64,000 bases of DNA from Actinoplanes cyaneus. Its GTDB lineage: Bacteria; Actinomycetota; Actinomycetes; Mycobacteriales; Micromonosporaceae. Made by a program: the position numbers and the translations under genes. How positions within the stretch are numbered: the first letter of the stretch is position 1; every line of letters starts with the position of its first letter. Below, in pieces: positions 1 through 64,000 of this stretch. The notes below the pieces were generated by a model. The model was not told the DNA's origin and searched no databases. It saw only the letters and a list, made by a program, of their open reading frames with translations. The stretch is taken from NCBI RefSeq assembly GCF_016862095.1, contig NZ_BOMH01000013.1:124001-188000 (forward strand). The letters are read 5' to 3'.

Positions 1-3000
1 GGCCGGCGGGCGGGGTGAACACGCCGTCCGCGGCGACCTGAAGTGCCACCCGGGGCTTCTTCTGATCGGAGCGGTAGTTGAACCACCGCAGGTGCGGCAG
101 CATCACGGTGGTCAGCGCGCCCTCCCGGCGCAGGGGCTCGTCGGCGGTGCTCTCCGGCTCGGCCAGCGCCAGCAGTCGCAGCGGCGTGCCGCCGTCCAGC
201 GGGGTACCGGCGACAGCGGCGAGGAACACGGCCAGAGCCTTCCGGTCCCCGTCGGAGGTCGCCGGTGACGCCGCCCGCAGGGCCACCGCGCCCGGCCCGG
301 CCAGCAGCGTCGGCCAGACCGGGCCGACCGCCCGCAGTGACTCGACGTCGCGGCCGGCCAGCAGCTCGCCGACGGCGCCGACCTGCGTGAGGATCTCGTG
401 GCCCGCCCCGCTGTTGTTCCCGGAGCCGTAGAAGCCGTCGCGGTCGAACCCGCACAGCCCGAGCCAGGCCGTGTCGAGCTCCGCGTCGGTGGCGGCCGGC
501 GCCGAGGTGGACCCGGTGCCGGCCCGCTCGTCCAGGTGCGCCGGGATCTCGGCGATCCGCCGCCGCAGGCGCACGGCCCGGGCGGCCACCTCCGTGATCC
601 GTTCGCGCAGCGCCGGATCGGTGACCGCGGGCAGGTGGGCCACGACGTTCGCGGTGACCGCCTCGCGCAGCGCGACGGTGCCGGTCACCGCGTCGTCCAC
701 GTCGAGCAGTGCCGCGGCGGTCGCCTCGTCCAGCTCGCGCAGCGCGGCCGACCCGGCCTCGTCCCGCGGCCGCATCGCGTGCCACCAGTCCAGCGGCGGC
801 ACGGTCGTGGTCATCTCGCTCTGCAGCGCCAGCAGCCGTTGCCCGTCCGCGGTCCAGATCCGCAGCGCCTGGTTGCCGCGGTGCCACGACCTGGTCACCG
901 GCAGCGGCGTGGTCGTGCCGGGGAGCAGCACCGCGCCGACCGGGACCTCGTCGTCACCGCTCACCGTCACCGTCCGCCCGTCGACCCCCTCGCCGATGGC
1001 CGTGCCCTCCGCTGTCCGGGTCACCCGCCAGCCGGCGAGGCCGTCCCGCACGCCCAGCGGCGACCCGGCGAACGCGTCCGGCACCGGCCGCAGCCGGGAG
1101 CTCTCCGGAACCAGGCTGTCGCCGGCCGCCGCGAAGAACGCCGGCGCGCTGACCCGGCCGCCCTCCCCGGTACGCGGATCGAACTCCCGCCACCGCCACC
1201 GCCGCGGCTGGTAGGGCTCGTCCGGGTTGATCTGCTCCAGCCGCCAGTACGCCTGCCCGTCCCCGGCCAGCTCGTAGTACTCGTCCCAGGTGGTGCGCGG
1301 GTCGCCGGGATGCAGGGGCCGCTGCCCGTGGGTGAGGCCACCACCGGGGACGGACATCGGCAGCAGCGAGGTCTGGATCCGCCAGTCGCCGTCGATCAGC
1401 TCGCCGGGGCGCGACGCCCAGTACCCCACCTGGCCGTCGTCGCCGTTCCAGGTGACCAGCAGGTCACCGTCGACGCTGACGCAGCCGGTGCGCGACCAGT
1501 ACCCGCCGCGCGCGCCGCGCTGCCCGGCGGCCGGGATGCGGAACACGTGCTCGGTGACCTGCCCGTCCGGCGTGATCACCTGTGCCGTCCCCTCGTCGTG
1601 GACGACCAGCTCGGGCCAGCCCGCACCCTGCTCGTAGCGTTTGAGGCGGCTCACCGCCACCTCGTACGCCGGCCAGGTCAGCTCGGCGATCAGGCCGGCA
1701 CGCAGGGTGCGGGCGAGCACCGCCGCCAGGTCCACGCCGAGCAGCCGCCGGAAGCCGTCCGGCGCGAGCGCCATGCCGGCCGCCGACCAGAGCGGCGCCA
1801 GCTCGGTCAGGTCGGCGTCGAGGCCGGCGACGGCGCTCGTGCCGGCCCGCCCGGTCAGCTCGCCGAGCAGGTCGACCAGCACGTCGCGCAGGCCGGCCGC
1901 GCCGAGCGACTCCCGCAGCGTCGGCTCGGGCAACGCCGGGCTGGTCAGCGAGTGGCCCTCACGCAGGTGTGCGACGGCCTGCCGCAGGCCCAGCCGCAGC
2001 CGGGGCCGCAGCTCCGGGTCGGCGGCGATCGCGGCCAGGTCACGGCGGCCGGGCCGGGGATCGCGCACCCAGCGGTCGACCGAGAAGCCGTTCCCCCGGT
2101 GGCCCTCGCCGATCCGGGTCGGCACGCCACCGGCCCGGAGCAGGTCGAGCACATCCAGGTCGGCGTTCCACGGCTGGGCGGCGATGGTCACGCCACCGTC
2201 GGCGATCAGGCGCGGGGTGATCCGCCCGATCAGCGTGAGCAGCCGCGTGTTGCGGCCGGGCGCGCCGCTGCGACGGCTGCTCAGGAAGCGCTCCAGCCAG
2301 CGGGCGGCCGGCGCGCCCGGCGCGACCAGGTCGTCGGCCGCGCCGGTGGCCTCCAGCAGCTCCAGCCACTGGTCGACGATGTCGGTGCCCCAGCCGGGCG
2401 GGTCCGGCATGATCTCCAGCAGCCGGGCACGCACCGCGGCGTCCCGTTTGCCGAGCCGGACCAGGCTCTTGCGGTACGACTTCCACACCGACGGGTGCGA
2501 CCGGATCATCGCCGGATAGCCGAGCAGCTGCGCGACCACCTCGTCGGCCTCCCGCTCCGCGTCCAGCCCGGCGGCCTTGGCGAGCCGGGCCAGGTCGGCG
2601 GCCATCGTGGCGTGCGGCGGCAGCCCGCCGGCGACCCGCCGCAGGGCCAGGGTCTTGACCAGCTCGTACGCCTCCGGGGCCGGCCGCCGGTCAACCACCT
2701 CGCGCGAGTACGCCGCGAGCATCGCCGCGGTCAGCCCGCCGGCGAAGGCGAACTCCAGGTGCACGTCGCGCACCCGTTCCTCGTCGACGATCAGCCCGTG
2801 CACCTGCTCGGCCCGCCGCGCCTCGGTGAAGCACGTGCCGGCCATCCGGGAGTTCTCCGCGGCGAGGAACGCCCGCCCGGCCTGCTCCCAGAAGGTCGGC
2901 AGGAACTGCGGCGCCGCCGCGTCGAGGCGTTTCGCCAGCTCGGTGTACCCGTCCTTGGCGTTGCCCGGCTTGCCGCGGGCGACCCGGGCGAGTTTCTCCA

Positions 3001-3247
3001 TCTCCTTGACCAGGGCGAGCGCGTGCCGCCCGTTGGCGGGGTCGTGCACCAGCGCCCAGGCCGGGAAGCCGAGCGCCTGCCGCTCGCCGTGCCCCACCTC
3101 GGCGACCCCGTCCGCGGTGAAGCCGAGGAACTCCATGCTCAGGTCCTCGGCCGGGCCGACGGTGGCGCCCACCAGCCGCACCACCCGGCGGTCGTCGAGA
3201 ACGGGGTGCCGGTAGGCGCGGGCGGTGATCACTTCCGACGACGTCAT
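1..3247 (-). CDS. Large conserved protein of unknown function, partner of DUF4132 gene (3' end outside window)
   Basis: The frame is open from an ATG at 3247 to the left edge (at least 1,082 codons, no stop), so the C-terminus is missing. I do not recognise the family. The N-terminal half is rich in Leu/Ala/Arg helices resembling HEAT-like or armadillo-like repeats. The part around residues 600-750 is rich in Trp, Gly and Tyr and looks like beta-propeller or lectin-like sheet. No signal peptide or membrane segment is seen, so it is probably cytoplasmic. Its ATG overlaps the stop of the upstream DUF4132 gene (ATGA, 3244-3247), so the two are translationally coupled. Large proteins next to DUF4132/MolR-like genes occur in actinobacteria, often near MoxR-VWA genes, but the relevant neighbours lie outside the window. 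Confidence 0.75.
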   Translation of the reverse strand, partial: MTSSEVITARAYRHPVLDDRRVVRLVGATVGPAEDLSMEFLGFTADGVAEVGHGERQALGFPAWALVHDPANGRHALALVKEMEKLARVARGKPGNAKDGYTELAKRLDAAAPQFLPTFWEQAGRAFLAAENSRMAGTCFTEARRAEQVHGLIVDEERVRDVHLEFAFAGGLTAAMLAAYSREVVDRRPAPEAYELVKTLALRRVAGGLPPHATMAADLARLAKAAGLDAEREADEVVAQLLGYPAMIRSHPSVWKSYRKSLVRLGKRDAAVRARLLEIMPDPPGWGTDIVDQWLELLEATGAADDLVAPGAPAARWLERFLSSRRSGAPGRNTRLLTLIGRITPRLIADGGVTIAAQPWNADLDVLDLLRAGGVPTRIGEGHRGNGFSVDRWVRDPRPGRRDLAAIAADPELRPRLRLGLRQAVAHLREGHSLTSPALPEPTLRESLGAAGLRDVLVDLLGELTGRAGTSAVAGLDADLTELAPLWSAAGMALAPDGFRRLLGVDLAAVLARTLRAGLIAELTWPAYEVAVSRLKRYEQGAGWPELVVHDEGTAQVITPDGQVTEHVFRIPAAGQRGARGGYWSRTGCVSVDGDLLVTWNGDDGQVGYWASRPGELIDGDWRIQTSLLPMSVPGGGLTHGQRPLHPGDPRTTWDEYYELAGDGQAYWRLEQINPDEPYQPRRWRWREFDPRTGEGGRVSAPAFFAAAGDSLVPESSRLRPVPDAFAGSPLGVRDGLAGWRVTRTAEGTAIGEGVDGRTVTVSGDDEVPVGAVLLPGTTTPLPVTRSWHRGNQALRIWTADGQRLLALQSEMTTTVPPLDWWHAMRPRDEAGSAALRELDEATAAALLDVDDAVTGTVALREAVTANVVAHLPAVTDPALRERITEVAARAVRLRRRIAEIPAHLDERAGTGSTSAPAATDAELDTAWLGLCGFDRDGFYGSGNNSGAGHEILTQVGAVGELLAGRDVESLRAVGPVWPTLLAGPGAVALRAASPATSDGDRKALAVFLAAVAGTPLDGGTPLRLLALAEPESTADEPLRREGALTTVMLPHLRWFNYRSDQKKPRVALQVAADGVFTPPAG

Positions 3248-4104
3248 CGCTGGGTCTCCTCGTCGGTGACCCGGCCGGCGTGCAGGTGGGCGGCCATCCG
3301 CAGCCCCTCGGACCAGGCGACCGGCGGCACCTCCGCGGTGGCCAGGCGCTCGCCGGCGGCGTCGGTGAAGCTCAGATCGGAGGTCTCGGTCTCGTAGCCG
3401 GGGTCGCCCTCGCCGATCCAGACCGAGGCGATCACGGGCCGCCCGTCCTCCCAGATGCGGACGATCGCGGTGCCGCCCTGCACCCGGTAGCCCGCGGAGG
3501 TGGCCCGGGACTGGACATGCCGCAGCTCCTTGAACCTCGCCGCGGAGTACCGGCTCAGCTCGCGCCGCTGCCCGGCCTCGTCGGCGGGCTTGTGCCAGAC
3601 CTCCCGGAACAGCTGCAGCGTGCCCTGCTCGACGCCGAGGTCGGCGGCGAACTCGCGAAGATCGGCCAGGTCGGGCAGCCGGACCGGGTGCGGGATCAGG
3701 ATCTGCTCGGCGGTGAGGCGGGTGGACTCGCCGTCCAGGTCGACCACGCCGAGGCCCTTGTCCGGGTCGGCGTCGCGCAGCAGGGCCGCGGCGCCCGGGT
3801 CCGCGCCGACCGGCACGACCACCAGGTCACGCAGGGCCGCACGCCACGCCTCGTCGGCCCACACCTGCGTGAGGACCGCCGCCGGCACCGGCAGCGAGCG
3901 GATCATCCAGCGCTCCACCTCGGCGCGGCAGCTCGCCTCGTGCCGGGCCAGCCACTCGATCAGCTGCCGCAGCCCGGTGACCACCTCGTGGTCCTTGATC
4001 GCTTTCGGCACGCTGCGCAGCGGTTTGCCGGCGGCGGTGCGCGCGATCACCTTGCGCCCGTCGACGCTCACTTCGTAATCGGCACCCGCCGAAACCCAAC
4101 CCAT
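3244..4104 (-). CDS. DUF4132 domain-containing protein
   Basis: A 286-residue protein resembling the DUF4132 module of MolR/YehI-type proteins. The recognisable part runs from about residue 75: helices and a strand ending VVPVG, then an IPHPVRL motif and a segment like LQLFREVW, which match the conserved DUF4132 pattern of an HP motif followed by an aromatic helix. Its biochemical role is unknown. The frame extends to a TTG at 4155, but the ATG at 4104 has a GAGGGGG Shine-Dalgarno about six bases upstream and is preferred. The stop overlaps the start of the next gene (ATGA), giving a two-gene operon at least. E. coli family members are much longer and carry a WGR-like domain, which is absent here. 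Confidence 0.75.
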   Translation of the reverse strand: MGWVSAGADYEVSVDGRKVIARTAAGKPLRSVPKAIKDHEVVTGLRQLIEWLARHEASCRAEVERWMIRSLPVPAAVLTQVWADEAWRAALRDLVVVPVGADPGAAALLRDADPDKGLGVVDLDGESTRLTAEQILIPHPVRLPDLADLREFAADLGVEQGTLQLFREVWHKPADEAGQRRELSRYSAARFKELRHVQSRATSAGYRVQGGTAIVRIWEDGRPVIASVWIGEGDPGYETETSDLSFTDAAGERLATAEVPPVAWSEGLRMAAHLHAGRVTDEETQR

Positions 4105-4159
4105 GCCATCCCCCTCGCCGAACGTGAGGCGGATTGTGCCAGCGGCCACCGACAAAAAA

Positions 4160-4183
4160 CGGGGCCCGGCGAACCGGGCCCCG
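4160..4183 (-). terminator. Intrinsic terminator after the acyl-CoA carboxylase gene
   Basis: A perfect 10-bp GC stem (CGGGGCCCGG/CCGGGCCCCG) with a CGAA tetraloop. On the minus strand it is followed by a T run (complement of AAAAAAC at 4154-4160). It lies 18 bases past the carboxylase stop and separates that gene from the DUF4132 operon. Confidence 0.85.
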
Positions 4184-4200
4184 AAAAACTTGCGAACGAA

Positions 4201-7200
4201 TCAGGCCAGGCGCGCCCTGATCGCCTCGATGATGCGCGGCCGCAACTCGGCGGCCCTGACCACCGCGTCGACCGAGCCGACCTCGACAGCCCGCTGGATG
4301 CTGTGCACCCGGTCGAACTCGGCGGCCACCTCACCCAGCTTCTCGGTCCGCACCGACGAGCGCAGCTCGTCCAGCTCGGCCGCGAGGGAGCTGCGCTCGG
4401 CGCCGGCCGCCGCGGCGACCCGGGCCTCCAGCTCGCGCACCCGCGGGTCGCTGCCGGCCCGGGCGCTGACGTCGCCGCTGAACACCACGGCCGCGGCCGA
4501 GGCGCCACCGAGCACCGACGCGAACGACCCCTCGACCGCCAGCACCGTCATCGACGGGTTGAGCTGCTTGGAGAAGACCACGAACGCGCCACCGTGGTAG
4601 CGGGAGATCACGCAGAAGACGATCGGGCCCTGGAAGTTGACGATCGCCCGGCCGATCTCGGCGCCGTACTCCAGCTGCAGCTTGCGCATCGACTCCGGGG
4701 AGCCGTCGAAGCCGGACAGGTTCGCCAGCACGACGAGCGGGCGGTTGCCGCTGGCCGCGTTGATCGCCCGGGCCGCCTTCTTCGACGACCGCGGGAACAG
4801 CGTGCCCGCGTTGTACGCGTCCGGCCCGTCGGTGGGCGGGAAGCCGCGCCGCGGCACCGACCGCGACTCGATGCCGAGCAGGCACACCGGCATGCCGCCG
4901 AGGTGGGCGTCCTGCACGACGGCGGTCTCCGCGTCGGCCATGCCGGCCCAGCGCTCCAGCACCGCGTGGTCCTGGTCGGCGAGCGCCCGCATCACCGTAC
5001 GGATGTCGAAGGGCTTCTTCCGGTCCGGGTTCGCCACCGGGGAGAAGATCTCGCCGACCGTGGTGAACTCGCTGCCCTCCACCGTGTGCGGGAAGTCCGA
5101 GATGTCCCGGTCGACCGGGTCGGAGGTCGGGATCGTGCGGGGACCGGCCTCACCGGGCACCACGTACGTGTGCTCGTAGTGCGACATCAGCACGTCCCGC
5201 GCCGCCATCAGGTTCGGCGCCCAGTACTGCGCCTGCCCGTTCGGCCCCATCACCCGGTCGTAGCCGCCGATGCCGAAGTTGTCCTCGGCCGACACACCGC
5301 CGGCGAAGTCCAGCGCGTGCTTGCCGGTCAGCACCATCGCCGAGTCCGGCGTCATGACCAGGATGCCCTTGGTGTGCATGAGCATGGTGGCCTCGGCGTT
5401 CCAGTACGGCTGGGCGCCCACGTTGATCCCCGCCACGACGATGTTGATCTCGCCGCCGGCCTGGGTGAACTCGACGATCCGCTTGAGCGCGGCGGCCACC
5501 CAGTCCATGTTCTCGGTGCCGGAGCTCATCGAGATCCGCGCGCCCGAGGACAACGCGTACCACTCCAGCGGCACCTGCAGGGAGGAGGCCAGGTCGAGGG
5601 CGGCGATCACCCGGCGGCACTCCGGCTCGGAGAGCGCGCCGAGCGACTTCGTCGGGTCGCCGAGCAGCACGACCCGCTTGATGCCCTCCGGGTGCCGCGG
5701 CGTGACGGTGGTGACCACGCCGGCGACCAGGGCCGCCGAGTTCTTCCCCTTCGGCCGGTCGACGGGGACGAGGGCGTTGTTCTCGTCGAGGTCGTGCTCG
5801 TCGAAGGCGCCGAGGAACTCCGTCAGCTCGTACGGATAGACGGTGTTCCTGCTGCTCGCCCGCAGCACCTTCTGCCGGTAGCCGTCGAGCGGCTCGATCG
5901 GGTCGTTGGAGGGCGGCCCGACCAGCAGCTCGGTGCCGCCGGTCGCGCTGAAGGTGATCCGCACGTTGGTCTTGACCAGCTCGCCGGTCTTCTCGTCACG
6001 CCGCCGCGCGATGAACAGGATCTCCTCCAGGCCGGCGCCGGCCGTGGTCGGCGACACCCGCCGGGCGATCATCTCCATCTCGTTGTACGTGAGAGCCAGT
6101 TCCGGCCACACGTAGATGACGATGCGGTTGGTGCTGAACCGCTTGTCCGAGGAGCGCCGCGACTGCGCCCGGCGGATGCCGTCCAGGCAGGTCGCGATGG
6201 TGTCCTCGGTGGTCGGCAGCGCGACCAGCCGGCCGTCCTGCTCGCGCAGCTCGGTCAGGTCGCGGATCTGCGCGAACGCCACGAGCCGGTCGTCGGACGG
6301 GTTCTCCCGGGCGACGCACTGGAAGAGGTAGATCTCCTCGTCCGCGGAGGGCAGCCGGGTCAGGTCGAACTTGCGCAGGCGTTCCAGCTGCATGCGCTGC
6401 GCGATGTAGGGGTGCAGCCCACGGATCAGCCGTTCCTCCTCCATCCCGGTCGTCGACGGCCGGAACGTGAAGTGGTGGTGCATGACCGCGCCGCTGGGCC
6501 CGGCGACCGTGGTGGTGAGCCGGCGCACCTGCGGGGGCAGCGCGAGCCCGCTGATCACCTCGTGCAGGGCGGTGGCCATCTCGTCCGGGTCGGCCGGCTG
6601 GCCCTCCCACGCGAGGTAGACGTCGGCGTCGACAGGTCCGCCCTGAGCGGCCAGCTCGCCGAGCCCGGTCAGCACCGCGCTCAGCTTGTCGAACCGCTCG
6701 GCGGCCGACGCCAGGCGCGCGCCGTCCCGCTCGGCAACGACGAAACCGACACCATTGAAGACATCTGCCCGTACGTCGTTGAGGCCCTTGTTCCCGTAAT
6801 AGCGCCGGGTGAGCACCTCGAGCAGCACCGAGTTGTCGAGGTTGTGCCGGACCAGTCGCTGGCCGAGCAGGCGCACGAGAGGTTCGGTGCTGCGCACCAT
6901 CTCGGCGATCCGGTCGTCGCGATCGCCGGACCGCGGGAACTCGTCGAGGTGACGCAGGTGCTTGCGGATCTTCGCGTAGACCTCGGCCCGGTGCCGGCGC
7001 AGCAGCGGCTGGCCGAACCAGGTGAACACGACACCGCGGGCCAGGTCGGCCACGGCCGGGAAACGCACCTGGGTGGCGGCGATCAGCCGCTCCAGGACGA
7101 GACCGGCCGGCTCGTGCAGCGTCGCGTCCGGCGGCGGCTCCTGCAGCCAGGCACGCAGCAGCGCGGCGATCGCGGCAGCGTCCGCCGTGGAGCGCTGCTG

Positions 7201-9660
7201 GGCCAGGAAGATTCGGAACACCGCGGACTCGAGGTCGGGCGTGCGCTCCAGCTCGGTGACGCCGTAGTGGCCGAGCGCCTTGGACAGCCTGGTCTGGAAC
7301 GACTGCGGCAGGCCGGCCCGCTCCACGTCGAGGCTCTGCAGGTAGCTGTGGAAGAACTCCCGCGCGCTGTGCACGTGGGTGTCGCCGCCACCCTCCTCGC
7401 CGGCCGGCCGGTTGCGGCTCAGCTCGGTGAGGTCGGCGAAGACCTCCATCAGCGCGATCTCGCGGTCCAGCGGCCGGTGGCCCTCGTCGGTGGCGGCGCG
7501 GCGGGCGGCCAGGTAGTCGTCGAGGACGCGGCGCTCGTCGTGCGGGTCGGCGTCGAAGCCGAGCAGCAGGCTGCGCAGGTCCTCCACGCCGCGGGCGGCA
7601 CGCAGGCGGGCGGGCTGCCCGTCCGGCACGGCCGGCAGGTCCACGTCCACGGCGTTCTGGGTGACGGCCTGCGCGGCGTCGTCGCCGCCGATCGGCTCCA
7701 GGCGCAGCAGCGCGGCGCCGGCGTCGACCTTCGCGCCGACCGCGACCAGCACCTCCTTGACCCGGGCCCGGAACGGCGCTCTGAGCACCGCCTCCATCTT
7801 CATGGCTTCCAGGACAAGGACCGGCGCGCCGGACTCGACCTCGGCGCCGGGCTCCAGGGGAGTGGCCACGACCAGGGCCGGCATGGGGGAGCGCAGCACG
7901 CCGCCCTCGTCCCGGCTGACCCGGTGGGTGACGCCGTCGACCTCGACCAGGGTGATCGCGCCGTGCGTGCCGGTGAGCAGCTTGTGCCGCACGCCGTTGA
8001 CGGTGATCCGGCCGCTGTGCTCGTCGAAGCGGTCCAGCGTGACGTCGGCGAGCCGGACGTCCTCACCGGCCTCGATGCCGACCCGGAACCGGTGCGCGCC
8101 GACCCGGGCGACCCGCACCCGGTACGTCGTCCCGCGCAGCTTCAGGTCCAGCGGCGTCCCGCTCTCGTGGCGCACCTGGGGCCGCCCGCCGAACGCGGTG
8201 GAGAACAGGCGCTGCTGCTCGACGTGCTCCTCGTCCTCGTACGCCTCGATGGCGGCCGCGGCCAGGGCGACGCCGGAGTGCCGGTCGGAGACCAGCCGCC
8301 CCTCGCCGCGGACCCGGTCGATCCACCCGGTGTCGGCGCTGCCGTCGATCACCTCGGGCTGGTCGAGCAGATCGAGCACGAAGCTCTTGTTGGTGGCGCC
8401 GCCCTCGATCACGACGGTGGTCTCGGCCATCGCGCGGCGCAGCCGGCCCAGGGCCTCGTCCCGGTTCTTCCCGTACGCGATGACCTTGGCGATCATCGAG
8501 TCGAAGTCGCCGGGGATGCTGTCGCCCTCGCTGACGCCCGTGTCGACCCGGATGCCGGGGCCGGCCGGGAAGTCCAGGCGCGCGATGCGGCCGGGGGAGG
8601 GCGCGAAGTCGCGGTCCGGGTCCTCGGCGTTGAGCCGTGCCTCGATGGCGTGCCCGCGCTCGACCGGCCGCTCACCGGTCAGGCGGTTGCCCAGCGCGAC
8701 GTGGATCTGTGCCTTGACCAGGTCGAAGCCGGTCACGTACTCGGTGATCGGGTGCTCGACCTGCAGGCGGGTGTTGACCTCGAGGAAGGCGAGCAGGTCC
8801 TCGCCGGGGTGGTAGAGGAACTCGACGGTCGCCGCGCCGCGGTAGCCCACCTTGACCGCGAGCCGCTCGGCGGACGCCTTGAGCTCGGCCGCGCGCTCCG
8901 GCGGCATCACCGGGGACGCCGACTCCTCGATCACCTTCTGGTTGCGGCGCTGCACCGAGCAGTCGCGCACGCCGATCGCCCACGCGGTGCCCTGGCCGTC
9001 CGAGATGACCTGCACCTCGACGTGCCGGGCGCCGGTGACCAGGCGCTCCAGGAACACGACGCCGGAGCCGAACGCGCGCGCCGCCTCCTGGCTGGTGCGC
9101 TCGTAGGCGTCGGTCAGCTCGTCGGCGGAGGTGACCTTGCGGATGCCGCGGCCGCCGCCACCGGCGGTCGCTTTCAGCATCAGCGGGTAACCGATCCGCT
9201 CGGCCGCCCCGAGCGCGGCCTCCAGGGTTTCGACCGGCCCGCGGCTCCACGCCGCGACCGGGACGCCGACCTCCTCGGCGATCAGCTTCGAGCCGATCTT
9301 GTCGCCGAGCTTGCGCATGGCGTCCGCGCCCGGCCCGATGAACGTGATCCCGATCCGGTCGCAGAGCTCCGCGAACGCCGGGTCCTCGGCGACGAAGCCC
9401 CAGCCGACCCAGGCGGCGTCCGCCCCGGTCTCGACCAGCGCGTGCTCCAGCAACTTCAGGTCCAGGTACGGCCGTGAGGCCGCCGGCCCCAGGTCGTACG
9501 CGATGTCTGCCTCGCGCACGAAGGTGGCGGTCCGATCGACGTCGGTGTACAGCGCGACGGTCTCGATCGGCGCGCCGGTCTCCGCGGCGAGCTCCCGGAC
9601 GGCATGGATGAGCCGCATCGCGGCCTCACCACGGTTGACGATGGCGATTCGTTTGAACAC
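4201..9660 (-). CDS. Single-chain acyl-CoA carboxylase (biotin carboxylase, BCCP and carboxyltransferase fused)
   Basis: 1,819 residues carrying all parts of a biotin-dependent acyl-CoA carboxylase. The biotin carboxylase spans about 1-450 (IVNRGEAAMR start, glycine-rich ATP-grasp loop GGGGRGI near 165, and EVNTRLQVEHPIT). The BCCP holds the biotinylation motif EAMKM, with the biotin lysine at 621. A long middle region (about 700-1240) contains a stretch like the central domain of eukaryotic acetyl-CoA carboxylase (PYIAQRMQLERL). The N- and C-halves of the carboxyltransferase span about 1250-1800 (GGYDRVMG, GGAFVVFSK). It makes malonyl-CoA or a related carboxyacyl-CoA in the cytoplasm. Most actinobacteria use separate Acc subunits; single-chain versions are known but less common. 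ATG at 9660; monocistronic, ending at a strong terminator. The acyl substrate cannot be read from the sequence. Confidence 0.93.
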   Translation of the reverse strand: MFKRIAIVNRGEAAMRLIHAVRELAAETGAPIETVALYTDVDRTATFVREADIAYDLGPAASRPYLDLKLLEHALVETGADAAWVGWGFVAEDPAFAELCDRIGITFIGPGADAMRKLGDKIGSKLIAEEVGVPVAAWSRGPVETLEAALGAAERIGYPLMLKATAGGGGRGIRKVTSADELTDAYERTSQEAARAFGSGVVFLERLVTGARHVEVQVISDGQGTAWAIGVRDCSVQRRNQKVIEESASPVMPPERAAELKASAERLAVKVGYRGAATVEFLYHPGEDLLAFLEVNTRLQVEHPITEYVTGFDLVKAQIHVALGNRLTGERPVERGHAIEARLNAEDPDRDFAPSPGRIARLDFPAGPGIRVDTGVSEGDSIPGDFDSMIAKVIAYGKNRDEALGRLRRAMAETTVVIEGGATNKSFVLDLLDQPEVIDGSADTGWIDRVRGEGRLVSDRHSGVALAAAAIEAYEDEEHVEQQRLFSTAFGGRPQVRHESGTPLDLKLRGTTYRVRVARVGAHRFRVGIEAGEDVRLADVTLDRFDEHSGRITVNGVRHKLLTGTHGAITLVEVDGVTHRVSRDEGGVLRSPMPALVVATPLEPGAEVESGAPVLVLEAMKMEAVLRAPFRARVKEVLVAVGAKVDAGAALLRLEPIGGDDAAQAVTQNAVDVDLPAVPDGQPARLRAARGVEDLRSLLLGFDADPHDERRVLDDYLAARRAATDEGHRPLDREIALMEVFADLTELSRNRPAGEEGGGDTHVHSAREFFHSYLQSLDVERAGLPQSFQTRLSKALGHYGVTELERTPDLESAVFRIFLAQQRSTADAAAIAALLRAWLQEPPPDATLHEPAGLVLERLIAATQVRFPAVADLARGVVFTWFGQPLLRRHRAEVYAKIRKHLRHLDEFPRSGDRDDRIAEMVRSTEPLVRLLGQRLVRHNLDNSVLLEVLTRRYYGNKGLNDVRADVFNGVGFVVAERDGARLASAAERFDKLSAVLTGLGELAAQGGPVDADVYLAWEGQPADPDEMATALHEVISGLALPPQVRRLTTTVAGPSGAVMHHHFTFRPSTTGMEEERLIRGLHPYIAQRMQLERLRKFDLTRLPSADEEIYLFQCVARENPSDDRLVAFAQIRDLTELREQDGRLVALPTTEDTIATCLDGIRRAQSRRSSDKRFSTNRIVIYVWPELALTYNEMEMIARRVSPTTAGAGLEEILFIARRRDEKTGELVKTNVRITFSATGGTELLVGPPSNDPIEPLDGYRQKVLRASSRNTVYPYELTEFLGAFDEHDLDENNALVPVDRPKGKNSAALVAGVVTTVTPRHPEGIKRVVLLGDPTKSLGALSEPECRRVIAALDLASSLQVPLEWYALSSGARISMSSGTENMDWVAAALKRIVEFTQAGGEINIVVAGINVGAQPYWNAEATMLMHTKGILVMTPDSAMVLTGKHALDFAGGVSAEDNFGIGGYDRVMGPNGQAQYWAPNLMAARDVLMSHYEHTYVVPGEAGPRTIPTSDPVDRDISDFPHTVEGSEFTTVGEIFSPVANPDRKKPFDIRTVMRALADQDHAVLERWAGMADAETAVVQDAHLGGMPVCLLGIESRSVPRRGFPPTDGPDAYNAGTLFPRSSKKAARAINAASGNRPLVVLANLSGFDGSPESMRKLQLEYGAEIGRAIVNFQGPIVFCVISRYHGGAFVVFSKQLNPSMTVLAVEGSFASVLGGASAAAVVFSGDVSARAGSDPRVRELEARVAAAAGAERSSLAAELDELRSSVRTEKLGEVAAEFDRVHSIQRAVEVGSVDAVVRAAELRPRIIEAIRARLA

Positions 9661-10463
9661 CCGATCGAGCCCTTACCTCGGCAAAAACCTTCGCCGAGAG
9701 AATACAGATGGTAGGGCCCGTTCAGCGCCAAGCGCCGTGCCTGAGCTGCCGTTAGGGGTTACTCACCGGTACTACTCCAGGGTAGGCGATCTCGTTCCCC
9801 GGTGTCGGTACGCAGGCTCGATGCATCAGCCCGGATGGATGCGGTCTCGTTGGGTGAGAAACCGTACCCGGCGGCATGGACTGAGCTGATCAGTTGGACA
9901 TACCGGGCGTTTGGCACGGTGAGCTGCGCGTTGTCTGCCCCGCCGTCGCCGGTGCCGGCAGTGCGCGGGGCCGAGTCGTGGGAAGACCTCCCGGCTCGGT
10001 ACGTCCACGCGCCGGCCGCCTCCACGAGCCTGCCGCACGGGCCGGCGTCGTGCCCGCCCCGAGATCCACTACGACTCGCCGGTCGTCCGCTGCGGAACTC
10101 GCCCCGCGTGGCGGGCCGCGCTTCGTCGCGGGACACCGTGGCCGCGCGAGGCGTCGCGGCACAGTGGCGTGCCGGAGCCGGTCGAGCGAGGTTCGCGCTG
10201 CTCACGCCGTACGGGAAGCCTCGCAAAGGTGTTGATCGTCAGAAGTGCTCGTCGATGCGCCGCGGCGATGGAGGGCAGCCGGCACGTCTTGTCCCTCGAT
10301 CGGTGCGCATCTCGCAAGTTGCACGAGCCGCACGCAGAGCCCAGACGCTTTTCGGACTTCGCGTCCCCCCATAGGGGTGTTGACCGTTCCCAGGGACGCG
10401 CCAATCCTTGGCGGCGGTCACCGAGCGGTCACCGTCCGAAGCAGGGTCCCAGAGGGGAGCGAC
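9661..10463. other. 803-bp intergenic region with divergent promoters
   Basis: No convincing gene. Several open frames of 70-190 codons cross it on both strands, but none has a Shine-Dalgarno, a recognisable domain or consistent codon use, and they overlap each other. It must hold the promoters of the carboxylase gene (minus) and the conservon (plus). A TTGACC element at 10380-10385, about 85 bases before the kinase ATG, could be a -35 for the conservon. I see no riboswitch consensus. Confidence 0.5.
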
Positions 10464-12767
10464 ATGCAGCGCAGGAGCGACCGGACCATCCGGGGCCGCG
10501 TGGTGCGGATGCTGGCGCTGCCGCTGGCGGCCGTGCTGGCGCTGCTGACGGTCATCTACGTCAACGAGATCGCCCGGTATCGCAACGCCGCCGCCACCGC
10601 GCACCGCATCACCGTCATCCTGGCCCTGCAGAGCCTCGTCCAGGAACTGCAGAACGAGCGCGGCCTGACCGTCGCGGTGATCGGCGGCAACACCGGCTTC
10701 CGCGACCGCATCGCCCCGGCCCGCGAACGGGTCGACCGGCAGCGCGCCGCGGTCCGCTCCGCGCTGGACGGCGAGGATTCCGCGACGCTCGACGAGCTGG
10801 ACGGGCTGCCCCGGATCCGCAACAGCGCGGACGCCGGCCACGCCGAACGCGACGACACCTTCGACTTCTACACCGGGCTGATCGAGGACCTCAGCGGCGA
10901 CACCCGGCGCCTGGAGATCGTGCAGGACCTCGACCTGCGCCGCGGCGCCGAGTCGCTGGAGATGCTCACCGAGGTCAAGGAGGCCACCGCACAGGAATGG
11001 GTCTTCCTGGACGGCGTGATCACGGCCGGCGGTTTCCAGAGCGGCGAGTTCTCCGAACTGCTGAACATCGTCGCGTCGCGGGACCTGTCACTCGGCGAGT
11101 TCGACGAGTTCGCCGACGCGCCGGCCGCGGCCGCCAAGACCCGGGTGCTGGCCAGCCCCGCCGCCCAGCAGGCCCGCGCGGTGGAGACCGCCGCCCTGCG
11201 CGCCGGTGACCGGCAGAGCCTGGTCGCCGACTCCGGCGCCTGGTGGAGCGCGGTCGCCACGATGCTCGACGACATGACCACGCTCGGCGCGCAGATCGGC
11301 ACCGGCACCCTCACCCGGGCCCGCGACCTGCAGAAGACCGCCACCCTGCGGCTCGGCGCGCTCTCCCTGGTGGTCCTGCTCTGCCTGGCCGGCTCGGCCT
11401 GGCTCGCCATCGGCGCGACCCGTTCGCTCGCCGAGCCGCTGGCCGAACTGGCCGGCGAGGCCGACCGGCTGGCCCGGGAGAGACTGCCCGAGGCGGTACG
11501 CCGTGCCGCCGCCGGCGAGGAGACCGGGCCGCCCGAGCCGGTGCCGGTCGCCGCGGGCGCCAGCGCCGAGGTGCGCCGGGTCGCCGACGCCCTGGACCGG
11601 GTGCGGGCCACCGCGTACACCCTCGCCACCGAGCAGGCGCTGATCCGCCGCGGCACCTCCGAATCGCTCGCCGACCTGGGCCGGCGCAACCAGAACCTGC
11701 TCCGCCGCCAGCTCAGCTTCATCACCCGCCTGGAACGCGAGGAGTCCAGCCCGAACGGCCTGGCCAACCTCTTCGAGCTGGATCACCTGGCGACCCGCAT
11801 GCGGCGCAACGCGGAGAGCCTGCTCGTCCTGGTCGGCGCGGCCAGCCCCCGTACGTGGCCGCGCCCGCTGCCGCTGGCCGACGTGATCCGGGCCGCGGTC
11901 TCCGAGGTGGAGGAGTACCGCCGGGTCGTGCTGCGCCGCCTCGACGAGGCGATGGTGCACGGCGCGGTCGCCAGCGGCCTGGCCCACATGCTCGCCGAGC
12001 TGATCGAGAACGGCCTGACCTTCTCCCCGCCGGACCTGGAGGTGGAGATCCACGGGCGGCGGATCGGCGACGGCTACCTGATCGCCGTCTGTGACCAGGG
12101 TATCGGCATGAACGACGACGACCTGGCCCGGGCCAACCAGCGGCTGCGCGGCGAAGGTGACTTCATGACCGGGCCGGTCCGGTTCCTCGGCCACTACGTC
12201 GTCGGCCGGCTCGCCGCCGAGCTCAACGCCGACGTGCGGCTCACCCCGTCCCCGGTGACCGGCGTGACCGCCCGGATCAGCCTGCCCGCGGCCCTGCTCG
12301 CCGAGCCGGCACACCTGCCGGCCGCGCCTGCCGCCGCTCCCGCTCCGGCGCATCTGCCGGCCGGGCCCGCCGGGGCTCCCGCTCCGGCGCACGCTCCCGT
12401 CCAGGCGCCTCCGCTGGAGCAGCCGCGGACGGCGGACCCGGTCCGGATCCGGCCGCGCGCGCTCGAGGTCGACTACGTGGTCGTCACCGACCGGCCGGCG
12501 GCCCCGGCGCTGAGCGAGGCGACCCTGGGCGTGCCGGCACTCGGCGTCGCCGCTCAAGCGACAGGCATCGAACGTACCGCCAATGGTTTGCGCAAACGCA
12601 TCCCGCGTGCCCGCAGGCCGGACCGTCCGTCCGTGCCCGCCCCCCGGGAGGAGCCCACTGTGGAACTGAGCAACTCACCGGACGAGATCCGCACCCGTCT
12701 GACTGCTCTGCGCGACGGCATCCAGCGGGGCAGCGGCCTCGCGGCCACCTATGAGGAGACCCGATGA
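10464..12767 (+). CDS. cvnA: Conservon sensor histidine kinase-like protein (nitrate/nitrite-sensing NIT domain)
   Basis: 768 residues. Transmembrane segments lie at about 12-33 and 292-312. Between them is an all-helical extracytoplasmic NIT domain (NERGLTV and related motifs). A HAMP-like segment follows, then a region where the usual phosphoacceptor His box is degenerate, and a HATPase_c domain with N-box (HMLAELIENG, about 507) and G1 box (CDQGIGM, about 543). The C-terminal 170 residues are a Pro/Ala-rich tail. It is the first gene of a conservon, in which a kinase-like protein, roadblock protein, DUF742 protein and small GTPase form a membrane complex resembling a G-protein-coupled receptor system. 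ATG 10464 is chosen over upstream in-frame starts because AGGGGAG precedes it. Its stop overlaps the start of a 16-codon insert. Confidence 0.92.
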   Translation: MQRRSDRTIRGRVVRMLALPLAAVLALLTVIYVNEIARYRNAAATAHRITVILALQSLVQELQNERGLTVAVIGGNTGFRDRIAPARERVDRQRAAVRSALDGEDSATLDELDGLPRIRNSADAGHAERDDTFDFYTGLIEDLSGDTRRLEIVQDLDLRRGAESLEMLTEVKEATAQEWVFLDGVITAGGFQSGEFSELLNIVASRDLSLGEFDEFADAPAAAAKTRVLASPAAQQARAVETAALRAGDRQSLVADSGAWWSAVATMLDDMTTLGAQIGTGTLTRARDLQKTATLRLGALSLVVLLCLAGSAWLAIGATRSLAEPLAELAGEADRLARERLPEAVRRAAAGEETGPPEPVPVAAGASAEVRRVADALDRVRATAYTLATEQALIRRGTSESLADLGRRNQNLLRRQLSFITRLEREESSPNGLANLFELDHLATRMRRNAESLLVLVGAASPRTWPRPLPLADVIRAAVSEVEEYRRVVLRRLDEAMVHGAVASGLAHMLAELIENGLTFSPPDLEVEIHGRRIGDGYLIAVCDQGIGMNDDDLARANQRLRGEGDFMTGPVRFLGHYVVGRLAAELNADVRLTPSPVTGVTARISLPAALLAEPAHLPAAPAAAPAPAHLPAGPAGAPAPAHAPVQAPPLEQPRTADPVRIRPRALEVDYVVVTDRPAAPALSEATLGVPALGVAAQATGIERTANGLRKRIPRARRPDRPSVPAPREEPTVELSNSPDEIRTRLTALRDGIQRGSGLAATYEETR

Positions 12768-12814
12768 GCGAGCTTGCGAGTGCATCAGTGGGCACGGCCG
12801 AGGAGACCCGATGA
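12753..12814 (+). repeat. 47-bp duplication/insert forming a 16-codon mini-ORF between cvnA and cvnB
   Basis: The 15-mer GAGGAGACCCGATGA occurs at 12753-12767, the end of cvnA, and again at 12800-12814, the start of cvnB. The DNA between them makes an ORF (12764-12814) encoding MSELASASVGTAEETR. Its ATG overlaps the cvnA stop and its stop overlaps the cvnB start, both as ATGA. The insert therefore keeps stop-start coupling on both sides. From memory, MSELAS-like N-termini recur in Micromonosporaceae proteins, so this may be one copy of a dispersed short repeat; that needs a search. Confidence 0.7.
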
Positions 12815-13236
12815 CCGTGGAAGCGACGGCCGACCGGCACCAGTTCAACTGGATGCTCGGGAACTTCGTCCACCAGACCGACGGGGTCCGCGACGCCGTA
12901 GCCGTGTCGTCGGACGGGCTGCTCATCGCGGGCTCCGACGGGCTCGGCCGTGCCGAGGCCGACCAGCTCGCCGCGATCGTCTCCAGCATGGCGAGCCTGG
13001 CCCGGACGGCCTCCCGGCGCTACGAGTTCGACGGGCTCAAACTCATCATGATCGAGATGCGCCGCGGCTTCCTGGTCGTCTCGGTCATCCCGGGCGGCAG
13101 CTGCCTGGGCGTGGTGGCCGGCGGGGACAGCGACCTGGGCCTGGTCGGCTACGAGATCTCCCGGCTCGCCGAGCGCTTCGGGGACCTGCTGACCCCCGCG
13201 CTGATCGCCGAGTCCCGGCAACACCTCCCGCGATGA
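12811..13236 (+). CDS. cvnB: Conservon roadblock/LC7 domain protein
   Basis: 141 residues forming one roadblock/LC7 fold, the small alpha/beta domain used to regulate Ras-like GTPases. Visible features are the QFNWML start typical of CvnB, the strand AVAVSSDGLLIAGSDG and the hydrophobic C-terminal half ending in a helix (GYEISRLAERFG). In other conservons this protein binds the partner GTPase and the kinase-like protein and probably acts as a GTPase-activating or scaffolding subunit at the membrane. ATG 12811 is directly coupled to the mini-ORF upstream (ATGA), and its own stop overlaps cvnC (ATGA at 13233-13236). An in-frame start at 12751 would add 20 unrelated residues and is rejected. Confidence 0.93.
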   Translation: MTVEATADRHQFNWMLGNFVHQTDGVRDAVAVSSDGLLIAGSDGLGRAEADQLAAIVSSMASLARTASRRYEFDGLKLIMIEMRRGFLVVSVIPGGSCLGVVAGGDSDLGLVGYEISRLAERFGDLLTPALIAESRQHLPR

Positions 13237-13577
13237 GCCTGCATTCGGGGTCCGAGGAGCCGATCGTCCGGCCGTTCATGCTCACCGGCGGGCGCACCCA
13301 GCCGATGCAGGACGGGCTGAGGATCGAGACCCAGCTGTACGCCGCCCCGGCCGCCCTCTCCGCCCCCCTGCGCTTCGAGGCGCGCCGCATCGTCGAACTC
13401 TGCCAGGCGCCCCGCTCGATCGCCGATCTGGCGTCCGCGCTCCGCGTGCCGCTCGGCGTCGTACGGGTCATCGTCGCCGACCTGATCACCGAGGGTTTCG
13501 TGCTCGTGGACCAGGTGCCGGGAGAGCTCTCCACCACGCTGATCGAGAGGATCCGGGATCGTGTTCGGGCGATCTGA
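13233..13577 (+). CDS. cvnC: Conservon DUF742 winged-helix-like protein
   Basis: 114 residues. It carries the DUF742 hallmark VRPFMLTGGRT near the N-terminus and a helix-turn-helix-like C-terminal half (SIADLASALRVPLGVVRVIVADL). DUF742 proteins accompany the roadblock and GTPase proteins in every conservon; the helix-turn-helix suggests a regulator, although DNA binding has rarely been shown. The start overlaps the cvnB stop (ATGA), and the last 17 bases overlap the GTG start of the GTPase gene, so all four proteins are probably made in fixed ratio from one mRNA. Confidence 0.93.
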   Translation: MSLHSGSEEPIVRPFMLTGGRTQPMQDGLRIETQLYAAPAALSAPLRFEARRIVELCQAPRSIADLASALRVPLGVVRVIVADLITEGFVLVDQVPGELSTTLIERIRDRVRAI

Positions 13578-14157
13578 CACCATCGTCGCGCCGCTGCCGC
13601 CGGTCGCCGTCAAAATCGTCATCAGCGGCGGCTTCGGGGTCGGCAAGACCACCTTCGTGGGCGCGGTCTCCGAGATCGAGCCGCTGGTCACCGAGGCCGA
13701 GATGACGGAGAGGTCGATCGGCGTGGACGACACGTCAGCGGTGTCCGAGAAGACCACCACCACCGTGGCCCTGGACTTCGGCCGGATCACGCTCGACGAG
13801 GCGCTGCTGCTCTACCTGTTCGGCACGCCCGGGCAGGACCGGTTCGCGTTCCTCTGGGACGACCTGGTCGACGGCGCGCTCGGCGCGATCGTGCTGGTCG
13901 ACACGCGGCGGATCGAGGACTGCTTCCCGGCGATCGACTACTTCGAGGACCACGACATCCCGTTCATCATCGGCGTGAACACGTTCGACGGCGCGCGCCG
14001 CTTCGACCACACCGAGATCCGTGAGGCCCTCGGCCTGGACTCCGGCCTGCCCCTGATCGACTGCGACGCCCGCCGCCGCGAGTCCGTGAAGACCGTCCTG
14101 GTGACCCTGACCGAACGCGTCCTGGCCCGCCGCCTCGAGCGCGCCGGCATGTCCTAG
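13561..14157 (+). CDS. cvnD: Conservon small Ras-like GTPase
   Basis: 198 residues of the bacterial Rab/Ras-like class. P-loop GGFGVGKTT is at about 20-28, the switch II/G3 motif is GTPGQDRF in place of DTAGQ, and the G4 motif reads NTFD in place of NKxD, both usual in this subfamily. It hydrolyses GTP and is expected to cycle between the membrane kinase-like protein and the roadblock/DUF742 proteins. GTG start 13561 lies inside the end of cvnC. It is the last gene of the conservon; the following gene is 68 bases away and probably belongs to another unit. Confidence 0.93.
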   Translation: MFGRSDTIVAPLPPVAVKIVISGGFGVGKTTFVGAVSEIEPLVTEAEMTERSIGVDDTSAVSEKTTTTVALDFGRITLDEALLLYLFGTPGQDRFAFLWDDLVDGALGAIVLVDTRRIEDCFPAIDYFEDHDIPFIIGVNTFDGARRFDHTEIREALGLDSGLPLIDCDARRRESVKTVLVTLTERVLARRLERAGMS

Positions 14158-14190
14158 ATCCTTCTGAACCACGACTTCGGCATCCCTGTA

Positions 14191-14218
14191 CTCCCTGGTA
14201 GTCGCGCACCCCAGGGAG
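14191..14218 (+). promoter_or_regulatory. Small hairpin covering the ribosome-binding site of the EspC-like gene
   Basis: CTCCCTGG (14191-14198) can pair with CCAGGGAG (14211-14218). The second arm contains the Shine-Dalgarno AGGGAGGG of the next gene (ATG 14226). The hairpin could mask the site; it may also be chance in GC-rich DNA. Confidence 0.3.
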
Positions 14219-14225
14219 GGCACCG

Positions 14226-14750
14226 ATGCTGAAGGTCGATGCGGATGCTCTGCACGCGATCGGCGCCGAGGTCACCGCCGTCGCCGGCAGGCTGCGCAAA
14301 CTGCCGGACACCGGCCTGTCGCCGACGGCCTCGCCCGGCTCGGCGGCGGCCGCCGCCCGGACCGCCGAGAGAGCCTGGCACACCCGCCTGCAGCATCTGG
14401 CCTGCGAGGTCGCGGCCTTCGGAACGACGCTGACCGACGCGGCCGCGCGCTATGCGAGAGCCGACGACGCGAACGCGGACGACCTGCGCTCGGGCGAGCG
14501 ACCCTCCCGGACGCCGCGACCCGGAACGACAACTCCCGCCCAGCCCGGAACGACGACGCCGGGGCAGCCGGGAACGACAACCCCCGCCCAGCCCGGCACG
14601 ACGACGCCGGGGCAGCCCGGGACGACGACGCCGGCGGCCTCTCCCGGCGCGGCCGACGCGGCGTCGAGGCTCGCCCAGGCCGAGCCCTATGTCGCGGCGC
14701 TCACCGGCATGGCCTTCGGTCAGGCGCTGATCCCCGAGCCGCCGTCATGA
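14226..14750 (+). CDS. EspC/ESX-like (WXG100-related) type VII secretion protein with PGTTTPxQ repeats
   Basis: 174 residues. The first 85 form a helical hairpin of the EspC/DUF2580 kind: MLKVDADALHAIGAEV start, second helix near AWHTRLQHLACEVAAFG, then TLTDAAARYARAD. Residues 99-137 are five copies of an eight-residue Pro/Gly/Thr repeat (PGTTTPAQ/PGTTTPGQ), a flexible linker. A final helix is Ala-rich. Such proteins are small substrates or chaperones of type VII secretion systems and are typically encoded just before a DUF1023 hydrolase, as here (ATGA overlap at 14747-14750). No ESX machinery gene is in the window. Start supported by AGGGAGGG. Confidence 0.75.
   Translation: MLKVDADALHAIGAEVTAVAGRLRKLPDTGLSPTASPGSAAAAARTAERAWHTRLQHLACEVAAFGTTLTDAAARYARADDANADDLRSGERPSRTPRPGTTTPAQPGTTTPGQPGTTTPAQPGTTTPGQPGTTTPAASPGAADAASRLAQAEPYVAALTGMAFGQALIPEPPS
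14520..14636 (+). repeat. 24-bp tandem repeat inside the EspC-like gene (about 4.9 copies)
   Basis: Units begin at 14520, 14544, 14568, 14592 and 14616 and encode the PGTTTPxQ linker. Odd and even units differ in a set way (CCCGCC versus CCGGGG), which suggests that a 48-bp pair was duplicated. Confidence 0.85.
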
Positions 14751-15964
14751 GCGAACTCACGCTGAACGACCTGCTGGCCACCGACGCCGCGCCGTGGCAC
14801 GCCGCCGCGGACCGGTGGCGCCTCCTGGCGAAGGGCCTCGACCAGGCCGCCGACCAGCTCATCCGCGCCACCCGCGACCTGCCGCACGCCTGGCCGCACG
14901 GCTCCGGCTCGGACGCCGCCGCCGCGCGGGCCACCAAGCTCCGCGCCGAGGTAGGCAACACCCACGACCCGGCGAAACGCATCTTCGAGGCGATGGACCA
15001 GCACGCGTACGGCATGAACGCGCTCCGCCGCCAGGCCGAGGAGATCGTCGCCGCCGCCCGCAAGGCCGGTTGCACCGTCGACACGGCCACGACGACCGTC
15101 ACCGGCCCCGAGTCCGCCCACCCCGATTCTCTCCGGGCCGACCTGCGAGCCGTCGTGCACAAGGCCCGCGCCCTGGACGATTCCACGGCCCACGTCATCA
15201 CGGCCAACACTCCGTCACCAGGGGCCGGCTCCGGACACCACCGACCCCACCCGATTTCCCGTACGGACCTCGAAGCGCAAGCCCGGCGCACCCCCGCCCA
15301 GGTGCACCGCTGGTGGACCGCTCTCGCCCCGGACCAGCGGAAACAGGCCGTCCGGAACCACCCCGGCCTGGTCGGCGCGCTCGACGGCATCCCGGCCACC
15401 GACCGTGACCACGGGAACCGCGTGGTCCTGCGGCACGCCGTCACCGCGCTGGAGCACCACCTCGCCGAGCTCACCGCCCGGGAGAAGCTCATCCGCTCGA
15501 TGATCAGCCTGCACCGGTCGAGCGAGCTCTACCCGGAGTCGGCGAATCCGGGAAGGGCGGCCGTGGCGGAGCTCGACCGGATCGCCGACGAACGGGACAC
15601 CGTCGAGGGCACGCTCACCGGCGCCCGCGCGATCCGCTGCCGGCTCACCGATCCGGATGCTCCGCCGGCGTTGCTGCTGGGCTTCTCCACCGAGGGCGAC
15701 GGCCGCGCGATCGTCGCCGTCGGCAACCCGGACCTGGCGGGTGACGTGGTCACCTACGTCCCCGGCGCCGGGGACGGCCTGCCGGGCATCGCCGGCGAGC
15801 TGCGGCGGGTGGACGCGATGGCCACCGGCGAGCCTGCCACCGCGACGGTGCTGTGGCTCGACTCCTCCACCGATCCGGCCGACGAGCTGCGGAGCTTCCA
15901 GCAGGGGTTGCGCGCGACCCACGACGGGCCGCCGCCGCACCACACGGTGATCGGTCACGGGTGA
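14747..15964 (+). CDS. DUF1023 alpha/beta-hydrolase family protein, C-terminally truncated at the nucleophile elbow
   Basis: 405 residues. The N-terminal 100 form a WXG100-like helical domain (ATDAAPWHAAADRW). A long helical middle follows, and from about 290 comes the DUF1023 alpha/beta-hydrolase core: strands around PALLLGFST, AIVAVGNPD and TYVPGAG, then LRATHDGPPPHHTVIGHG and a stop. Full-length DUF1023 proteins continue from TVIGHS with YGS, the catalytic serine elbow, and then 100-150 more residues with the acid and His. Here the serine is replaced by Gly and the chain ends, so hydrolase activity is not expected. The 45 bases after the stop show no remnant in any frame. It is coupled to the EspC-like gene. 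It may be an inactivated enzyme or a protein retained for its helical part. Confidence 0.8.
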   Translation: MSELTLNDLLATDAAPWHAAADRWRLLAKGLDQAADQLIRATRDLPHAWPHGSGSDAAAARATKLRAEVGNTHDPAKRIFEAMDQHAYGMNALRRQAEEIVAAARKAGCTVDTATTTVTGPESAHPDSLRADLRAVVHKARALDDSTAHVITANTPSPGAGSGHHRPHPISRTDLEAQARRTPAQVHRWWTALAPDQRKQAVRNHPGLVGALDGIPATDRDHGNRVVLRHAVTALEHHLAELTAREKLIRSMISLHRSSELYPESANPGRAAVAELDRIADERDTVEGTLTGARAIRCRLTDPDAPPALLLGFSTEGDGRAIVAVGNPDLAGDVVTYVPGAGDGLPGIAGELRRVDAMATGEPATATVLWLDSSTDPADELRSFQQGLRATHDGPPPHHTVIGHG

Positions 15965-16009
15965 TCGCCGAGCGGCTCGGCTGTGCCCGGTTGGGTACGC
16001 TCGCACGCG

Positions 16010-18772
16010 ATGCAACCCCGGTCCGTTCTCGAGGTGCTCGCCGAGCTGGCTCCGGCCGCCGCCGAGCGCACCTTGGACGTGACGCGCGGTTCGCAGCCGC
16101 TGGTCTGGCTGGAGACCGCGGAGAAGGCGCCCCGCCAGGTGGCGGTCGAGCGCCTCGCCGCGCTCGACGCGCTGCACCGCGAGGAGCGCATCCTGCACCG
16201 CGGCTGGGGTTTCCTGGCCGGGCGCATCGAGATCGAGGGCAAGCCCCGCAAGATCCGGATGCCGCTGCTCACCCAGCCGGTGCGCCTGGAGCGCTCGCTG
16301 CTCGCCTACAGGGTCGTCCCGGCCGGCGACGTCGAGGTGACCTCGCTGGTCACCGATCGGGACCTGGCCGCCGCCTTCGAGTCCGCGCCGGGCCTGGCCA
16401 TGCCCGGCTGGCTGGAGGCGACCGGCAGCCGTTCCTGGCTGGAGTCGGTGGCCGCGGCCACCGGCTTCCCGGTCGGCGCGACGATCGGGCCCGAGCAGCG
16501 CATCCCGGCGGACGGCCTGGTCCTGGTCGCCGCCGCGGCCCTGTTCGTGGTCCGCGACGTCTTCGGCGCCGGCCTAGCCGACAGTCTGCGCAGCTGGGCC
16601 GGCCGTGACCTGGCCGGCACCGCCCTGGCCGCCGTCTACCTGCCGCCCGCCCCGGCCGCCGGCCCGCCGCCGCAGGGTGACGGTGACGACCCGGTCCTGT
16701 CGCCGCTGCCGCTGACCACGGCGCAGACCCAGGTGGTGGTCCGGGCCCGATCGGAAGCAGTCACCGTGGTCTCCGGCCCGCCGGGCAGCGGGAAGAGCCA
16801 CACCGTCGTCGCGGCCGCCCTGGAGGTGGTCGACCGGGGCGGTTCGGTCCTGGTCGCGACCCAGTCCCCGCACGCGGCCGAGGTTCTCGCCGGCCTGCTC
16901 GCGCGATATCCGGGACCGCCCCCGGTCCTCTTCGGCGACGCGAGCGGCCGGGCCGGCCTCGAAGCCGAGCTGACCTCCGGCACTGATCAGGGCGTCGAGC
17001 CGAGCGTGATCCGTGCCGGTCAGCAGCAGGTCCGGGCCGCCGCCGAGCTGGTCCGGACGCGCAGCGCCGCCGTGCGCCGCGCCCTGGAGCAGGAACAGCT
17101 GGCCGCCACGCTGGCCGCCTGGCAGCCTCTCCTGCCGCAACTCTCCACGGAGGTTCCCGGCGCGTTCGACGACGCCGTCGACCTCGACGAGATCCGCACC
17201 CTGCTGGCCGCCACGGGCGACGGCTGGTGGGGGCGGCGCCGGGCCCGCGCCGCGCGGCACCGGGCGTTCCGGCTGCTCGGAGTGCGGCCGGCTGGGCCTG
17301 CGCCCGACGGGCGAGGGACGGCTGACGACGTACCGGAAAAGGCTCTGATCGACGCTCTTGCCGCGGCCGGGGCGCAGCGAGCCGCGGCCCGGCTCGCGGC
17401 CACCGGCGGCACCGACCTGTCCTCGGCGTGGCACGCGCTGCACGCCGCCGAGCAGGATCTGCGGGACGCGGCGGGCAAGGCCATGCGCGACGGCGCCCGC
17501 AGCGCGGAACGCTGGACCCGGGACAGCCGCCGGGCCGCGGGCGCCCTCGCCGCCGCCCTGCGCGCCGGCCGCAACCGCCGCCGTGAGCTGCTGGCCCGGA
17601 TGCAGGCCGCCCCGCTGGTCCGGGCGCTGCCGCTGTGGATCGGCACGGTCGCCGACGTCGAGGACCTGCTCCCGCCCGAGCCCGGCCTGTTCGACCTGGT
17701 CGTCATCGACGAGGCCTCGCACGTCGACCAGATCCGCGCCGCCCCGGTCCTGGCCCGCGCCCGCCGCGCGCTGATCGTCGGCGACCCGCGGCAGCTGCGG
17801 TTCGTCTCGTTCGTCAGCGACGTCGACGTCACGCAGGTCCTGGCGAGGCACGGTGCCGACGAGCGGCTGGACGTCCGCCGGGTCAGCACGTACGACCTGG
17901 CGACCGCGGCCGCCCCGGTCACCTGGCTGGCCGAGCATCACCGCAGCGTCCCGCACCTGATCGACTTCCCGGCCCGGCGCTTCTACGGCGACCGCGTCTC
18001 GGTGATGACCCGCACGCCGCGCGCCGACGGGACGGACGCGATCGAGGTGGTGCACGTCCCGGGTGCCGCCCTGGTCAAGGGCGTCAACGAGGCCGAGGTC
18101 GAGGCGGCGCTGGCGACGGTCGAGCGGCTCGCGGGGGAGGGCCGGCGGGGGATCGGCGTGATCAGCCCGTTCCGCGCCCAGGCCGAGGCGCTGGAGGCGG
18201 CGCTGCTGGCGGCGTACCCGGCCGAGCGGATCGAGGAGCTGCGCCTGCGGGCCGGCACGGTGCACGCCTTCCAGGGCAGCGAGGCCGACGTCGTGGTCGT
18301 CTCGACGGGACTGCTGGACGGCGACTCGCCGAGCCGCCGCCGGTTCGTCACCGACCCACGGCTCTTCAACGTCATGGTCACCCGGGCCCGCCGCCGGCTG
18401 ATCGTGATCACGTCGCTGACCAGCCCGTCCGGCCTTCTCGGCGACTACCTGCGGCACGCCGGGGCTCCCCGCGCGGCCGAGCCGGGCGTCGAGCCGGCCG
18501 GCTGGGCCGCGGAGCTCGCCACCGAGCTGAAGCGGCTCGAGGTCCCGGTGCGGCCGGGTTACCGGGTCGGGCCGTGGACAGTGGATCTCTGCGTCGGCGA
18601 CGTCGGCGTGTTCTGCGCCGTGCACCCCGGCGGTCCCGCCGCCCACCTGGAACGGCAGGGCGCCCTGCACCGCGCCGGCTGGCGCCTGGCCGACGCGTTC
18701 CCCAGCCGCTGGCACGGCGACGTCCGCCGGGCGGCCCTGGAGCTGGCGACGCTGGCCGGCGCCGAGATCTGA
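16010..18772 (+). CDS. SF1 (UPF1/DNA2-like) helicase with C-terminal nuclease-like domain
   Basis: 920 residues. A 240-residue N-terminal region of unknown fold precedes a superfamily 1 helicase core: motif I GPPGSGKS (about 258), motif II IDEAS (about 566), motif III GDPRQL, motif V HAFQGSEADVV and motif VI VMVTRARRRL. The last 90 residues (VGPWTVDLCVG, then HLERQGALHRAGW and SRW) resemble the Vsr/PD-(D/E)XK-like domain that ends many bacterial Upf1-type helicases. Its job could be DNA repair, RNA handling or defence; the context does not say. ATG 16010 has no Shine-Dalgarno, but TACGCT at 15996-16001 ends eight bases before it, as in leaderless actinobacterial mRNAs. A GTG at 15983 is the alternative. 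Confidence 0.88.
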   Translation: MQPRSVLEVLAELAPAAAERTLDVTRGSQPLVWLETAEKAPRQVAVERLAALDALHREERILHRGWGFLAGRIEIEGKPRKIRMPLLTQPVRLERSLLAYRVVPAGDVEVTSLVTDRDLAAAFESAPGLAMPGWLEATGSRSWLESVAAATGFPVGATIGPEQRIPADGLVLVAAAALFVVRDVFGAGLADSLRSWAGRDLAGTALAAVYLPPAPAAGPPPQGDGDDPVLSPLPLTTAQTQVVVRARSEAVTVVSGPPGSGKSHTVVAAALEVVDRGGSVLVATQSPHAAEVLAGLLARYPGPPPVLFGDASGRAGLEAELTSGTDQGVEPSVIRAGQQQVRAAAELVRTRSAAVRRALEQEQLAATLAAWQPLLPQLSTEVPGAFDDAVDLDEIRTLLAATGDGWWGRRRARAARHRAFRLLGVRPAGPAPDGRGTADDVPEKALIDALAAAGAQRAAARLAATGGTDLSSAWHALHAAEQDLRDAAGKAMRDGARSAERWTRDSRRAAGALAAALRAGRNRRRELLARMQAAPLVRALPLWIGTVADVEDLLPPEPGLFDLVVIDEASHVDQIRAAPVLARARRALIVGDPRQLRFVSFVSDVDVTQVLARHGADERLDVRRVSTYDLATAAAPVTWLAEHHRSVPHLIDFPARRFYGDRVSVMTRTPRADGTDAIEVVHVPGAALVKGVNEAEVEAALATVERLAGEGRRGIGVISPFRAQAEALEAALLAAYPAERIEELRLRAGTVHAFQGSEADVVVVSTGLLDGDSPSRRRFVTDPRLFNVMVTRARRRLIVITSLTSPSGLLGDYLRHAGAPRAAEPGVEPAGWAAELATELKRLEVPVRPGYRVGPWTVDLCVGDVGVFCAVHPGGPAAHLERQGALHRAGWRLADAFPSRWHGDVRRAALELATLAGAEI

Positions 18773-18850
18773 GCACGGACGACCGGGTTACACCCGAGCC
18801 CCCGAGGCGTATCGTCGCCGATAAATATCTTCTACACGGGGGATCGTCCG

Positions 18851-19846
18851 ATGAGACGTCTCACTGCCGCGTGCTCCGTGATCCTGACCGTCACCCTGCT
18901 GCTGACCGGGTGCGGCGCCGACGAGACCCCGGACGGCGGCTCGCCACCGCAGGACAAGGTCACCTACCTGACCGCCTTCGGCGCGGTCGGCCGGGACGCG
19001 TTCGCCTGGGTCGCGCAGGAGAAGGGCTGGTTCCGGGACGCCGGGATCGACGTCACGATCCAGCTCGGCGCGGCGACCGGGGAGAACCTGAAGGTCCTCG
19101 CCGCCGGACGTGCCCAGTTCGCGAACCTCGACCTGACCGGCGCCTGGATCCTGGCCGGCAAGGGCGAATACCCGGACGTCCGCGCGATCGCCGCGATCCA
19201 CCAGCAGACCCTGGTCTCGATCGTGTCCCTGGAGGGCGGCGGGGTGACCACCCCCAAGGATCTGGAGGGTCGTCAGGTCGGCGCCGCCACCGGTTCGGTG
19301 AATCAACTTCTCTTCCCCGCGTACGCGAAACTGGCCGGCATCGATCCCACGAAGGTGACGTGGGTGAACGCACCGCCGGCCCAGCTGCCCGCGCTGCTGG
19401 CCGGCGGGCGGGTGGACGCGCTGAGCACGTTCCTGATCGGCGCGAAGGGCCTGTCGAAGGCGGCCGGTGGAAAGCCGACAGTGGTCCTGCCCTACTCGCA
19501 GTACCTGCCTGAGCTGTTCGGCAACGGCCTGATCGCACCGCTCGCGATCACCCGGGACAACCCGGATCTGGCCCGGCGGTTCCGCGACGCCGCCCTCAAG
19601 GGTCTCCAGTACACGCTGGAACATCCCGAGGAGGCCGCGCAGATCATGAAGAAGGCGCAGCCCGCGGTGGACGTCGCGGCCGCAGTCGGCGAGATCACGC
19701 TGATGGCGCCGTACGTGAAGCCCTCCGGCGTGATCGACCGCGGCCGGGTCACCGCCGCGATCGCCACCCTGGAGAAGAGCGCGCTGATCCCGCCGGGCCT
19801 GACGCCGGACTCGGTGGTCGACTTCGCGCTGGCGCCGGCGAGCTGA
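18851..19846 (+). CDS. ABC transporter substrate-binding lipoprotein, NMT1/THI5/SsuA type
   Basis: 331 residues. The lipoprotein signal peptide ends in the lipobox LLTGC. The mature part is an NMT1/THI5-like periplasmic-binding fold (YLTAFGAVGRDAFAWVAQEKGWF, then AGRAQFANLDLTGA). This class binds small nitrogen- or sulfur-containing ligands such as nitrate, sulfonates, taurine or pyrimidine precursors; the ligand cannot be read here. It is first of a tight operon with a methyltransferase, permease and ATPase. ATG 18851 is preceded by GGGGGA. In Gram-positive cells the protein is tethered to the outer face of the membrane. Confidence 0.9.
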   Translation: MRRLTAACSVILTVTLLLTGCGADETPDGGSPPQDKVTYLTAFGAVGRDAFAWVAQEKGWFRDAGIDVTIQLGAATGENLKVLAAGRAQFANLDLTGAWILAGKGEYPDVRAIAAIHQQTLVSIVSLEGGGVTTPKDLEGRQVGAATGSVNQLLFPAYAKLAGIDPTKVTWVNAPPAQLPALLAGGRVDALSTFLIGAKGLSKAAGGKPTVVLPYSQYLPELFGNGLIAPLAITRDNPDLARRFRDAALKGLQYTLEHPEEAAQIMKKAQPAVDVAAAVGEITLMAPYVKPSGVIDRGRVTAAIATLEKSALIPPGLTPDSVVDFALAPAS

Positions 19847-19850
19847 CCGG

Positions 19851-20633
19851 ATGACCCGCGCGCGGTACTCCTTCGACAACGACGACGCGATCGCCGCGGA
19901 CCGGCATCGGATGCTCGCCGAGATCCTGGACCCGTTCACGATCGAACGGCTCTCCGCGCTCGGCGACCTCACCGGCAAACGGTGCCTGGAGGCGGGCGCC
20001 GGCGGCGGCAGCATCGCGGCCCACCTGGTCGACAGGGGCGGATCGGTGCTGGCCACCGATCTGAACCCGCGACACCTGCGGACGGACCGGGGCTATACGG
20101 TTCTGCGGCACGACCTGAGCACCGAGCCGGTCCCGGATCCACCCTGGGACCTGATCCACGCCCGGCTCGTCCTGTCCCACCTGCCGGCCCGCGCCGCGAT
20201 CCTCGACCGGCTGGCGGCGGCACTCGCGCCGGGCGGGACGCTGGTGATCGAGGAATGGGCGTCGGCCTACCGCGGAATCGTGCTGGCCGCGCCGGACCCG
20301 GCGACCGCCGCGCTGGTCGAGCGCTACCACGACATCCTGGTGGGGCAACTCCTGCCGGGCAATGGGGGAGACCCCGGGTGGGCTGGCGCGGTGCACGGGG
20401 CGATGCTGGCCGCCGGGCTCGCCGGGGTGACCACCGAGATCCGCGCCTCGTCCTGGGCCGGCGGCACCGCGGGAGCACGGCTCCTCGCGGTGAACATCGA
20501 GCAGCTGCGGCCCGGTTTCCTGGCGGCCGGGCTCACCGTGGAGGAACTCGGCGAGCTGACTCGCCTGGCCGGCGACCCGCGCCTGGTGATCCGCGGCCAC
20601 CTGACGTTCGCCACGGCCGGGACAGCGCGGTGA
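19851..20633 (+). CDS. Class I SAM-dependent methyltransferase inside an ABC importer operon
   Basis: 260 residues. SAM-binding motif I is LEAGAGGGSIA (about 45-55), the acidic residue ending strand 2 is in VLATDLNP, and motif IV/post-motif strands are IHARLVLSHLP and LVIEEW. It looks like a small-molecule methyltransferase of the Methyltransf_11/25 kind. It begins four bases after the substrate-binding protein stop, and its stop overlaps the permease GTG (GTGA). Co-translation with the importer suggests that it acts on the imported compound or a metabolite of it. No regulator is linked. Confidence 0.88.
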   Translation: MTRARYSFDNDDAIAADRHRMLAEILDPFTIERLSALGDLTGKRCLEAGAGGGSIAAHLVDRGGSVLATDLNPRHLRTDRGYTVLRHDLSTEPVPDPPWDLIHARLVLSHLPARAAILDRLAAALAPGGTLVIEEWASAYRGIVLAAPDPATAALVERYHDILVGQLLPGNGGDPGWAGAVHGAMLAAGLAGVTTEIRASSWAGGTAGARLLAVNIEQLRPGFLAAGLTVEELGELTRLAGDPRLVIRGHLTFATAGTAR

Positions 20634-21379
20634 ATCGGTGGATGCCGCCGGTTCTCGGCGTCGCCGGCACGGTCGCGGTCTGGTGGGGCGGGACCCGGGT
20701 GTTCGGCATCCGCCCGCTGTTCCTGCCGGCCCCGCCGGACATCGTGGCCGCCTTCCGGGCCCAGCCGGGCTACCTGCTGCGCGAGGCCGGCGCCACGCTC
20801 ACCGTGACCGTGGCCGGCTTCGCCCTCGCGGTCGTCGCCGGTCTGCTGGTCGCCGTCACGCTGACCGCCTGGCGGACGATGGAGCGGGCGGCCCTGCCGG
20901 TCCTGGTCGGGTTGAACTCGGTGCCGAAGGTGGCGGTCTCCCCGCTGCTCGTGGTCTGGCTCGGGTTCGGCAGCCGGCCGAAGATCGTGCTGGTGCTGCT
21001 GATCTGCGTGTTCCCCATCGTGGTCGCGACGATGGCGGGTCTCACCTCGACCCCGGCCGAGCTGGGCGAGCTGGGGCGCTCGCTGTCCGCGACGGGTTGG
21101 CAAACCTACGTCAAGCTGCGCCTGCCGTGGGCGCTGCCGCAGGTGTTCACCGGCTTGAAGGTGGCCGTCTCGCTCGCGGTGATCGGCGCGGTCGTGGCGG
21201 AGATCAGTCAGCCGGGCGACGGGCTCGGCGCGGTGATCGTCCTGTCCGGGATGTCCTTCGACACGCCCCTCGCCTTCGCCGCGATCGCGCTGCTGGCACT
21301 GCTCAGCACCACACTGTTCTACCTGGTCGTGGCGTTGGAGCGGCTGCTGGTCCCGTGGTCGCGGGCGATCAGCGGATGA
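20630..21379 (+). CDS. ABC transporter permease, NitT/TauT (SsuC-like) family
   Basis: 249 residues with about six membrane segments. It is a BPD_transp_1 permease; the EAA-type loop is recognisable at ELGRSLSATGWQTYVKLRLPWALP (about 145-168). It forms the membrane channel for the substrate-binding protein encoded two genes upstream. GTG 20630 overlaps the methyltransferase stop, while an in-frame ATG at 20642 is possible. Its stop overlaps the ATPase start (ATGA). Confidence 0.92.
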   Translation: MNRWMPPVLGVAGTVAVWWGGTRVFGIRPLFLPAPPDIVAAFRAQPGYLLREAGATLTVTVAGFALAVVAGLLVAVTLTAWRTMERAALPVLVGLNSVPKVAVSPLLVVWLGFGSRPKIVLVLLICVFPIVVATMAGLTSTPAELGELGRSLSATGWQTYVKLRLPWALPQVFTGLKVAVSLAVIGAVVAEISQPGDGLGAVIVLSGMSFDTPLAFAAIALLALLSTTLFYLVVALERLLVPWSRAISG

Positions 21380-22119
21380 TCCGGCTGGCGGGGGTGTCGC
21401 GGACGTTCACCAGCCGCGACGGCGACGTGGAAGCGCTGCGCGACGTCGCCCTGGAGATCGCGGAGAGCCAATTCGTCGCTGTCGTCGGACGCTCCGGCTG
21501 CGGCAAGTCGACCCTGTTGCGCCTGATCGCCGGGCTGCTCGCACCGACCGGCGGGGCCGTCACGATCGACGGCGCCCCGGTCAGCCGCCCACGCCCGGAC
21601 GTGGTGCTGATGCATCAGCTGCCCGCGCTGCTGCCGTGGCGCACCGCGCTCGGCAACGTGATGCTGCCGGTCGAGATCCGGCGCCTGCCCCGCGCCGAGT
21701 ACCGGGCGCGGGCCGCCGATCTGCTCGACGCGGTCGGCCTCACCGGGTTCCACCAGCGACATCCGTACGAGCTGTCCGGCGGCATGCAGCAACGGGTCGC
21801 GCTCTGCCGGGCCCTGATCCAGCGGCCCCGCGTCCTGCTGATGGACGAGCCGTTCTCCGCACTGGACGCACTCACCCGCGAGGAGCTGGCGACCCAGTTG
21901 CAGGCGATGCACATGTCCGCGCCGGCGACGACGGTCTTCGTCACGCACTCCATCCCGGAGGCTGTTCTGCTCGCCGACCGGGTGGTCGTGCTCAGCTCGC
22001 GGCCCGGCCAGGTCCGCCGGGTGGTCGACGTGCACCTCCCGCGGCCCCGCTCGTTCGGCCACAACGCGTACACCGCGCAGGCCGCCGAGTGCGCCGCCGA
22101 GCTCCACGAGCTGCTGTGA
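21376..22119 (+). CDS. ABC transporter ATP-binding protein, NitT/TauT (SsuB-like) family
   Basis: 247 residues. Walker A GRSGCGKST (about 38-46), Q-loop QLPALLPW, signature LSGGMQQR, Walker B LLMDEPFSALD and H-loop THSIPEA are all intact. It energises the importer whose binding protein, methyltransferase and permease are encoded just upstream. It is the last gene of the four-gene operon; the next gene starts 33 bases later with its own signals. Confidence 0.93.
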   Translation: MIRLAGVSRTFTSRDGDVEALRDVALEIAESQFVAVVGRSGCGKSTLLRLIAGLLAPTGGAVTIDGAPVSRPRPDVVLMHQLPALLPWRTALGNVMLPVEIRRLPRAEYRARAADLLDAVGLTGFHQRHPYELSGGMQQRVALCRALIQRPRVLLMDEPFSALDALTREELATQLQAMHMSAPATTVFVTHSIPEAVLLADRVVVLSSRPGQVRRVVDVHLPRPRSFGHNAYTAQAAECAAELHELL

Positions 22120-22152
22120 GACATCGAACCTCGACTGTTAGGCTGCCGAGCC

Positions 22153-22737
22153 GTGACCATCCCGGATGCCTCGGCGGCCAACGCCGCGATCAGCCCGAAC
22201 CTGTCCGCCGGAGGCGCCGTGACCAGCCCGGACGTGCCCGAGGCGACCGCGCCCGGCCCGGCGAACAGAACGCGGCGTCCCTGGTTCCTGCTGACGATCA
22301 TCGTCGTCGCCTCGATGCTGATCGGGGCCGGCGCGGCGACCGGAGCCTTCCTCTTCGCCGGCCTCCCGGGGCAGCCGGTGCATCACTATTCCGTCAACAT
22401 CTACCTGAAGTCCGATGCGACGGCGGACCAGAAGGCGGCGGTCGAGGCGGCGCTGCCGGCCTTCGAGCCCGTCGGCGAGGTGCAGTTCGAGAACCGGGAC
22501 CAGGCGTGGGCCAGATTCCAGGAGTTGTTCAAGGACCGCCCTGAATACCTCGAGGGCGCGCGGAAGGAGAGCCTGCCCGAGTCCTTCAAGCTGGAGACGA
22601 AGGGCCGGCTGTTCGACTGCGCGGGCTACACCAAGGTGCGACACCTGCCCGGCGTCGACAAGATCCAGGTCATCCAGAACCGGGTGAACGACTATGTCGC
22701 GGCCATCACCTGCGACGCCGAGTACGCGAACCCGTAA
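22153..22737 (+). CDS. Membrane-anchored protein with an isolated FtsX extracellular-like domain
   Basis: 194 residues. A cytoplasmic Pro/Ala-rich N-terminus of about 45 residues leads to one transmembrane helix (FLLTIIVVASMLIGAGAATG, about 47-70). An extracytoplasmic domain follows that reads like the FtsX ECD: VNIYLKSDAT, FENRDQAWARFQELF, LPESFKLE and LPGVDKIQVI. In FtsX this loop activates peptidoglycan hydrolases, but here the four-helix permease is absent and no FtsE is nearby. Two cysteines in the last third could form a disulfide. It could be a free-standing hydrolase activator or a decoy. GTG 22153 gives a sensible N-terminus. It ends nine bases before the convergent kinase gene. Confidence 0.75.
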   Translation: MTIPDASAANAAISPNLSAGGAVTSPDVPEATAPGPANRTRRPWFLLTIIVVASMLIGAGAATGAFLFAGLPGQPVHHYSVNIYLKSDATADQKAAVEAALPAFEPVGEVQFENRDQAWARFQELFKDRPEYLEGARKESLPESFKLETKGRLFDCAGYTKVRHLPGVDKIQVIQNRVNDYVAAITCDAEYANP

Positions 22738-22746
22738 CGGCGCGCC

Positions 22747-24330
22747 TCACCCGTTCAGCTTCTTGTAGACCGGGGCGAGCTGCTTGTGCAGGCAGGTGTA
22801 GGTGTCGTAGATGTCGTCGTAGGCCGCCTGATCCGGCCCCGGCGTGAAGACGTTGTCGTTGCGCGCGAGGTCCGGGATATCGGAGAACGCGATCATCCCG
22901 GCGCCGACCGCCCCGATCCACCCCGCCCCGCGGGCGTTCACCGCGGTCGGGTTGGCGTCCTTGCGGATCTCGATTCCCAGGACGTCCGCGAAGATCTGGC
23001 ACCACGAGTTCGACCGGGCCGCTCCGCCGGTGATCACCAGGGAGGTCATCGGCGCGCCCAGGAACCGGTCCACGGATCTCGCCATCCAGCGCGTGTTCAG
23101 GGCGACCCCTTCGAACACCGCGCGCAGCAGATCCGACCGGCTCGTCTCCAGCGAGATGTTGAGGAAGCCGGCCCGCAGGTTCGGGTCGTCGACCGGCGCG
23201 CGTTCGCCGTAGAGCCACGGCATGTAGAGCACGCCGTCCGCCCCCGCCGGAACCGACGGGATGATCTTGTCGAAGGCGTCGAAGATGGTGCCCTCGTCCC
23301 GGCTGACGTGCCCGGCCGAGACCAGCGGATCGTCGAACTCCACGATCTTGTCCCGCAGCCAGGTCAGGTTGGCCCCGGCCGTGGCCTGCAGCGCCGTCAT
23401 CAGATACCGGTCCGGCAGCGCGCACGGGATCGACGCGATGCCGCTGCCCACGTCGGTCTTCTTGGCCGGCACGTGCGCCGCGATCCAGGACGAGGTGCCC
23501 AGGTAGAGATGGGCCTCGTTGTCCCGCACGGTGCCCGCGCCGATCGCCGCGGCCGTGTTGTCGATCGCCCCGGCCACGACCCGCACCGAGGTGGGCAGGC
23601 CGAGGTGATCGGCGGCGCTGGGGGCGAGCGTGCCGATCACCTCGGTGCACCTGACGATCGGCGGGAACTTGTCCGCGTCGATCCCGCTGGCCGCGACCAG
23701 CGACGGCGCGTACCGGATGCCGGTCGCCCTCCGGTTGTCGGTGACCCAGGAGGTGAGGATCGAGTCCACGGTCGCCACGGTGCGCCCGGTGAGCTTCAGA
23801 TTGATCCAGTCCAGGACGTTCAGGAACGTCTTCGTCTCCGCGTACACCGCGGGCATCTCGTCGCGGACGAAGAGCATGTGCGCCGCCGGATCCTTGCCGG
23901 TCACCGACGGCATCCCGCCGGTGAGCCGGAGCCAGCGGGCGATCTTCAGGACCGAGATCCCGCCGTACGACGGAAACCCGCCGAACTGTTTCCGCAGATG
24001 CGCTGCCCCGCGCATGTCCAGCCAGCTGATGCACCGGGTCAGTGGCTCGCCCCGCGCGTCGACCGCGATCGTCCCCTCGCCCTGCGTCGACGAGCAGATG
24101 GTGGTCACCGCCCGTACGTGCTCGGGGAAGTCCCGTCCGAGTTCGGCGACCGCCTCGGCGAGCGCGTCCCACCAGGCGACCGGGTCCTGTTCGGCCCCGC
24201 CGCCGGGCAGCAGGTGCAGCGCCACCGGGCGTTCGGCCCACCCGGTGACCGTCCCGTCCGCCGCGACCAGGGCGGCCTTCATCCCGGAGGTGCCCAGGTC
24301 GACGGCGAGGATCTGCGGGGCAACGGTCAC
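22747..24330 (-). CDS. FGGY-family carbohydrate kinase
   Basis: 527 residues of the FGGY (xylulokinase/gluconokinase-like) fold. The N-terminal phosphate motif is AVDLGTSGMKAAL (about 9-21), the second half contains YLGTSSWIAAH and AIDNTAA, and the C-terminal adenosine motif is TGGAARSNSWCQIFADVLG. It phosphorylates a sugar, polyol or sugar acid with ATP; the substrate is not identifiable. GTG 24330 follows the upstream stop without a gap, so it forms one operon with the aldolase-aminotransferase fusion. No dedicated transporter is linked. Confidence 0.92.
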   Translation of the reverse strand: MTVAPQILAVDLGTSGMKAALVAADGTVTGWAERPVALHLLPGGGAEQDPVAWWDALAEAVAELGRDFPEHVRAVTTICSSTQGEGTIAVDARGEPLTRCISWLDMRGAAHLRKQFGGFPSYGGISVLKIARWLRLTGGMPSVTGKDPAAHMLFVRDEMPAVYAETKTFLNVLDWINLKLTGRTVATVDSILTSWVTDNRRATGIRYAPSLVAASGIDADKFPPIVRCTEVIGTLAPSAADHLGLPTSVRVVAGAIDNTAAAIGAGTVRDNEAHLYLGTSSWIAAHVPAKKTDVGSGIASIPCALPDRYLMTALQATAGANLTWLRDKIVEFDDPLVSAGHVSRDEGTIFDAFDKIIPSVPAGADGVLYMPWLYGERAPVDDPNLRAGFLNISLETSRSDLLRAVFEGVALNTRWMARSVDRFLGAPMTSLVITGGAARSNSWCQIFADVLGIEIRKDANPTAVNARGAGWIGAVGAGMIAFSDIPDLARNDNVFTPGPDQAAYDDIYDTYTCLHKQLAPVYKKLNG

Positions 24331-26559
24331 CTAGACTCCTTCGACCAGCGCGAAGACCTGGTCGAACCGCGCGAGCGCGTCGTCGATGACCTCGTCGGTG
24401 TCCGCCATCGACGTGTACATCCGGGAGCCGGCGAGCGTGATGATGCCGTGCGCCGCGTACGCCGCGCCCATCTGCTCCATCAGCGTCTTACGCTTCTTGT
24501 TCTCCTTGAGCAGCTTGATCGGGTCGCGCATGCTGAGCAGCATCACGCCGCTGCACTCCAGGTGCACGATCGAGCCCTGGTTGTACGCCACGTACGGCAA
24601 CCCGTACTTGTCGATGAGTTTCTGCAGGCCCCGGGTGAGCCGGTCACCGGCGCGCCCGGCGATCACCGGCGCGTTGGTCCGGGCCATCTCCTGGATCGCG
24701 AAGTACCCGGCCGCGCAGGAGAGCGGGTTCGCCGACAGCGTGCCGCCGACCTGGATGTGCGCGCCGCTCTTGCCGTCGAGCCCGGAGCCGAAGACGCTCA
24801 TCGCCTTCGCGCTGCCGCCGACGCCGCCGGCCATCGGGTACCCGCCCGAGACCGCCTTACCGAAAACGGTCAGGTCCGGCGTCACCCCGAAGTAGCCGGC
24901 CGCCCCGCCGAGGCCGGTCCGGAACCCGGTCACCACCTCGTCGAAGATCAGCATCGCGCCGAACTCGTCGCAGAGCTTGCGGACGGCCGCGTTGTAGTCC
25001 TTCGGCACCGGCCGGGTGCCGGACTCCGGCCCGAACGGCTCGACGATGACCGCGGCGGTGCCGCCACGCGCCCGGTTCTCGATCAGCTTGCGCTTGAGCG
25101 TGCCCAGGTCGTGCGGGAACGCTTCCCGGGTCCGCCCGGTCGCGCCCCACGGGATGCCCTTGGCGTTCATCCGGAACGTGCCGGGCACCCGCAGGCCGTA
25201 GACGACCGTGTCGGACCAGCCGTGGTACGCCCCGCCGACCTTGATCACCATCTTCTTGCCGGTGTGCGCCCGCGCCGCGCGGACCGCCGCCATCACGGCC
25301 TCGGTGCCCGAGCCGAGCGACCGGTACATCTCGATGTGCGGCATGTACTGGTTGATGATCTCGGCGAGCTTCAGCTCGTACTCGTGGAAGAGCCCGGTGA
25401 CCGGGCCGCTCTCCTTGATCACCTCGGCGACCCGCTCGTTGACCGGGCCGTAGTTGCTGCCCAGGATCGTCGGGCCGCCGGCCTGCAGGAAGTCGATGTA
25501 GACGTTGCCGTCGCGGTCGATCAGGTGCGCGCCCTCGGCCTTGTCGACGGCGAGCGGGAACGGGTAGTTGAAGGCGAGGTTGTGCTGGACGCCGCCGGGG
25601 ATGCGCTTCTTGGCCCGGTCGGTGATCTCCTTGCTGGCCGTGCACTTGGTCTCGAAGTAGTTCAGCACGTCCAGCAGCGCGTCGTGCCGCAGTCCGCGGA
25701 TGGGCTGGGCGACGAGCGCCTTGAGCCGGCGCATGGTGTCGGGAACGTCGAGGTACTCGCTGATCATGTAGCCCAGGTCGTTGCCGGGCGAACTGCCGGA
25801 CGACGTCGCGACGTCGGCGAAAGTGATCGACGGCAGCTCTTCGTCCTCCGGCACCCGCACCGGCTCGACCGCGTCGACGATCTGCGAGGCGATCCGCTTC
25901 TGGTCCTTCTTGAGCTTGCTGAACGCGATCTCGCGGATCGTGGACGGGATCGTGTAGACCTTCCCGGCCTCCGTGGTCAGCGCCATCAGATAGGCGATCG
26001 ACACCTTCTCCAGCAGCGCCATGTTGAACACCGCCCGCGACGGGTCGGTCCCGACCGCGATCACCCCGTGGTTGGCGATGATGAACGCGTTGTCCCCGCT
26101 GACCACCTTCTTCTGCGCGTTCTTGGCCAGGAACGTCGTCCCGGACGGCGCGTAGTCGATGATCGCGACCTCTTTGCCGAGGAAGCGCACCTGCTCGTCG
26201 GTCAGCGCTGGGATCGGCTTGCGCAGGAAGGCCAGGGCCGAGGCGTACGGCTGGTGGGTGTGCACGATCGCGTTGACGTCCGGCCGCTCGCGGTAGATGT
26301 TCGCGTGCATCCCGCACTCGATCGACGGCACGAGTCCACCGGCGCCGCCCTCGTCCGGCACGTGTTTGCCCTTGAAGTCGACGATGCAGACGTCCTCGAC
26401 GCGCATCTTGTCGTAGTCGTAGTTGCTCGGCGTGACGGCGTAGAGCTCGTGGCCCGGGATCCGGACCGACACGTTGCCCTCGGTCGCCTTCAGGTAGCCA
26501 CGGTCGAGCATCGTCCGGCACATGTCGACGACGTGCTGGCGGGACATCCGGTGTTTCAC
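24331..26559 (-). CDS. Fusion of class II aldolase/adducin domain and class III PLP aminotransferase
   Basis: 742 residues. Residues 1-220 are a class II aldolase/adducin domain: the acidic residue in PSIECGMHANIY, the metal-binding VHTHQPYAS and the third His in IIANHGV are all present. A linker of about 100 residues follows. Residues 325-742 are a class III aminotransferase of the glutamate-1-semialdehyde aminomutase/phospho-lyase branch: IPGGVQHN, SLGSGTEAVMAA, GGAYHGW, FDEVVTGFR and the PLP lysine in FGKAVSGGYP. No frameshift joins the halves; the frame is continuous with normal codon use. With the kinase it suggests phosphorylation, then aldol cleavage and amine transfer or elimination on one substrate. 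GTG 26559 is used; ATG 26547 is an alternative. Confidence 0.9.
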   Translation of the reverse strand: MKHRMSRQHVVDMCRTMLDRGYLKATEGNVSVRIPGHELYAVTPSNYDYDKMRVEDVCIVDFKGKHVPDEGGAGGLVPSIECGMHANIYRERPDVNAIVHTHQPYASALAFLRKPIPALTDEQVRFLGKEVAIIDYAPSGTTFLAKNAQKKVVSGDNAFIIANHGVIAVGTDPSRAVFNMALLEKVSIAYLMALTTEAGKVYTIPSTIREIAFSKLKKDQKRIASQIVDAVEPVRVPEDEELPSITFADVATSSGSSPGNDLGYMISEYLDVPDTMRRLKALVAQPIRGLRHDALLDVLNYFETKCTASKEITDRAKKRIPGGVQHNLAFNYPFPLAVDKAEGAHLIDRDGNVYIDFLQAGGPTILGSNYGPVNERVAEVIKESGPVTGLFHEYELKLAEIINQYMPHIEMYRSLGSGTEAVMAAVRAARAHTGKKMVIKVGGAYHGWSDTVVYGLRVPGTFRMNAKGIPWGATGRTREAFPHDLGTLKRKLIENRARGGTAAVIVEPFGPESGTRPVPKDYNAAVRKLCDEFGAMLIFDEVVTGFRTGLGGAAGYFGVTPDLTVFGKAVSGGYPMAGGVGGSAKAMSVFGSGLDGKSGAHIQVGGTLSANPLSCAAGYFAIQEMARTNAPVIAGRAGDRLTRGLQKLIDKYGLPYVAYNQGSIVHLECSGVMLLSMRDPIKLLKENKKRKTLMEQMGAAYAAHGIITLAGSRMYTSMADTDEVIDDALARFDQVFALVEGV

Positions 26560-26658
26560 GAGCGGTTCCGATCCTCAGGCGTCAGGGTGTGACCGGCACC
26601 ATCGTCACTCTGCACCAGTTATGAAGCCAGGTTCTCCGGCCAGCAATCTGCGCCCCGC

Positions 26659-26678
26659 TTGTTATCACGGGGTGACAA
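26659..26678. promoter_or_regulatory. Imperfect palindrome at the divergent aldolase-aminotransferase/PucR promoters
   Basis: TTGTTATCACGGGGTGACAA has matching half-sites (TTGT..TCAC / GTGACAA). It lies nine bases before the PucR-type gene and 100 bases before the fusion gene, so it is a candidate operator. Position and symmetry are the only evidence. Confidence 0.4.
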
Positions 26679-26687
26679 AATCCGGCG

Positions 26688-27875
26688 ATGACCACCCCGT
26701 GGCGACGTGTGCCGGCCGACCTCGCCGCGGCCATGCGCCCCCGCCTGCCGGCCACCGTCCAGGCGATCGCCGAGGCGGTTGCCGAGGCCAACCCGGCAGC
26801 GGCGGAAACGTCGACGGCGAAGTTCGACCGCGATGTCCGTACGGCGGTGCAGGTCGCCCTGGAACGCTTCCTCGACCTGGCCGGCACCGACGAGCCGGCC
26901 CTGCCCCCACGCATCCGCGAGGTGTTCGTGGCGCTCGGCGCCGGCGAGGCCCGGGAGAACCATGGCCCGGAACTGCTCCTGGGAGCCCTGCGCACCGCCG
27001 CCCGCCTGCTGCTGCGCGCCGCGTCGCAGTCCCTCGCCGAGTCCCGCCCGGTCACCGTTGACGAGATCATCGACCTCTCCGACGCGACCAGCGCCTTCGT
27101 CGACGAGCTCGCCTCGGCCTGCACCGACGGTCTGGCCCGCCAGCTGCGGGAACAGGCCGGCGAAGGGGATCGGCGCCGCCGCCGGGCCGCCGACCTGCTG
27201 CTGCGTGGCGGCGCCCCGGCCGACGTGGCGCGCGAGGCGGTCGCCGCGATCGGCTGGCCGGCCCTCGACCGCGTGGTCCCGGTGCTGCTCCCGGCGGACC
27301 AGGCCCGCGACGCCCGCTTCCGGTTCGCCGCCGACGGCGTGGTCGCCGAACGCGCCCGCGACGCGGTCCTGCTCCTGCGCTCCGGCCCGCGCACCGAACG
27401 TCCCGCGCTCGCCGAGGCCCTGGCCGGCCGGGAGGCGGTGGTCGGCCCGTCTTTGCCGTGGCCCGAGGCCCCGGAGGCGGTCCGGCTCGCCGAACGCGCC
27501 GCCGAGCTGATCGCGTCCCGGACCGCCGCCTCCGGCGCCGACCCCCGCCGGAGCCCCGCGCCGATCTTCGTCGAGGACCACTTCGCCGCCCTCGCCCTGC
27601 GCGGGGAGCCGGGCGCGCTGGCCGCCCTCTCCTCCCAGCGGCTCTCCGCCCTCGACGGCCTGCGCCCGGCCCAGCGCGAACAGCTCCTGGTCACGCTGGA
27701 GTCCTGGCTGCGCCACTGGGGTTCCCGGGCGGCGGTCGCGGCCGAGCTCTACGTCCACCCGCAGACGGTCAGCTACCGCCTCAACCGCCTCCGCGACCTG
27801 CTCGGCCCCGACCTCGACGACCCCACCGCCCGCTTCGAGCTCCTCCTGGTCCTCAGCCAGCGCACTCCCGGCTGA
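26688..27875 (+). CDS. PucR/CdaR-family transcriptional regulator
   Basis: 395 residues. A helical N-terminal half without a recognised sensor domain is followed by a GGDEF-like CdaR middle and, at about 335-395, the PucR-type C-terminal helix-turn-helix. That stretch reads LRHWGSRAAVAAELYVHPQTVSYRLNRLRDLLG, shown here as the segments LRHWGSRAAVAAELYVHPQ and TVSYRLNRLRDLLG. Such proteins usually activate neighbouring catabolic genes in response to the substrate. It is divergent from the aldolase-aminotransferase/kinase operon, its most likely target. ATG 26688. Confidence 0.88.
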   Translation: MTTPWRRVPADLAAAMRPRLPATVQAIAEAVAEANPAAAETSTAKFDRDVRTAVQVALERFLDLAGTDEPALPPRIREVFVALGAGEARENHGPELLLGALRTAARLLLRAASQSLAESRPVTVDEIIDLSDATSAFVDELASACTDGLARQLREQAGEGDRRRRRAADLLLRGGAPADVAREAVAAIGWPALDRVVPVLLPADQARDARFRFAADGVVAERARDAVLLLRSGPRTERPALAEALAGREAVVGPSLPWPEAPEAVRLAERAAELIASRTAASGADPRRSPAPIFVEDHFAALALRGEPGALAALSSQRLSALDGLRPAQREQLLVTLESWLRHWGSRAAVAAELYVHPQTVSYRLNRLRDLLGPDLDDPTARFELLLVLSQRTPG

Positions 27876-27879
27876 TCAC

Positions 27880-27985
27880 GGCTGGTTCTCAGAGGTGCTT
27901 CCGGTCTCCGAAACACCCCTGGCCGCGCAAGCTCGGCTGGTCGTCAGGTGTGTCTTCGGACCTCGAAGCACCTCTGAGGGCCAGC
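27880..27985. terminator. Very long imperfect hairpin between convergent genes
   Basis: Arms of about 44 bases pair almost end to end. GGCTGG, then CTCAGAGGTGCTTC, then a segment with CCGAA on the left match CCGAA-type, GAAGCACCTCTGAG and CCAGCC segments on the right. The loop is about 20 bases. It lies five bases after the PucR gene and 48 before the convergent protease stop, so it probably terminates both. Its length is unusual for a simple terminator and fits a repetitive extragenic element. Confidence 0.65.
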
Positions 27986-28033
27986 CGAGGGGCGTGCCGC
28001 GCGGGGCGGCCGTGCGTGGGCCCGGCGTGGCGG

Positions 28034-28807
28034 CTAGTAGCGCTTGGTCTTGGTGACCGAATAGATCCAGCCGGCGATGTTGTCAGTGCGGGCGGCGTTC
28101 TCGACGCTGGTGTGCGGGCAACTGGGACCGTTGCTGACCACGCCCGCGAGGACCGGGCCGACGCCGCGGCGCTCGGTGAAGTAGGGCGCGCCCGAGTCGT
28201 ACGGGCAAGGGGTGGTGTCCGGCTGCGGGGCGTAACCGTTGAGGCCGAGCACCGCGTCGCCCACCGACACGATCTTCAGTTGCCCGGTCTGCAGCCTGGT
28301 TGCGGGGGTCGGGTTGGTGCTGGTCAGCGAGCCGTAACCGGTGACCCGCAGCACCGTGCCGACCTTCGGCGCGCGATTGCCGAGGCGGATCGGGCGCACG
28401 TCGCGGACCGGCTTCTCCAGCTTGGCCAGGGAGACGTCCGCCGTCGGGGATTGCTTGACCTCGACGATCTTCAGCACGTGACCGCGGGTGCCGGTCAGGT
28501 CGGTACGGCCGACGGTCGCCGTGGTCAGGTCGGCGACCGGGTACTCGACCCGCACCCCGCTGGCGTCGCGGAAGCAGTGCCCCGCGGTGATCACCCACTG
28601 TGGGGCGATCAGCGCGCCGGAGCAGGCGCTGTTACGCCTGCCGCCGTCGGCGGTCGGGATGCCGGTCATGGTGAGTTTGACGGAGAATCGGTACTTGCCG
28701 TCCGGCACGGGTTCGCCGTTGGCGATGGCGTTCGCCGGGGTGGCGCCGATGGCCAGCACGCTCAGGAAAGCGGCGGCAGCGACGGCCCAGCGGGTTCGGC
28801 TACGCAC
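28034..28807 (-). CDS. Secreted trypsin-like (S1 family) serine protease
   Basis: 257 residues. A Sec signal peptide of about 27 residues ends at PANA. The mature protease starts near IANGEPVP, as in mature trypsins (IVNG). The catalytic His is in TAGHC, the Asp in TADVSLAKL and the Ser in CPYDSGAPYF; the usual GDSGGP is changed to YDSGAP, so the oxyanion region deviates from the norm. Disulfide cysteines are in place. It is secreted and probably degrades protein outside the cell. GTG 28807 is preceded by AAAGGA. It is 109 bases downstream of the GH6 gene on the same strand. Confidence 0.9.
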   Translation of the reverse strand: MRSRTRWAVAAAAFLSVLAIGATPANAIANGEPVPDGKYRFSVKLTMTGIPTADGGRRNSACSGALIAPQWVITAGHCFRDASGVRVEYPVADLTTATVGRTDLTGTRGHVLKIVEVKQSPTADVSLAKLEKPVRDVRPIRLGNRAPKVGTVLRVTGYGSLTSTNPTPATRLQTGQLKIVSVGDAVLGLNGYAPQPDTTPCPYDSGAPYFTERRGVGPVLAGVVSNGPSCPHTSVENAARTDNIAGWIYSVTKTKRY

Positions 28808-28916
28808 AGTCGATTGTCCTTTCTGGACTCTCTATGTCGACCGTTGGCACAATAACCGCTGGGCCATCGAGAAAACCCTGAACGTCAATCTCCGGACGCT
28901 CGACCGGATTCCGTAT

Positions 28917-30287
28917 TTAGGCGTTGGTGCAGGTCACCACCGGAGTTCCGGCGTTGCCCGAGGCGATCAAACCGAATTCCGCGGAGCCGCCGGGCTCCAG
29001 AGATCCGTTCCACGAGACGTTGCGCACGGTCGCGGTCGACCCACTGACGGTCAGCGTGCCGTTCCAGACCTGGCTGATCGACTGGCCCGAGCCGAGCGTC
29101 CAGGAGACCGCCCAGCCGCTCGTCACCCGGCTGCCGGCGGTGACCTTCACGGTCGCCTGGAAGCCGCCCGACCACGTGCTCGCCACCGTGAAGACCGCGG
29201 TGCAGCCGGCGCCCACGGGATCCGGCGTGCCGGACGATGACGGCGACGCGGAGGAGGACGGCGACGCGGACGCGGAGGGGGACGACGGCGAGGCGGCCGG
29301 CGAACTGGGCACCGGCGGGTTCGGGGCACTGCTGGCCAGGCTGTACGCGAGGTCCGGCTGGAACGACCCGGCGGCGTACTTGCAGCCGTCGGCCTCGCCG
29401 GGCGGCTTCACCCAGAGGAACGCGTCCACGTCGCCGTCGCCGGTGGCGGTCGTCGGGTAGGACCCGATCCGCCGGTCGGTGTTGTCGTCGCCGCACCAGT
29501 CGCCGGATGCCCCGCCGTTCCGGCTGGTGTCCACGACCTGGTGTTTCCCGCTGATGCCGCGCCCGTTGAGCGCGCCGATGATCGCCTTGCCGTAGTTCAC
29601 CTCGCCGGACGTGCCGTTGAAGTTCGACACGTTGGTGTAGAAGCCGTCAGCGTTCGCGATGCCGGCCGCGGCGAGCCGCCCGGCCTGCTCGGCGGCGCTG
29701 TTCCAGGTGGAGTGCCCGGCGTCCAGGTAGACCTTGGCGTTCGGGTTCCCCGCCTTGAGCGTCCGGGTCGCGTTCGCCAGGGCCTGGCCGCGGGCGGTGA
29801 TCTCGCCGGAGCTCAGGCACGTCTGCAGGGCGATCGAGTCCGGTTCCAGGATCACGATCGCGGTCCGGTTGCCGAGGTTCGCGGCGACCGCGTTGACCCA
29901 GGTCTGGTACTGGTTCAGGTCCGGCGCACCGCCGGCGCTGGCACCGCCGCAGTCCCGGTTCGGGATGGCGTAGAGGGTGAGGGCCGGGATCTGGTTCACG
30001 GCGTTCGCCGCACCGACGTACGAGGCGACCTCGGATCCGATCGTGGAGAGGTTGAAGTTGGCGAACCAGCGTGACGCCGGCTGGCTGGCGACCCTGTCGC
30101 GGATGACGGCGGTGCGGTAGTCGTTCGGGTTGGCGGCGACCCATCGGGCCGCGGCGGTGCCGCTGTCGCGGTAGAGCGTGCCGCTGATCGTGCCGGCCTC
30201 GGCGGTGCCGGTCGTGATCAGGACGGCGCCGGCCGCGACGGTGGCGCCGGCCGCCGCCGCGACGAGCCATCGGGAGCGAGGGGACAT
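28917..30287 (-). CDS. Secreted GH6 cellulase with C-terminal CBM2
   Basis: 456 residues: signal peptide (about 1-31, ending AEA), GH6 catalytic domain (about 35-315), a Ser/Pro/Ala linker (about 320-352) and a CBM2 cellulose-binding module (GCTAVFTV to the end). GH6 signatures are YLDAGHSTW, DGFYTNVSNF, VVDTSRNG and LWVKPPGEADG. It hydrolyses beta-1,4-glucan with inversion; its short length and loops fit an endoglucanase better than a cellobiohydrolase. An exact CebR operator sits 33 bases upstream of the ATG, so expression is expected on cellobiose or cellulose. GGAGGG precedes the ATG at 30287. Confidence 0.95.
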   Translation of the reverse strand: MSPRSRWLVAAAAGATVAAGAVLITTGTAEAGTISGTLYRDSGTAAARWVAANPNDYRTAVIRDRVASQPASRWFANFNLSTIGSEVASYVGAANAVNQIPALTLYAIPNRDCGGASAGGAPDLNQYQTWVNAVAANLGNRTAIVILEPDSIALQTCLSSGEITARGQALANATRTLKAGNPNAKVYLDAGHSTWNSAAEQAGRLAAAGIANADGFYTNVSNFNGTSGEVNYGKAIIGALNGRGISGKHQVVDTSRNGGASGDWCGDDNTDRRIGSYPTTATGDGDVDAFLWVKPPGEADGCKYAAGSFQPDLAYSLASSAPNPPVPSSPAASPSSPSASASPSSSASPSSSGTPDPVGAGCTAVFTVASTWSGGFQATVKVTAGSRVTSGWAVSWTLGSGQSISQVWNGTLTVSGSTATVRNVSWNGSLEPGGSAEFGLIASGNAGTPVVTCTNA

Positions 30288-30319
30288 GGCTTTCCCTCCG
30301 ATACGGAAGAAGGGCCTAC

Positions 30320-30333
30320 TGGGAGCGCTCCCA
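30320..30333. promoter_or_regulatory. CebR/CelR operator of the GH6 cellulase gene
   Basis: TGGGAGCGCTCCCA, a perfect 14-bp palindrome identical to the known CebR (Streptomyces) and CelR (Thermobifida) operator, where cellobiose releases the repressor. No cebR gene is in the window, so regulation must act in trans. Confidence 0.9.
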
Positions 30334-30444
30334 CCGTAACGACGGCGTCACCACTTAGCAATCAGTACGAATCGATGTCTTTCCGGCCGCGATCTTCAGG
30401 CAGTGCGGGGAATTGCGTGACCTGCGGTTTTAGGGCACCCTAAG

Positions 30445-30463
30445 CTAGGTAAGGCTAACCAGG
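30445..30463. promoter_or_regulatory. DtxR/IdeR-type iron box upstream of bfd-bfr
   Basis: The 19-mer at 30445-30463 matches 14 of 19 positions of the DtxR/IdeR/DmdR consensus (core TAGGTAAGGCTAACC). It lies 16 bases before the bfd ATG. A second palindrome, TTAGGGCACCCTAA (30430-30443), abuts it. Such boxes control iron storage genes in actinobacteria. Confidence 0.65.
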
Positions 30464-30479
30464 TAAAGGTCGTCATCCG

Positions 30480-30671
30480 ATGTTCGTCTGCATCTGTCAC
30501 CAGGTCCGCGAGACCCAGGTCCGCACCGCCATCCGCTGCGGCGCGCGGAACGAGGAGGCGGTGGGCGACGCCTGTGGCGCCGGGACCGGTTGCGGCAGTT
30601 GCCTGGACCGGATCGCCGACCTGATCGAGGAGGAGGCGAACTCCGACACGCGACTACCGTCCGCTGCCTAA
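30480..30671 (+). CDS. bfd: Bacterioferritin-associated ferredoxin
   Basis: 63 residues of the BFD [2Fe-2S] family. Ligand cysteines are at 4, 6, 38 and 41 (CIC near the N-terminus and CGSC), with extra cysteines at 20 and 32. It passes electrons to bacterioferritin to release stored iron. It is located directly before the bacterioferritin gene and behind an iron-box candidate. The start is leaderless-like or weakly supported, but the CxC at positions 4-6 fixes it. Confidence 0.93.
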   Translation: MFVCICHQVRETQVRTAIRCGARNEEAVGDACGAGTGCGSCLDRIADLIEEEANSDTRLPSAA

Positions 30672-30726
30672 CGCTTACGCCAAGTAAGCTCAGCCCCCAA
30701 ACAGTCCTGTTATGGGGGTATTCGGC

Positions 30727-31209
30727 ATGCAAGGTGACGCCCGTGTCATCGAGTTCCTGAACGAGCAGCTCACCGCGGAGCTGACCGCGATCAACCAGTA
30801 CTTCCTGCACGCCAAGATGCAGGACAACTGGGGATACACCGTGCTCGCGAAGCACACCAGGGCCGAGTCGATCGACGAGATGCGGCACGCCGAGATCCTC
30901 ACCGACCGGATCCTGTTCCTCGACGGGCTCCCGAACTACCAGAAGCTGTTCGCGCTCCGGATCGGCGAGACGATCAAGGAACAGTTCGAGTGCGACATGA
31001 AGGTCGAGGTCGAGGCGGTCGACCGGCTGCGCCGCGGCCTGGAGTACATGCGCTCGATCGGTGACGTCACGTCCGCCCGGATCTTCGAGGACATCCTGGC
31101 CGACGAGGAGCACCACGTCGACTACCTGGAGACCCAGCTCGGCCTGATCGAGAAGCTCGGCGAGCCGCTCTACCTGCAGAACGTCACGGAGCACCCGGAA
31201 GCGAGCTGA
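30727..31209 (+). CDS. bfr: Bacterioferritin
   Basis: 160 residues. Ferroxidase residues are visible: Glu18 (LTAELTAINQYF), the Glu/His pair in DEMRHAEI and the Glu/His pair in ADEEHHVDYL. The methionine of DEMRH is the usual haem ligand (Met52), so this is a haem-binding Bfr rather than a plain ferritin. It forms a 24-mer shell that oxidises and stores iron. ATG 30727 with GGGGG upstream gives the standard MQGDARVIEFLNEQL start; an in-frame ATG at 30712 is rejected. It is paired with bfd. Confidence 0.96.
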   Translation: MQGDARVIEFLNEQLTAELTAINQYFLHAKMQDNWGYTVLAKHTRAESIDEMRHAEILTDRILFLDGLPNYQKLFALRIGETIKEQFECDMKVEVEAVDRLRRGLEYMRSIGDVTSARIFEDILADEEHHVDYLETQLGLIEKLGEPLYLQNVTEHPEAS

Positions 31210-31221
31210 GCGCCGACGTGA

Positions 31222-31269
31222 GGTTCCACTGGGCGGCCCGGCCCACATCGGCGCCGCTCAGTGGAATCC
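31222..31269. terminator. Bidirectional terminator between bfr and the DUF6518-like gene
   Basis: GGTTCCACTGGGCGGC (31222-31237) pairs with GCCGCTCAGTGGAATCC (31253-31269) except for one bulge and a G-U pair. The GTGGAA(T/A)CC motif of the second arm is repeated twice more up to 31300. Confidence 0.6.
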
Positions 31270-31287
31270 AGCTCGGTGGAATCCGGC

Positions 31288-31956
31288 TCAGTGGAAACCG
31301 GTCAGACCCAGCAGCACGTAACCGGCGGCGGTCAGCGGCAGCGCGAGCACCAGGACCACACCGCGCCGGCGCCAGGTCGGCGTGATCAGCGCGGTCACCG
31401 TCAGACCCAGCAAGATCAGGATCAGCGTGTACGCGACCAGGCCGCCCGTGGCATACGACGGGTTCCCGATCCGGAACGCCTGCAGCACCGCCTCCGCGAA
31501 CAGCACCGCACCGGGCAGCGCCAGCGCCGTGTCGCGCAGCAGCTCGGGCAGGCGCGCACAGCGGGCGACGAATCCGCCGGCCCCGAACACCAGCCCCGCG
31601 ACGACACCCAGACCCGCCCAGAGCAGGGCGTTCGCGTCGTACATGTTCGCCAGATCGTCGTTCTGGATCAGGGCCGCGGCCAGGTAGTACGCCGGGACGG
31701 CGATTACCAGCTGGACGACCGCGGCGGCCACGCTCACCGGCAGACTCCACCGGTTCAGCAGGGTGAGCAGGAACGCCGCCACCGCCCAGACCGCGATCGA
31801 GTTGCCGAGCTCGCCGAACGGGGCCGGCACGAACTTGATCCAGGCGAAGTCCAGCACGCCGAGCAGCAGCCCCGCCAGCGGCGCCACCAGCACCGCCCGC
31901 CGCCCGGTCGCCGTCGCCGGCCGCCCGATGACCCCTGCCCGTGTGTCGATGTTCAT
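31288..31956 (-). CDS. Integral membrane protein, DUF6518-like
   Basis: 222 residues with six or seven hydrophobic helices. The first segment (LAGLLLGVLDFAWIKFVP) and the AAALIQNDDLA loop match what I recall of DUF6518, an actinobacterial membrane family of unknown function. There is no signal peptide or soluble domain. ATG 31956 has a TACGAT hexamer ending eight bases upstream and no Shine-Dalgarno, so it is probably leaderless. It is divergent from the acyltransferase gene and convergent with bfr. Confidence 0.75.
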   Translation of the reverse strand: MNIDTRAGVIGRPATATGRRAVLVAPLAGLLLGVLDFAWIKFVPAPFGELGNSIAVWAVAAFLLTLLNRWSLPVSVAAAVVQLVIAVPAYYLAAALIQNDDLANMYDANALLWAGLGVVAGLVFGAGGFVARCARLPELLRDTALALPGAVLFAEAVLQAFRIGNPSYATGGLVAYTLILILLGLTVTALITPTWRRRGVVLVLALPLTAAGYVLLGLTGFH

Positions 31957-32142
31957 GGTGTCGATCGTAGGAATCCCGGCCGGTCCGGCGCCTCCGGCGC
32001 AGGACGGATCCACCCGTGCGGCGCCTCTGCCGAATGGCCGACCCCGCCGCGGCCCGCGCGCTTGCGCCGGCCGGACCGCTGCCTCCGGCACGGCCGGAAA
32101 CCGGCGGCGTTCCGGTCGGCGCGCCTGGTCGTTCTGATCTGT

Positions 32143-33345
32143 GTGACTGAATCCGGCCTGGACGTCCTCACCAAGACCACCACCCGGCTGCGGCGGCCGC
32201 CGGCGCCGGTCGCCCCGCCGCGGCGGGGCCCGGGCGACCGGGTGGCGGTCCTCGACGGGCTGCGGTTGTGCGCCGCGCTGTCGGTGGCCGTCTTCCACTT
32301 CACCGCGATCAACGCCGACCGGCTGTGGGCGGGACACCTGCCCTTCACCCGGCTGACGCAGGCATCCTCGTACGGATGGCTGGGCGTCGAACTGTTCTTC
32401 ATGATCAGCGGCTTCGTCATCTCGATGAGCGCGTGGGGGCGCACGGTCGGCGGGTTCGCCCGGTCGCGGCTGGTCCGGCTCTTCCCCGCCTACTGGCCGG
32501 CGGTCCTGCTCACCGCGGCGGTCGTGACGCTCTGGCCGTCGCTGCACCGGCCGGTCACGGCGCAGCAGGTGGTGGTCAGCCTGACCATGCTGAACGAGCC
32601 GCTCGGGGTGGTGCCGGTCGACCTGTCCTACTGGACGCTGTGGGCCGAAGCCCGGTTCTACCTGCTCTTCGCGATCGTGGTCTGGCTCGGGCCGACCCGG
32701 CGGCGGGTGCTCTGGTTCGGCTACGCCTGGCTGATCGCCTCCGTCGTGGCCGTCAAGTCCGAGCTGCCGGTGCTGGTCACGGTGCTGCAGCCGCCGTACG
32801 CTCCGTACTTCGTGGCCGGCATCGGCTTCTTCCTGATCCACCGGTTCGGCTCGGACCTCCGGCACTGGGGGCTGGTCGCGCTCTCCTGGGGGCTCGGCAT
32901 GTACTCCCTCGGCGCGCGGGTCGCGCAGACCAGCAGGACCGAGCACCGGCAGCTCTCGCTCAGCGTCGCGATGCTGATCGTGACGGCGCTCTTCCTGATG
33001 CTGACCGTGGTCGCGCTCCGCTGGACGGATCGGGTGCGGTGGCGGCCACTGACCACGGCGGGCCTGCTCACCTACCCCTTCTACCTCCTGCACCAGCACA
33101 TCGGCGGGACGATGATCCAGCACCTGCACCGGCTGCCCCCGATCGTCGCGGTCGCCGCCGTCATCGCGATCATGCTGGTCGTCGCGTGGATGCTGCACCG
33201 CTGGATCGAACGCCCGCTGGCCCGCGCGCTCCGGGCCCGCCTCGCCGCGGACGACGCCCCTGCCCCGCCCGCTCAGCGCGGCGTCAGCATTCCAGAGCCT
33301 GAGTGGACAGCCAGCGAGCCAGCGCGGGGCGGTCGACCAGGGTGA
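32143..33345 (+). CDS. Membrane acyltransferase, family 3 (OafA/YrhL-like)
   Basis: 400 residues with about ten membrane helices. Acyltransferase-3 hallmarks are the early VAVFHF (catalytic His), the ELFFMISGFVI segment, RSRLVRLFPAYW and SYWTLWAEARFY. These enzymes O-acetylate sugars or other envelope compounds using acyl-CoA from the cytoplasm. No SGNH domain follows. GTG 32143 is a tentative start, leaving about 40 cytoplasmic residues; later starts are possible. The 3' end overlaps the convergent nuclease gene by 62 bases. Confidence 0.88.
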   Translation: MTESGLDVLTKTTTRLRRPPAPVAPPRRGPGDRVAVLDGLRLCAALSVAVFHFTAINADRLWAGHLPFTRLTQASSYGWLGVELFFMISGFVISMSAWGRTVGGFARSRLVRLFPAYWPAVLLTAAVVTLWPSLHRPVTAQQVVVSLTMLNEPLGVVPVDLSYWTLWAEARFYLLFAIVVWLGPTRRRVLWFGYAWLIASVVAVKSELPVLVTVLQPPYAPYFVAGIGFFLIHRFGSDLRHWGLVALSWGLGMYSLGARVAQTSRTEHRQLSLSVAMLIVTALFLMLTVVALRWTDRVRWRPLTTAGLLTYPFYLLHQHIGGTMIQHLHRLPPIVAVAAVIAIMLVVAWMLHRWIERPLARALRARLAADDAPAPPAQRGVSIPEPEWTASEPARGGRPG

Positions 33346-33865
33346 TCCGGCAGCGCAGCGCCACGTCACGGGCCTGCGCGGTGGGCCGGCCCGTGGTCAC
33401 CAGCAACGCCACCTCCGCCCCGTGGATCTCCCGGGCGGTGCCGGCGAAACGCTGCACGTGCGGGCTGCCCAGATTGCCGGCGAAACGCTTGCACTGCACG
33501 ACCACGCGCCGCCCGTCCGGCGTGCGGCCGACCACGTCGGCGCCCAGGTCGCCGCTGCCGCCGACCACCCGGACCTCGCGGAAGCCGCTCGCCCGCATCA
33601 ACCGGGCGGTGAAATGCTCGAACTGGTCGCCGGTCATGCCGTCGGTGATCGCCACCTCCCGCTCGTGCCCGGCGAGACGTCGCCCGCCGGCGGCCCGCAG
33701 CCAGAACCCGGCGGCCGCGACGACGGCCAGCCCGACCAGGATCAGGGCGGCGGCGACCGGGTGTGCGCGGGCCTGCTGGGCCAGCACGATCAGCACCACG
33801 GCGCAGAGGACGATCAGCACACCCTCGTTGCCGGTTTTGCGTCGCCGGCGTCTGCGTCGAGCCAC
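33284..33865 (-). CDS. Membrane-anchored Mrr-like restriction endonuclease domain protein
   Basis: 193 residues. An Arg-rich N-terminus leads to two adjacent transmembrane helices (IVLCAVVLIVLAQQ and LILVGLAVVAAAGFWL, about 15-60), then a cytoplasmic Mrr_cat domain. Catalytic PD-(D/E)xK residues are visible as GDLGADVV and VVQCKRF (Asp, then Q-x-K). Topoisomerase-like nuclease proteins of this type occur in many actinobacteria and may cut modified or foreign DNA at the membrane. GTG 33865 is preferred because a TACCGT hexamer ends six bases before it (leaderless pattern). Confidence 0.82.
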   Translation of the reverse strand: MARRRRRRRKTGNEGVLIVLCAVVLIVLAQQARAHPVAAALILVGLAVVAAAGFWLRAAGGRRLAGHEREVAITDGMTGDQFEHFTARLMRASGFREVRVVGGSGDLGADVVGRTPDGRRVVVQCKRFAGNLGSPHVQRFAGTAREIHGAEVALLVTTGRPTAQARDVALRCRITLVDRPALARWLSTQALEC

Positions 33866-34011
33866 ACCTGCACGGTAGGCGACGGGTACGACACTTCCGG
33901 TGACCCGAGCGGCGCCCGCTCCGTGACAACCGGGCCGTCGCACCAGTCAATCCGCCGCGCCCCCGCGCCCCCGCGCCTCCCGCGTGCCTCCCGCGCCCGT
34001 CGCACCTGACC

Positions 34012-34075
34012 CCGCACCCCGCGCCCGCCGCACCCCGCGCCCGCCGCACCCCGCGCCCGTCGCACCTCGCGCCCG
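34012..34075. repeat. 16-bp tandem repeat, four copies
   Basis: CCGCACCCCGCGCCCG three times exactly (34012, 34028, 34044) and a fourth copy with two changes (34060-34075). It is a minisatellite in non-coding DNA. Confidence 0.9.
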
Positions 34076-34153
34076 CCGCGCTGCCCGCGCCGCGCTTGCC
34101 GGCTGCGATGTGCTGCGCCTGGCTCGAGAGCGACCCGGGTCACAAAGAGTGGC

Positions 34154-34208
34154 AAGAGGCCGATGGCCTCTTATGCTGGGACTCGTAAGGTTCCGCTGGC
34201 CTCTTATG
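34154..34208. promoter_or_regulatory. Operator-like palindrome and direct repeats far upstream of the SDR-TetR pair
   Basis: AAGAGGCC-GAT-GGCCTCTT (34154-34172) is a perfect inverted repeat. TGGCCTCTTATG occurs at 34164-34175 and again at 34197-34208. The symmetry fits a dimeric regulator, but the distance to the next start (about 360 bases) is long. Confidence 0.35.
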
Positions 34209-34257
34209 AGAAGGGTCCGGAGATGTCACCGATCAAGCCGTGCGGGTCGCGGTTTCC

Positions 34258-34310
34258 GGCTGGTGCTGAGGGTCGTCAGGAGGCACGAATGACGACCCTC
34301 AGCACCAGCC
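34258..34310 (+). repeat. Perfect 21-bp hairpin with Shine-Dalgarno and ATG in its loop
   Basis: Arms 34258-34278 and 34290-34310 are exact reverse complements. The 11-base loop contains the AGGAGG-type Shine-Dalgarno, and an ATG begins at its last base (34289). That ATG is in frame with the SDR gene with no stop between, giving a 92-residue Arg-rich extension if used. It is either a translational control element or a mobile remnant. Confidence 0.7.
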
Positions 34311-34437
34311 GGGAGAAGCGGGCGCCCCGCCGCCGTGCCCACCGGCCACGTCGCGGACTTCGACGGGCAGGAGCGGCGCGGCGGGCGGGGGCCGTCGACG
34401 GGTCTGCTGCTCTGACCGTGCCCACCCACGGACATCG

Positions 34438-34492
34438 CCCTTGCGGGTTTCGCGTTCTGGGCCGCCCCGCGGCCCTGCGAAGCCCGCAAGGG
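34438..34492 (+). terminator. Hairpin in the leader of the SDR gene
   Basis: CCCTTGCGGGTTTCGC (34438-34453) pairs with GCGAAGCCCGCAAGGG (34477-34492) with one G-U pair; inner bases GGGCCG/CGGCCC extend it. There is no T run, so attenuator or protein-binding hairpin are alternatives to terminator. Confidence 0.45.
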
Positions 34493-34564
34493 TCCCCGCG
34501 GGAGCGACGATCCGGACCACAGCGGAGGCAGGCAATGAAGAAGTTGACCTTGAAGGAGAGCACC

Positions 34565-35395
34565 ATGAGCAACGTCTGGCTGATCACCGGGAGCTCGCGT
34601 GGGCTGGGGCGGCAGATCGCCGAGTCCGTGCTGGCGGCGGGGCACCGGGTGGTCGCGACCGCGCGGCGGCCCGAGCAGCTCGGCGAGCTGGTCGCGAGGT
34701 ATGGGGACCGGGTGCGGGCGGTCGCGCTCGACGTCACCGATCCGCGGGCGGCGAGCAATGCGGTGACCGTGGCGGTGGAGGCGTTCGGGCGGCTGGACGT
34801 GCTGGTCAACAACGCCGGGTATGCGGATGTCGCGGCGATCGAGGAGATGCCGCTGGACGAGTTCCGGGCGCAGATCGAGGCGAACTTCTTCGGGGTGGTG
34901 AACGTGACCCGCGCGGCGCTGCCGATCATGCGCGGTCAGCGGAGCGGGCACATCGTCCAGATCTCATCGGTCGGCGGGCGGGTCGGCGGGCCGGGGCTCG
35001 GCGCCTACCAGTCGGCGAAGTGGGCGGTCGGCGGCTTCTCCGAGGTGCTGTCGCGGGAGGTGGCGCCGTTCGGGATCCGGGTCACCGTCGCCGAGCCGGG
35101 CGGCATGCGCACGGACTGGGCCGGCACGTCGATGACCACGCATCCGATCGGTGCGGACTACCGTCCGGTGATCGAGCCAGTCGTGGCCCGCATGCGCGCC
35201 GCCGACGGCAGTCAGCCGGGTGACCCGGTCCGCGTCGCCGAGGTGCTGATCGACGTGGCCGCGCACCCGGAGCCGCCGCTGCACCTGCTGCTCGGCGCGG
35301 ACGCGGTCGCCGTCGCCGGCGCGCAGGCCGAGCGCCTCGCGGCGGCCGACGCCGAGTGGCGGACGGTGAGCGAGTCGGTGACCTATGCCGGGTAA
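34565..35395 (+). CDS. Short-chain dehydrogenase/reductase
   Basis: 276 residues of the classical SDR family. The NAD(P) motif is TGSSRGLGRQI (about 8-18), followed by NNAG at about 80. The catalytic Ser is in ISSVGG, and the Tyr/Lys pair in AYQSAKWAVGG (YxxxK). An Arg after the glycine motif and ARRPEQ suggest NADPH. Substrate unknown. ATG 34565 is chosen for AAGGAGAG; ATG 34535 and ATG 34289 are in frame upstream. It is followed 11 bases later by a TetR-type gene, so the pair is probably autoregulated. Confidence 0.93.
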   Translation: MSNVWLITGSSRGLGRQIAESVLAAGHRVVATARRPEQLGELVARYGDRVRAVALDVTDPRAASNAVTVAVEAFGRLDVLVNNAGYADVAAIEEMPLDEFRAQIEANFFGVVNVTRAALPIMRGQRSGHIVQISSVGGRVGGPGLGAYQSAKWAVGGFSEVLSREVAPFGIRVTVAEPGGMRTDWAGTSMTTHPIGADYRPVIEPVVARMRAADGSQPGDPVRVAEVLIDVAAHPEPPLHLLLGADAVAVAGAQAERLAAADAEWRTVSESVTYAG

Positions 35396-35406
35396 CGTCT
35401 CGGGCG

Positions 35407-36066
35407 ATGAGCTCTGACCTGGACTTCCGGCGTGCCCGCAGCCCCGAGCAGCGGGAGGCCCGCCGCCGCGTCATCCTCGGCGTGGCGGCGGACCTGTTGG
35501 GTGAGATGCCGCTGAGCGAGATCAGCCTGCGGGAGCTGGCCCGCCGCGTCGGGCTGTCGAAGACGAACGTGGTGCGGTATTTCGAGACGCGGGAAGCGGT
35601 CTTCTTCGCCCTGCTCCTCCAGTCGATGTCGGACTGGCTGGACGATCTGCCCGCGGAACTGGACGCGGAGCGGGTCCCGGAGTCGCTGGCGGAGTCGCTC
35701 GGGCGGCGGCCGCTGATCTGCGAATTGTGGAGCGCGCTCGGCAGCGAGCTGGAACGCAACATCTCCGCGGCGGCGGCCCTGGAGTTCAAGCTGGCCCACG
35801 GCGCGCTGCAAGGGCGCCTCGCGGCGCTGCTCACCGAGCGCCTGACCGGGTTCGGTGAGGCGGCCGCGCGCGAGTTCGTGGCGATGACGATTCTGCTGGT
35901 GGCAGGCTTGTGGCCGTTCGCGAACCCGGCGCCGTCGGTGGCCGAGGCGCTGCTCGACGCCCGGCTCGCGCCATCCCGGGTGGACTTCCCGGTGCGGCTG
36001 GGCCGGGCCCTGCGCATCGTTCTCGACGGCCTGCCGGCGACCGGGGCCGAGTCGCTCTCACCCTGA
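35407..36066 (+). CDS. TetR-family transcriptional regulator
   Basis: 219 residues. The N-terminal TetR helix-turn-helix reads SLRELARRVGLSKTNVVRYFETREAVF, seen as SLRELARRVGLSKTNVVRYF at about 40-60. The C-terminal helical domain is a ligand-binding domain of unknown specificity. It is co-transcribed with the SDR and probably represses the pair until a substrate or toxic compound binds. It ends before a strong bidirectional terminator. Confidence 0.9.
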   Translation: MSSDLDFRRARSPEQREARRRVILGVAADLLGEMPLSEISLRELARRVGLSKTNVVRYFETREAVFFALLLQSMSDWLDDLPAELDAERVPESLAESLGRRPLICELWSALGSELERNISAAAALEFKLAHGALQGRLAALLTERLTGFGEAAAREFVAMTILLVAGLWPFANPAPSVAEALLDARLAPSRVDFPVRLGRALRIVLDGLPATGAESLSP

Positions 36067-36107
36067 TGCCGCAGGCTGCGCCGGCCGGACCGGACATCCT
36101 GCGGCGG

Positions 36108-36148
36108 CCGGGCGATCGGCTGCACGTCCGGGCCAGCCGATCGCCCGG
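36108..36148. terminator. Bidirectional terminator between tetR and the GGDEF gene
   Basis: Perfect 15-bp inverted repeat CCGGGCGATCGGCTG / CAGCCGATCGCCCGG with an 11-base loop, between convergent stops at 36066 and 36153. Confidence 0.75.
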
Positions 36149-36152
36149 AGGG

Positions 36153-37583
36153 TCAAGCGCCGGCGAGCACCCAGCGACCCCGGCCGCTGCGCTTCGCCTC
36201 GTACATCGCCGCGTCGGCGGCGCGCAGTGCCTGCCGCTCCCCGGCGGTCTCCCCGGCGCCGTAGGCCGCGATGCCGACGCTCGTGCCGACTTCCAGCAGC
36301 GCGCCCCGGAACGGGATCGGCTCGGCGAGGTCACCGACGATCCGGTCGGCGAGCCGGACCGCGTGGTCGGCCGGCAGGTTCGGGCAGAACAGTACGAACT
36401 CGTCGCCGCCGAGCCGGACGACCAGGTCACCGGCGCGCACGGCGGCGGACAGCCGCTGTGCGACGGTGGTCAGCACCAGGTCACCGGCCTCGTGCCCGTA
36501 CAGGTCGTTGACCTGCTTGAACCCGTCCAGGTCCAGGTAGAGAACGGCGACCGGGCCGGAGCCACGCGGAAGGGTGCGGTCCATCTCGTCGGTGAGCACC
36601 GAGCGGTTGGCCAGCCCGGTCAGCGGATCGTGCCGCGCCTGATAGGTCAGCTGCGCCTGGGCTCGTTCCTGCTCGCGTACGGCCAGGGTGAACCGGGTCA
36701 GGACGAAGACGGTGCTGACCCCGGTGGCGATCAGGGTGGCGACCGCGTTCTTCGCCAGTCCGTCCTCGACCGCGGTGAGCACCGGCGCGGTCAGGAAGGC
36801 CACGCCGAGGAACAGCACCCGCGACGGGTGCAGGACCCGCACCTGAGCGCTGGGCCGGGTCAGTTCGTCGCGGCGCGGGTGCAGGCAGGCCGCGGTGAGC
36901 AGCGCGTTGCCCAGCATTATCAGCGCGCCGTCGCGAGCCACCAGGTCCTGCGGAAGGAAGTACGGCCCGATGTTGGTGGTCAGGTCGATCGCCAGGTACA
37001 GGACCACCGCGGCGAACAGCAGGCGGGTCGGGGTGCCTCGGGTGCCCGGCGACAGCGCGATGAACAGCAGCGCGGCAAGCAGCACCACATCGGCCACGGG
37101 GTACGACGCGGGCAGCACCGAGTCGGCGATCGATAGACCGTCGCCCAGGGCCGGCTGGATCAGGAACTGCCAGCTGAGCAGCGCGGCCGCGCCGGCCAGG
37201 GTGAGCGCGTCGAGCACCGCGCCGCCCAGCCGGCCGGGCGCCCGACGGCGGGCCATCATGATCAGCGCCACGGTGAGGACCGCGTAGCCGCCGAGCCAGC
37301 AGGCGTCCGAGACGCCGGCCGACGGAATCTCGGACAGGTAGTAGTAGGCCAGTTCGACGGCGTCGCCGGTGAACCACAGCGTCTGCGTCACGGCGACCAG
37401 GACCCACGGCCGTCGCTGGGCGCCCGGTGGCACCCGCCGCACCGCCAGCCAGGCGACGACGCTGAGCGCGCCGTAAAGAAGTGGGTAGAAGACGTTGCCG
37501 AACGTCGAGTTGTAGGTCACCGTCGCGACCGCGACGGCGACGGCGGCGGCGCCCAGGAACGCCCATATCTTGCGTGGTGCCAT
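36153..37583 (-). CDS. Membrane GGDEF protein (probable diguanylate cyclase)
   Basis: 476 residues. About nine or ten hydrophobic helices fill residues 1-305 as an integral membrane sensor of unknown ligand. A cytoplasmic GGDEF domain follows (about 315-476): DPLTGLANR, LYLDLDGFKQVND and the intact active-site loop RLGGDEFVLF. An RxxD inhibitory site is not obvious. It should make cyclic di-GMP. No EAL domain is attached. ATG 37583 lies just after a GATACC hexamer, suggesting a leaderless mRNA; the frame is open further upstream but without support. Confidence 0.9.
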   Translation of the reverse strand: MAPRKIWAFLGAAAVAVAVATVTYNSTFGNVFYPLLYGALSVVAWLAVRRVPPGAQRRPWVLVAVTQTLWFTGDAVELAYYYLSEIPSAGVSDACWLGGYAVLTVALIMMARRRAPGRLGGAVLDALTLAGAAALLSWQFLIQPALGDGLSIADSVLPASYPVADVVLLAALLFIALSPGTRGTPTRLLFAAVVLYLAIDLTTNIGPYFLPQDLVARDGALIMLGNALLTAACLHPRRDELTRPSAQVRVLHPSRVLFLGVAFLTAPVLTAVEDGLAKNAVATLIATGVSTVFVLTRFTLAVREQERAQAQLTYQARHDPLTGLANRSVLTDEMDRTLPRGSGPVAVLYLDLDGFKQVNDLYGHEAGDLVLTTVAQRLSAAVRAGDLVVRLGGDEFVLFCPNLPADHAVRLADRIVGDLAEPIPFRGALLEVGTSVGIAAYGAGETAGERQALRAADAAMYEAKRSGRGRWVLAGA

Positions 37584-37690
37584 GGCGTTGGTATCGGCAC
37601 GGTTGCAGCGCTGCTCTGGGCAATGGCGAATGACGTGCGTCACATCATTTTCTGCTCGGACCTGCGTCGGCCGGCGAGCGCGCGACGCCG

Positions 37691-38137
37691 TCAGGCGGAC
37701 CAGAAGACCTCGACACGGGAGGCGTCGTCCCGATCGATGACGCACTGGAACTCGGTGGTGCCGGCACCGACGCGGCCGGCCTGGACGGAGTTCAGCGAGT
37801 CTCGGATCGTGGCTGCGTACCCGGCGCCGTCCGACGGCTGGACCTGGAGCTCGAACTCGTAGACCGTCTTGTCGTTGATGATCGATCCGGTGTCCTGGAC
37901 CGACAGCACGGCCGCGGTGCAGGGACGGCCGTCGCGGATCTCCTCATCGCTGAGGTGATCGACGCCTATCGACGTGTAGATCAGCCAGATGAAACCGCCG
38001 ATGCATCCGAGGAACGCGAGGACGCCCGCGCCGATCAGAATGGGGAGCCGGTTGAACCGCCTGGTATTCGACTCCGGCACCGATATCGACCTTTCACCCA
38101 CCGCCTGGACGCTGCTGCCGAAAGGATCGTCACTCAC
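37691..38137 (-). CDS. Single-pass membrane protein of unknown function
   Basis: 148 residues. A cytoplasmic stretch of 30 residues is followed by one transmembrane helix (LPILIGAGVLAFLGCIGGFIWLIY) and a soluble domain of about 85 residues. The soluble part (AAVLSVQDTGSIIND, YEFELQVQPSDGAGYAA, CVIDRDDASRVEVFW) reads as a small beta barrel like those in short actinobacterial proteins described as DUF3592/SHOCT-associated. I do not recognise a function. GTG 38137 start. It is 107 bases from the GGDEF gene on the same strand; joint transcription is possible. Confidence 0.7.
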   Translation of the reverse strand: MSDDPFGSSVQAVGERSISVPESNTRRFNRLPILIGAGVLAFLGCIGGFIWLIYTSIGVDHLSDEEIRDGRPCTAAVLSVQDTGSIINDKTVYEFELQVQPSDGAGYAATIRDSLNSVQAGRVGAGTTEFQCVIDRDDASRVEVFWSA

Positions 38138-38245
38138 CGGGGAGTTGATCAGTATTCGGATTGACGGAGAAGCGTCTCGACCATGAACAATCGGCTCCGG
38201 CAGGCCCGCGGGCGATCAGGAGCCGGCTCGGCCCTGCCCCCGTGT

Positions 38246-39073
38246 TCACTCGAAAGCCGCGGCGTTGCGTGCGGCCCAGGCGGCGAACGTGCGGGGCGGG
38301 CGGCCGAGAACGGCCTCGACGTCGGGGCTCACCTGTCGTTCGGCCGGTTTCGGCGTGCCGAGGATGGCCAGGGTGCTCTCCACCACCGGCTCGGGCATGA
38401 ACCGCAGCATCCGTGCCCGGGCCTCGGCCGGGCTCAGCTCGACGAATCGCACCGGTTCGCCCAGGGCGTCGGCGATTGCCGAAGCCTGCTGCCGGGGTGA
38501 GATCAAGGCCGGCCCGGTCAGCACGTACGCCTTGCCGGCGTGGCCGTCCTCCAGGAGTGCCGCGGCGGCCACCGCGGCGATGTCGTCCGGGTCGACGGGC
38601 GGCAGGGCGACGTCGCCGAACGGGGCGGCGATCATCCGCTCGGCCCGGACCGATTCCGCCCAGGCCAGCGTGTTCGAGTGGAAGCCGCTGGGACGCAGCA
38701 GTGTCCATTCCAGGTCCGACCGCGTGACGGGCTTCTCCAGATCATCGGGATGGCTCCCGGTCGCGACGCCCTGCGAGGAGAGCAGGACGATGCGGCGAAT
38801 TCCGGCGGCCCGTGCGGCATCGAGGACGGCGCCGACATCGCCACCGGCCGACACGAAGTCGCCCGAGGTCAGCACGAAAAGCTTGTCGGCGCCGTCGAGA
38901 ACCGGCGGCAGTGTTCGTGCATCGGCCAGATCGGCCTGCCGGAACGGCACCCCCGCCGGGACGTCCCGCCCGGTGATCCGCCGGGACACCGCTGTCACCT
39001 TCTCGCTGGCCGCGACGAGCGCCCGTACCAGCGGTCGTCCCACATTTCCGGTCGCCCCGGTCACCACGATCAT
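38246..39073 (-). CDS. NmrA-like NAD(P)H-binding oxidoreductase
   Basis: 275 residues, an atypical SDR. The N-terminal GATGNVGRP motif binds NAD(P). KLFVLTSG and RIVLLSSQGV strands follow, and the YxxxK active site is absent, as in NmrA/QorB-like proteins that act as redox sensors or quinone reductases. ATG 39073 has GGGGAG upstream. It is divergent from an HxlR regulator, the common arrangement in which the regulator controls the reductase in response to quinones or aldehydes. Confidence 0.88.
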   Translation of the reverse strand: MIVVTGATGNVGRPLVRALVAASEKVTAVSRRITGRDVPAGVPFRQADLADARTLPPVLDGADKLFVLTSGDFVSAGGDVGAVLDAARAAGIRRIVLLSSQGVATGSHPDDLEKPVTRSDLEWTLLRPSGFHSNTLAWAESVRAERMIAAPFGDVALPPVDPDDIAAVAAAALLEDGHAGKAYVLTGPALISPRQQASAIADALGEPVRFVELSPAEARARMLRFMPEPVVESTLAILGTPKPAERQVSPDVEAVLGRPPRTFAAWAARNAAAFE

Positions 39074-39128
39074 GGTCACTCCCCTTGTCGAGTTCTTTTT
39101 GCTCGACGAAGCTAACAGCGCCGTGATA

Positions 39129-39140
39129 GTAGGTACCTAC
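39129..39140. promoter_or_regulatory. Palindromic operator in the nmrA/hxlR divergon
   Basis: GTAGGTACCTAC, perfect over 12 bases, lies in the 94-bp gap between the divergent genes. HxlR-type regulators bind short palindromes of this kind next to their own gene. Confidence 0.6.
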
Positions 39141-39167
39141 AGGAAAGTATTGGGGAGAGGGCTCATA

Positions 39168-39548
39168 GTGACGCACGACATTCCCCCGGAACAGGCCTGT
39201 CCGATCGCGCCGGTGGTCGATCTCGTCTTCAGTAGATGGACCACTCCGATCCTCTGGGCACTCCACGAATACGGGCGGCATCGGTTCGTGGAACTGGAAC
39301 GCCGGATCAGCACGATCACGCCCAAGGTGCTCACCCAGCGGTTGCGGCAACTGGAGCGTGACGGGCTCGTCGTGCGTACTTATCATCCGGAGGTCCCGCC
39401 GCGCGTGGAGTATGAGATCAGCGAGCTGGGCCGCAGCCTGGCCCCACTGTTCGCGACCCTCGCCGGGTGGTCGGGCAACCTGAAGGAGGTCGAGCGGGCC
39501 CGGGAGAGTTACGACTCCCGGCAGCACGCCGGTGGTCGCCGGCCCTGA
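39168..39548 (+). CDS. HxlR-family transcriptional regulator
   Basis: 126 residues. The winged helix-turn-helix is typical: CPIAPVVDLVFSRWTTPILWAL start, RFVELERRISTITPKVLTQRLRQLERDGLV recognition region (seen as ITPKVLTQRLRQLERDGLV) and the wing PPRVEYEISELG. A single Cys near the N-terminus (CPIAP) is in the position used for redox sensing in this family. It probably controls itself and the divergent NmrA-like gene. GTG 39168 follows GGGGAGAGG. Confidence 0.92.
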   Translation: MTHDIPPEQACPIAPVVDLVFSRWTTPILWALHEYGRHRFVELERRISTITPKVLTQRLRQLERDGLVVRTYHPEVPPRVEYEISELGRSLAPLFATLAGWSGNLKEVERARESYDSRQHAGGRRP

Positions 39549-39580
39549 CGCCGCCCGGAACCTCGTCGTTCCGGGCGGCG
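39549..39580. terminator. Bidirectional terminator between hxlR and the GH81 gene
   Basis: Perfect 13-bp stem CGCCGCCCGGAAC / GTTCCGGGCGGCG with a CTCGTC loop, directly after the hxlR stop. Confidence 0.8.
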
Positions 39581-39636
39581 CGGTCAGGCCGGCCGATGCG
39601 GCGGGGCCGCCGCCGGCGGATGGTCGGGTCGCGCTC

Positions 39637-41757
39637 TCACCCGGTGGGTGAGCGGACCACCCGTGGCTTCTCGGCCGATCCGAACGTCAGCGACCCCACC
39701 GGCGCGGGGACGCCGGGCTGTGGCGGGCCGAGCACGACGAGCGCCTCCACCCAGTAACGGACCATCGCCCGGCTGGTGCTGTCCTCGCGGGTGACACCCG
39801 CGTCGAGCCGCCGGCGCGCGGCCTGCGGGTCGGACAGGGCCAGGTCGGCGGCGAACAGGTCGCCCCAGACCTGGGGGTCGCGGCCCAGGTCCCGCTGACG
39901 GTCCAGCGCCGGTCCGCGGTAGAACGAGCCGGCGGTCAGTGGCAGCAGCTGGATGCCGATGATCGACTCCGGCTTCGGGTCGAACCACGTCGCGAAGTCG
40001 AGCTTGGCGTCCCAGACGATGCCGGCGGTGGTGTGGGCGTAGCCGGCCGGCCGGGTCAGTCCGGCGCCCAGCCAGTACATCCGCGCGGTCGCGGCCTCCA
40101 TCGCGTAGTGGGTCACGCCGTACCGCGTCATGTCGGTGTTGCCCCGGACCAGTCCCCAGCGGACCACCGCCTCCCACGCCGCCACCGCCTCGCTGGACGA
40201 CTCCTGGTTGTTGCCGTCGGCGAAGGGGGCGAACCCGGAGGCGGCCGAACTGCCGAGGTAGGCGTTGAAGGCCCGGAACGGCGGCAGCCCGCTCGCCGGC
40301 CCGATCGCCAGTGACCCGGCGTAGTCCCGGACGATCAGGTCGACCACGTCACCGTAGTCACGGCCGAACTGCGGATCGGCAGCGGCGAGCACGGCGGCGG
40401 CCCGGACCAGGTAGCCGTACTGGAAGTGATGGTCGTTGTAGTCCTGGGAGCCGAACTCGGCCGGCACGGCGATGAGCCCGCCCCAGGTCGGGTCGTAGCC
40501 GAAGTAGCGCCCGTCGGCCGGCCCGGTGTAGGTCAGCCAGTCGACGAGTTGCGGCCGTAACCGGTCGAGAGCCTGCTTGCGCTGGTCGTCCGCCCCGGCC
40601 GCGGCCGCCACCTCGGCGACGGTGGCGAGCCGGCCGAGCTCCTTGAGCCCGAAGTAGCTGCCGCCCGCACCCGGCGGGTCGGCCAGATCCTTGTTCAGGG
40701 CGTCGCGGACCGCCCGGCCGGCCGCGGCGTCCAGCGGCACCTGCGGGACGGCGGTGAGCAGCCCCGGCATCGGCACCCGGACCCGCACCGTCCCGGCGGA
40801 GACCAGGGTCATCGTGCCGCGGGCGTCCGGGTAGGAGCCGGCCAGCTCGGCGGGGCCGGCGACCAGCCCGGTCCGCTGGTGCGGCAGCAGGGCCCACACG
40901 CCGGTGCCGCCTCCGGCCCGGCGCGCGGTGAGCGTCTGGGTGACCGTCCCGGCCTTGGCGTCGTACGTCATCGCCGCGGTGGTCGCCACCACCGGATCGC
41001 CGGTGCCGGCCTGCTCCCAGCTCGCCTGGTCCGCGCCGTCCGGGACCCGGGCGACGGCCAGCCGCTCACCCGAGCCGACCAGGGAAGGACCGTCGAAGGT
41101 CAGGCCGTCGCCGATGACGTCCCAGCGGCCGCCCGCGATGTCCAGCCGGGCGCGCGTGGCCGAGCTCCCCACGTCGCGGAAGGCGCCGGTCAGGGCCGGT
41201 GCCGCGCCCTGGAACCGCATCCACAGCACCGGGCTGCCCTGTACCAGGGTGATCTCCACGGACCCGCCGCCGGCCAGGCCCACCCGCAGGACGACGTGGA
41301 AGGCGCCGTACCCGGCGACCTGGACTGCCCCGGTCGCGGTGTTCAGGGTCAGGGCGGGAAGGAACGGGGTGACGACGGCGTTCGCCGAGCCCGTGACGGG
41401 CGCGCCGCTGATCTGCACGCCCGCGTCGGCGGCCCGCACGGCGAGCGGATGCGTCCAGATCGGCTGGGTGCGCGGGCCGGTCAGCGCCGAGCTCCACCAC
41501 TGGTTGGTCGGGATGGCCTGGCCGGTGAGGTCGCCGGCCTGAGCCGGGGACCGGGTCGGCCGGGCGGCGGCCGGCAGGGCGCCGGCGATGCCGCCCTTGC
41601 CGGTGACCGTGGGCACGGCCGTCTTCGCCGCCGAGGTGTCCTCCATGACCGGGCCGGCGTCGGCCGGGGCGGGTTGCTGCCCGGCCGGCTCCGGGGAGCA
41701 GCCGGTCACCGTGATGAGGGCCGCGGCCGTGGCGGCGACCCATGACCGGCGGCTCAC
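39637..41757 (-). CDS. GH81 endo-beta-1,3-glucanase, predicted lipoprotein
   Basis: 706 residues. The N-terminal signal peptide ends at a lipobox-like LITVTGC, so it is lipid-anchored on the outer membrane face. The rest is a GH81 beta-1,3-glucanase: the early IPTNQWWSS motif, the beta-sandwich half and the (alpha/alpha)6 half with YNDHHFQYGYLVRAA and the catalytic-loop motif DGNNQESSSEA. It cleaves beta-1,3-glucan. GTG 41757 overlaps the stop of the HlyD-like gene (GTGA), and a GT2 synthase lies just upstream. A secreted hydrolase beside a polysaccharide synthase suggests trimming or release of the polymer being made. Confidence 0.9.
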   Translation of the reverse strand: MSRRSWVAATAAALITVTGCSPEPAGQQPAPADAGPVMEDTSAAKTAVPTVTGKGGIAGALPAAARPTRSPAQAGDLTGQAIPTNQWWSSALTGPRTQPIWTHPLAVRAADAGVQISGAPVTGSANAVVTPFLPALTLNTATGAVQVAGYGAFHVVLRVGLAGGGSVEITLVQGSPVLWMRFQGAAPALTGAFRDVGSSATRARLDIAGGRWDVIGDGLTFDGPSLVGSGERLAVARVPDGADQASWEQAGTGDPVVATTAAMTYDAKAGTVTQTLTARRAGGGTGVWALLPHQRTGLVAGPAELAGSYPDARGTMTLVSAGTVRVRVPMPGLLTAVPQVPLDAAAGRAVRDALNKDLADPPGAGGSYFGLKELGRLATVAEVAAAAGADDQRKQALDRLRPQLVDWLTYTGPADGRYFGYDPTWGGLIAVPAEFGSQDYNDHHFQYGYLVRAAAVLAAADPQFGRDYGDVVDLIVRDYAGSLAIGPASGLPPFRAFNAYLGSSAASGFAPFADGNNQESSSEAVAAWEAVVRWGLVRGNTDMTRYGVTHYAMEAATARMYWLGAGLTRPAGYAHTTAGIVWDAKLDFATWFDPKPESIIGIQLLPLTAGSFYRGPALDRQRDLGRDPQVWGDLFAADLALSDPQAARRRLDAGVTREDSTSRAMVRYWVEALVVLGPPQPGVPAPVGSLTFGSAEKPRVVRSPTG

Positions 41758-42548
41758 GCGCTGTTCACCGCGGGGGTGCCGCCCGCGGCCGTGGTGGTGT
41801 CCACGACAGCGCGGAACTGCAGTCCCGGGACCAGGGTGCGCACCGTCGCCAGCGCGGCCGGATCGGGGCGCAGCACGACCGTGAGCAGGTCGGGGACGAT
41901 GGTCTGCCCGGCGCTGCCGACCTTGGGCTCGACCCGTTCCAGGATGGTGGCCATCCGGCCGGGCAGGCCGGGCCCGGAGACGTAGGCGGTCATCCGCAGC
42001 CGCAGCTTGCGCAGCGTCTCGAGGGGCACGTCGACACGGAAGGTGAGCTTGGACGGGTCGTACAGCGTGATGATCGGCTCCCCGGCGCGGGCGATCTGAC
42101 CCGGGGCGACGTTGATGACGGTGACGATGCCGGCGGCGGGCGCGGTCAGCTGCTGCACCTTGGCTCCCCGGCCGTCGGTGGTGCGGGTGACCCTGGCCAG
42201 GGCCGCGCCGGCGGTCACGCTCTCGCGCTCGCCGATCAGCAGCTGGTTGACCACCGCGGCGTCGGCCGAGCCCACGACGATCGGCTGGGCGGTCAGCACC
42301 GCGGTGCCGGCGTCCAGCAGCGTCCGCTCGGCGAGCCGCTTGCGCACGATGTGGGCGCCACCGGCGACGGCTGCCGCCACCAGGATCACCACCACGATCA
42401 CGGTACGCAGGACGCGCAGCCCACTGCGCCATCGGGACGGCCGGGGCGTGACCGGCGCGGGGTCGGGAGTCTCCGGTCCGGCCAGGCTCAGGTCGGGATC
42501 GGTGGTGCTCTTCTCGATCATGGTGCTGGTCTCGATCGTGGTGCTCAT
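41754..42548 (-). CDS. HlyD/Alg44-like membrane protein linked to polysaccharide synthase
   Basis: 264 residues. A cytoplasmic Thr/Pro-rich N-terminus of about 43 residues leads to one transmembrane helix (VLRTVIVVVILVAAAVAGGA, about 47-66). An extracytoplasmic biotinyl-lipoyl/barrel-sandwich region follows (LTAPAAGIVTVINVAPGQIARAG, seen as APAAGIVTVINVAPGQ and IARAG) and a beta domain. This is the periplasmic-adaptor fold found in HlyD and Alg44. It lies between the GT2 synthase and the GH81 gene, so it probably couples synthesis to export across the wall. It overlaps GH81 by four bases. Confidence 0.82.
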   Translation of the reverse strand: MSTTIETSTMIEKSTTDPDLSLAGPETPDPAPVTPRPSRWRSGLRVLRTVIVVVILVAAAVAGGAHIVRKRLAERTLLDAGTAVLTAQPIVVGSADAAVVNQLLIGERESVTAGAALARVTRTTDGRGAKVQQLTAPAAGIVTVINVAPGQIARAGEPIITLYDPSKLTFRVDVPLETLRKLRLRMTAYVSGPGLPGRMATILERVEPKVGSAGQTIVPDLLTVVLRPDPAALATVRTLVPGLQFRAVVDTTTAAGGTPAVNSA

Positions 42549-42623
42549 GGTCAGGCCTTTCTCGGCGAAGGTCGTGGCGCCGGCCGGCGGCGGTCTTCCC
42601 GCGGTGGCCGGGCCGGGGAGGAG

Positions 42624-44252
42624 TCAGGCGCCGGCCGGGACCGGCTGCGGCTCGGAGCCGGCCGGCGCCGCCGGAAGTTCCCGGCTCGCGGCCGGGCGCG
42701 GGGTGACCGCGCGCGTGATCGGCGCGGCGGGCCGTTGCCGGATGCGGCCACCGGTGACCGATTCGAGGATCATCCGGCCCAGGATGAGCACGATCATGCT
42801 GGCCCAGCCGACGGAGAGCCAGGTCGGCGCCGGGTCGGCCATCACGAGGATGCCGACGGCGATGGCGGTGGCGTTCAGCAGCAGCAGGGCGACCAGGGGC
42901 ATGACCGCCCACAGTGACCGGGCGCCGCTGCCACCGGCGTTGGTGGCCTTCCAGACGGACGGACGGCCGATCAGCACGCCACCGAGCGCGCGCAGGTGCA
43001 CCGGGACCGCGCCGATGCTGGCCACGATCGCGGACAGCTTGAACCCGCCCGATTGCAGCCAGGTGACCAGCAGCACGGCGGCCTGGAACGGCAGGTAGTG
43101 GGTGGCCCAGGCGAACCCGTCGGCGCGGATCGGGCTCAGCGCGAAGAGCAGGTACAGCGCCGGGAACAGCATGAACGTCAGCATCGCCAGGGACAGCAGG
43201 TAGTGCGTGCCGCAGAACAGGTACTGCAGTCGCTGGTCGATGGTCAGCCCGCTGCCACGCCGGAACAGCCGGCCGCGCAGCAGCACCTCGAAGCCGCCGC
43301 CGGCCCACCGCAACTGCTGCTTGAGGTACGACGGGACGTCCTCGGGCGCCAGCCCGCGCGCCAGGACCTGCGGTACGTAGATCGACTTCCAGCCCCGTTT
43401 GTGCAGCTCGATCGAGGTCCAGATGTCCTCGGAGTTGCTGCCGGTCCAGATGCCGCCGATGCTGTCGAGAGCCGTCCGCCGGAACATCACGTTCGTGCCG
43501 ACACAGAACGCGGCGTTGAAGTGGTTCTTACCGGGGCAGACGAGCTCGTAGAAGATCCGCTGGGCCTCGCCCGAGCCGGTGGCGACCAGGTTGACGTTGT
43601 TGGTGTACGACTGCGGGGACTGCACGAACGCCACGTCCGGGTCCTGGAAGTGCGGCAGGATGCTGAGCAGGAAGTTCGGCTCGGGCACGTGGTCGGCGTC
43701 GAAGATGACGACGAACTCGCCGTCGGTGCGGGCCAGCCCCGCGTTGACGTTGCCGGCCTTGGCGTGGGCGCCGCCCGGCCGCCGGAGGTAACCGATCCCG
43801 GCTTCCTCGGCCAGCCGGCGCAGCTCGTCGCTGTCCCCGTCGTCGAGCAGGAACGTGTCGTGCGGCAGGTCCATGTCGCGGGCGGCGAGCAGCGTGGTCC
43901 GCACCAGCGCGGGATCCTCGCCGTACGCGGTGATGAACACGTCGATGGACGGGACGTCGCCGCCGGCCCGCAGCCGGTTGCGCCAGACAGTGGCGTCCAC
44001 GGGCTCCGGCCGGTCGTCGTGGGCCAGGATGGTCCACCAGGTGCCGACCAGGTGCAGGGCGGTCAGGCCCTCGGCGGCCAGCATGGCGATCCAGAGCCAG
44101 CCCGGCCCGCGGTACGCCGGGTTGAGCAGGAACAGCTGGTAGAAGACGGTCGCGGCGAGCGCCGCGATGATCGCGACCCGCGTCGAGCGCTGCAGCGGCC
44201 GCCAGGCGAGGCGCGCATCGGGCCTGCCCGGAGGTAGGGGCGGTGCCGTCAT
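42624..44252 (-). CDS. Processive family 2 glycosyltransferase (cellulose synthase-like)
   Basis: 542 residues. Two N-terminal membrane helices precede a cytoplasmic GT-A domain and at least five C-terminal helices. Motifs of processive beta-glycan synthases are all present: TAYGED, FDADH (DxD), NSEDIWTS (TED-like) and QQLRW (QxxRW). There is no PilZ domain. It resembles bacterial cellulose/curdlan/hyaluronan synthases. With a GH81 beta-1,3-glucanase in the same unit, a beta-1,3-containing glucan is the best product guess. ATG 44252 has GGGAGC upstream. Confidence 0.9.
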   Translation of the reverse strand: MTAPPLPPGRPDARLAWRPLQRSTRVAIIAALAATVFYQLFLLNPAYRGPGWLWIAMLAAEGLTALHLVGTWWTILAHDDRPEPVDATVWRNRLRAGGDVPSIDVFITAYGEDPALVRTTLLAARDMDLPHDTFLLDDGDSDELRRLAEEAGIGYLRRPGGAHAKAGNVNAGLARTDGEFVVIFDADHVPEPNFLLSILPHFQDPDVAFVQSPQSYTNNVNLVATGSGEAQRIFYELVCPGKNHFNAAFCVGTNVMFRRTALDSIGGIWTGSNSEDIWTSIELHKRGWKSIYVPQVLARGLAPEDVPSYLKQQLRWAGGGFEVLLRGRLFRRGSGLTIDQRLQYLFCGTHYLLSLAMLTFMLFPALYLLFALSPIRADGFAWATHYLPFQAAVLLVTWLQSGGFKLSAIVASIGAVPVHLRALGGVLIGRPSVWKATNAGGSGARSLWAVMPLVALLLLNATAIAVGILVMADPAPTWLSVGWASMIVLILGRMILESVTGGRIRQRPAAPITRAVTPRPAASRELPAAPAGSEPQPVPAGA

Positions 44253-44670
44253 GAGTGCTCCCAGAACTTCGGCATTCAGCGCCGTGGATTCGGCGCCGTC
44301 CTCCACGGAACAGGAAAAGCCGAGAATGCGCGAGTGCTGGCGAGCTATTTAATTTGTGGCCGATGTTTCTGAATTGTAGATGGTTCGTTGCGGTTTTCGC
44401 CCTGACTTCATTGATCGATTCGGGGATCGCTCTGAGCTGCAGGTCGTCATGGCCGTACGTTAATAAAAAGTAATTGTTGAGCGGCTGTCGGCGAATCGAG
44501 AAGTTGATCAGTGAGCGAGGTTACAGTGGGGGTCCGGAGACTTGAGCGCAATGGTGATCGCACCGGAAACGGCGAGGAAATGATGACGTGTTCTGCGGGA
44601 AACTGCGAAAGGAGTTCCCGTGGGAGCGGGGCCGCCCGGATCCCCCGTGGACCCGGGCGGCCCCGTCGGG
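44253..44670. other. 418-bp AT-richer intergenic region upstream of the GT2 operon
   Basis: Noticeably lower GC (TTTAATTTGTGG, TTAATAAAAAGTAATTG around 44346-44475) than its surroundings. It carries the GT2 promoter on the minus strand and the terminator of the chitosanase gene (44627-44665). A 36-codon frame at 44363-44473 lacks a ribosome-binding site and is not called. Confidence 0.6.
44627..44665 (-). terminator. Terminator of the chitosanase gene
   Basis: CGGGGCCGCCCGG pairs perfectly with CCGGGCGGCCCCG over 13 bp (13-base loop), five bases past the chitosanase stop. Confidence 0.8.
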
Positions 44671-45876
44671 TCAGCCGATGTGGTAGGAGTCGCCGTAGAC
44701 CTTGAAGTCCAGCGGCGTGTTCAGGTCGAAGTTGCCGTTGTTCAGGAACACCCGCTGGGCCGTGTCGATGCGGGTCACGTCCGAGTGCGCCTCCTCCTTC
44801 TTCATCTCCACGACCCGCTCGTCCAGGAACGCGTTGAGCCAGGCCCGCTCGTCGCCCCCCTGGGACGGCGGCTTGGCCTTGGCGAGCGCGCGGCTGCGGA
44901 TCGAGCGCATGCCCTCGTAACCGTGCACGACCGAGGCGTCGTAGTACGCGAACTGCCCGAGCGCCCGCACCCCGTCGGCCTTGCCGTCCCGGACGGACGG
45001 GTTGAAGTACACCCGGTCCCGTTCGGCCTCCTGCGCGGCCTGGAACACCGGGTCGGCCGCCGCGGTCTTCCAGTCCCTGGTGAAGTTCGGGTCGAGCCCG
45101 GAGTGCGACTCGGTCCCGTTGACGTTGCGCAGCGCCGGCAGGTACTTGGCCAGCACGTTCGACGGTTTGGTGGCGGTGTAGGCCTCGACGAGCTCCAGCA
45201 TGTCCCCGGTCCCGGAGCAGAAGCCGATGATCCCGGCCGTGTAGCCGCGCCCGTCGTGGATGTCCTCGATGTAGGAGAACTGCGACCGCCAGTCCAGCGA
45301 CGAGTTCTCGGCCGCCGAGACGATCTGCATGGCGACGTCCTTCTTCGCCGGGTTGTCGAGGTTCTTCCCGGACGGAGCACTGCTGGTCGGCGTGGAGGTG
45401 CCGCCGGGCAGCGTCCAGGTCTGGTTCGCCCCGCCGGCACAGGTCCAGATCTGCAGGCGGGCGCCGTTCGCGGTGCTCTTGTCGGTGACGTCGAGACACT
45501 TGCCGGAGCCGCTGTTGACCAGCGTCCCGTTGGTGAAGGTCCACTTCTGTGCGCTGCCGGCGTTGCAGTCGTACAGCTGGATCTTGGCGCCGTTCGTGGT
45601 GGCCGCGGCGGTGACGTCCAGGCACTTGCCGAGCGCCCGGATGGTCTGGTCGGCGTTGCCGGTGGTCCACTGCTGGGCGGCGCTGCCGTTGCAGTCGTAC
45701 AACTGGATCGCCGTGCCGTTGGCGGTGGAGGCGGCAGCGACGTCGATGCATTTGCCGCCCAGCCCGGTGATCGGCCCGGCGGCCGCGGCACTGGCCGGCA
45801 GCAGTCCGTAGATCAGGGTCGCACCCGGTATGACCAGGCCCAACGTGGTGTAGACGACTGTCCTTACGCGATTCAT
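44671..45876 (-). CDS. csnA: Secreted GH46 chitosanase with N-terminal ricin-type (CBM13) lectin domain
   Basis: 401 residues: signal peptide (about 1-32), a ricin B-type beta-trefoil with three repeats of the GKCLDV...QLYDCN...QKW kind (about 35-155), a short linker, and a GH46 catalytic domain (about 170-401). The catalytic Glu lies in SAAENSSLDW, and the second acid in YIEDIHDGRGYTAGIIGF (Asp of IEDI/HDGRG). It hydrolyses chitosan by inversion outside the cell. Streptomyces chitosanases usually lack the lectin, so the trefoil is an addition. It is divergent from csnR; its promoter carries the putative CsnR site between -35 and -10. Confidence 0.93.
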   Translation of the reverse strand: MNRVRTVVYTTLGLVIPGATLIYGLLPASAAAAGPITGLGGKCIDVAAASTANGTAIQLYDCNGSAAQQWTTGNADQTIRALGKCLDVTAAATTNGAKIQLYDCNAGSAQKWTFTNGTLVNSGSGKCLDVTDKSTANGARLQIWTCAGGANQTWTLPGGTSTPTSSAPSGKNLDNPAKKDVAMQIVSAAENSSLDWRSQFSYIEDIHDGRGYTAGIIGFCSGTGDMLELVEAYTATKPSNVLAKYLPALRNVNGTESHSGLDPNFTRDWKTAAADPVFQAAQEAERDRVYFNPSVRDGKADGVRALGQFAYYDASVVHGYEGMRSIRSRALAKAKPPSQGGDERAWLNAFLDERVVEMKKEEAHSDVTRIDTAQRVFLNNGNFDLNTPLDFKVYGDSYHIG

Positions 45877-45926
45877 GGCGCTCCTCGGGGGAGGGGGAGA
45901 GGGGGTGGCGCGCGCGTTGGGGACGG

Positions 45927-45955
45927 ACTCTACGACTGTTAAGTTGCTTTATCAA
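45927..45955 (-). promoter_or_regulatory. Chitosanase promoter with operator in the spacer
   Basis: On the minus strand, TTGATA (45955-45950), a 17-base spacer and TAGAGT (45932-45927) form a near-consensus promoter. The spacer holds the repeat ACTGTTAAGTTGCTTTA (plus-strand 45935-45951), shared with the csnR side, so a bound repressor would block RNA polymerase. Confidence 0.75.
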
Positions 45956-45982
45956 TCCTGGTCGATAATGAAGATTCGACTC

Positions 45983-46033
45983 TTGACACGGATCGACGGG
46001 AGTCTGAGGATGGGCCAACTGTTAAACACTTTG
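45983..46033 (+). promoter_or_regulatory. csnR operon promoter and operator
   Basis: TTGACA (45983-45988), a 17-base spacer and GAGGAT (46006-46011). The second copy of the shared motif, ACTGTTAAACACTTTG (46018-46033), falls on the expected transcription start, 21 bases before the csnR ATG. Confidence 0.7.
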
Positions 46034-46053
46034 CCAATCACCCGGGAGCACCG

Positions 46054-47229
46054 ATGACGCGTCTGGCCGGCTCGTCCAAGCTGCTCCGCGCCATGAACGA
46101 GAGCGCGGCGCTCGGTCATCTGCTCGACCCGGGCATGCTCACGCGCACCGATCTCCGCAAGCTCACCGCGCTGTCGACGCCGACGATCTCCGAGGTGCTG
46201 CGGCGGCTCACCGAGGCCGGGCTGGTCCACGTCGTCGGCCACGCCAGCGGCCGGCCGGGACCGAACGCGGAGATCTACAACGCCAACCCCGATGCGGCGT
46301 ACGCGGCGGCGATCTCCGTGCGTGACATCGGCACCAGCGGAACGCCGTCGATCGCGGCCGCCCTCGGCGACCTGACCGGCGCGGTCCGGGCCCGGTTCGA
46401 GTCCCGGACCGACTTCCTCACCACCGACCCGGCCACGGCCGTGGCCGACGTGTTCGCCGAGTTGCACGAGCGGGCCGGCGTCCCGGCCGACCGGATCCGG
46501 CACGTGCAGCTCAGCGTGCCCGGCTCCTACGACCCGAAGACCGAGACCATCCGCCTGGTCGACGTCCCCGGCTTCGGCCGCCCCGGGCTGATCCCGGGGA
46601 TCGCCGCCGCGCTCGGCACCGAGATCGGCGTCGACAACGACGTCAACCTGGCCGCGGCCGCCGAGCGCAACCGTGGCGCCGCCGGCGACGCCGAGAACTT
46701 CGCGCTGCTCTGGCTCGGCCAGGACGGCCTCGGCCTGGCCATCGACATCAACGGCACGCTGCTGCGCGGTACCCGGGGCAGCGCCGGCGAGATCGGTTAC
46801 ATGCCGCTCTACGCACCGGACTCCACGCATCGCAAGGTCGACCTGCAGGACCTCTTCGGCGGCGGCGCGATCAAGGAACTGGCCCAGGATCACGGCATCG
46901 CCGGCGGCACCCCCGCCGACATCGTGGCGGCGGCCGTGGCCGGCGAGAATACCCCGTTCCTCGCCACCCTGGCCGACCGGATCGTGGTCGCGCTCGCCGC
47001 GGTCGTCGCCGTGCTCGACCCCTACCTCGTGGTGCTCGCCGGGCCGACCGCGCAGGCCGGCGGAGACGCACTGCTCACCGCGGTGAACACCGCCTTCCAG
47101 CACGCGGCCCCGCTGGAATGCACGTTCGCCATGACCTCCATCGACGACGACGCGGTGCTGCTCGGTGCGCTCGACGCCGGCCTCGCCGCGGTCCGTGAAG
47201 CATTGATCACCGCCATCCGCGACAGCTGA
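46054..47229 (+). CDS. csnR: ROK-family transcriptional regulator of chitosan use
   Basis: 391 residues. The N-terminal helix-turn-helix (LTALSTPTISEVLRRLTEAGLV, about 35-56, seen as TPTISEVLRRLTEAGLV) is followed by a ROK sugar-kinase-like domain: DNDVNLAAAAE, LWLGQDGLGLAI and GSAGEIGYMP. The usual ROK zinc cluster (CxCGxxGC) is missing. It is first in an operon encoding a sugar ABC importer, GH4 and kinase, and divergent from a chitosanase. The arrangement matches Streptomyces csnR-csnK, where CsnR represses until chitosan oligomers are present. GGGAG precedes ATG 46054. Confidence 0.87.
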   Translation: MTRLAGSSKLLRAMNESAALGHLLDPGMLTRTDLRKLTALSTPTISEVLRRLTEAGLVHVVGHASGRPGPNAEIYNANPDAAYAAAISVRDIGTSGTPSIAAALGDLTGAVRARFESRTDFLTTDPATAVADVFAELHERAGVPADRIRHVQLSVPGSYDPKTETIRLVDVPGFGRPGLIPGIAAALGTEIGVDNDVNLAAAAERNRGAAGDAENFALLWLGQDGLGLAIDINGTLLRGTRGSAGEIGYMPLYAPDSTHRKVDLQDLFGGGAIKELAQDHGIAGGTPADIVAAAVAGENTPFLATLADRIVVALAAVVAVLDPYLVVLAGPTAQAGGDALLTAVNTAFQHAAPLECTFAMTSIDDDAVLLGALDAGLAAVREALITAIRDS

Positions 47230-47313
47230 GAAGCGGCCGCCGGGCAGTACCGCCGGAGAACGCACCACCGGACAAGCCACTCGTTACGGCTGCACACATT
47301 TGAGAGGCCCACA

Positions 47314-48630
47314 GTGAACAAACGGCTACCTCATGCCCTTTTCGCCCTGACCGCCACCGTTCTGCTCACGACCGCCTGCACGCCCGCCCCCAAGGACAAC
47401 AAGATCGCCGACCCCGGTACGCAGGTCTCCGGGACCGTCGAGCTCTGGCACTTCTTCACCGAACGTGAGGCCGACGCCATCGACCAGGTGGTCAAGGACT
47501 TCCAGACGAGCCACCCGAACATCAAGGTGACCGTCAAGTCCGGACAGGACGACTCGAAGGTGACCCAGGCGATCGGCGCCGGGACCGGGCCGGACGTCGG
47601 GCTCTCCTACTCCACCGACATCGTCGGCAAGTTCTGCTCGTCCGGCGCGTGGGTGGACCTGAAGCCGTACCTCGACCGGGACAAGGTGGACCTGAACCAG
47701 CTGAATGCCACCACCCGGTCGTACACCGAATTCCAGGGCAAGCGCTGCGCGATGCCGTTCCTCGCGGACGCGTACGGCATGTTCTACAACAAGGACCTGT
47801 TCGCCAAGGCCGGCATCGCCGGGCCGCCGAAGACCCTCGACGAACTCACCGCGGACGCCAAGAAGCTGACCGTCAAGAACGCCGACGGATCGCTGAAGCA
47901 GGTCGGGTTCCTGCCGCTCTTCGACTTCTACGAGAACGCGGCCGCGCACCTGGCGCCGGCCACCGGCGCGAAGTGGCTCACCGGGGACGGCAAGAGCGCG
48001 GTCGGCACCGACCCCGGCTGGAAGACGCTGCTCGCCTGGCAGAAAGAGCTGGTCGACTGGTACGGATACGACAACCTGACCAAGTTCAAGGCGAGTCTCG
48101 GCGACGAGTTCAGCGCCGACAACGCCTTCCAGAAGGGCCAGGTCGCGATCAACATCGACGCCGAGTACCGCCTCGCGTTCCTCAAGGACCAGGCCCCCGA
48201 TCTCAAGTACGGCGTGGCGCCCATGCCCACCAGCGACCCGGCCCGCTACGGCGGCGGCTACGTGACCGGCAACATCGTCGGCATCTCCAAGAACGCCAAG
48301 AACCCCGAGGCCGCCTGGGAGCTGATCAAGTACCTGACCACCGACGACGCGGCGGTGGCCAAGCTCGCCGGGCTGATCAAGAACGTGCCGACCACCACCA
48401 AGGCGATCACCGACCCGGCACTGAGTGCGGACCCGGACTTCAAGGCGTTCATCGACATCTTCACCAGCCCGAACTCGCTGACCTCGCCGCCGACCGCGTC
48501 CGGGCCGGCCTACCAGGAGACGTTCCAGCAGTTCCTGATCAAGTACCAGTCCGGCAAGGTCACCGACCTGAACGCCGGTCTGGCCGACGCGGACAAGCAG
48601 ATCAACAGCGTCATGACGCTGGGCGGCTGA
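47314..48630 (+). CDS. csnE: Chitosan-oligosaccharide ABC transporter substrate-binding lipoprotein
   Basis: 438 residues. The lipoprotein signal peptide ends at LLTTAC. The mature protein is a family 1 sugar-binding fold: GTVELWHFFTEREADAI, AIGAGTGPDVGLSYSTDIV, MFYNKDLFAKAGI and GGYVTGNIVGISKNAKNPEAAWELI (seen as GNIVGISKNAKNPEAAWEL). It captures oligosaccharide, here probably glucosamine oligomers, outside the membrane. Identity rests on operon order (ROK, SBP, two permeases, GH4, kinase). GTG 47314 with GAGAGG upstream. Confidence 0.87.
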   Translation: MNKRLPHALFALTATVLLTTACTPAPKDNKIADPGTQVSGTVELWHFFTEREADAIDQVVKDFQTSHPNIKVTVKSGQDDSKVTQAIGAGTGPDVGLSYSTDIVGKFCSSGAWVDLKPYLDRDKVDLNQLNATTRSYTEFQGKRCAMPFLADAYGMFYNKDLFAKAGIAGPPKTLDELTADAKKLTVKNADGSLKQVGFLPLFDFYENAAAHLAPATGAKWLTGDGKSAVGTDPGWKTLLAWQKELVDWYGYDNLTKFKASLGDEFSADNAFQKGQVAINIDAEYRLAFLKDQAPDLKYGVAPMPTSDPARYGGGYVTGNIVGISKNAKNPEAAWELIKYLTTDDAAVAKLAGLIKNVPTTTKAITDPALSADPDFKAFIDIFTSPNSLTSPPTASGPAYQETFQQFLIKYQSGKVTDLNAGLADADKQINSVMTLGG

Positions 48631-48633
48631 CCC

Positions 48634-49560
48634 ATGGACGGCGTTCGGCTCCGCCGGGGCCTCACCACGTTCTCCTTCCTGGCGCCCGCGCTGATCGGCA
48701 TCGCGGTGTTCTTCCTCTACCCCCTGTTCTCGGCGGTCTACTTCTCCTTCACGAAGTTCGACCTGCTCTCGGTGCCGCAGTGGGTGGGGCTGAGCAACTA
48801 CCGGCAGATGGCGGACGACCCGTTCCTGCTCCAGTCGATCCGCAACACCCTGTGGATGGTGGTGGTCTTCGTCCCGGTCCGGATCATCTTCGCGATCGGG
48901 CTGGCCATGCTGCTCGCCCAGCTCAAGCGGGGCGCCGGCTTCTTCCGGACGATCCTCTACCTGCCCTCGCTGGTCCCGTCGGTCGCGGCCACCATCGCCT
49001 TCGTCTACCTGCTCAAGCCGGGCACCGGCCCGGTCAACCACCTGCTGGAGAAGATCGGCATCGACGGCCCGCTCTGGTTCAACTCTCCGGTATGGGCGAA
49101 GCCGTCGCTGGTCCTGCTCGGTCTCTGGGCCGTCGGCGACCTGATGATCATCTTCCTGGCGGCGGTGCTGGGTGTCCCGGAGAGCCTCTACGAGGCCGCG
49201 TCGCTGGACGGCGCGAACGCCTGGCACAAGTTCCGGTCGATCACCCTGCCGTCGATCCGCCCGGTGATCCTGTTCGCGGCGGTCACCGGCGTGATCTACA
49301 CGCTGCAGTACTTCGACCAGGCGGCGGTGGCCGGCTCGATCGCCAGCGGGCAGGCCACCGTCGGCGCCGGGATCTCCCAGTCCTTCGGCTACCCGGAGGG
49401 GTCCACCTTCACCTATCCACTGTGGCTCTACACCGCGGGCTTCCGGTACAACGCGCTCGGCTACGCGAACGCCCTGGCCATCGCGCTCTTCGTGGTCGCG
49501 CTCGCGGTCACCGTCATCCTGCTGCGCCGGGCGAAGGCGTTCTCCGGGGAGGAAGCATGA
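48634..49560 (+). CDS. csnF: Chitosan-oligosaccharide ABC transporter permease 1 (MalF-like)
   Basis: 308 residues with six membrane helices. The BPD_transp_1 EAA loop is EAASLDGANAWHKFRSITLP. It pairs with the next permease to form the channel. It starts three bases after the csnE stop, and its stop overlaps the csnG start (ATGA). No ATPase gene is in the operon, so the shared ATPase MsiK presumably drives it, as in Streptomyces sugar importers. Confidence 0.88.
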   Translation: MDGVRLRRGLTTFSFLAPALIGIAVFFLYPLFSAVYFSFTKFDLLSVPQWVGLSNYRQMADDPFLLQSIRNTLWMVVVFVPVRIIFAIGLAMLLAQLKRGAGFFRTILYLPSLVPSVAATIAFVYLLKPGTGPVNHLLEKIGIDGPLWFNSPVWAKPSLVLLGLWAVGDLMIIFLAAVLGVPESLYEAASLDGANAWHKFRSITLPSIRPVILFAAVTGVIYTLQYFDQAAVAGSIASGQATVGAGISQSFGYPEGSTFTYPLWLYTAGFRYNALGYANALAIALFVVALAVTVILLRRAKAFSGEEA

Positions 49561-50423
49561 CCATGGTCCTGGACCGGCCGCGCGTCGCGACCCGGGAGCG
49601 CCGGCAGATCCGGCTCGCCTGGGTCGCCCGGCACAGCATCGCGATCGCGTTGTCGGTCATGTTCATCACCCCGGTCGCCTACCTCGTCCTGCTCTCGCTG
49701 ATGACCAGTGATCAGGCGCTGACCAGCGACTACTGGCCGAACACCTGGCACCCGGAGAACTACCTGCGGGTCTTCCAGACGACGCCGCTGCCGCACTACC
49801 TGCTCAACACGGTGCTCTACGCCGGGACCGCCACGGTGCTCACGATCGCGTCGAGCGTCCCCGCGGCGTACGCGCTGGCGAAGCTCAGATTCCGTGGCCG
49901 CAACGTGCTCTTCCTCGTCGTGATCTGCGTGATGATGCTCCCGCCGCAGGTGGTGACCGTCCCGCTGTACCTGATGTGGGCCCGGTACGGCCTGACCGGC
50001 TCGCTCTGGCCGCTGATCCTCCCGGCGCTGTTCGGTGACGCGTTCTGCATCTTCCTGCTGCGTCAGTTCCTGCTCACCATCCCCACCGAGTACCTGGACG
50101 CGGCCCGCGTCGACGGCTGCGGCGAATGGCGCACGCTGCTGCGGGTCGTGCTGCCGATGGCCCGCCCCGGCATCGCGGCGGCCGGCCTGTTCCAGTTCTT
50201 CTTCTGCTGGAACGACTACTACGGGCCTCTGCTCTACACCAGCGAGAACGAGAGCTCGTGGACGCTGACGCTCGGCCTGGCCTCGTTCCGGACCGTCCAC
50301 CACGTCGACTGGAACCTGGTCACGGCCGCGACGGTGTTGGCCATGGCCCCGCTCATCATCATCTTCTTCTTCGCCCAGCGCGCGTTCGTGCAGGGCATCA
50401 CGCTGACAGGATTCAAGGGTTGA
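49557..50423 (+). CDS. csnG: Chitosan-oligosaccharide ABC transporter permease 2 (MalG-like)
   Basis: 288 residues, six membrane helices. The EAA loop is DAARVDGCGEWRTLLRVVLP. It is the MalG-type partner of CsnF. ATG 49557 overlaps the csnF stop; its own stop overlaps the TTG start of the GH4 gene (TTGA). Confidence 0.88.
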   Translation: MTMVLDRPRVATRERRQIRLAWVARHSIAIALSVMFITPVAYLVLLSLMTSDQALTSDYWPNTWHPENYLRVFQTTPLPHYLLNTVLYAGTATVLTIASSVPAAYALAKLRFRGRNVLFLVVICVMMLPPQVVTVPLYLMWARYGLTGSLWPLILPALFGDAFCIFLLRQFLLTIPTEYLDAARVDGCGEWRTLLRVVLPMARPGIAAAGLFQFFFCWNDYYGPLLYTSENESSWTLTLGLASFRTVHHVDWNLVTAATVLAMAPLIIIFFFAQRAFVQGITLTGFKG

Positions 50424-51676
50424 AAATCGCGGTCATCGGTGGCGGATCCACCTACACCCCGGAGCTCGTGGACGGGTTCGCCCGGCTCGGCTCGATGGTC
50501 TCCGAACTGGTCCTGATCGACCCGGCGGCGGAACGACTCGACATCGTGGGCGCCTTCGCGGCGAGGATCCTCACGGCGTACGGGCATCCGGGGAAGATCT
50601 CCTGGACGACCGACCTGGACGCCGGGGTCACCGACGCCGACGCCGTGGTGATCCAGCTGCGCGTGGGCGGTCAGCGGGCGCGGATCACCGACGAGACGTT
50701 CCCGCTCGAATGCGGATGCGTGGGGCAGGAGACGACCGGCGCCGGGGGACTGGCCAAGGCGCTGCGGACCGTGCCGGTGATCCTCGACGTCGCCGAGCGG
50801 GTGCGGAAGCGGGCCAGGCCGGGGGCGTGGATCGTGGACTTCACCAACCCGGTGGGGATCGTGACGCGGGCGCTGCTCGACGCCGGTCACCGGGCGGTCG
50901 GGCTGTGCAACGTGGCGATCGGCTTCCAGCGCCGGTTCGCCGGTCACCTCGGCGTCGACCCGTCCTCGGTCGTCCTCGAACACGTCGGGCTGAACCACCT
51001 GACGTGGGAGCGGGCGGCCTACGTCGACGGTGTCGATCGATTGCCGGAACTCCTCGGGACACACGTGTCCGAGATCTCCGGCGAGGTGGACATCGCAGAG
51101 CCGATCATCTCGATGCTCGGCGCGGTCCCTTCTTACTACTTGTCGTACTTCTACGCACATGATCGGCACGTGCGGGAGTCGCTCGGCGCCCCGACCCGGG
51201 GACAGCGCGTGGCCGAGATCGAGGCCACCCTCCTCGACATGTACCGCGACGTCACCCTCGTCGAGAAGCCGGCCCTGCTCGGCGAGCGCGGCGGCGCCTA
51301 CTACTCGGAGGCCGCGGTCGGCCTGATCGCCTCCCTCGCCGGCCTCGACGACGACGCCGTCCACTCGGTCAACGTCCGCAACAACGGCATCCTGCCGTTC
51401 CTCCCCGCGGAGGCGGTCATCGAGGTCTCGGCCCGGGCCGGCCACGACGGCCCAGCTCCGCTGCCGGTCACCCCCCTGCCGCCCGACCTGGCCGGTCTCA
51501 TCACCCACACCTGGGGGTACGAGGAACTGGCGCTCGACGCCGCGCTGCGTGGCGGCCGTGACCGCGTCTACCGCGCGCTGCTCGCCCACCCGCTGATCGG
51601 TCAGCACGAGCTGGCCGGCCCGCTCGCCGACAAGCTCATCGCCGCCGGCCGCGACCACCTCGCGTGGGCTCGATGA
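50420..51676 (+). CDS. csnH: GH4 family glycosidase for imported chitosan oligosaccharides
   Basis: 418 residues. GH4 enzymes use NAD+ and a divalent metal. The NAD motif is VIGGGSTYTPELVDGF at the N-terminus. The metal ligands Cys and His are in GLCNVAIG and GLNHLTW, and the CGCVGQETTGAGG loop is intact. The family covers 6-phospho-beta-glucosidases and alpha-glycosidases; in the csn operon it is expected to cut GlcN oligomers inside the cell. TTG start at 50420, fixed by overlap with csnG and by the NAD motif beginning at residue 5. Confidence 0.88.
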   Translation: MKIAVIGGGSTYTPELVDGFARLGSMVSELVLIDPAAERLDIVGAFAARILTAYGHPGKISWTTDLDAGVTDADAVVIQLRVGGQRARITDETFPLECGCVGQETTGAGGLAKALRTVPVILDVAERVRKRARPGAWIVDFTNPVGIVTRALLDAGHRAVGLCNVAIGFQRRFAGHLGVDPSSVVLEHVGLNHLTWERAAYVDGVDRLPELLGTHVSEISGEVDIAEPIISMLGAVPSYYLSYFYAHDRHVRESLGAPTRGQRVAEIEATLLDMYRDVTLVEKPALLGERGGAYYSEAAVGLIASLAGLDDDAVHSVNVRNNGILPFLPAEAVIEVSARAGHDGPAPLPVTPLPPDLAGLITHTWGYEELALDAALRGGRDRVYRALLAHPLIGQHELAGPLADKLIAAGRDHLAWAR

Positions 51677-52719
51677 CCGCCCTGTTCCTGGCGGTCGACG
51701 GGGGCAACTCGAAGACCGACGTCGTGCTCGGCGACGCGTCCGGAGCGGTGCTCGCGTTCGTCCGCGGGGGCACCACCTCGCCGCACAACCTCGGGCTGGC
51801 CGGCGCCGTCACGGTGCTCGGCGGCCTGGTCGACGCCGCCCGCGCCCAGGCCGGGCTGCCACTGGGCACGCCGGTCGAGGTGATCGCGGCGTACCTGGCC
51901 GGGGCGGACCTGCCCGACGAGGTCACCGCCCTGCACGAGGCGATCACGGCGCGCGGCTGGGCCCGCCGCACCCAGGTCGACAACGACTGCTTCGCCCTGC
52001 TCCGGACCGGCACGTCGATGCCGGACGCGGTCACCGTCGTCTGCGGCGCCGGCACGAACTGCGTGGGGCGGGCGGCTGACGGCCGTACCGCCAGGTTCGT
52101 CGCTCTGGGCCCGGTCTCCGGCGACTGGGGTGGTGGCCACGACCTGGCCGAACACGCCCTGCGCGAGGCCGCCCGGGGCGAGGACGGCCGGGGCCGCCCG
52201 ACCGCGTTGTCCGCCGCGGTCGCCGCCCACTTCGGACTGCCCACGGTGGAGGCGGTCAGCATCGCCCTGCACCGCCGGGAGCTCCCGATGGACCGCCTCC
52301 CCGAACTGACCCCGGTGCTGTTCGCGATCGCCGCCTCGGGCGACGCGGTGGCGACGGCCCTGGTCGACCGCCAGGCCCGGGAGATCCTGGCCCAGCACCG
52401 CTCGGCCGCCGGCCGGCTGGACCTGCTGTCCCGCCCGCACGCGCTGGTCCTGGGCGGCGGCGTCCTGCAGGCCCGGCACCCCCAGCTGCACAACCGCATT
52501 GTCCAGGGCGTCCAGGACCAGGCCCCCCACGCCGTTGTCACGGTCCTGGACGCCCCTCCCGTCGCCGGCGCCGCCCTCCTGGCGCTGGACACCCTCGCCG
52601 CCGTGCCCGGCGCCGAGCCCGTCCTGCGTGCCGCGATCGCCGGGGCCCACCGGGCGGGCCTCGCCGACCTCGACGACGCCGAGGCGGCCGAGCTGGGGCC
52701 GACGGCGGCCGCGCGCTGA
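51673..52719 (+). CDS. csnK: BadF/BadG-type ATPase sugar kinase (glucosamine/N-acetylglucosamine kinase)
   Basis: 348 residues of the ASKHA superfamily, N-acetylglucosamine kinase-like. The phosphate-1 motif is AVDGGNSKTDVVLGD (about 7-21), with VDNDCFALLRTG, VCGAGTNCVG and GDWGGGHDL in the middle and LVLGGGVLQ near the C-terminus. It phosphorylates the amino sugar released by CsnH so that it can enter glycolysis. ATG 51673 overlaps the csnH stop. It is the last gene of the operon. Confidence 0.88.
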   Translation: MTALFLAVDGGNSKTDVVLGDASGAVLAFVRGGTTSPHNLGLAGAVTVLGGLVDAARAQAGLPLGTPVEVIAAYLAGADLPDEVTALHEAITARGWARRTQVDNDCFALLRTGTSMPDAVTVVCGAGTNCVGRAADGRTARFVALGPVSGDWGGGHDLAEHALREAARGEDGRGRPTALSAAVAAHFGLPTVEAVSIALHRRELPMDRLPELTPVLFAIAASGDAVATALVDRQAREILAQHRSAAGRLDLLSRPHALVLGGGVLQARHPQLHNRIVQGVQDQAPHAVVTVLDAPPVAGAALLALDTLAAVPGAEPVLRAAIAGAHRAGLADLDDAEAAELGPTAAAR

Positions 52720-52760
52720 CGCTGACCCACCTGACCTTCGCCGAGCCGCCGGCCGCGCCG

Positions 52761-52910
52761 ATGCCCGCGGAGTACCAGCAGTGGCCGGTCGACAAGCAAT
52801 GGCCGGTCGTGCTCCTGCTGGTGCTGTTCTCGCCGTTGCGCCAGGTGGTCGACGCGCTGGGCCCGCGCCCCGCAGACGTTCGTGAGTTTGCCGGCCGCCC
52901 TTGCCCATGA
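52761..52910 (+). CDS. Possible 49-residue hydrophobic protein
   Basis: ATG at 52761, stop 52908-52910. High GC at third codon positions and a hydrophobic stretch (WPVVLLLVLFSPL) give weak coding character. There is no Shine-Dalgarno and no known family. The same frame is open upstream to 52727 without a start, so it may be a gene remnant. It fills most of the gap between csnK and the KaiC-like gene. Confidence 0.2.
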   Translation: MPAEYQQWPVDKQWPVVLLLVLFSPLRQVVDALGPRPADVREFAGRPCP

Positions 52911-53006
52911 CCGTCGAACTCGACAGCACCAGGGCAAAACACCTCAGAACGGTCCAGTCATGTGCCATGGTGGAAGGGCATCAACGCCTGCCGTGGGGAG
53001 TGGCTC

Positions 53007-54452
53007 GTGGTGGACCGCCGCTTACTGACCGGCATCGGGGGACTCGACGAGGTCCTCCGCGGCGGCTTGCTCGCCCAGCGGGCGTACCTGGTGCGCGGTG
53101 GACCGGGCAGTGGCAAGACGACGGTGGGCTTGCACTTTCTCGCGGAGGGTGTCGCCGCCGGTGAGCCGACGCTGTTCATCAACCAGGGTGAACCGGAGGC
53201 CGAGGTGCGCGCCAACGCCGCGTCGATCGGTCTCGACCTGGTGGGGATCACTTTCCTCGACCTGACCCCGTCGGCGACGTTGTTCACCGAAGGGCAGACC
53301 TACGACGTCTTCCATCCCGCCGAGGTCGAGCTCGAACCGACGACCCAGGCGATCATCGAAGCGGTCAGGCAGATCCGGCCCGCGCGGGTTTTCCTCGATG
53401 CGATGACCCAGCTGCGCTATCTGTCGCTCGACAAGGTGCACTTCCGCCGGCAGGCGATCTCACTGCTGCGCTTTCTCGTCTCACAGGGCGCGACGGTTCT
53501 GTTCGCCTCGGAGAGTCAGCACGCCGACCAGGACGCGGACATGCAATTCATGTCCGACGGCGTGATCCACATGGACAACAACGCCGGGTTACGTACCGTC
53601 ATGGTGTCGAAGTTGCGTGGCTCGGCGTTCGCGCCGGGCAGCCACAGCGTGAGCATCGAGGCCGACGGAATGCACGTGTATCCGCGGCTGACACCCCAGG
53701 AGCACAGTAAGCCGTTCGTCGCCGAGACCCTGTCCTCCGGCGTTCCGGAGATCGACGAGTTGATGGGCGGGGGCATCGAACGTGGCACCGTCACGATCAT
53801 GTCGGGGCCCAGCGGGGTGGGAAAGACCACCCTGGGCCTGCAGTTCATGAAGGAAGCAGCGGGACGCGGTGAGCGCTCGGTGGTGTACACCTTCGAGGAG
53901 AACGCCGAGGTGCTCGCGTATCGGGCGCAGCGGGTCAACATTCCCGTGGCCAACATGGTGGCCACCGGCACTCTTTCCATGGTGCAGATCGAGCCGTTGC
54001 GCTACACCGCCGACCAGTTCGGCTGCATGGTGCGCGATCAGGTGGAAAAGGCCGATGCCCACCTCGTCATGCTCGACAGCATTTCGGGATTCGGGATGTG
54101 CATGCGCGAGGACCAGCCCGAGACGTACCTGCACGCGGTCGCCAAGTACCTGCGCAACATGGGCGTCACGACGATCCTCATCAACGAGACCACCAACATC
54201 ACCGGGGATTTCCGCGCCACCGACAATGCGATCAGTTATCTGGCCGACAACATCGTCTACCTGCGTTACATCGAGATCCACGGCGAACTGCGCAAGGTTC
54301 TCGGTGTGCTGAAGAAGCGGATGAGCGACTTCGAGAAGACCATGCGCGAGTTCGAGATCACCCGGTACGGCGTGAAGGTGGGAGCGGCTCTGACGAACAT
54401 GCGCGGCATCCTTCACGGCACACCGACCCTGGTCGATACACCGCCACGGTGA
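53007..54452 (+). CDS. KaiC-like ATPase with two RecA domains
   Basis: 481 residues, a tandem of two KaiC/RecA domains. Walker A motifs are GGPGSGKTT (31-39) and GPSGVGKTT (about 267-275). The C-terminal part aligns well with cyanobacterial KaiC CII around the phosphosites: the KaiC segment ISTITDT corresponds here to ISYLADN, so Ser410 is kept and the following Thr is Tyr411; Thr405 matches KaiC Thr426. There is no KaiA or KaiB in the window, and rhythmicity is not implied. KaiC-like proteins outside cyanobacteria act in signalling and stress. GTG 53007 is chosen for GGGGAG six bases upstream. A histidine kinase gene follows 66 bases later. Confidence 0.88.
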   Translation: MVDRRLLTGIGGLDEVLRGGLLAQRAYLVRGGPGSGKTTVGLHFLAEGVAAGEPTLFINQGEPEAEVRANAASIGLDLVGITFLDLTPSATLFTEGQTYDVFHPAEVELEPTTQAIIEAVRQIRPARVFLDAMTQLRYLSLDKVHFRRQAISLLRFLVSQGATVLFASESQHADQDADMQFMSDGVIHMDNNAGLRTVMVSKLRGSAFAPGSHSVSIEADGMHVYPRLTPQEHSKPFVAETLSSGVPEIDELMGGGIERGTVTIMSGPSGVGKTTLGLQFMKEAAGRGERSVVYTFEENAEVLAYRAQRVNIPVANMVATGTLSMVQIEPLRYTADQFGCMVRDQVEKADAHLVMLDSISGFGMCMREDQPETYLHAVAKYLRNMGVTTILINETTNITGDFRATDNAISYLADNIVYLRYIEIHGELRKVLGVLKKRMSDFEKTMREFEITRYGVKVGAALTNMRGILHGTPTLVDTPPR

Positions 54453-54518
54453 TCCGGTCATCGCTGTGATCGGCTGCCGATCAGGATCGCATCCCGTCGA
54501 CGGTGGAGGAGGACCGCG

Positions 54519-55592
54519 GTGAGCCGCATCGGGCTGCTCATGCTGCCCGGGGGTAACCGGCAGCTCATCGAGCGGGTGCTGACCCACAACGACTTCGACG
54601 TCGAGGTGGTGGACACCGCCGGGCTGGCGGACTGCCCCGTCGATCTGTTGCTGGCCGACCCTCGCTCGCTGCTGCAGGCGCGTACCGCGGCCGACCGGCC
54701 CGTTCCTGACTCGGCGCCCGCTGACACCGGCTCCTGGTCCGGTCCCCCGATCATGCTGCTGACCAGGGCCTCCGATCGCCCCGGCCTGCCGGAGAGCGTC
54801 CTGATCGCGGCCGACGAGGTCGTCACGATGCCGGCCTCTCAGCGGGAGTTGCTCGACCGGATCAACCGCTTGACGGCCCGGCGGAGGCAGGCCGCGGAAG
54901 AACGCCGCATGACGCGGCTGCACACCGCCCATGTCGTCCACGAGTTGTGTACGCCTTTGCAGGCGGTCCTGGCCTCCGCCGATCTCATGCGCACCGAGCA
55001 CCTCGATCCCGAGCAGTCTGCACTGCTGGACCACATCACCAGGGGCGGCAAACGCATGCTGGACCTGGTCAACGAATTGCTCGACCGGAGCCGCTCCGAA
55101 TCAGGGCACCTGCCCGACCGCACCACCGTGATGGATCCGGCGGAGGCGGTCGACGCCGCGGTCTCGGCCGTCCGCCCGCTCGTCGAACGCCGCAACTTGA
55201 CCGTCACCGTGAACCTTCCTGCCGACGCCGCGCCACAGGTGCGCGCCGACCCGGTTCATGTGCACCGCGTCCTGACCAACCTGCTGTCCAACGCGATCAA
55301 GTACAACCGCGAGAACGGCGCCATAGACGTCCGCATGGACGTTCAACCGGGACGCATCGCGGTGGACGTCGCCGACACCGGCCCCGGGATCGCCCCCGAC
55401 GAGATGGAACGGATCTTCCAGCCGTACGAACGGCTGCCCGGGTCGACCGCCGCCGGGACCGGCCTGGGGCTGCCGTATGCGCGGTTGCTGGCGGAACGCA
55501 TGGGAGGTGCGATCACTGTCGAGTCCCGGGTCGGTCGGGGGAGCACCTTCACGTTCGTGCTGCCGCGGGTGGACGCGGCCCCTCACCGGTGA
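54519..55592 (+). CDS. Soluble histidine kinase with degenerate N-terminal receiver-like domain
   Basis: 357 residues. Residues 1-115 read as a receiver-like fold (IGLLMLPGGNRQLIERVL, then VDLLLADPRSL, then PIMLLTRAS) without the full acidic pocket. A HisKA domain with His141 in VVHELCTPLQ follows (Cys replaces the usual Arg of HELRTPL). The HATPase_c domain has N-box LLSNAIKYNRENG, G1 DTGPGIAPDEM and G2 TGLGLPYARLL. There is no membrane segment, so input is cytoplasmic and may come from the KaiC-like protein encoded just upstream, as in SasA-type partnerships (inference). GTG 54519 with GGAGGAGG upstream. Confidence 0.88.
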   Translation: MSRIGLLMLPGGNRQLIERVLTHNDFDVEVVDTAGLADCPVDLLLADPRSLLQARTAADRPVPDSAPADTGSWSGPPIMLLTRASDRPGLPESVLIAADEVVTMPASQRELLDRINRLTARRRQAAEERRMTRLHTAHVVHELCTPLQAVLASADLMRTEHLDPEQSALLDHITRGGKRMLDLVNELLDRSRSESGHLPDRTTVMDPAEAVDAAVSAVRPLVERRNLTVTVNLPADAAPQVRADPVHVHRVLTNLLSNAIKYNRENGAIDVRMDVQPGRIAVDVADTGPGIAPDEMERIFQPYERLPGSTAAGTGLGLPYARLLAERMGGAITVESRVGRGSTFTFVLPRVDAAPHR

Positions 55593-55697
55593 GCCCGGTC
55601 GTTGTGCCGGGCGGGCATACCGCGCGGTCACGAACGCGAGAACGTCCGCCGCGAAGACCCGGCCGGCGTGTTGCCGACCGGGAGAAGAACGCGGTTC

Positions 55698-57110
55698 CTA
55701 GAGCGCGACGAACTGGAGACCGCGGGCCTTCAGGGCGGGGATCACGACGCTGAGCGCCTGGTACGTCTGTGAACGATCACCGCCGCCGTCGTGGCAGAGC
55801 AGGATCTGACCCGGCTTGGCGGCCAGCATCCGGTGCTCGATCGTGGTGGCGCCGGGCGTGGTCCAGTCGCGCGGGTCGTTGCTCCAGTCCAGCGGGAGCA
55901 GGCCGGCGTGCGCGACGTCCTTCAGCAACTGGGGGGACCAGTCACCGCCGGGCGAACGGAACAGCTTGGGCACGTACCCCGTCGTCTGGCTGATCTTCGC
56001 CTGGGCTTTCTGCAACTCCTTGCGGGCGACCCGGCTCGGCTTGGCCCCCAGTTTCGTGGGGTGGCTCCAGGTGTGGTTGGCCAGTTGGTGGCCGTCGCCG
56101 GTGACCATCTTGGCGACGGTCTCGTGGCCGAGCACCTGATTGCCGATCATGCAGAACATCGCCGGGACGTGGTACCTCTCCAGCAGTTGCAGGATCTTCG
56201 GCGTCCAGATCGGGTGCGGGCCGTCGTCGATCGTCAGCGCGATCGCGTCGGTGGGGAACGCCTGGCCGCCGGTGGCCTTCGCGTACTCGGCGAGCGTGGA
56301 GATCGGCTTGCGCTGCACCGGGATCGGTGACGCGGTCACGGTCGCGCTCTCCGGGGCCCGCGACGTGACGACGGCCGGTTGCGCCGGGGTGGGCTTCGCG
56401 GCGTCCTTCCCGGAGTCGTCGTCGCCGGCGTTGACGGCGATGGCGGTCGCGGTCAGCGCCACGCCCGCCGCGCCGGAAAGGCCGAGGATGAGCCGGCGGC
56501 GGGTCAAGCGGGAGCCGCCCGGCTGTGCCGGTGCGGGAGCGGGAGCGGGCTGCACGGGAGCGAAGGCCGGTTGCGCCGGGACGCTCCTCGAGGCCATCGC
56601 CGCGGGGATGGCGATCGTCGCCTCTTCCTGCGGGGTGACGGCCCGGAAAGGAGTCGTCGCCTCGTCCGCGGCGGAGATCGCGATCGTCGCCTCGTCCGGT
56701 GGGGTGCCGACCGGAATCGCCGTCGTCGCCTCGTCGGACGACGTTCCGGCCCGCATCACCGTGGTCGTCTCGTCCGACGTCGAATCGGCCGTCATCGCCT
56801 CGGTGGGCTCGTCCGCCCCGACCCCGGCCGGAATCACCGTGGTGGCCTCGTCCGCCGGGTTCTCGTCCCGGACAGCCGCGGTGGGCTCGTCTGCCGGGAT
56901 CGTCGCGGTGGGTTCGTCGGCGGTGACCACCGCGGTGGGTTCGTCGGCCGGAATCACCGTGGTGGGTTCGTCGGCCGGGATCGCCTCCGTCACCTCGTCC
57001 GCGGTGCCGGCGGCCGGGATCGCGACGGTGGCCTCATCCGGTGTCCCGGCGTCTTTTGCCTGCTCGGACGGGCCTTCTCCAGGTTTCGTCACCCTGGACT
57101 CGTCGGACAT
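55698..57110 (-). CDS. Membrane-anchored polysaccharide deacetylase with N-terminal DE-x-T repeats
   Basis: 470 residues. Residues about 24-165 contain 13 short repeats of the form D/E-E-x-T-x-x-(I/V/M/F), many followed by Pro. A Pro/Ala linker and one hydrophobic helix follow an RRR motif (RRRLILGLSGAAGVALTATA, about 202-225). A short linker then leads to a NodB polysaccharide deacetylase (about 285-470) with motifs TIDDGP, HTWSHP, RSPGGDWS, DWSNDPRDW and LLCHDGGG. The enzyme would remove acetyl groups from peptidoglycan or chitin-like glycan outside the cell. The positive-inside rule puts the repeats in the cytoplasm; TRRRLILG could instead be a Tat signal. ATG 57110 has GGGGAGG upstream. 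Confidence 0.9.
   Translation of the reverse strand: MSDESRVTKPGEGPSEQAKDAGTPDEATVAIPAAGTADEVTEAIPADEPTTVIPADEPTAVVTADEPTATIPADEPTAAVRDENPADEATTVIPAGVGADEPTEAMTADSTSDETTTVMRAGTSSDEATTAIPVGTPPDEATIAISAADEATTPFRAVTPQEEATIAIPAAMASRSVPAQPAFAPVQPAPAPAPAQPGGSRLTRRRLILGLSGAAGVALTATAIAVNAGDDDSGKDAAKPTPAQPAVVTSRAPESATVTASPIPVQRKPISTLAEYAKATGGQAFPTDAIALTIDDGPHPIWTPKILQLLERYHVPAMFCMIGNQVLGHETVAKMVTGDGHQLANHTWSHPTKLGAKPSRVARKELQKAQAKISQTTGYVPKLFRSPGGDWSPQLLKDVAHAGLLPLDWSNDPRDWTTPGATTIEHRMLAAKPGQILLCHDGGGDRSQTYQALSVVIPALKARGLQFVAL
56602..57040 (-). repeat. Degenerate tandem repeats encoding 13 DE-x-T-x-x-hydrophobic units
   Basis: The repeats GACGAG-xCG/CC-ACx encode the DEATVAI/DEPTTVI-type units of the deacetylase N-terminus. 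Spacing varies from 9 to 15 residues. The Thr and the hydrophobic residue three places later are conserved while the rest drifts, as expected for selected binding motifs. Confidence 0.8.
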
Positions 57111-57224
57111 CAGTTGCCTCCCCATCGGCGCCGCGGCGGCCGGTACGTGAACCCGGCTCACCAGCGGGCGACGCTATCACTCCCGGTCAATTTCAACCGA
57201 AAGGATGACATTTATCGATCAAAC

Positions 57225-58421
57225 TCAGGCGACGAGAAATCGTCCCGACATGAAAACCACCAGGAACACGGCGTGCAGCGACACCCCGATCACCAGCACC
57301 GCCCGGTCGACGGCCGGCCGGGCGCCGATGCGCGCCAGCACCAGCAGGATCGCCACCGCCTCCATCGCATACCGCGCCGCGGACTGCATCGACCGGCCGC
57401 CGACCTCGGTCGACATCAGCAGGATCAGGGTCAGGGCACCCTGCACGACCAGGTAGAGCTGGTCGCGCCGGAACTTCCACGGCCCCGCCACGGCGAGCAC
57501 CAGCAGCACCACCGCGACCAGGGTCGTGCCCGCGTCCACGAGCGCGCCCAGCGTCGACGTCTCCAAGGGCCCGCCCATCTGCTGTACGGCGGTGACCCAG
57601 GCCCCGCCCGGGACCGTGTACCGCCGCCCCCACTGGTCCTGCGCGACGCTGAACGCCAGCGGATTGCCGAGCTCGATCGCGCAGTACACGCTGTAGGCCA
57701 CCACCCCGAGCGGCACCAGCGCCAGGCTCAGCACGTCGGCCCGGATCCGCCGGGGCTGCCAGCCCCGCTGCCGCAGGTACTCGATCGCCAGCGGCGCCAC
57801 CAGCAGCAGCCCGAAGAGCCGCGTCGCGGACGACAGCGCGCCAAGTGCCCCGGCCACCCACCAGTGCCCGCGCCGGCCGGCGTACAGCGCGCCGACGGCC
57901 AGGAGCAGGAACAGCGACTCGTTGTAGCCGATGAACAGGAAGAACCCCATCGGGAACGCGGCCAGGTACCAGGTGGCGCGCTGGGCCACCCGCGGCCCGA
58001 ACTCGTGCTCGGCGAGCCGATGCAGAACGGCCAGGGCGCCGTACGCGCAGAGGTTGGCGACGACCAGCGCCGCGACCACTCCGTCACCGGGCAGCACCGG
58101 ATTCACCACGTGCACCAGCAGCGGGAACAGCGGGAAGAACGCCGGGAAGCCCGGACCCAGGTGGTAACCGCTCTCCGCGATGCGCACGTAATGGCCGGCA
58201 TCCCAGCTGTTCCAGCCCAGCACCATGGTCCACAGCTCCGGCGCCTTCCCTCCGCGCGGCAGCCACGCCAGCGCGCTCACCGCCAGGTGCGTCACGGTGA
58301 ACACCGCCCACACCGCCAGAGCCGCGCGCAGGGCCGCGTGCCAGGGGCGCCGGGAAGATTCGAGCAGTTCCTCCGGTACGGCGATCCGGGTCGCCGTGGT
58401 GTCCTCGATCAGAGCTGGCAC
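57225..58421 (-). CDS. PIG-V-like membrane mannosyltransferase (GT-C fold)
   Basis: 398 residues with ten or more membrane helices. After the first helix comes WNSWDAGHYVRIAESGY, the conserved Asp-containing loop of PIG-V/Gpi18-type GT-C transferases that use polyprenol-phosphate mannose. SSATRLFGLLL matches a later conserved segment. It probably transfers mannose to a lipid or protein outside the membrane. GTG 58421 lies inside the 3' end of the GT2 gene, whose product could make its lipid-linked donor. GAGG upstream. Confidence 0.87.
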   Translation of the reverse strand: MPALIEDTTATRIAVPEELLESSRRPWHAALRAALAVWAVFTVTHLAVSALAWLPRGGKAPELWTMVLGWNSWDAGHYVRIAESGYHLGPGFPAFFPLFPLLVHVVNPVLPGDGVVAALVVANLCAYGALAVLHRLAEHEFGPRVAQRATWYLAAFPMGFFLFIGYNESLFLLLAVGALYAGRRGHWWVAGALGALSSATRLFGLLLVAPLAIEYLRQRGWQPRRIRADVLSLALVPLGVVAYSVYCAIELGNPLAFSVAQDQWGRRYTVPGGAWVTAVQQMGGPLETSTLGALVDAGTTLVAVVLLVLAVAGPWKFRRDQLYLVVQGALTLILLMSTEVGGRSMQSAARYAMEAVAILLVLARIGARPAVDRAVLVIGVSLHAVFLVVFMSGRFLVA

Positions 58422-59383
58422 AGCACGTCCTCGATCGACTCGTTCTCGGATACGGAATCGAACGCCACGACGTACGCGGGACGGCCCTGCAGCGTGGTGA
58501 AGATGCGCGCCACGTACTCGCCGAGCAACCCCAGGCAGAGCAGTTGCAACGCGCCCAGGAACAGCACCGCGACGAGCAGCGACGTCCACCCGGGCACGAC
58601 GTTGCCGGACAGGTAGGCCGCCCCGCCGGCGAGCGCCAGCACCCCGCAGAGCGCGATGCCGAGCACCCCCAGCCAGGTCGCGACCCGCAGCGGCGCGGCC
58701 GAGAAGCCGACGACACTGTCCAGGGCCAGCCGGATCATCTTGGCGAGCGGGTACTTCGAGCGGCCCGCGGCTCGCTCCTCCCGCGTGTAGGTGACCTCGC
58801 CGCTGGGCAGACCCAGCCACGGCACCAGCAGGCGGTAGACCGGCAGCTGCTCGGGCAGCTCGGTGAGCGCGTCGACGGCGGTCCGGCTGAGCAGGCGGAA
58901 GTCACCCGCGTTGTGCGGGACCGCGGTGCCGGCCACGCGCCGCATCAGCCGGTAGTACAGCCCGGCGGTCCAGCGTTTGAACGGGCTGTCGGTGCTGCGG
59001 TCGGCGCGGACGCCATGCACCACGTCCAGGTTCGCGTCCTGCGCCAGCCGCAGCATGTCGCCGATCGCCTCGGGCGGGTCCTGCAGGTCGACGTCGATGC
59101 TCACGACGTACGCCCCGCGGGCGCGACGCAGGCCGGCGGTGAGCGCGTTCTGGTGCCCGCTGTTGCGCCGCAACCGGACCACCCGCAGCTCCGGCCACCG
59201 GCGGCGCAGCCAGTCGAGCACGATGGGGGTGCTGTCCCGGCTGCCGTCGTCGACGGCGACGACCTCGTACGGCACGAGAAGACCGTCGAGCACGGGACGC
59301 ACCCGTTCGGCGAAGAGCGGCAGCACCTCCTCCTCGTTGAAAACCGGTACGACAACGCTCAGTCGTGGCGCCTCGCTACCCAT
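58409..59383 (-). CDS. GT2 polyprenol-phosphate glycosyltransferase (DPM1/GtrB-like)
   Basis: 324 residues. The N-terminal GT-A domain has VVVPVFNEEEVL, VVAVDDGSRDST, the DxD-type IDVDLQDPPE and GVRADR. Two C-terminal membrane helices (about 233-300) match the GtrB/ArnC type. It makes polyprenol-phosphate mannose or glucose on the cytoplasmic face. The stop overlaps the PIG-V-like gene by 13 bases, so donor synthase and transferase are co-produced. ATG 59383 with GGGGAG upstream. Confidence 0.92.
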   Translation of the reverse strand: MGSEAPRLSVVVPVFNEEEVLPLFAERVRPVLDGLLVPYEVVAVDDGSRDSTPIVLDWLRRRWPELRVVRLRRNSGHQNALTAGLRRARGAYVVSIDVDLQDPPEAIGDMLRLAQDANLDVVHGVRADRSTDSPFKRWTAGLYYRLMRRVAGTAVPHNAGDFRLLSRTAVDALTELPEQLPVYRLLVPWLGLPSGEVTYTREERAAGRSKYPLAKMIRLALDSVVGFSAAPLRVATWLGVLGIALCGVLALAGGAAYLSGNVVPGWTSLLVAVLFLGALQLLCLGLLGEYVARIFTTLQGRPAYVVAFDSVSENESIEDVLCQL

Positions 59384-59717
59384 CTCCGGGCTCCCCTCGT
59401 AGATCGGTTACCGCGGGGATGCTGGCCGAGCCGGAGACCGATTCTGCCGGTGTTCCGACAGGCATGGCACATTCAGGGGAGACACACAGCCGACTCACAG
59501 AGTTGTATGTCTCACCCTCGGATCCCGTGCAACCCGGGGCGCGTCGCAGCCGGTCAGGGACAGGCCGGTGCGCCGGAGCGCGTGGTGGCGGCCAGCACGC
59601 TCCGGCGCCGCCCTGACGCTGCTCGCCACCCTGGCCGGCCCGTCCTGGTCACGGGCCGGCGAGCAGGACGGCCGGACCGCCCGGGACAACGCCTGATCCG
59701 GCGGCTGTGCGTGGTGG
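59384..59717. other. 334-bp intergenic region
   Basis: Promoter side of the GT2 operon and downstream side of the TPP enzyme gene. GCCGGCCCGT (59634-59643) and ACGGGCCGGC (59651-59660) form a perfect 10-bp hairpin 58 bases past the TPP enzyme stop, a likely terminator without a T run. No gene is supported. Confidence 0.55.
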
Positions 59718-61466
59718 TCAGGGGCGCGGGATGGTGCGGAGGTTGGCCTCGGCGATGCTCAGCGCGTCACCGATCCGGCCCGCCAGGACGGTGCGGCCCA
59801 GACCCAGGGCGAACCCCCGCGCCTCCGCGAGCGTGACGTGCGAGGGAACCTCCAGGGCGTCCCTGGTGGTGACCACGTCGAGCAGCGCCGGCCCGTCGTG
59901 GGCGAACGTCTCGGTGAGGGCGGCGCGCAGGTCGGCAGGGTCGGTGACCCGCCGGGTGTGGAAGCCCATCGGCGCCGCGATCGCCGCGTAGTCGACCGGG
60001 TCGTGGTCGGTGCCGAACGGCGGGTCACCGGCGACCAGCATCTCCAGCCGGACCATGCCCAGGCTGGAGTTGTTGAACACCACGACCTTCGTCGGCAGGC
60101 CGTGCGTCTTGATGGTCAGCAACTCGCCGAGCAGCATGGCCAGCCCGCCGTCGCCGGAGAGCGAGACCACCTGCCGGCCGGGCTGGGCGATCTGGGCGCC
60201 GATCGCCATCGGCAGGGCGTTGGCCATCGAGCCGTGCACGAACGAGCCGAGGATCCGCCGCCGGCCGTTCGGGGTCAGGTAACGGGCGGCCCACGTGCAG
60301 CACATGCCGGTGTCCACGGTGAACACCGCGTCCCCGGCGGCCAGCTCGTCGATCAGCCCGGCCAGGAACTCCGGGTGGATCGGGGTCTGCTGGTGCCGGG
60401 CGGTGCGGTACGCGTCCAGGTCGTGCCGCGCCCGGGCGGTGCGGCGCAACTGCGCGTCGAGGAAGGTGCGGTCGGTGCGTTCCCGCAGCAGGGGCAGCAA
60501 CGCGCGCAGGGTCTCGCCCACGTCCCCGGCCAGGCCCTGCACCAGCGGGGTCCGGCGGCCCAGCCGTGCCGGGTCGGCGTCGATCTGCACGGTGTCACGG
60601 CCGGGGAGGAAGTCGTCGTACGGGAAATCGGTGCCGAGCAGCAGCACCAGGTCCGCCTCGTGCAGCGCGTGATAGCACGCACCGTATCCGAGCAGTCCGG
60701 TCATCCCGACGTCGAACGGATTGTCGTACTGCAGCAGGTCCTTGCCGCGCAGCGTGTGCCCGACCGGCGCCTTCAGCCGATCGGCCAGCTCGAGAACCTC
60801 GTCCCGGGCCCCGGCGCAGCCTATCCCGGCGAAGACGGCGACCCGGCCGGCCGCCTCGATGCGCGCCGCGAGCTGCCGCACCTCGCCGGCGCTCGCCACC
60901 ACCCGCGGACGGCTCGTGACCGTGGCGGACGGACCGGCGTCACCGGAGCTGCGCGCGGCCAGCACGTCACCGGGAAGCACGAGCACCGACGCGCCGCCGC
61001 GGCCCACCGCGTTCTGCACCGCCAGACGGGTGCACCGGCCCAGTTGCTCCGGCACCGACACCAGCTCGCAGTAGTGACTGGCCTGCCGGAACAGATCCTC
61101 CGGCCGGGTCTCCTGGAAGAAGCCGGAACCGATCTGGCGGGTCGCGATGTGCGACGCCAGTGCCAGCACCGGCGCGCCGGAGCGGTGCGCGTCCATCACG
61201 CCCTGCACCAGGTGGGTGTTGCCCGGGCCGCAACTGCCCGCGCAGACGGCCAGCCGCCCGGTCAGCTGGGCCTCGGCGGACGCGGCGAACGCGGCGGCCT
61301 CCTCGTTGTGCACGTGCACCCAGTCGATGCCGCCGGCCGCCGCGCCGCCACTGCGCCGGACCGCGTCGGTCAGGGCGTTGAGGCTGTCACCGGCCAGTCC
61401 GTAGATCCGGGACACTCCGGCCTGGACCAGCAATCTCACAAGGTCGTCCGCGACGCTTTCTGCCAT
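59718..61466 (-). CDS. poxB: Pyruvate:quinone oxidoreductase-like TPP enzyme
   Basis: 582 residues with the three domains of POX/acetohydroxyacid synthase-like enzymes. The N-terminal Pyr domain contains GLAGDSLNALTDAVRR and the catalytic Glu in VHNEEAAAFAASAEA. The middle FAD domain has VGMTGLLGYG and DTVQIDADPARLGRRTPL (shown in part). The PP domain has the TPP/Mg motif GDGGLAMLLGELLTIKTHGL (part) and NNSSLGMVRLE. The NSSLGM sequence and the YGLAGDSLN start fit PoxB-type pyruvate dehydrogenase (quinone) better than acetolactate synthase. It oxidises pyruvate to acetate and CO2, passing electrons to quinone at the membrane. ATG 61466 is tentative. Confidence 0.85.
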   Translation of the reverse strand: MAESVADDLVRLLVQAGVSRIYGLAGDSLNALTDAVRRSGGAAAGGIDWVHVHNEEAAAFAASAEAQLTGRLAVCAGSCGPGNTHLVQGVMDAHRSGAPVLALASHIATRQIGSGFFQETRPEDLFRQASHYCELVSVPEQLGRCTRLAVQNAVGRGGASVLVLPGDVLAARSSGDAGPSATVTSRPRVVASAGEVRQLAARIEAAGRVAVFAGIGCAGARDEVLELADRLKAPVGHTLRGKDLLQYDNPFDVGMTGLLGYGACYHALHEADLVLLLGTDFPYDDFLPGRDTVQIDADPARLGRRTPLVQGLAGDVGETLRALLPLLRERTDRTFLDAQLRRTARARHDLDAYRTARHQQTPIHPEFLAGLIDELAAGDAVFTVDTGMCCTWAARYLTPNGRRRILGSFVHGSMANALPMAIGAQIAQPGRQVVSLSGDGGLAMLLGELLTIKTHGLPTKVVVFNNSSLGMVRLEMLVAGDPPFGTDHDPVDYAAIAAPMGFHTRRVTDPADLRAALTETFAHDGPALLDVVTTRDALEVPSHVTLAEARGFALGLGRTVLAGRIGDALSIAEANLRTIPRP

Positions 61467-61529
61467 GGGCCGAGCGTGCGGCACGGCGTGACGGCTGTCA
61501 TCCGTCAGATGACCTACCTGCCGGGGCGA

Positions 61530-61652
61530 TCAGCCCTGGCGGCCGTTCCATCGCGGGTTCTTCGTGTTGATCACGACCTGGCGGCCCCGGCGCCGGGTGA
61601 CGATGCTGCCGGGCTTGCTCTTCAGCGAACGCAGGGAATTGCGGACCTTCAT
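61530..61652 (-). CDS. rpmJ: 50S ribosomal protein L36, cysteine-free (zinc-independent) form
   Basis: 40 residues, [15 protein letters not shown] at the start and NPRWNGRQG at the end. This is the C- (RpmJ2-like) paralogue of L36, which lacks the Cys/His zinc site of the main protein. Such paralogues replace the zinc form when zinc is scarce, releasing the metal. Stand-alone location outside ribosomal operons is typical. Strong AAAGAGG Shine-Dalgarno. I see no match to the Streptomyces Zur box upstream. Confidence 0.93.
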
Positions 61653-61909
61653 GACGTTTACCTCTTTCCGCGCCGGCGTTGGCTTCCGCCGCGCGATCAC
61701 CTGAACGCCGCAGCCCGCACCGCTATTTCCCGGCGATCCGCGAGCACGGCAGAGGGGCGCTGAGCACGGCGGCCCGGGCTTCCGGCCGGCTCTCACCGTC
61801 GCAGGGCGACGGGCGTGAGTTTCCTGACTTCTTCGTGGTGATCGGCAGGCCCTTGGTGATCCACTGATGTCTCGAAGAAGGCGTGGAGCAAGAAGGAAGC
61901 ACAGAACAG

Positions 61910-64000
61910 ATGCCTGACCGGGATGATGGCCCGCTCATCGGGCGGGATCGCGAACTGGCAGAGCTCGCCGCGATCGTCGAGATGGCCGAGCACGGCCCGG
62001 CCTGCGTCCTGATCTGCGGCGACGCCGGCGTCGGCAAGTCCGCGCTGCTGCGGGCCGCCGCGCGGCATGGGCGTCGCGCGGTGCGCCTCACCAGCGACGC
62101 GGAGTCGGCGACGGTCCTGGAGCAGCTGACCGGGGACGGCCCGGTGCTGCTGCTCGCCGACGACCTGCGCCCGGAGGCTCTGCTGTCGCTGACCGAGACC
62201 GTGTGTCACGCCTCCACCGGACGCGTGGCCCTGCTGGCCGCGGCCCGCGACGAGGCCGTCCCCTCCGGGCTCTCGTCCGCGGTCCAGCGCCTCTACCTGC
62301 GGCCGCTGGCCGAGGACGACGCGGCCCGGCTGCTGGACGCGGAGTTCCCGGCGACCGCAGCCCGGGACCGCCGCGACATCCTGCGCCGGGCCGCCGGCAA
62401 TCCGCTGGCCCTGCGCATCCTCAGCGATCCGGGTGGGCAGGTGCCCGCCGAGTTCACCCAGCGGGTGCGCGCGCTCCCGGCGCCCACCCGCTGGCTGTTG
62501 CTGCACGCCGCGCTGGCCGACGACGCCGAGCACGTCGGCACCCTGACCGAAGCCGCCCAGTGCTCGCCCGACCTGCGCGACTGGGAGCCGGCCGAACGCG
62601 CCGGCCTGGTCACCATCCACCGGGGACAGGTCCGGTTCCGGCATCCGCTGCTCCGGGCTGCCTGCGCGGCCGGCCGCAGCGTCAGCGACGTCGTCCGGGC
62701 CCATCACGGCCTGGCGTCGGCCGTCGGCGATCCGCAGCGGCGGGTCCGGCACCTGACGGAGTCGACCACCGGCACCGACGAGCCGGTCGCCGCGGTGCTG
62801 GAGGCGGCGGCCGAGGCGGCGATGTCGCGTACCGACTTCTTCCAGGCCGCCGAGGCGTTCCAGGCCGCGGCCGAGCGCGGCGCCGGGGAGAAGGCGGCCC
62901 TGCGCTACGCGCGGGCGACGTTCGCCGCCCACCGCAGCGGTCATCCCGAGTGGGCGATCGAGCTGTACGGCCGGGCCGCGGACGCCGACCCGGATCCCGA
63001 CGCCGCCGGGGTCGCGGCGTACGGCGCGGCGTTCTCCCTGGTCCACACGGTGCAGCCGTGGCCCGCGTTCGAGCTCGCGGCCCGGGCGATCCGCCGCGGC
63101 CCGCGGGACCGCCGGGTGACCCTGATGCTCGCCTTCGTCGCCGCGAACGCCGCGTTCTACTCCGGGGCGGCCGCCCACCGGGAGCACCTGCCGCACCTGC
63201 TGGCCAGGGCCGGTGACGACGACTCCCCGCCGCCGGGCCGGGAGCTGATCCCGCCGCTGGACGACACGGTCATCCGCGCCGCCGTCCTGGCGGTCAGCAA
63301 CCCGGGCCGGCACGGCCAATCCGTCGACTATCCGCGTCCGGCCGGGTCGCGACCCGCCGACCTGTTGCACATGGCGTTCACCGGCACGATGGCGTTCCTG
63401 CGCGACGACTCGCCGCGGGCGGCCAACGACCTGCGTGTCGTGTTCGACGCGAGCGCCCGGTCGGACGGGATCGGCTCGGCCGTCTCCTCGTGTCACCTGA
63501 TGATCCTGGCGATGATCGACAGCGGGCGGTGGGCGGACGCGGCGTCGCGGCTGGACGAGGCGGAACGCCTGGCGGCCGTGCAGAGCGTGCCGGTGCTGCG
63601 GGTGTTCGTCCCGGTGTTCCGGACGATCCTGCGGGCGCTGCGCGGCGCCGGCCCGGCCGCCGAGCCGGACCCGTTGCCGCTGCTCACCGGCACTTCCGAG
63701 ATCGAGACCCTGACGCAGCGCGCGGCCGGCCTGACCGCTCTGGCGGCCGGCGACCACCCCCGGGCGTACTCGCATTTCCGCCGCATGTTCGACGAGGACG
63801 GCGAGCCGCAGCACTTCTTCTTCGGGCCGCGCTCCCTGCCGCAGCTGGCGATGACCGCGGCCCGGACCGGTCACCTGGCCGACGGGCAGCGCATCCTCGA
63901 CCGGTGCCGGGCCGTCGCCGGTCCCGCCCCGACGACGCGGATGACGATGCTGCTCGCCCACGCGGGCGCGCTGCTCGACGAGACCGAGCGGGCCGGCCCG
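61910..64000 (+). CDS. LuxR-type AAA ATPase regulator (3' end outside window)
   Basis: At least 697 residues; the frame is open to the right edge. An N-terminal [11 protein letters not shown] start and Walker [12 protein letters not shown] (about 38-48), LLLADDLRP as Walker B, and [12 protein letters not shown] as the sensor region define the STAND-type AAA_16 ATPase of large LuxR (LAL/MalT-like) regulators. From about 300 a TPR-like helical region follows ([26 protein letters not shown]). The C-terminal LuxR helix-turn-helix expected for the family would lie past 64000. ATG 61910 is fixed by the domain start; a weak AAGGA is 13 bases upstream. Confidence 0.85.

Follow-up and report, generated by a model that had tools for sequence, protein, structure and literature searches.

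Introduction

In mycobacteria, single phosphothreonines (pThr) link Ser/Thr kinases to cell wall synthesis. The phosphosite of GarA/OdhI is ETTSVF, and kinase motifs are reportedly the subject of a study by Prisic et al. In Mycobacterium, the disordered tail of CwlM contains a pThr that is preceded by an acidic residue, has Phe at +3 and is described as binding the FHA domain of FhaA in the control of the wall (PMC6180346), and PonA1, a wall synthase, is reported to be tuned through a cytoplasmic Thr phosphorylated by PknB (PMC4483258). Phosphopeptides lowered by PknA/PknB inhibitor were 88% pThr and enriched in Glu-x-x-pThr, with pSer also made in this pathway and Thr amounting to 48% overall among the sites reported (PMC5845002). 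On the reader side, Rv0020c is described as binding DivIVA via pThr only, while another FHA domain accepted pSer as well (PMC4238996). In Streptomyces, a T17A substitution in the cellulose synthase CslA is reported to impair glucan synthesis (PMC13432765). pThr/FHA docking in wall control is thus known already.

The gene described here lies in a 64,000-nucleotide stretch of the Actinoplanes cyaneus genome (hereafter, the window), and its product joins a deacetylase to a long N-terminal tail of Thr-centered repeats. This tail recalls CwlM–FhaA in the sequence context of its Thr residues, in its predicted disorder and in its proposed connection to FHA domains and the wall, and it recalls PonA1 in the probable arrangement of a wall enzyme outside and an N-terminal tail inside. 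The likeness to ETTSVF lies in an acidic residue near the Thr and a hydrophobic residue at +3. However, CwlM is a soluble regulator with one main and one helper site rather than 13 copies on a deacetylase, PonA1 has one reported site and, in the part of the report considered, no FHA reader (PMC4483258), and GarA is soluble with few sites. If the reading preferred below is true, a 13-copy, Thr-keeping array on a wall-editing enzyme and on other families would make such docking multivalent and tunable, and the array would provide a sequence rule to find kinase/FHA clients in actinobacterial genomes.

A CE4 deacetylase with a 13-fold repeat tail

The start codon of the gene was picked from the GGGGAGG upstream and the MSDE-like N-terminus of the homologues (Table 1). 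From N- to C-terminus, the protein consists of a repeat tail of ~200 residues, a twin-arginine motif with a hydrophobic segment, and a CE4/NodB-type deacetylase domain, which bears out the order proposed in an earlier note on this DNA (repeat tail, RRR plus hydrophobic segment, NodB deacetylase).

Table 1. Position of the deacetylase gene and its features in the window.
Feature	Position	Strand	Basis or detail
Deacetylase gene with repeat tail	55698..57110	-	ATG 57110, stop 55698-55700; 470 aa + stop
Probable ribosome-binding site GGGGAGG	57117..57123	-	Sequence, upstream of ATG
Array of 13 (D/E)-E-x-T-x-x-(I/V/M/F) repeats, residues 25-168	56607..57038	-	Motif count
Repeat 1, DEATVAI	57018..57038	-	
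Repeat 2, DEVTEAI	56979..56999	-	
Repeat 3, DEPTTVI	56952..56972	-	
Repeat 4, DEPTAVV	56925..56945	-	
Repeat 5, DEPTATI	56898..56918	-	
Repeat 6, DEPTAAV	56871..56891	-	
Repeat 7, DEATTVI	56832..56852	-	
Repeat 8, DEPTEAM	56793..56813	-	
Repeat 9, DETTTVM	56754..56774	-	
Repeat 10, DEATTAI	56715..56735	-	
Repeat 11, DEATIAI	56676..56696	-	
Repeat 12, DEATTPF	56646..56666	-	
Repeat 13, EEATIAI	56607..56627	-	
Twin-arginine motif TRRRLILG and hydrophobic segment, residues 203-228	56427..56504	-	Sequence, homologues
CE4/NodB deacetylase domain, residues 269-470	55701..56306	-	Pfam, fold match, alignment

The catalytic domain is readily assigned, with a match to Pfam Polysacc_deac_1 (PF01522) over residues 285-404 (100.5 bits vs. 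a cut-off of 23.1), a sequence match to the PgdA-type 5o6y (E 6.9e-30) and a fold match to 4l1g (E 9.6e-17). Eight residues are invariant in 31 aligned sequences (D295, D296, H346, H350, R385, P387, D415, H440), which we take to be the metal-binding and catalytic residues. The Actinoplanes enzyme thus has its CE4 fold and catalytic residues in common with the PgdA-type peptidoglycan deacetylases 5o6y and 4l1g, but differs from them in its repeat tail and in scoring under the NCBIfam equivalog cut-offs for NodB and PgdA (TIGR04243, 149.5 of 240; NF045821, 107.1 of 400).

The 13-fold array claimed in the earlier note was confirmed at exactly this count, with repeats spaced by 9, 10 or 13 residues: the pattern [DE]E.T..[IVMF] matches 13 times in the 203-aa tail, vs. 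a mean of 0.09 in 1000 composition-preserving shuffles. A looser form, [DE]xTxx[ILVMF], reaches 14 per 200 residues here and at most three in any other of the window's 146 stop-to-stop frames that span 200 aa or more. The Thr of the 13 repeats is encoded by ACC in eight cases and ACG in five. Rich in Ala, Pro and Thr, the tail is predicted to be disordered, ten-residue means of pLDDT being 37-58 up to residue 260; these low values run across the hydrophobic segment, so that the structural model is neutral on a helix there. Most of the catalytic domain is predicted at pLDDT >90, residues 411-430 and 441-450 being less confident. Used as a BLAST query against its own genome, the tail matched only itself, and tandem DNA patterns in which the D/E codons were fixed recovered this gene alone, or none, from the same genome.

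Conservation of Thr and of the +3 residue

The earlier note had proposed a homologue comparison, with a freely replaced Thr as the outcome that would count against it. We counted the central residue in 23 tails, found mainly via the catalytic domain, using a flank-anchored pattern in which the center was left free ([DE]x?xx[ILVMF]). Across 390 sites, which are not independent events because repeats within one gene are related, the center was Thr in 289, Glu in 31, Ala in 25, Lys in 16, Asp in 14, Val in five, Pro in four, Gln and Ile in two each, and Ser and Gly in one each, some of the Glu, Lys and Asp centers seeming by eye to be out-of-register matches. Collapsing these sites to 356 distinct flank contexts left Thr in 260 and Ser in one, whereas outside the motif positions of the same tails Ser makes up 49% of Ser plus Thr. 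Thr is therefore not freely replaced, and the comparison came out as the note had anticipated: Thr and the hydrophobic +3 are retained, Ser is nearly absent and the spacers drift.

Among 354 [DE]xT sites, +3 was hydrophobic in 82%, compared with 63% at +1 (mostly Val), 16% at +2 and 9% at +4. An acidic residue occupied -3 in 42% of these sites, the Glu/Asp at -2 being fixed by the search pattern. Glu is found mainly at -2 in these tails, vs. -3 in the PknA/PknB motif as reported (PMC5845002), and the Streptomyces PkaI sites described in PMC4416010 do not, by eye, fit the repeat motif. Two properties of FHA ligands, Thr rather than Ser at the site and a selected residue at +3, are present in the sequence.

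At the nucleotide level, Thr codons vary across the homologues, ACG accounting for 107 and ACC for 99 of the 269 anchored sites. When adjacent repeats are compared, it is at the Thr that the largest fraction of codon differences is synonymous (0.48). Such variation is predicted by selection on Thr and not by recent copying alone, so fresh DNA copying was ruled out as the sole cause of the array.

Distribution, gain and loss of the tail

In a whole-protein search of 67 Actinoplanes genomes, the matches listed above 240 bits came to 39 loci from 38 genomes; the tail raised some of the scores, and short homologues were picked up through the catalytic part. The N-terminal part was examined in all 39. 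Of these, 23 have a long tail containing 5-22 copies of the loose motif (0.25-1.9 in shuffles), with spacers and copy number varying among them; the other 16 have no motif, 15 carrying short leaders and one (L019) a 114-residue tail, which indicates that the enzyme works without the array. At the family level, 13 of 150 genomes match at E up to 1e-65, and six homologues from other genera have no array, one of them having a single motif.

With the tail-bearing set defined from motif counts ahead of tree building, tail-bearers fell in three places on the catalytic-domain tree (13 in one group, nine in another, and L024). Well-supported branches force at least three tail changes, and a single clade of tail-bearers was rejected (p-AU 0.00047). 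Arrays that keep the core but differ in their spacers were thus gained or lost several times.

The gene has no conserved neighbor within reach of the available flanks. Five neighbor genes were compared with 53 loci, most of which had ~1.5 kb of flank or less and 12 of which had 5 kb, and the matches were the own locus (L007) and, in L070, a weak one to the histidine kinase at 30% identity. When the 12 loci with 5-kb flanks were compared together with the window, L044 and L046 had neighbors in common, and other pairs were connected by two isolated ORF matches. In the window itself, positions 52962-55592 hold a double-domain KaiC-like ATPase adjoining a histidine kinase on the opposite strand, and positions 57225-59383, upstream of the deacetylase gene and on its strand, hold genes for a PIG-V-like mannosyltransferase and a GT2 glycosyltransferase.

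Similar arrays on other actinobacterial proteins

A profile built from 38 triple-repeat windows (A1) identified two more own-genome proteins. The first, on contig C16 (173000-176500; E 0.0067), is a membrane protein of ~382 aa that has no match in Pfam; it has hydrophobic helices at the N-terminus and, at the C-terminus, a motif tail that includes VETTVFR, which resembles the GarA/OdhI site. The other, on contig C28 (229500-233500; E 0.02), is mechanosensitive-channel-like and combines a long coiled coil of the EEARRA type with a motif-bearing tail. Counting the own genome, A1 matched 11 of 61 family genomes at E up to 0.01. These matches comprise PASTA proteins with the array ahead of the helix (L113 and L116 by Pfam, L120 by eye), a MurJ with three N-terminal motif copies (L118), a DUF881 protein (L124), a DBI_PRT protein (L117), likely relatives of the C16 protein (L115 and L121, by eye) and an array protein without family assignment (L114); L119, with one motif, is probably a chance match.

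A broader profile (A2), holding windows of the two own-genome proteins and of the A1 family-genome matches, extended this to at least 17 of 296 class genomes at E up to 0.001 (up to 25 candidates scored per genome), including the own match L145, which is there by construction since A2 contains own-genome windows. Two Pfam-confirmed kinases, L144 and the PASTA kinase L139, have the motif between kinase domain and helix, and arrays occur on a transglycosylase (L128), an MMPL protein (L127), an MscS-like protein (L140) and a further PASTA protein (L138), all by Pfam, with a DivIVA match just above cut-off for L136. L129 has a thymidylate-kinase domain by Pfam, and L130-L134, L142 and L143 are similar by eye; these proteins combine a coiled coil with DETAVLPPV-type arrays. 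No Pfam match was obtained for L135, L137 or L141, the last of which resembles StkP (E 4.8e-9). As neither thymidylate kinase nor DBI_PRT is an envelope family, the array class extends beyond envelope proteins. L113, L116, L120 and L138 have a cytoplasmic motif array, a single helix and, on the outer side, one PASTA domain; these are possible receptor-like partners of wall kinases.

Over these other families (30 loci in 14 groups, leaving out L119 and duplicates), the central residue was Thr in 167 and Ser in none of 202 sites, a count that leans to Thr because both profiles were derived from windows that contain it. The earlier note knew of no deacetylase of this design: among the matches listed in the open-licence literature, we found no description of a multicopy array on a deacetylase or of its recurrence across families, but such tails are not peculiar to the deacetylase.

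Topology

Wherever the segment could be placed (37 of the 39 homologues), RR lies directly ahead of the helix, as found by a script that looked for a basic pair. The short homologues carry ordinary twin-arginine signals, and VNA-G follows the helix in the A. cyaneus protein. The stretches that bear similar arrays elsewhere (juxtamembrane in two kinases, ahead of the helix in PASTA proteins, N-terminal in one MurJ) are presumably cytoplasmic, as is usual in these families. Via Sec or Tat alike, the tail should probably remain inside: Tat signals are described as docking at the cytoplasmic face in hairpin form (review, PMC7317946), so that Tat export would still leave the repeats inside. The earlier note had read RRR and one helix as placing the repeats in the cytoplasm, and had named Tat export as a topology that would put them outside. 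The inside placement remains the probable one, but RRR has to be reread as part of a twin-arginine motif and, given hairpin binding, Tat export should not carry the repeats to the outside. Cleavage after the helix, if any, would leave the tail on a membrane stub and weaken an anchoring role.

Proposed multivalent docking and its alternatives

With its Thr retained, almost no Ser, and recurrence on other envelope proteins, the array resembles a tag for multi-site docking in kinase signaling. We put at about even the chance that the tail is a multisite kinase substrate, or multivalent pThr docking tail, read by FHA proteins and belonging to a wider class, a judgment drawn from sequence patterns and from the described systems. 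Several findings weigh against it: the own-genome kinases and the Actinoplanes MurJ loci lend no support (see below), the homologues from other genera and 16 of 39 within the genus are without the array, no neighbor is conserved as far as the flanks extend, Glu lies mainly at -2 rather than -3, the PkaI sites do not fit by eye, and one FHA domain is reported to accept pSer as well (PMC4238996). In this scheme, the CE4 deacetylase would be targeted to the membrane with its disordered tail kept in the cytoplasm, PknB-type Ser/Thr kinases would phosphorylate the repeat Thr, pThr-specific FHA proteins would bind several repeats at once, and the bound tail would cluster or position the enzyme, or gate its export, in step with wall synthesis. 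More tentatively, acidic-x-Thr-x-x-hydrophobic may be a general motif of multicopy disordered tails on numerous envelope and kinase proteins, providing, once phosphorylated, multivalent FHA landing strips that cluster wall-building and wall-editing proteins under kinases across the actinobacteria; the 13-copy deacetylase tail would then be a clear instance.

The acidic-x-Thr context and the preference for Thr would suit selection by a kinase equally well if no FHA reader existed and charge alone shifted membrane association, clustering or export; we consider this unlikely, as the exclusion of Ser is stronger than expected from a kinase alone, given that pSer is also reported in the PknA/PknB pathway (PMC5845002). 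Somewhat less probable still is that the motif is a short linear motif read directly, and unphosphorylated, by some adaptor: a fixed core with drifting spacers on unrelated proteins would fit, but Ser or Val should then replace Thr now and then, and they do so at only one and five of the 390 sites, respectively. An export gate, in which the tail is an oversized Tat n-region whose bound partners hold or release the enzyme and which is shed after cleavage, draws on the RR ahead of the helix, on the twin-arginine signals of the short homologues and on the VNA-G behind it. Arrays on proteins without a Tat signal speak against this gate, which we regard as improbable as the whole explanation, although it is compatible with pThr docking.

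We give slightly less credence again to a low-complexity spacer or repeat expansion that has no specific reader. An Ala- and Pro-rich, disordered tail whose copy number turns over and which 16 of 39 homologues lack is what such an expansion might leave, but the shuffle counts, the Thr kept despite varying codons and the several separate lineages argue otherwise. Finally, the GT2 and PIG-V-like genes upstream and the abundance of Ala, Pro and Thr could suggest a tail outside the cell with O-mannosylated Thr. This is barely credible and was ruled out on topology, with RRR ahead of the helix; moreover, these neighbors are not conserved with the gene and the same motif occurs in kinase juxtamembrane stretches.

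Kinases, MurJ and FHA domains of the genus and genome

The pThr docking reading includes the claim of the earlier note that the protein is a platform tying kinase signaling to wall editing. This claim passed the comparative test above but drew no support from the own-genome kinases or from Actinoplanes MurJ. Own-genome kinases (36 matches, 30 as loci, 25 scored) contained five motifs vs. 4.9 expected, i.e., no enrichment, two of them at one locus (L200). For MurJ, none of 20 Actinoplanes loci had three or more motifs; L188 had two and four others one (that of L192 lying beyond the tail). Five more loci of other MurJ copies were also examined, some probably in the wrong frame.

Candidate readers are encoded in the genome, which has five FHA domains above cut-off. 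On contig C2 (250303-250491), a 153-aa GarA-like FHA frame lacks ETTSVF and has DVTSTLNL in its N-terminal part. One FHA domain of the genome is close to the solved FHA domain of TB39.8 (FhaA; E 2.7e-22), and this FhaA-like gene is adjoined by a second FHA gene, with two kinases within 8 kb on the same contig.
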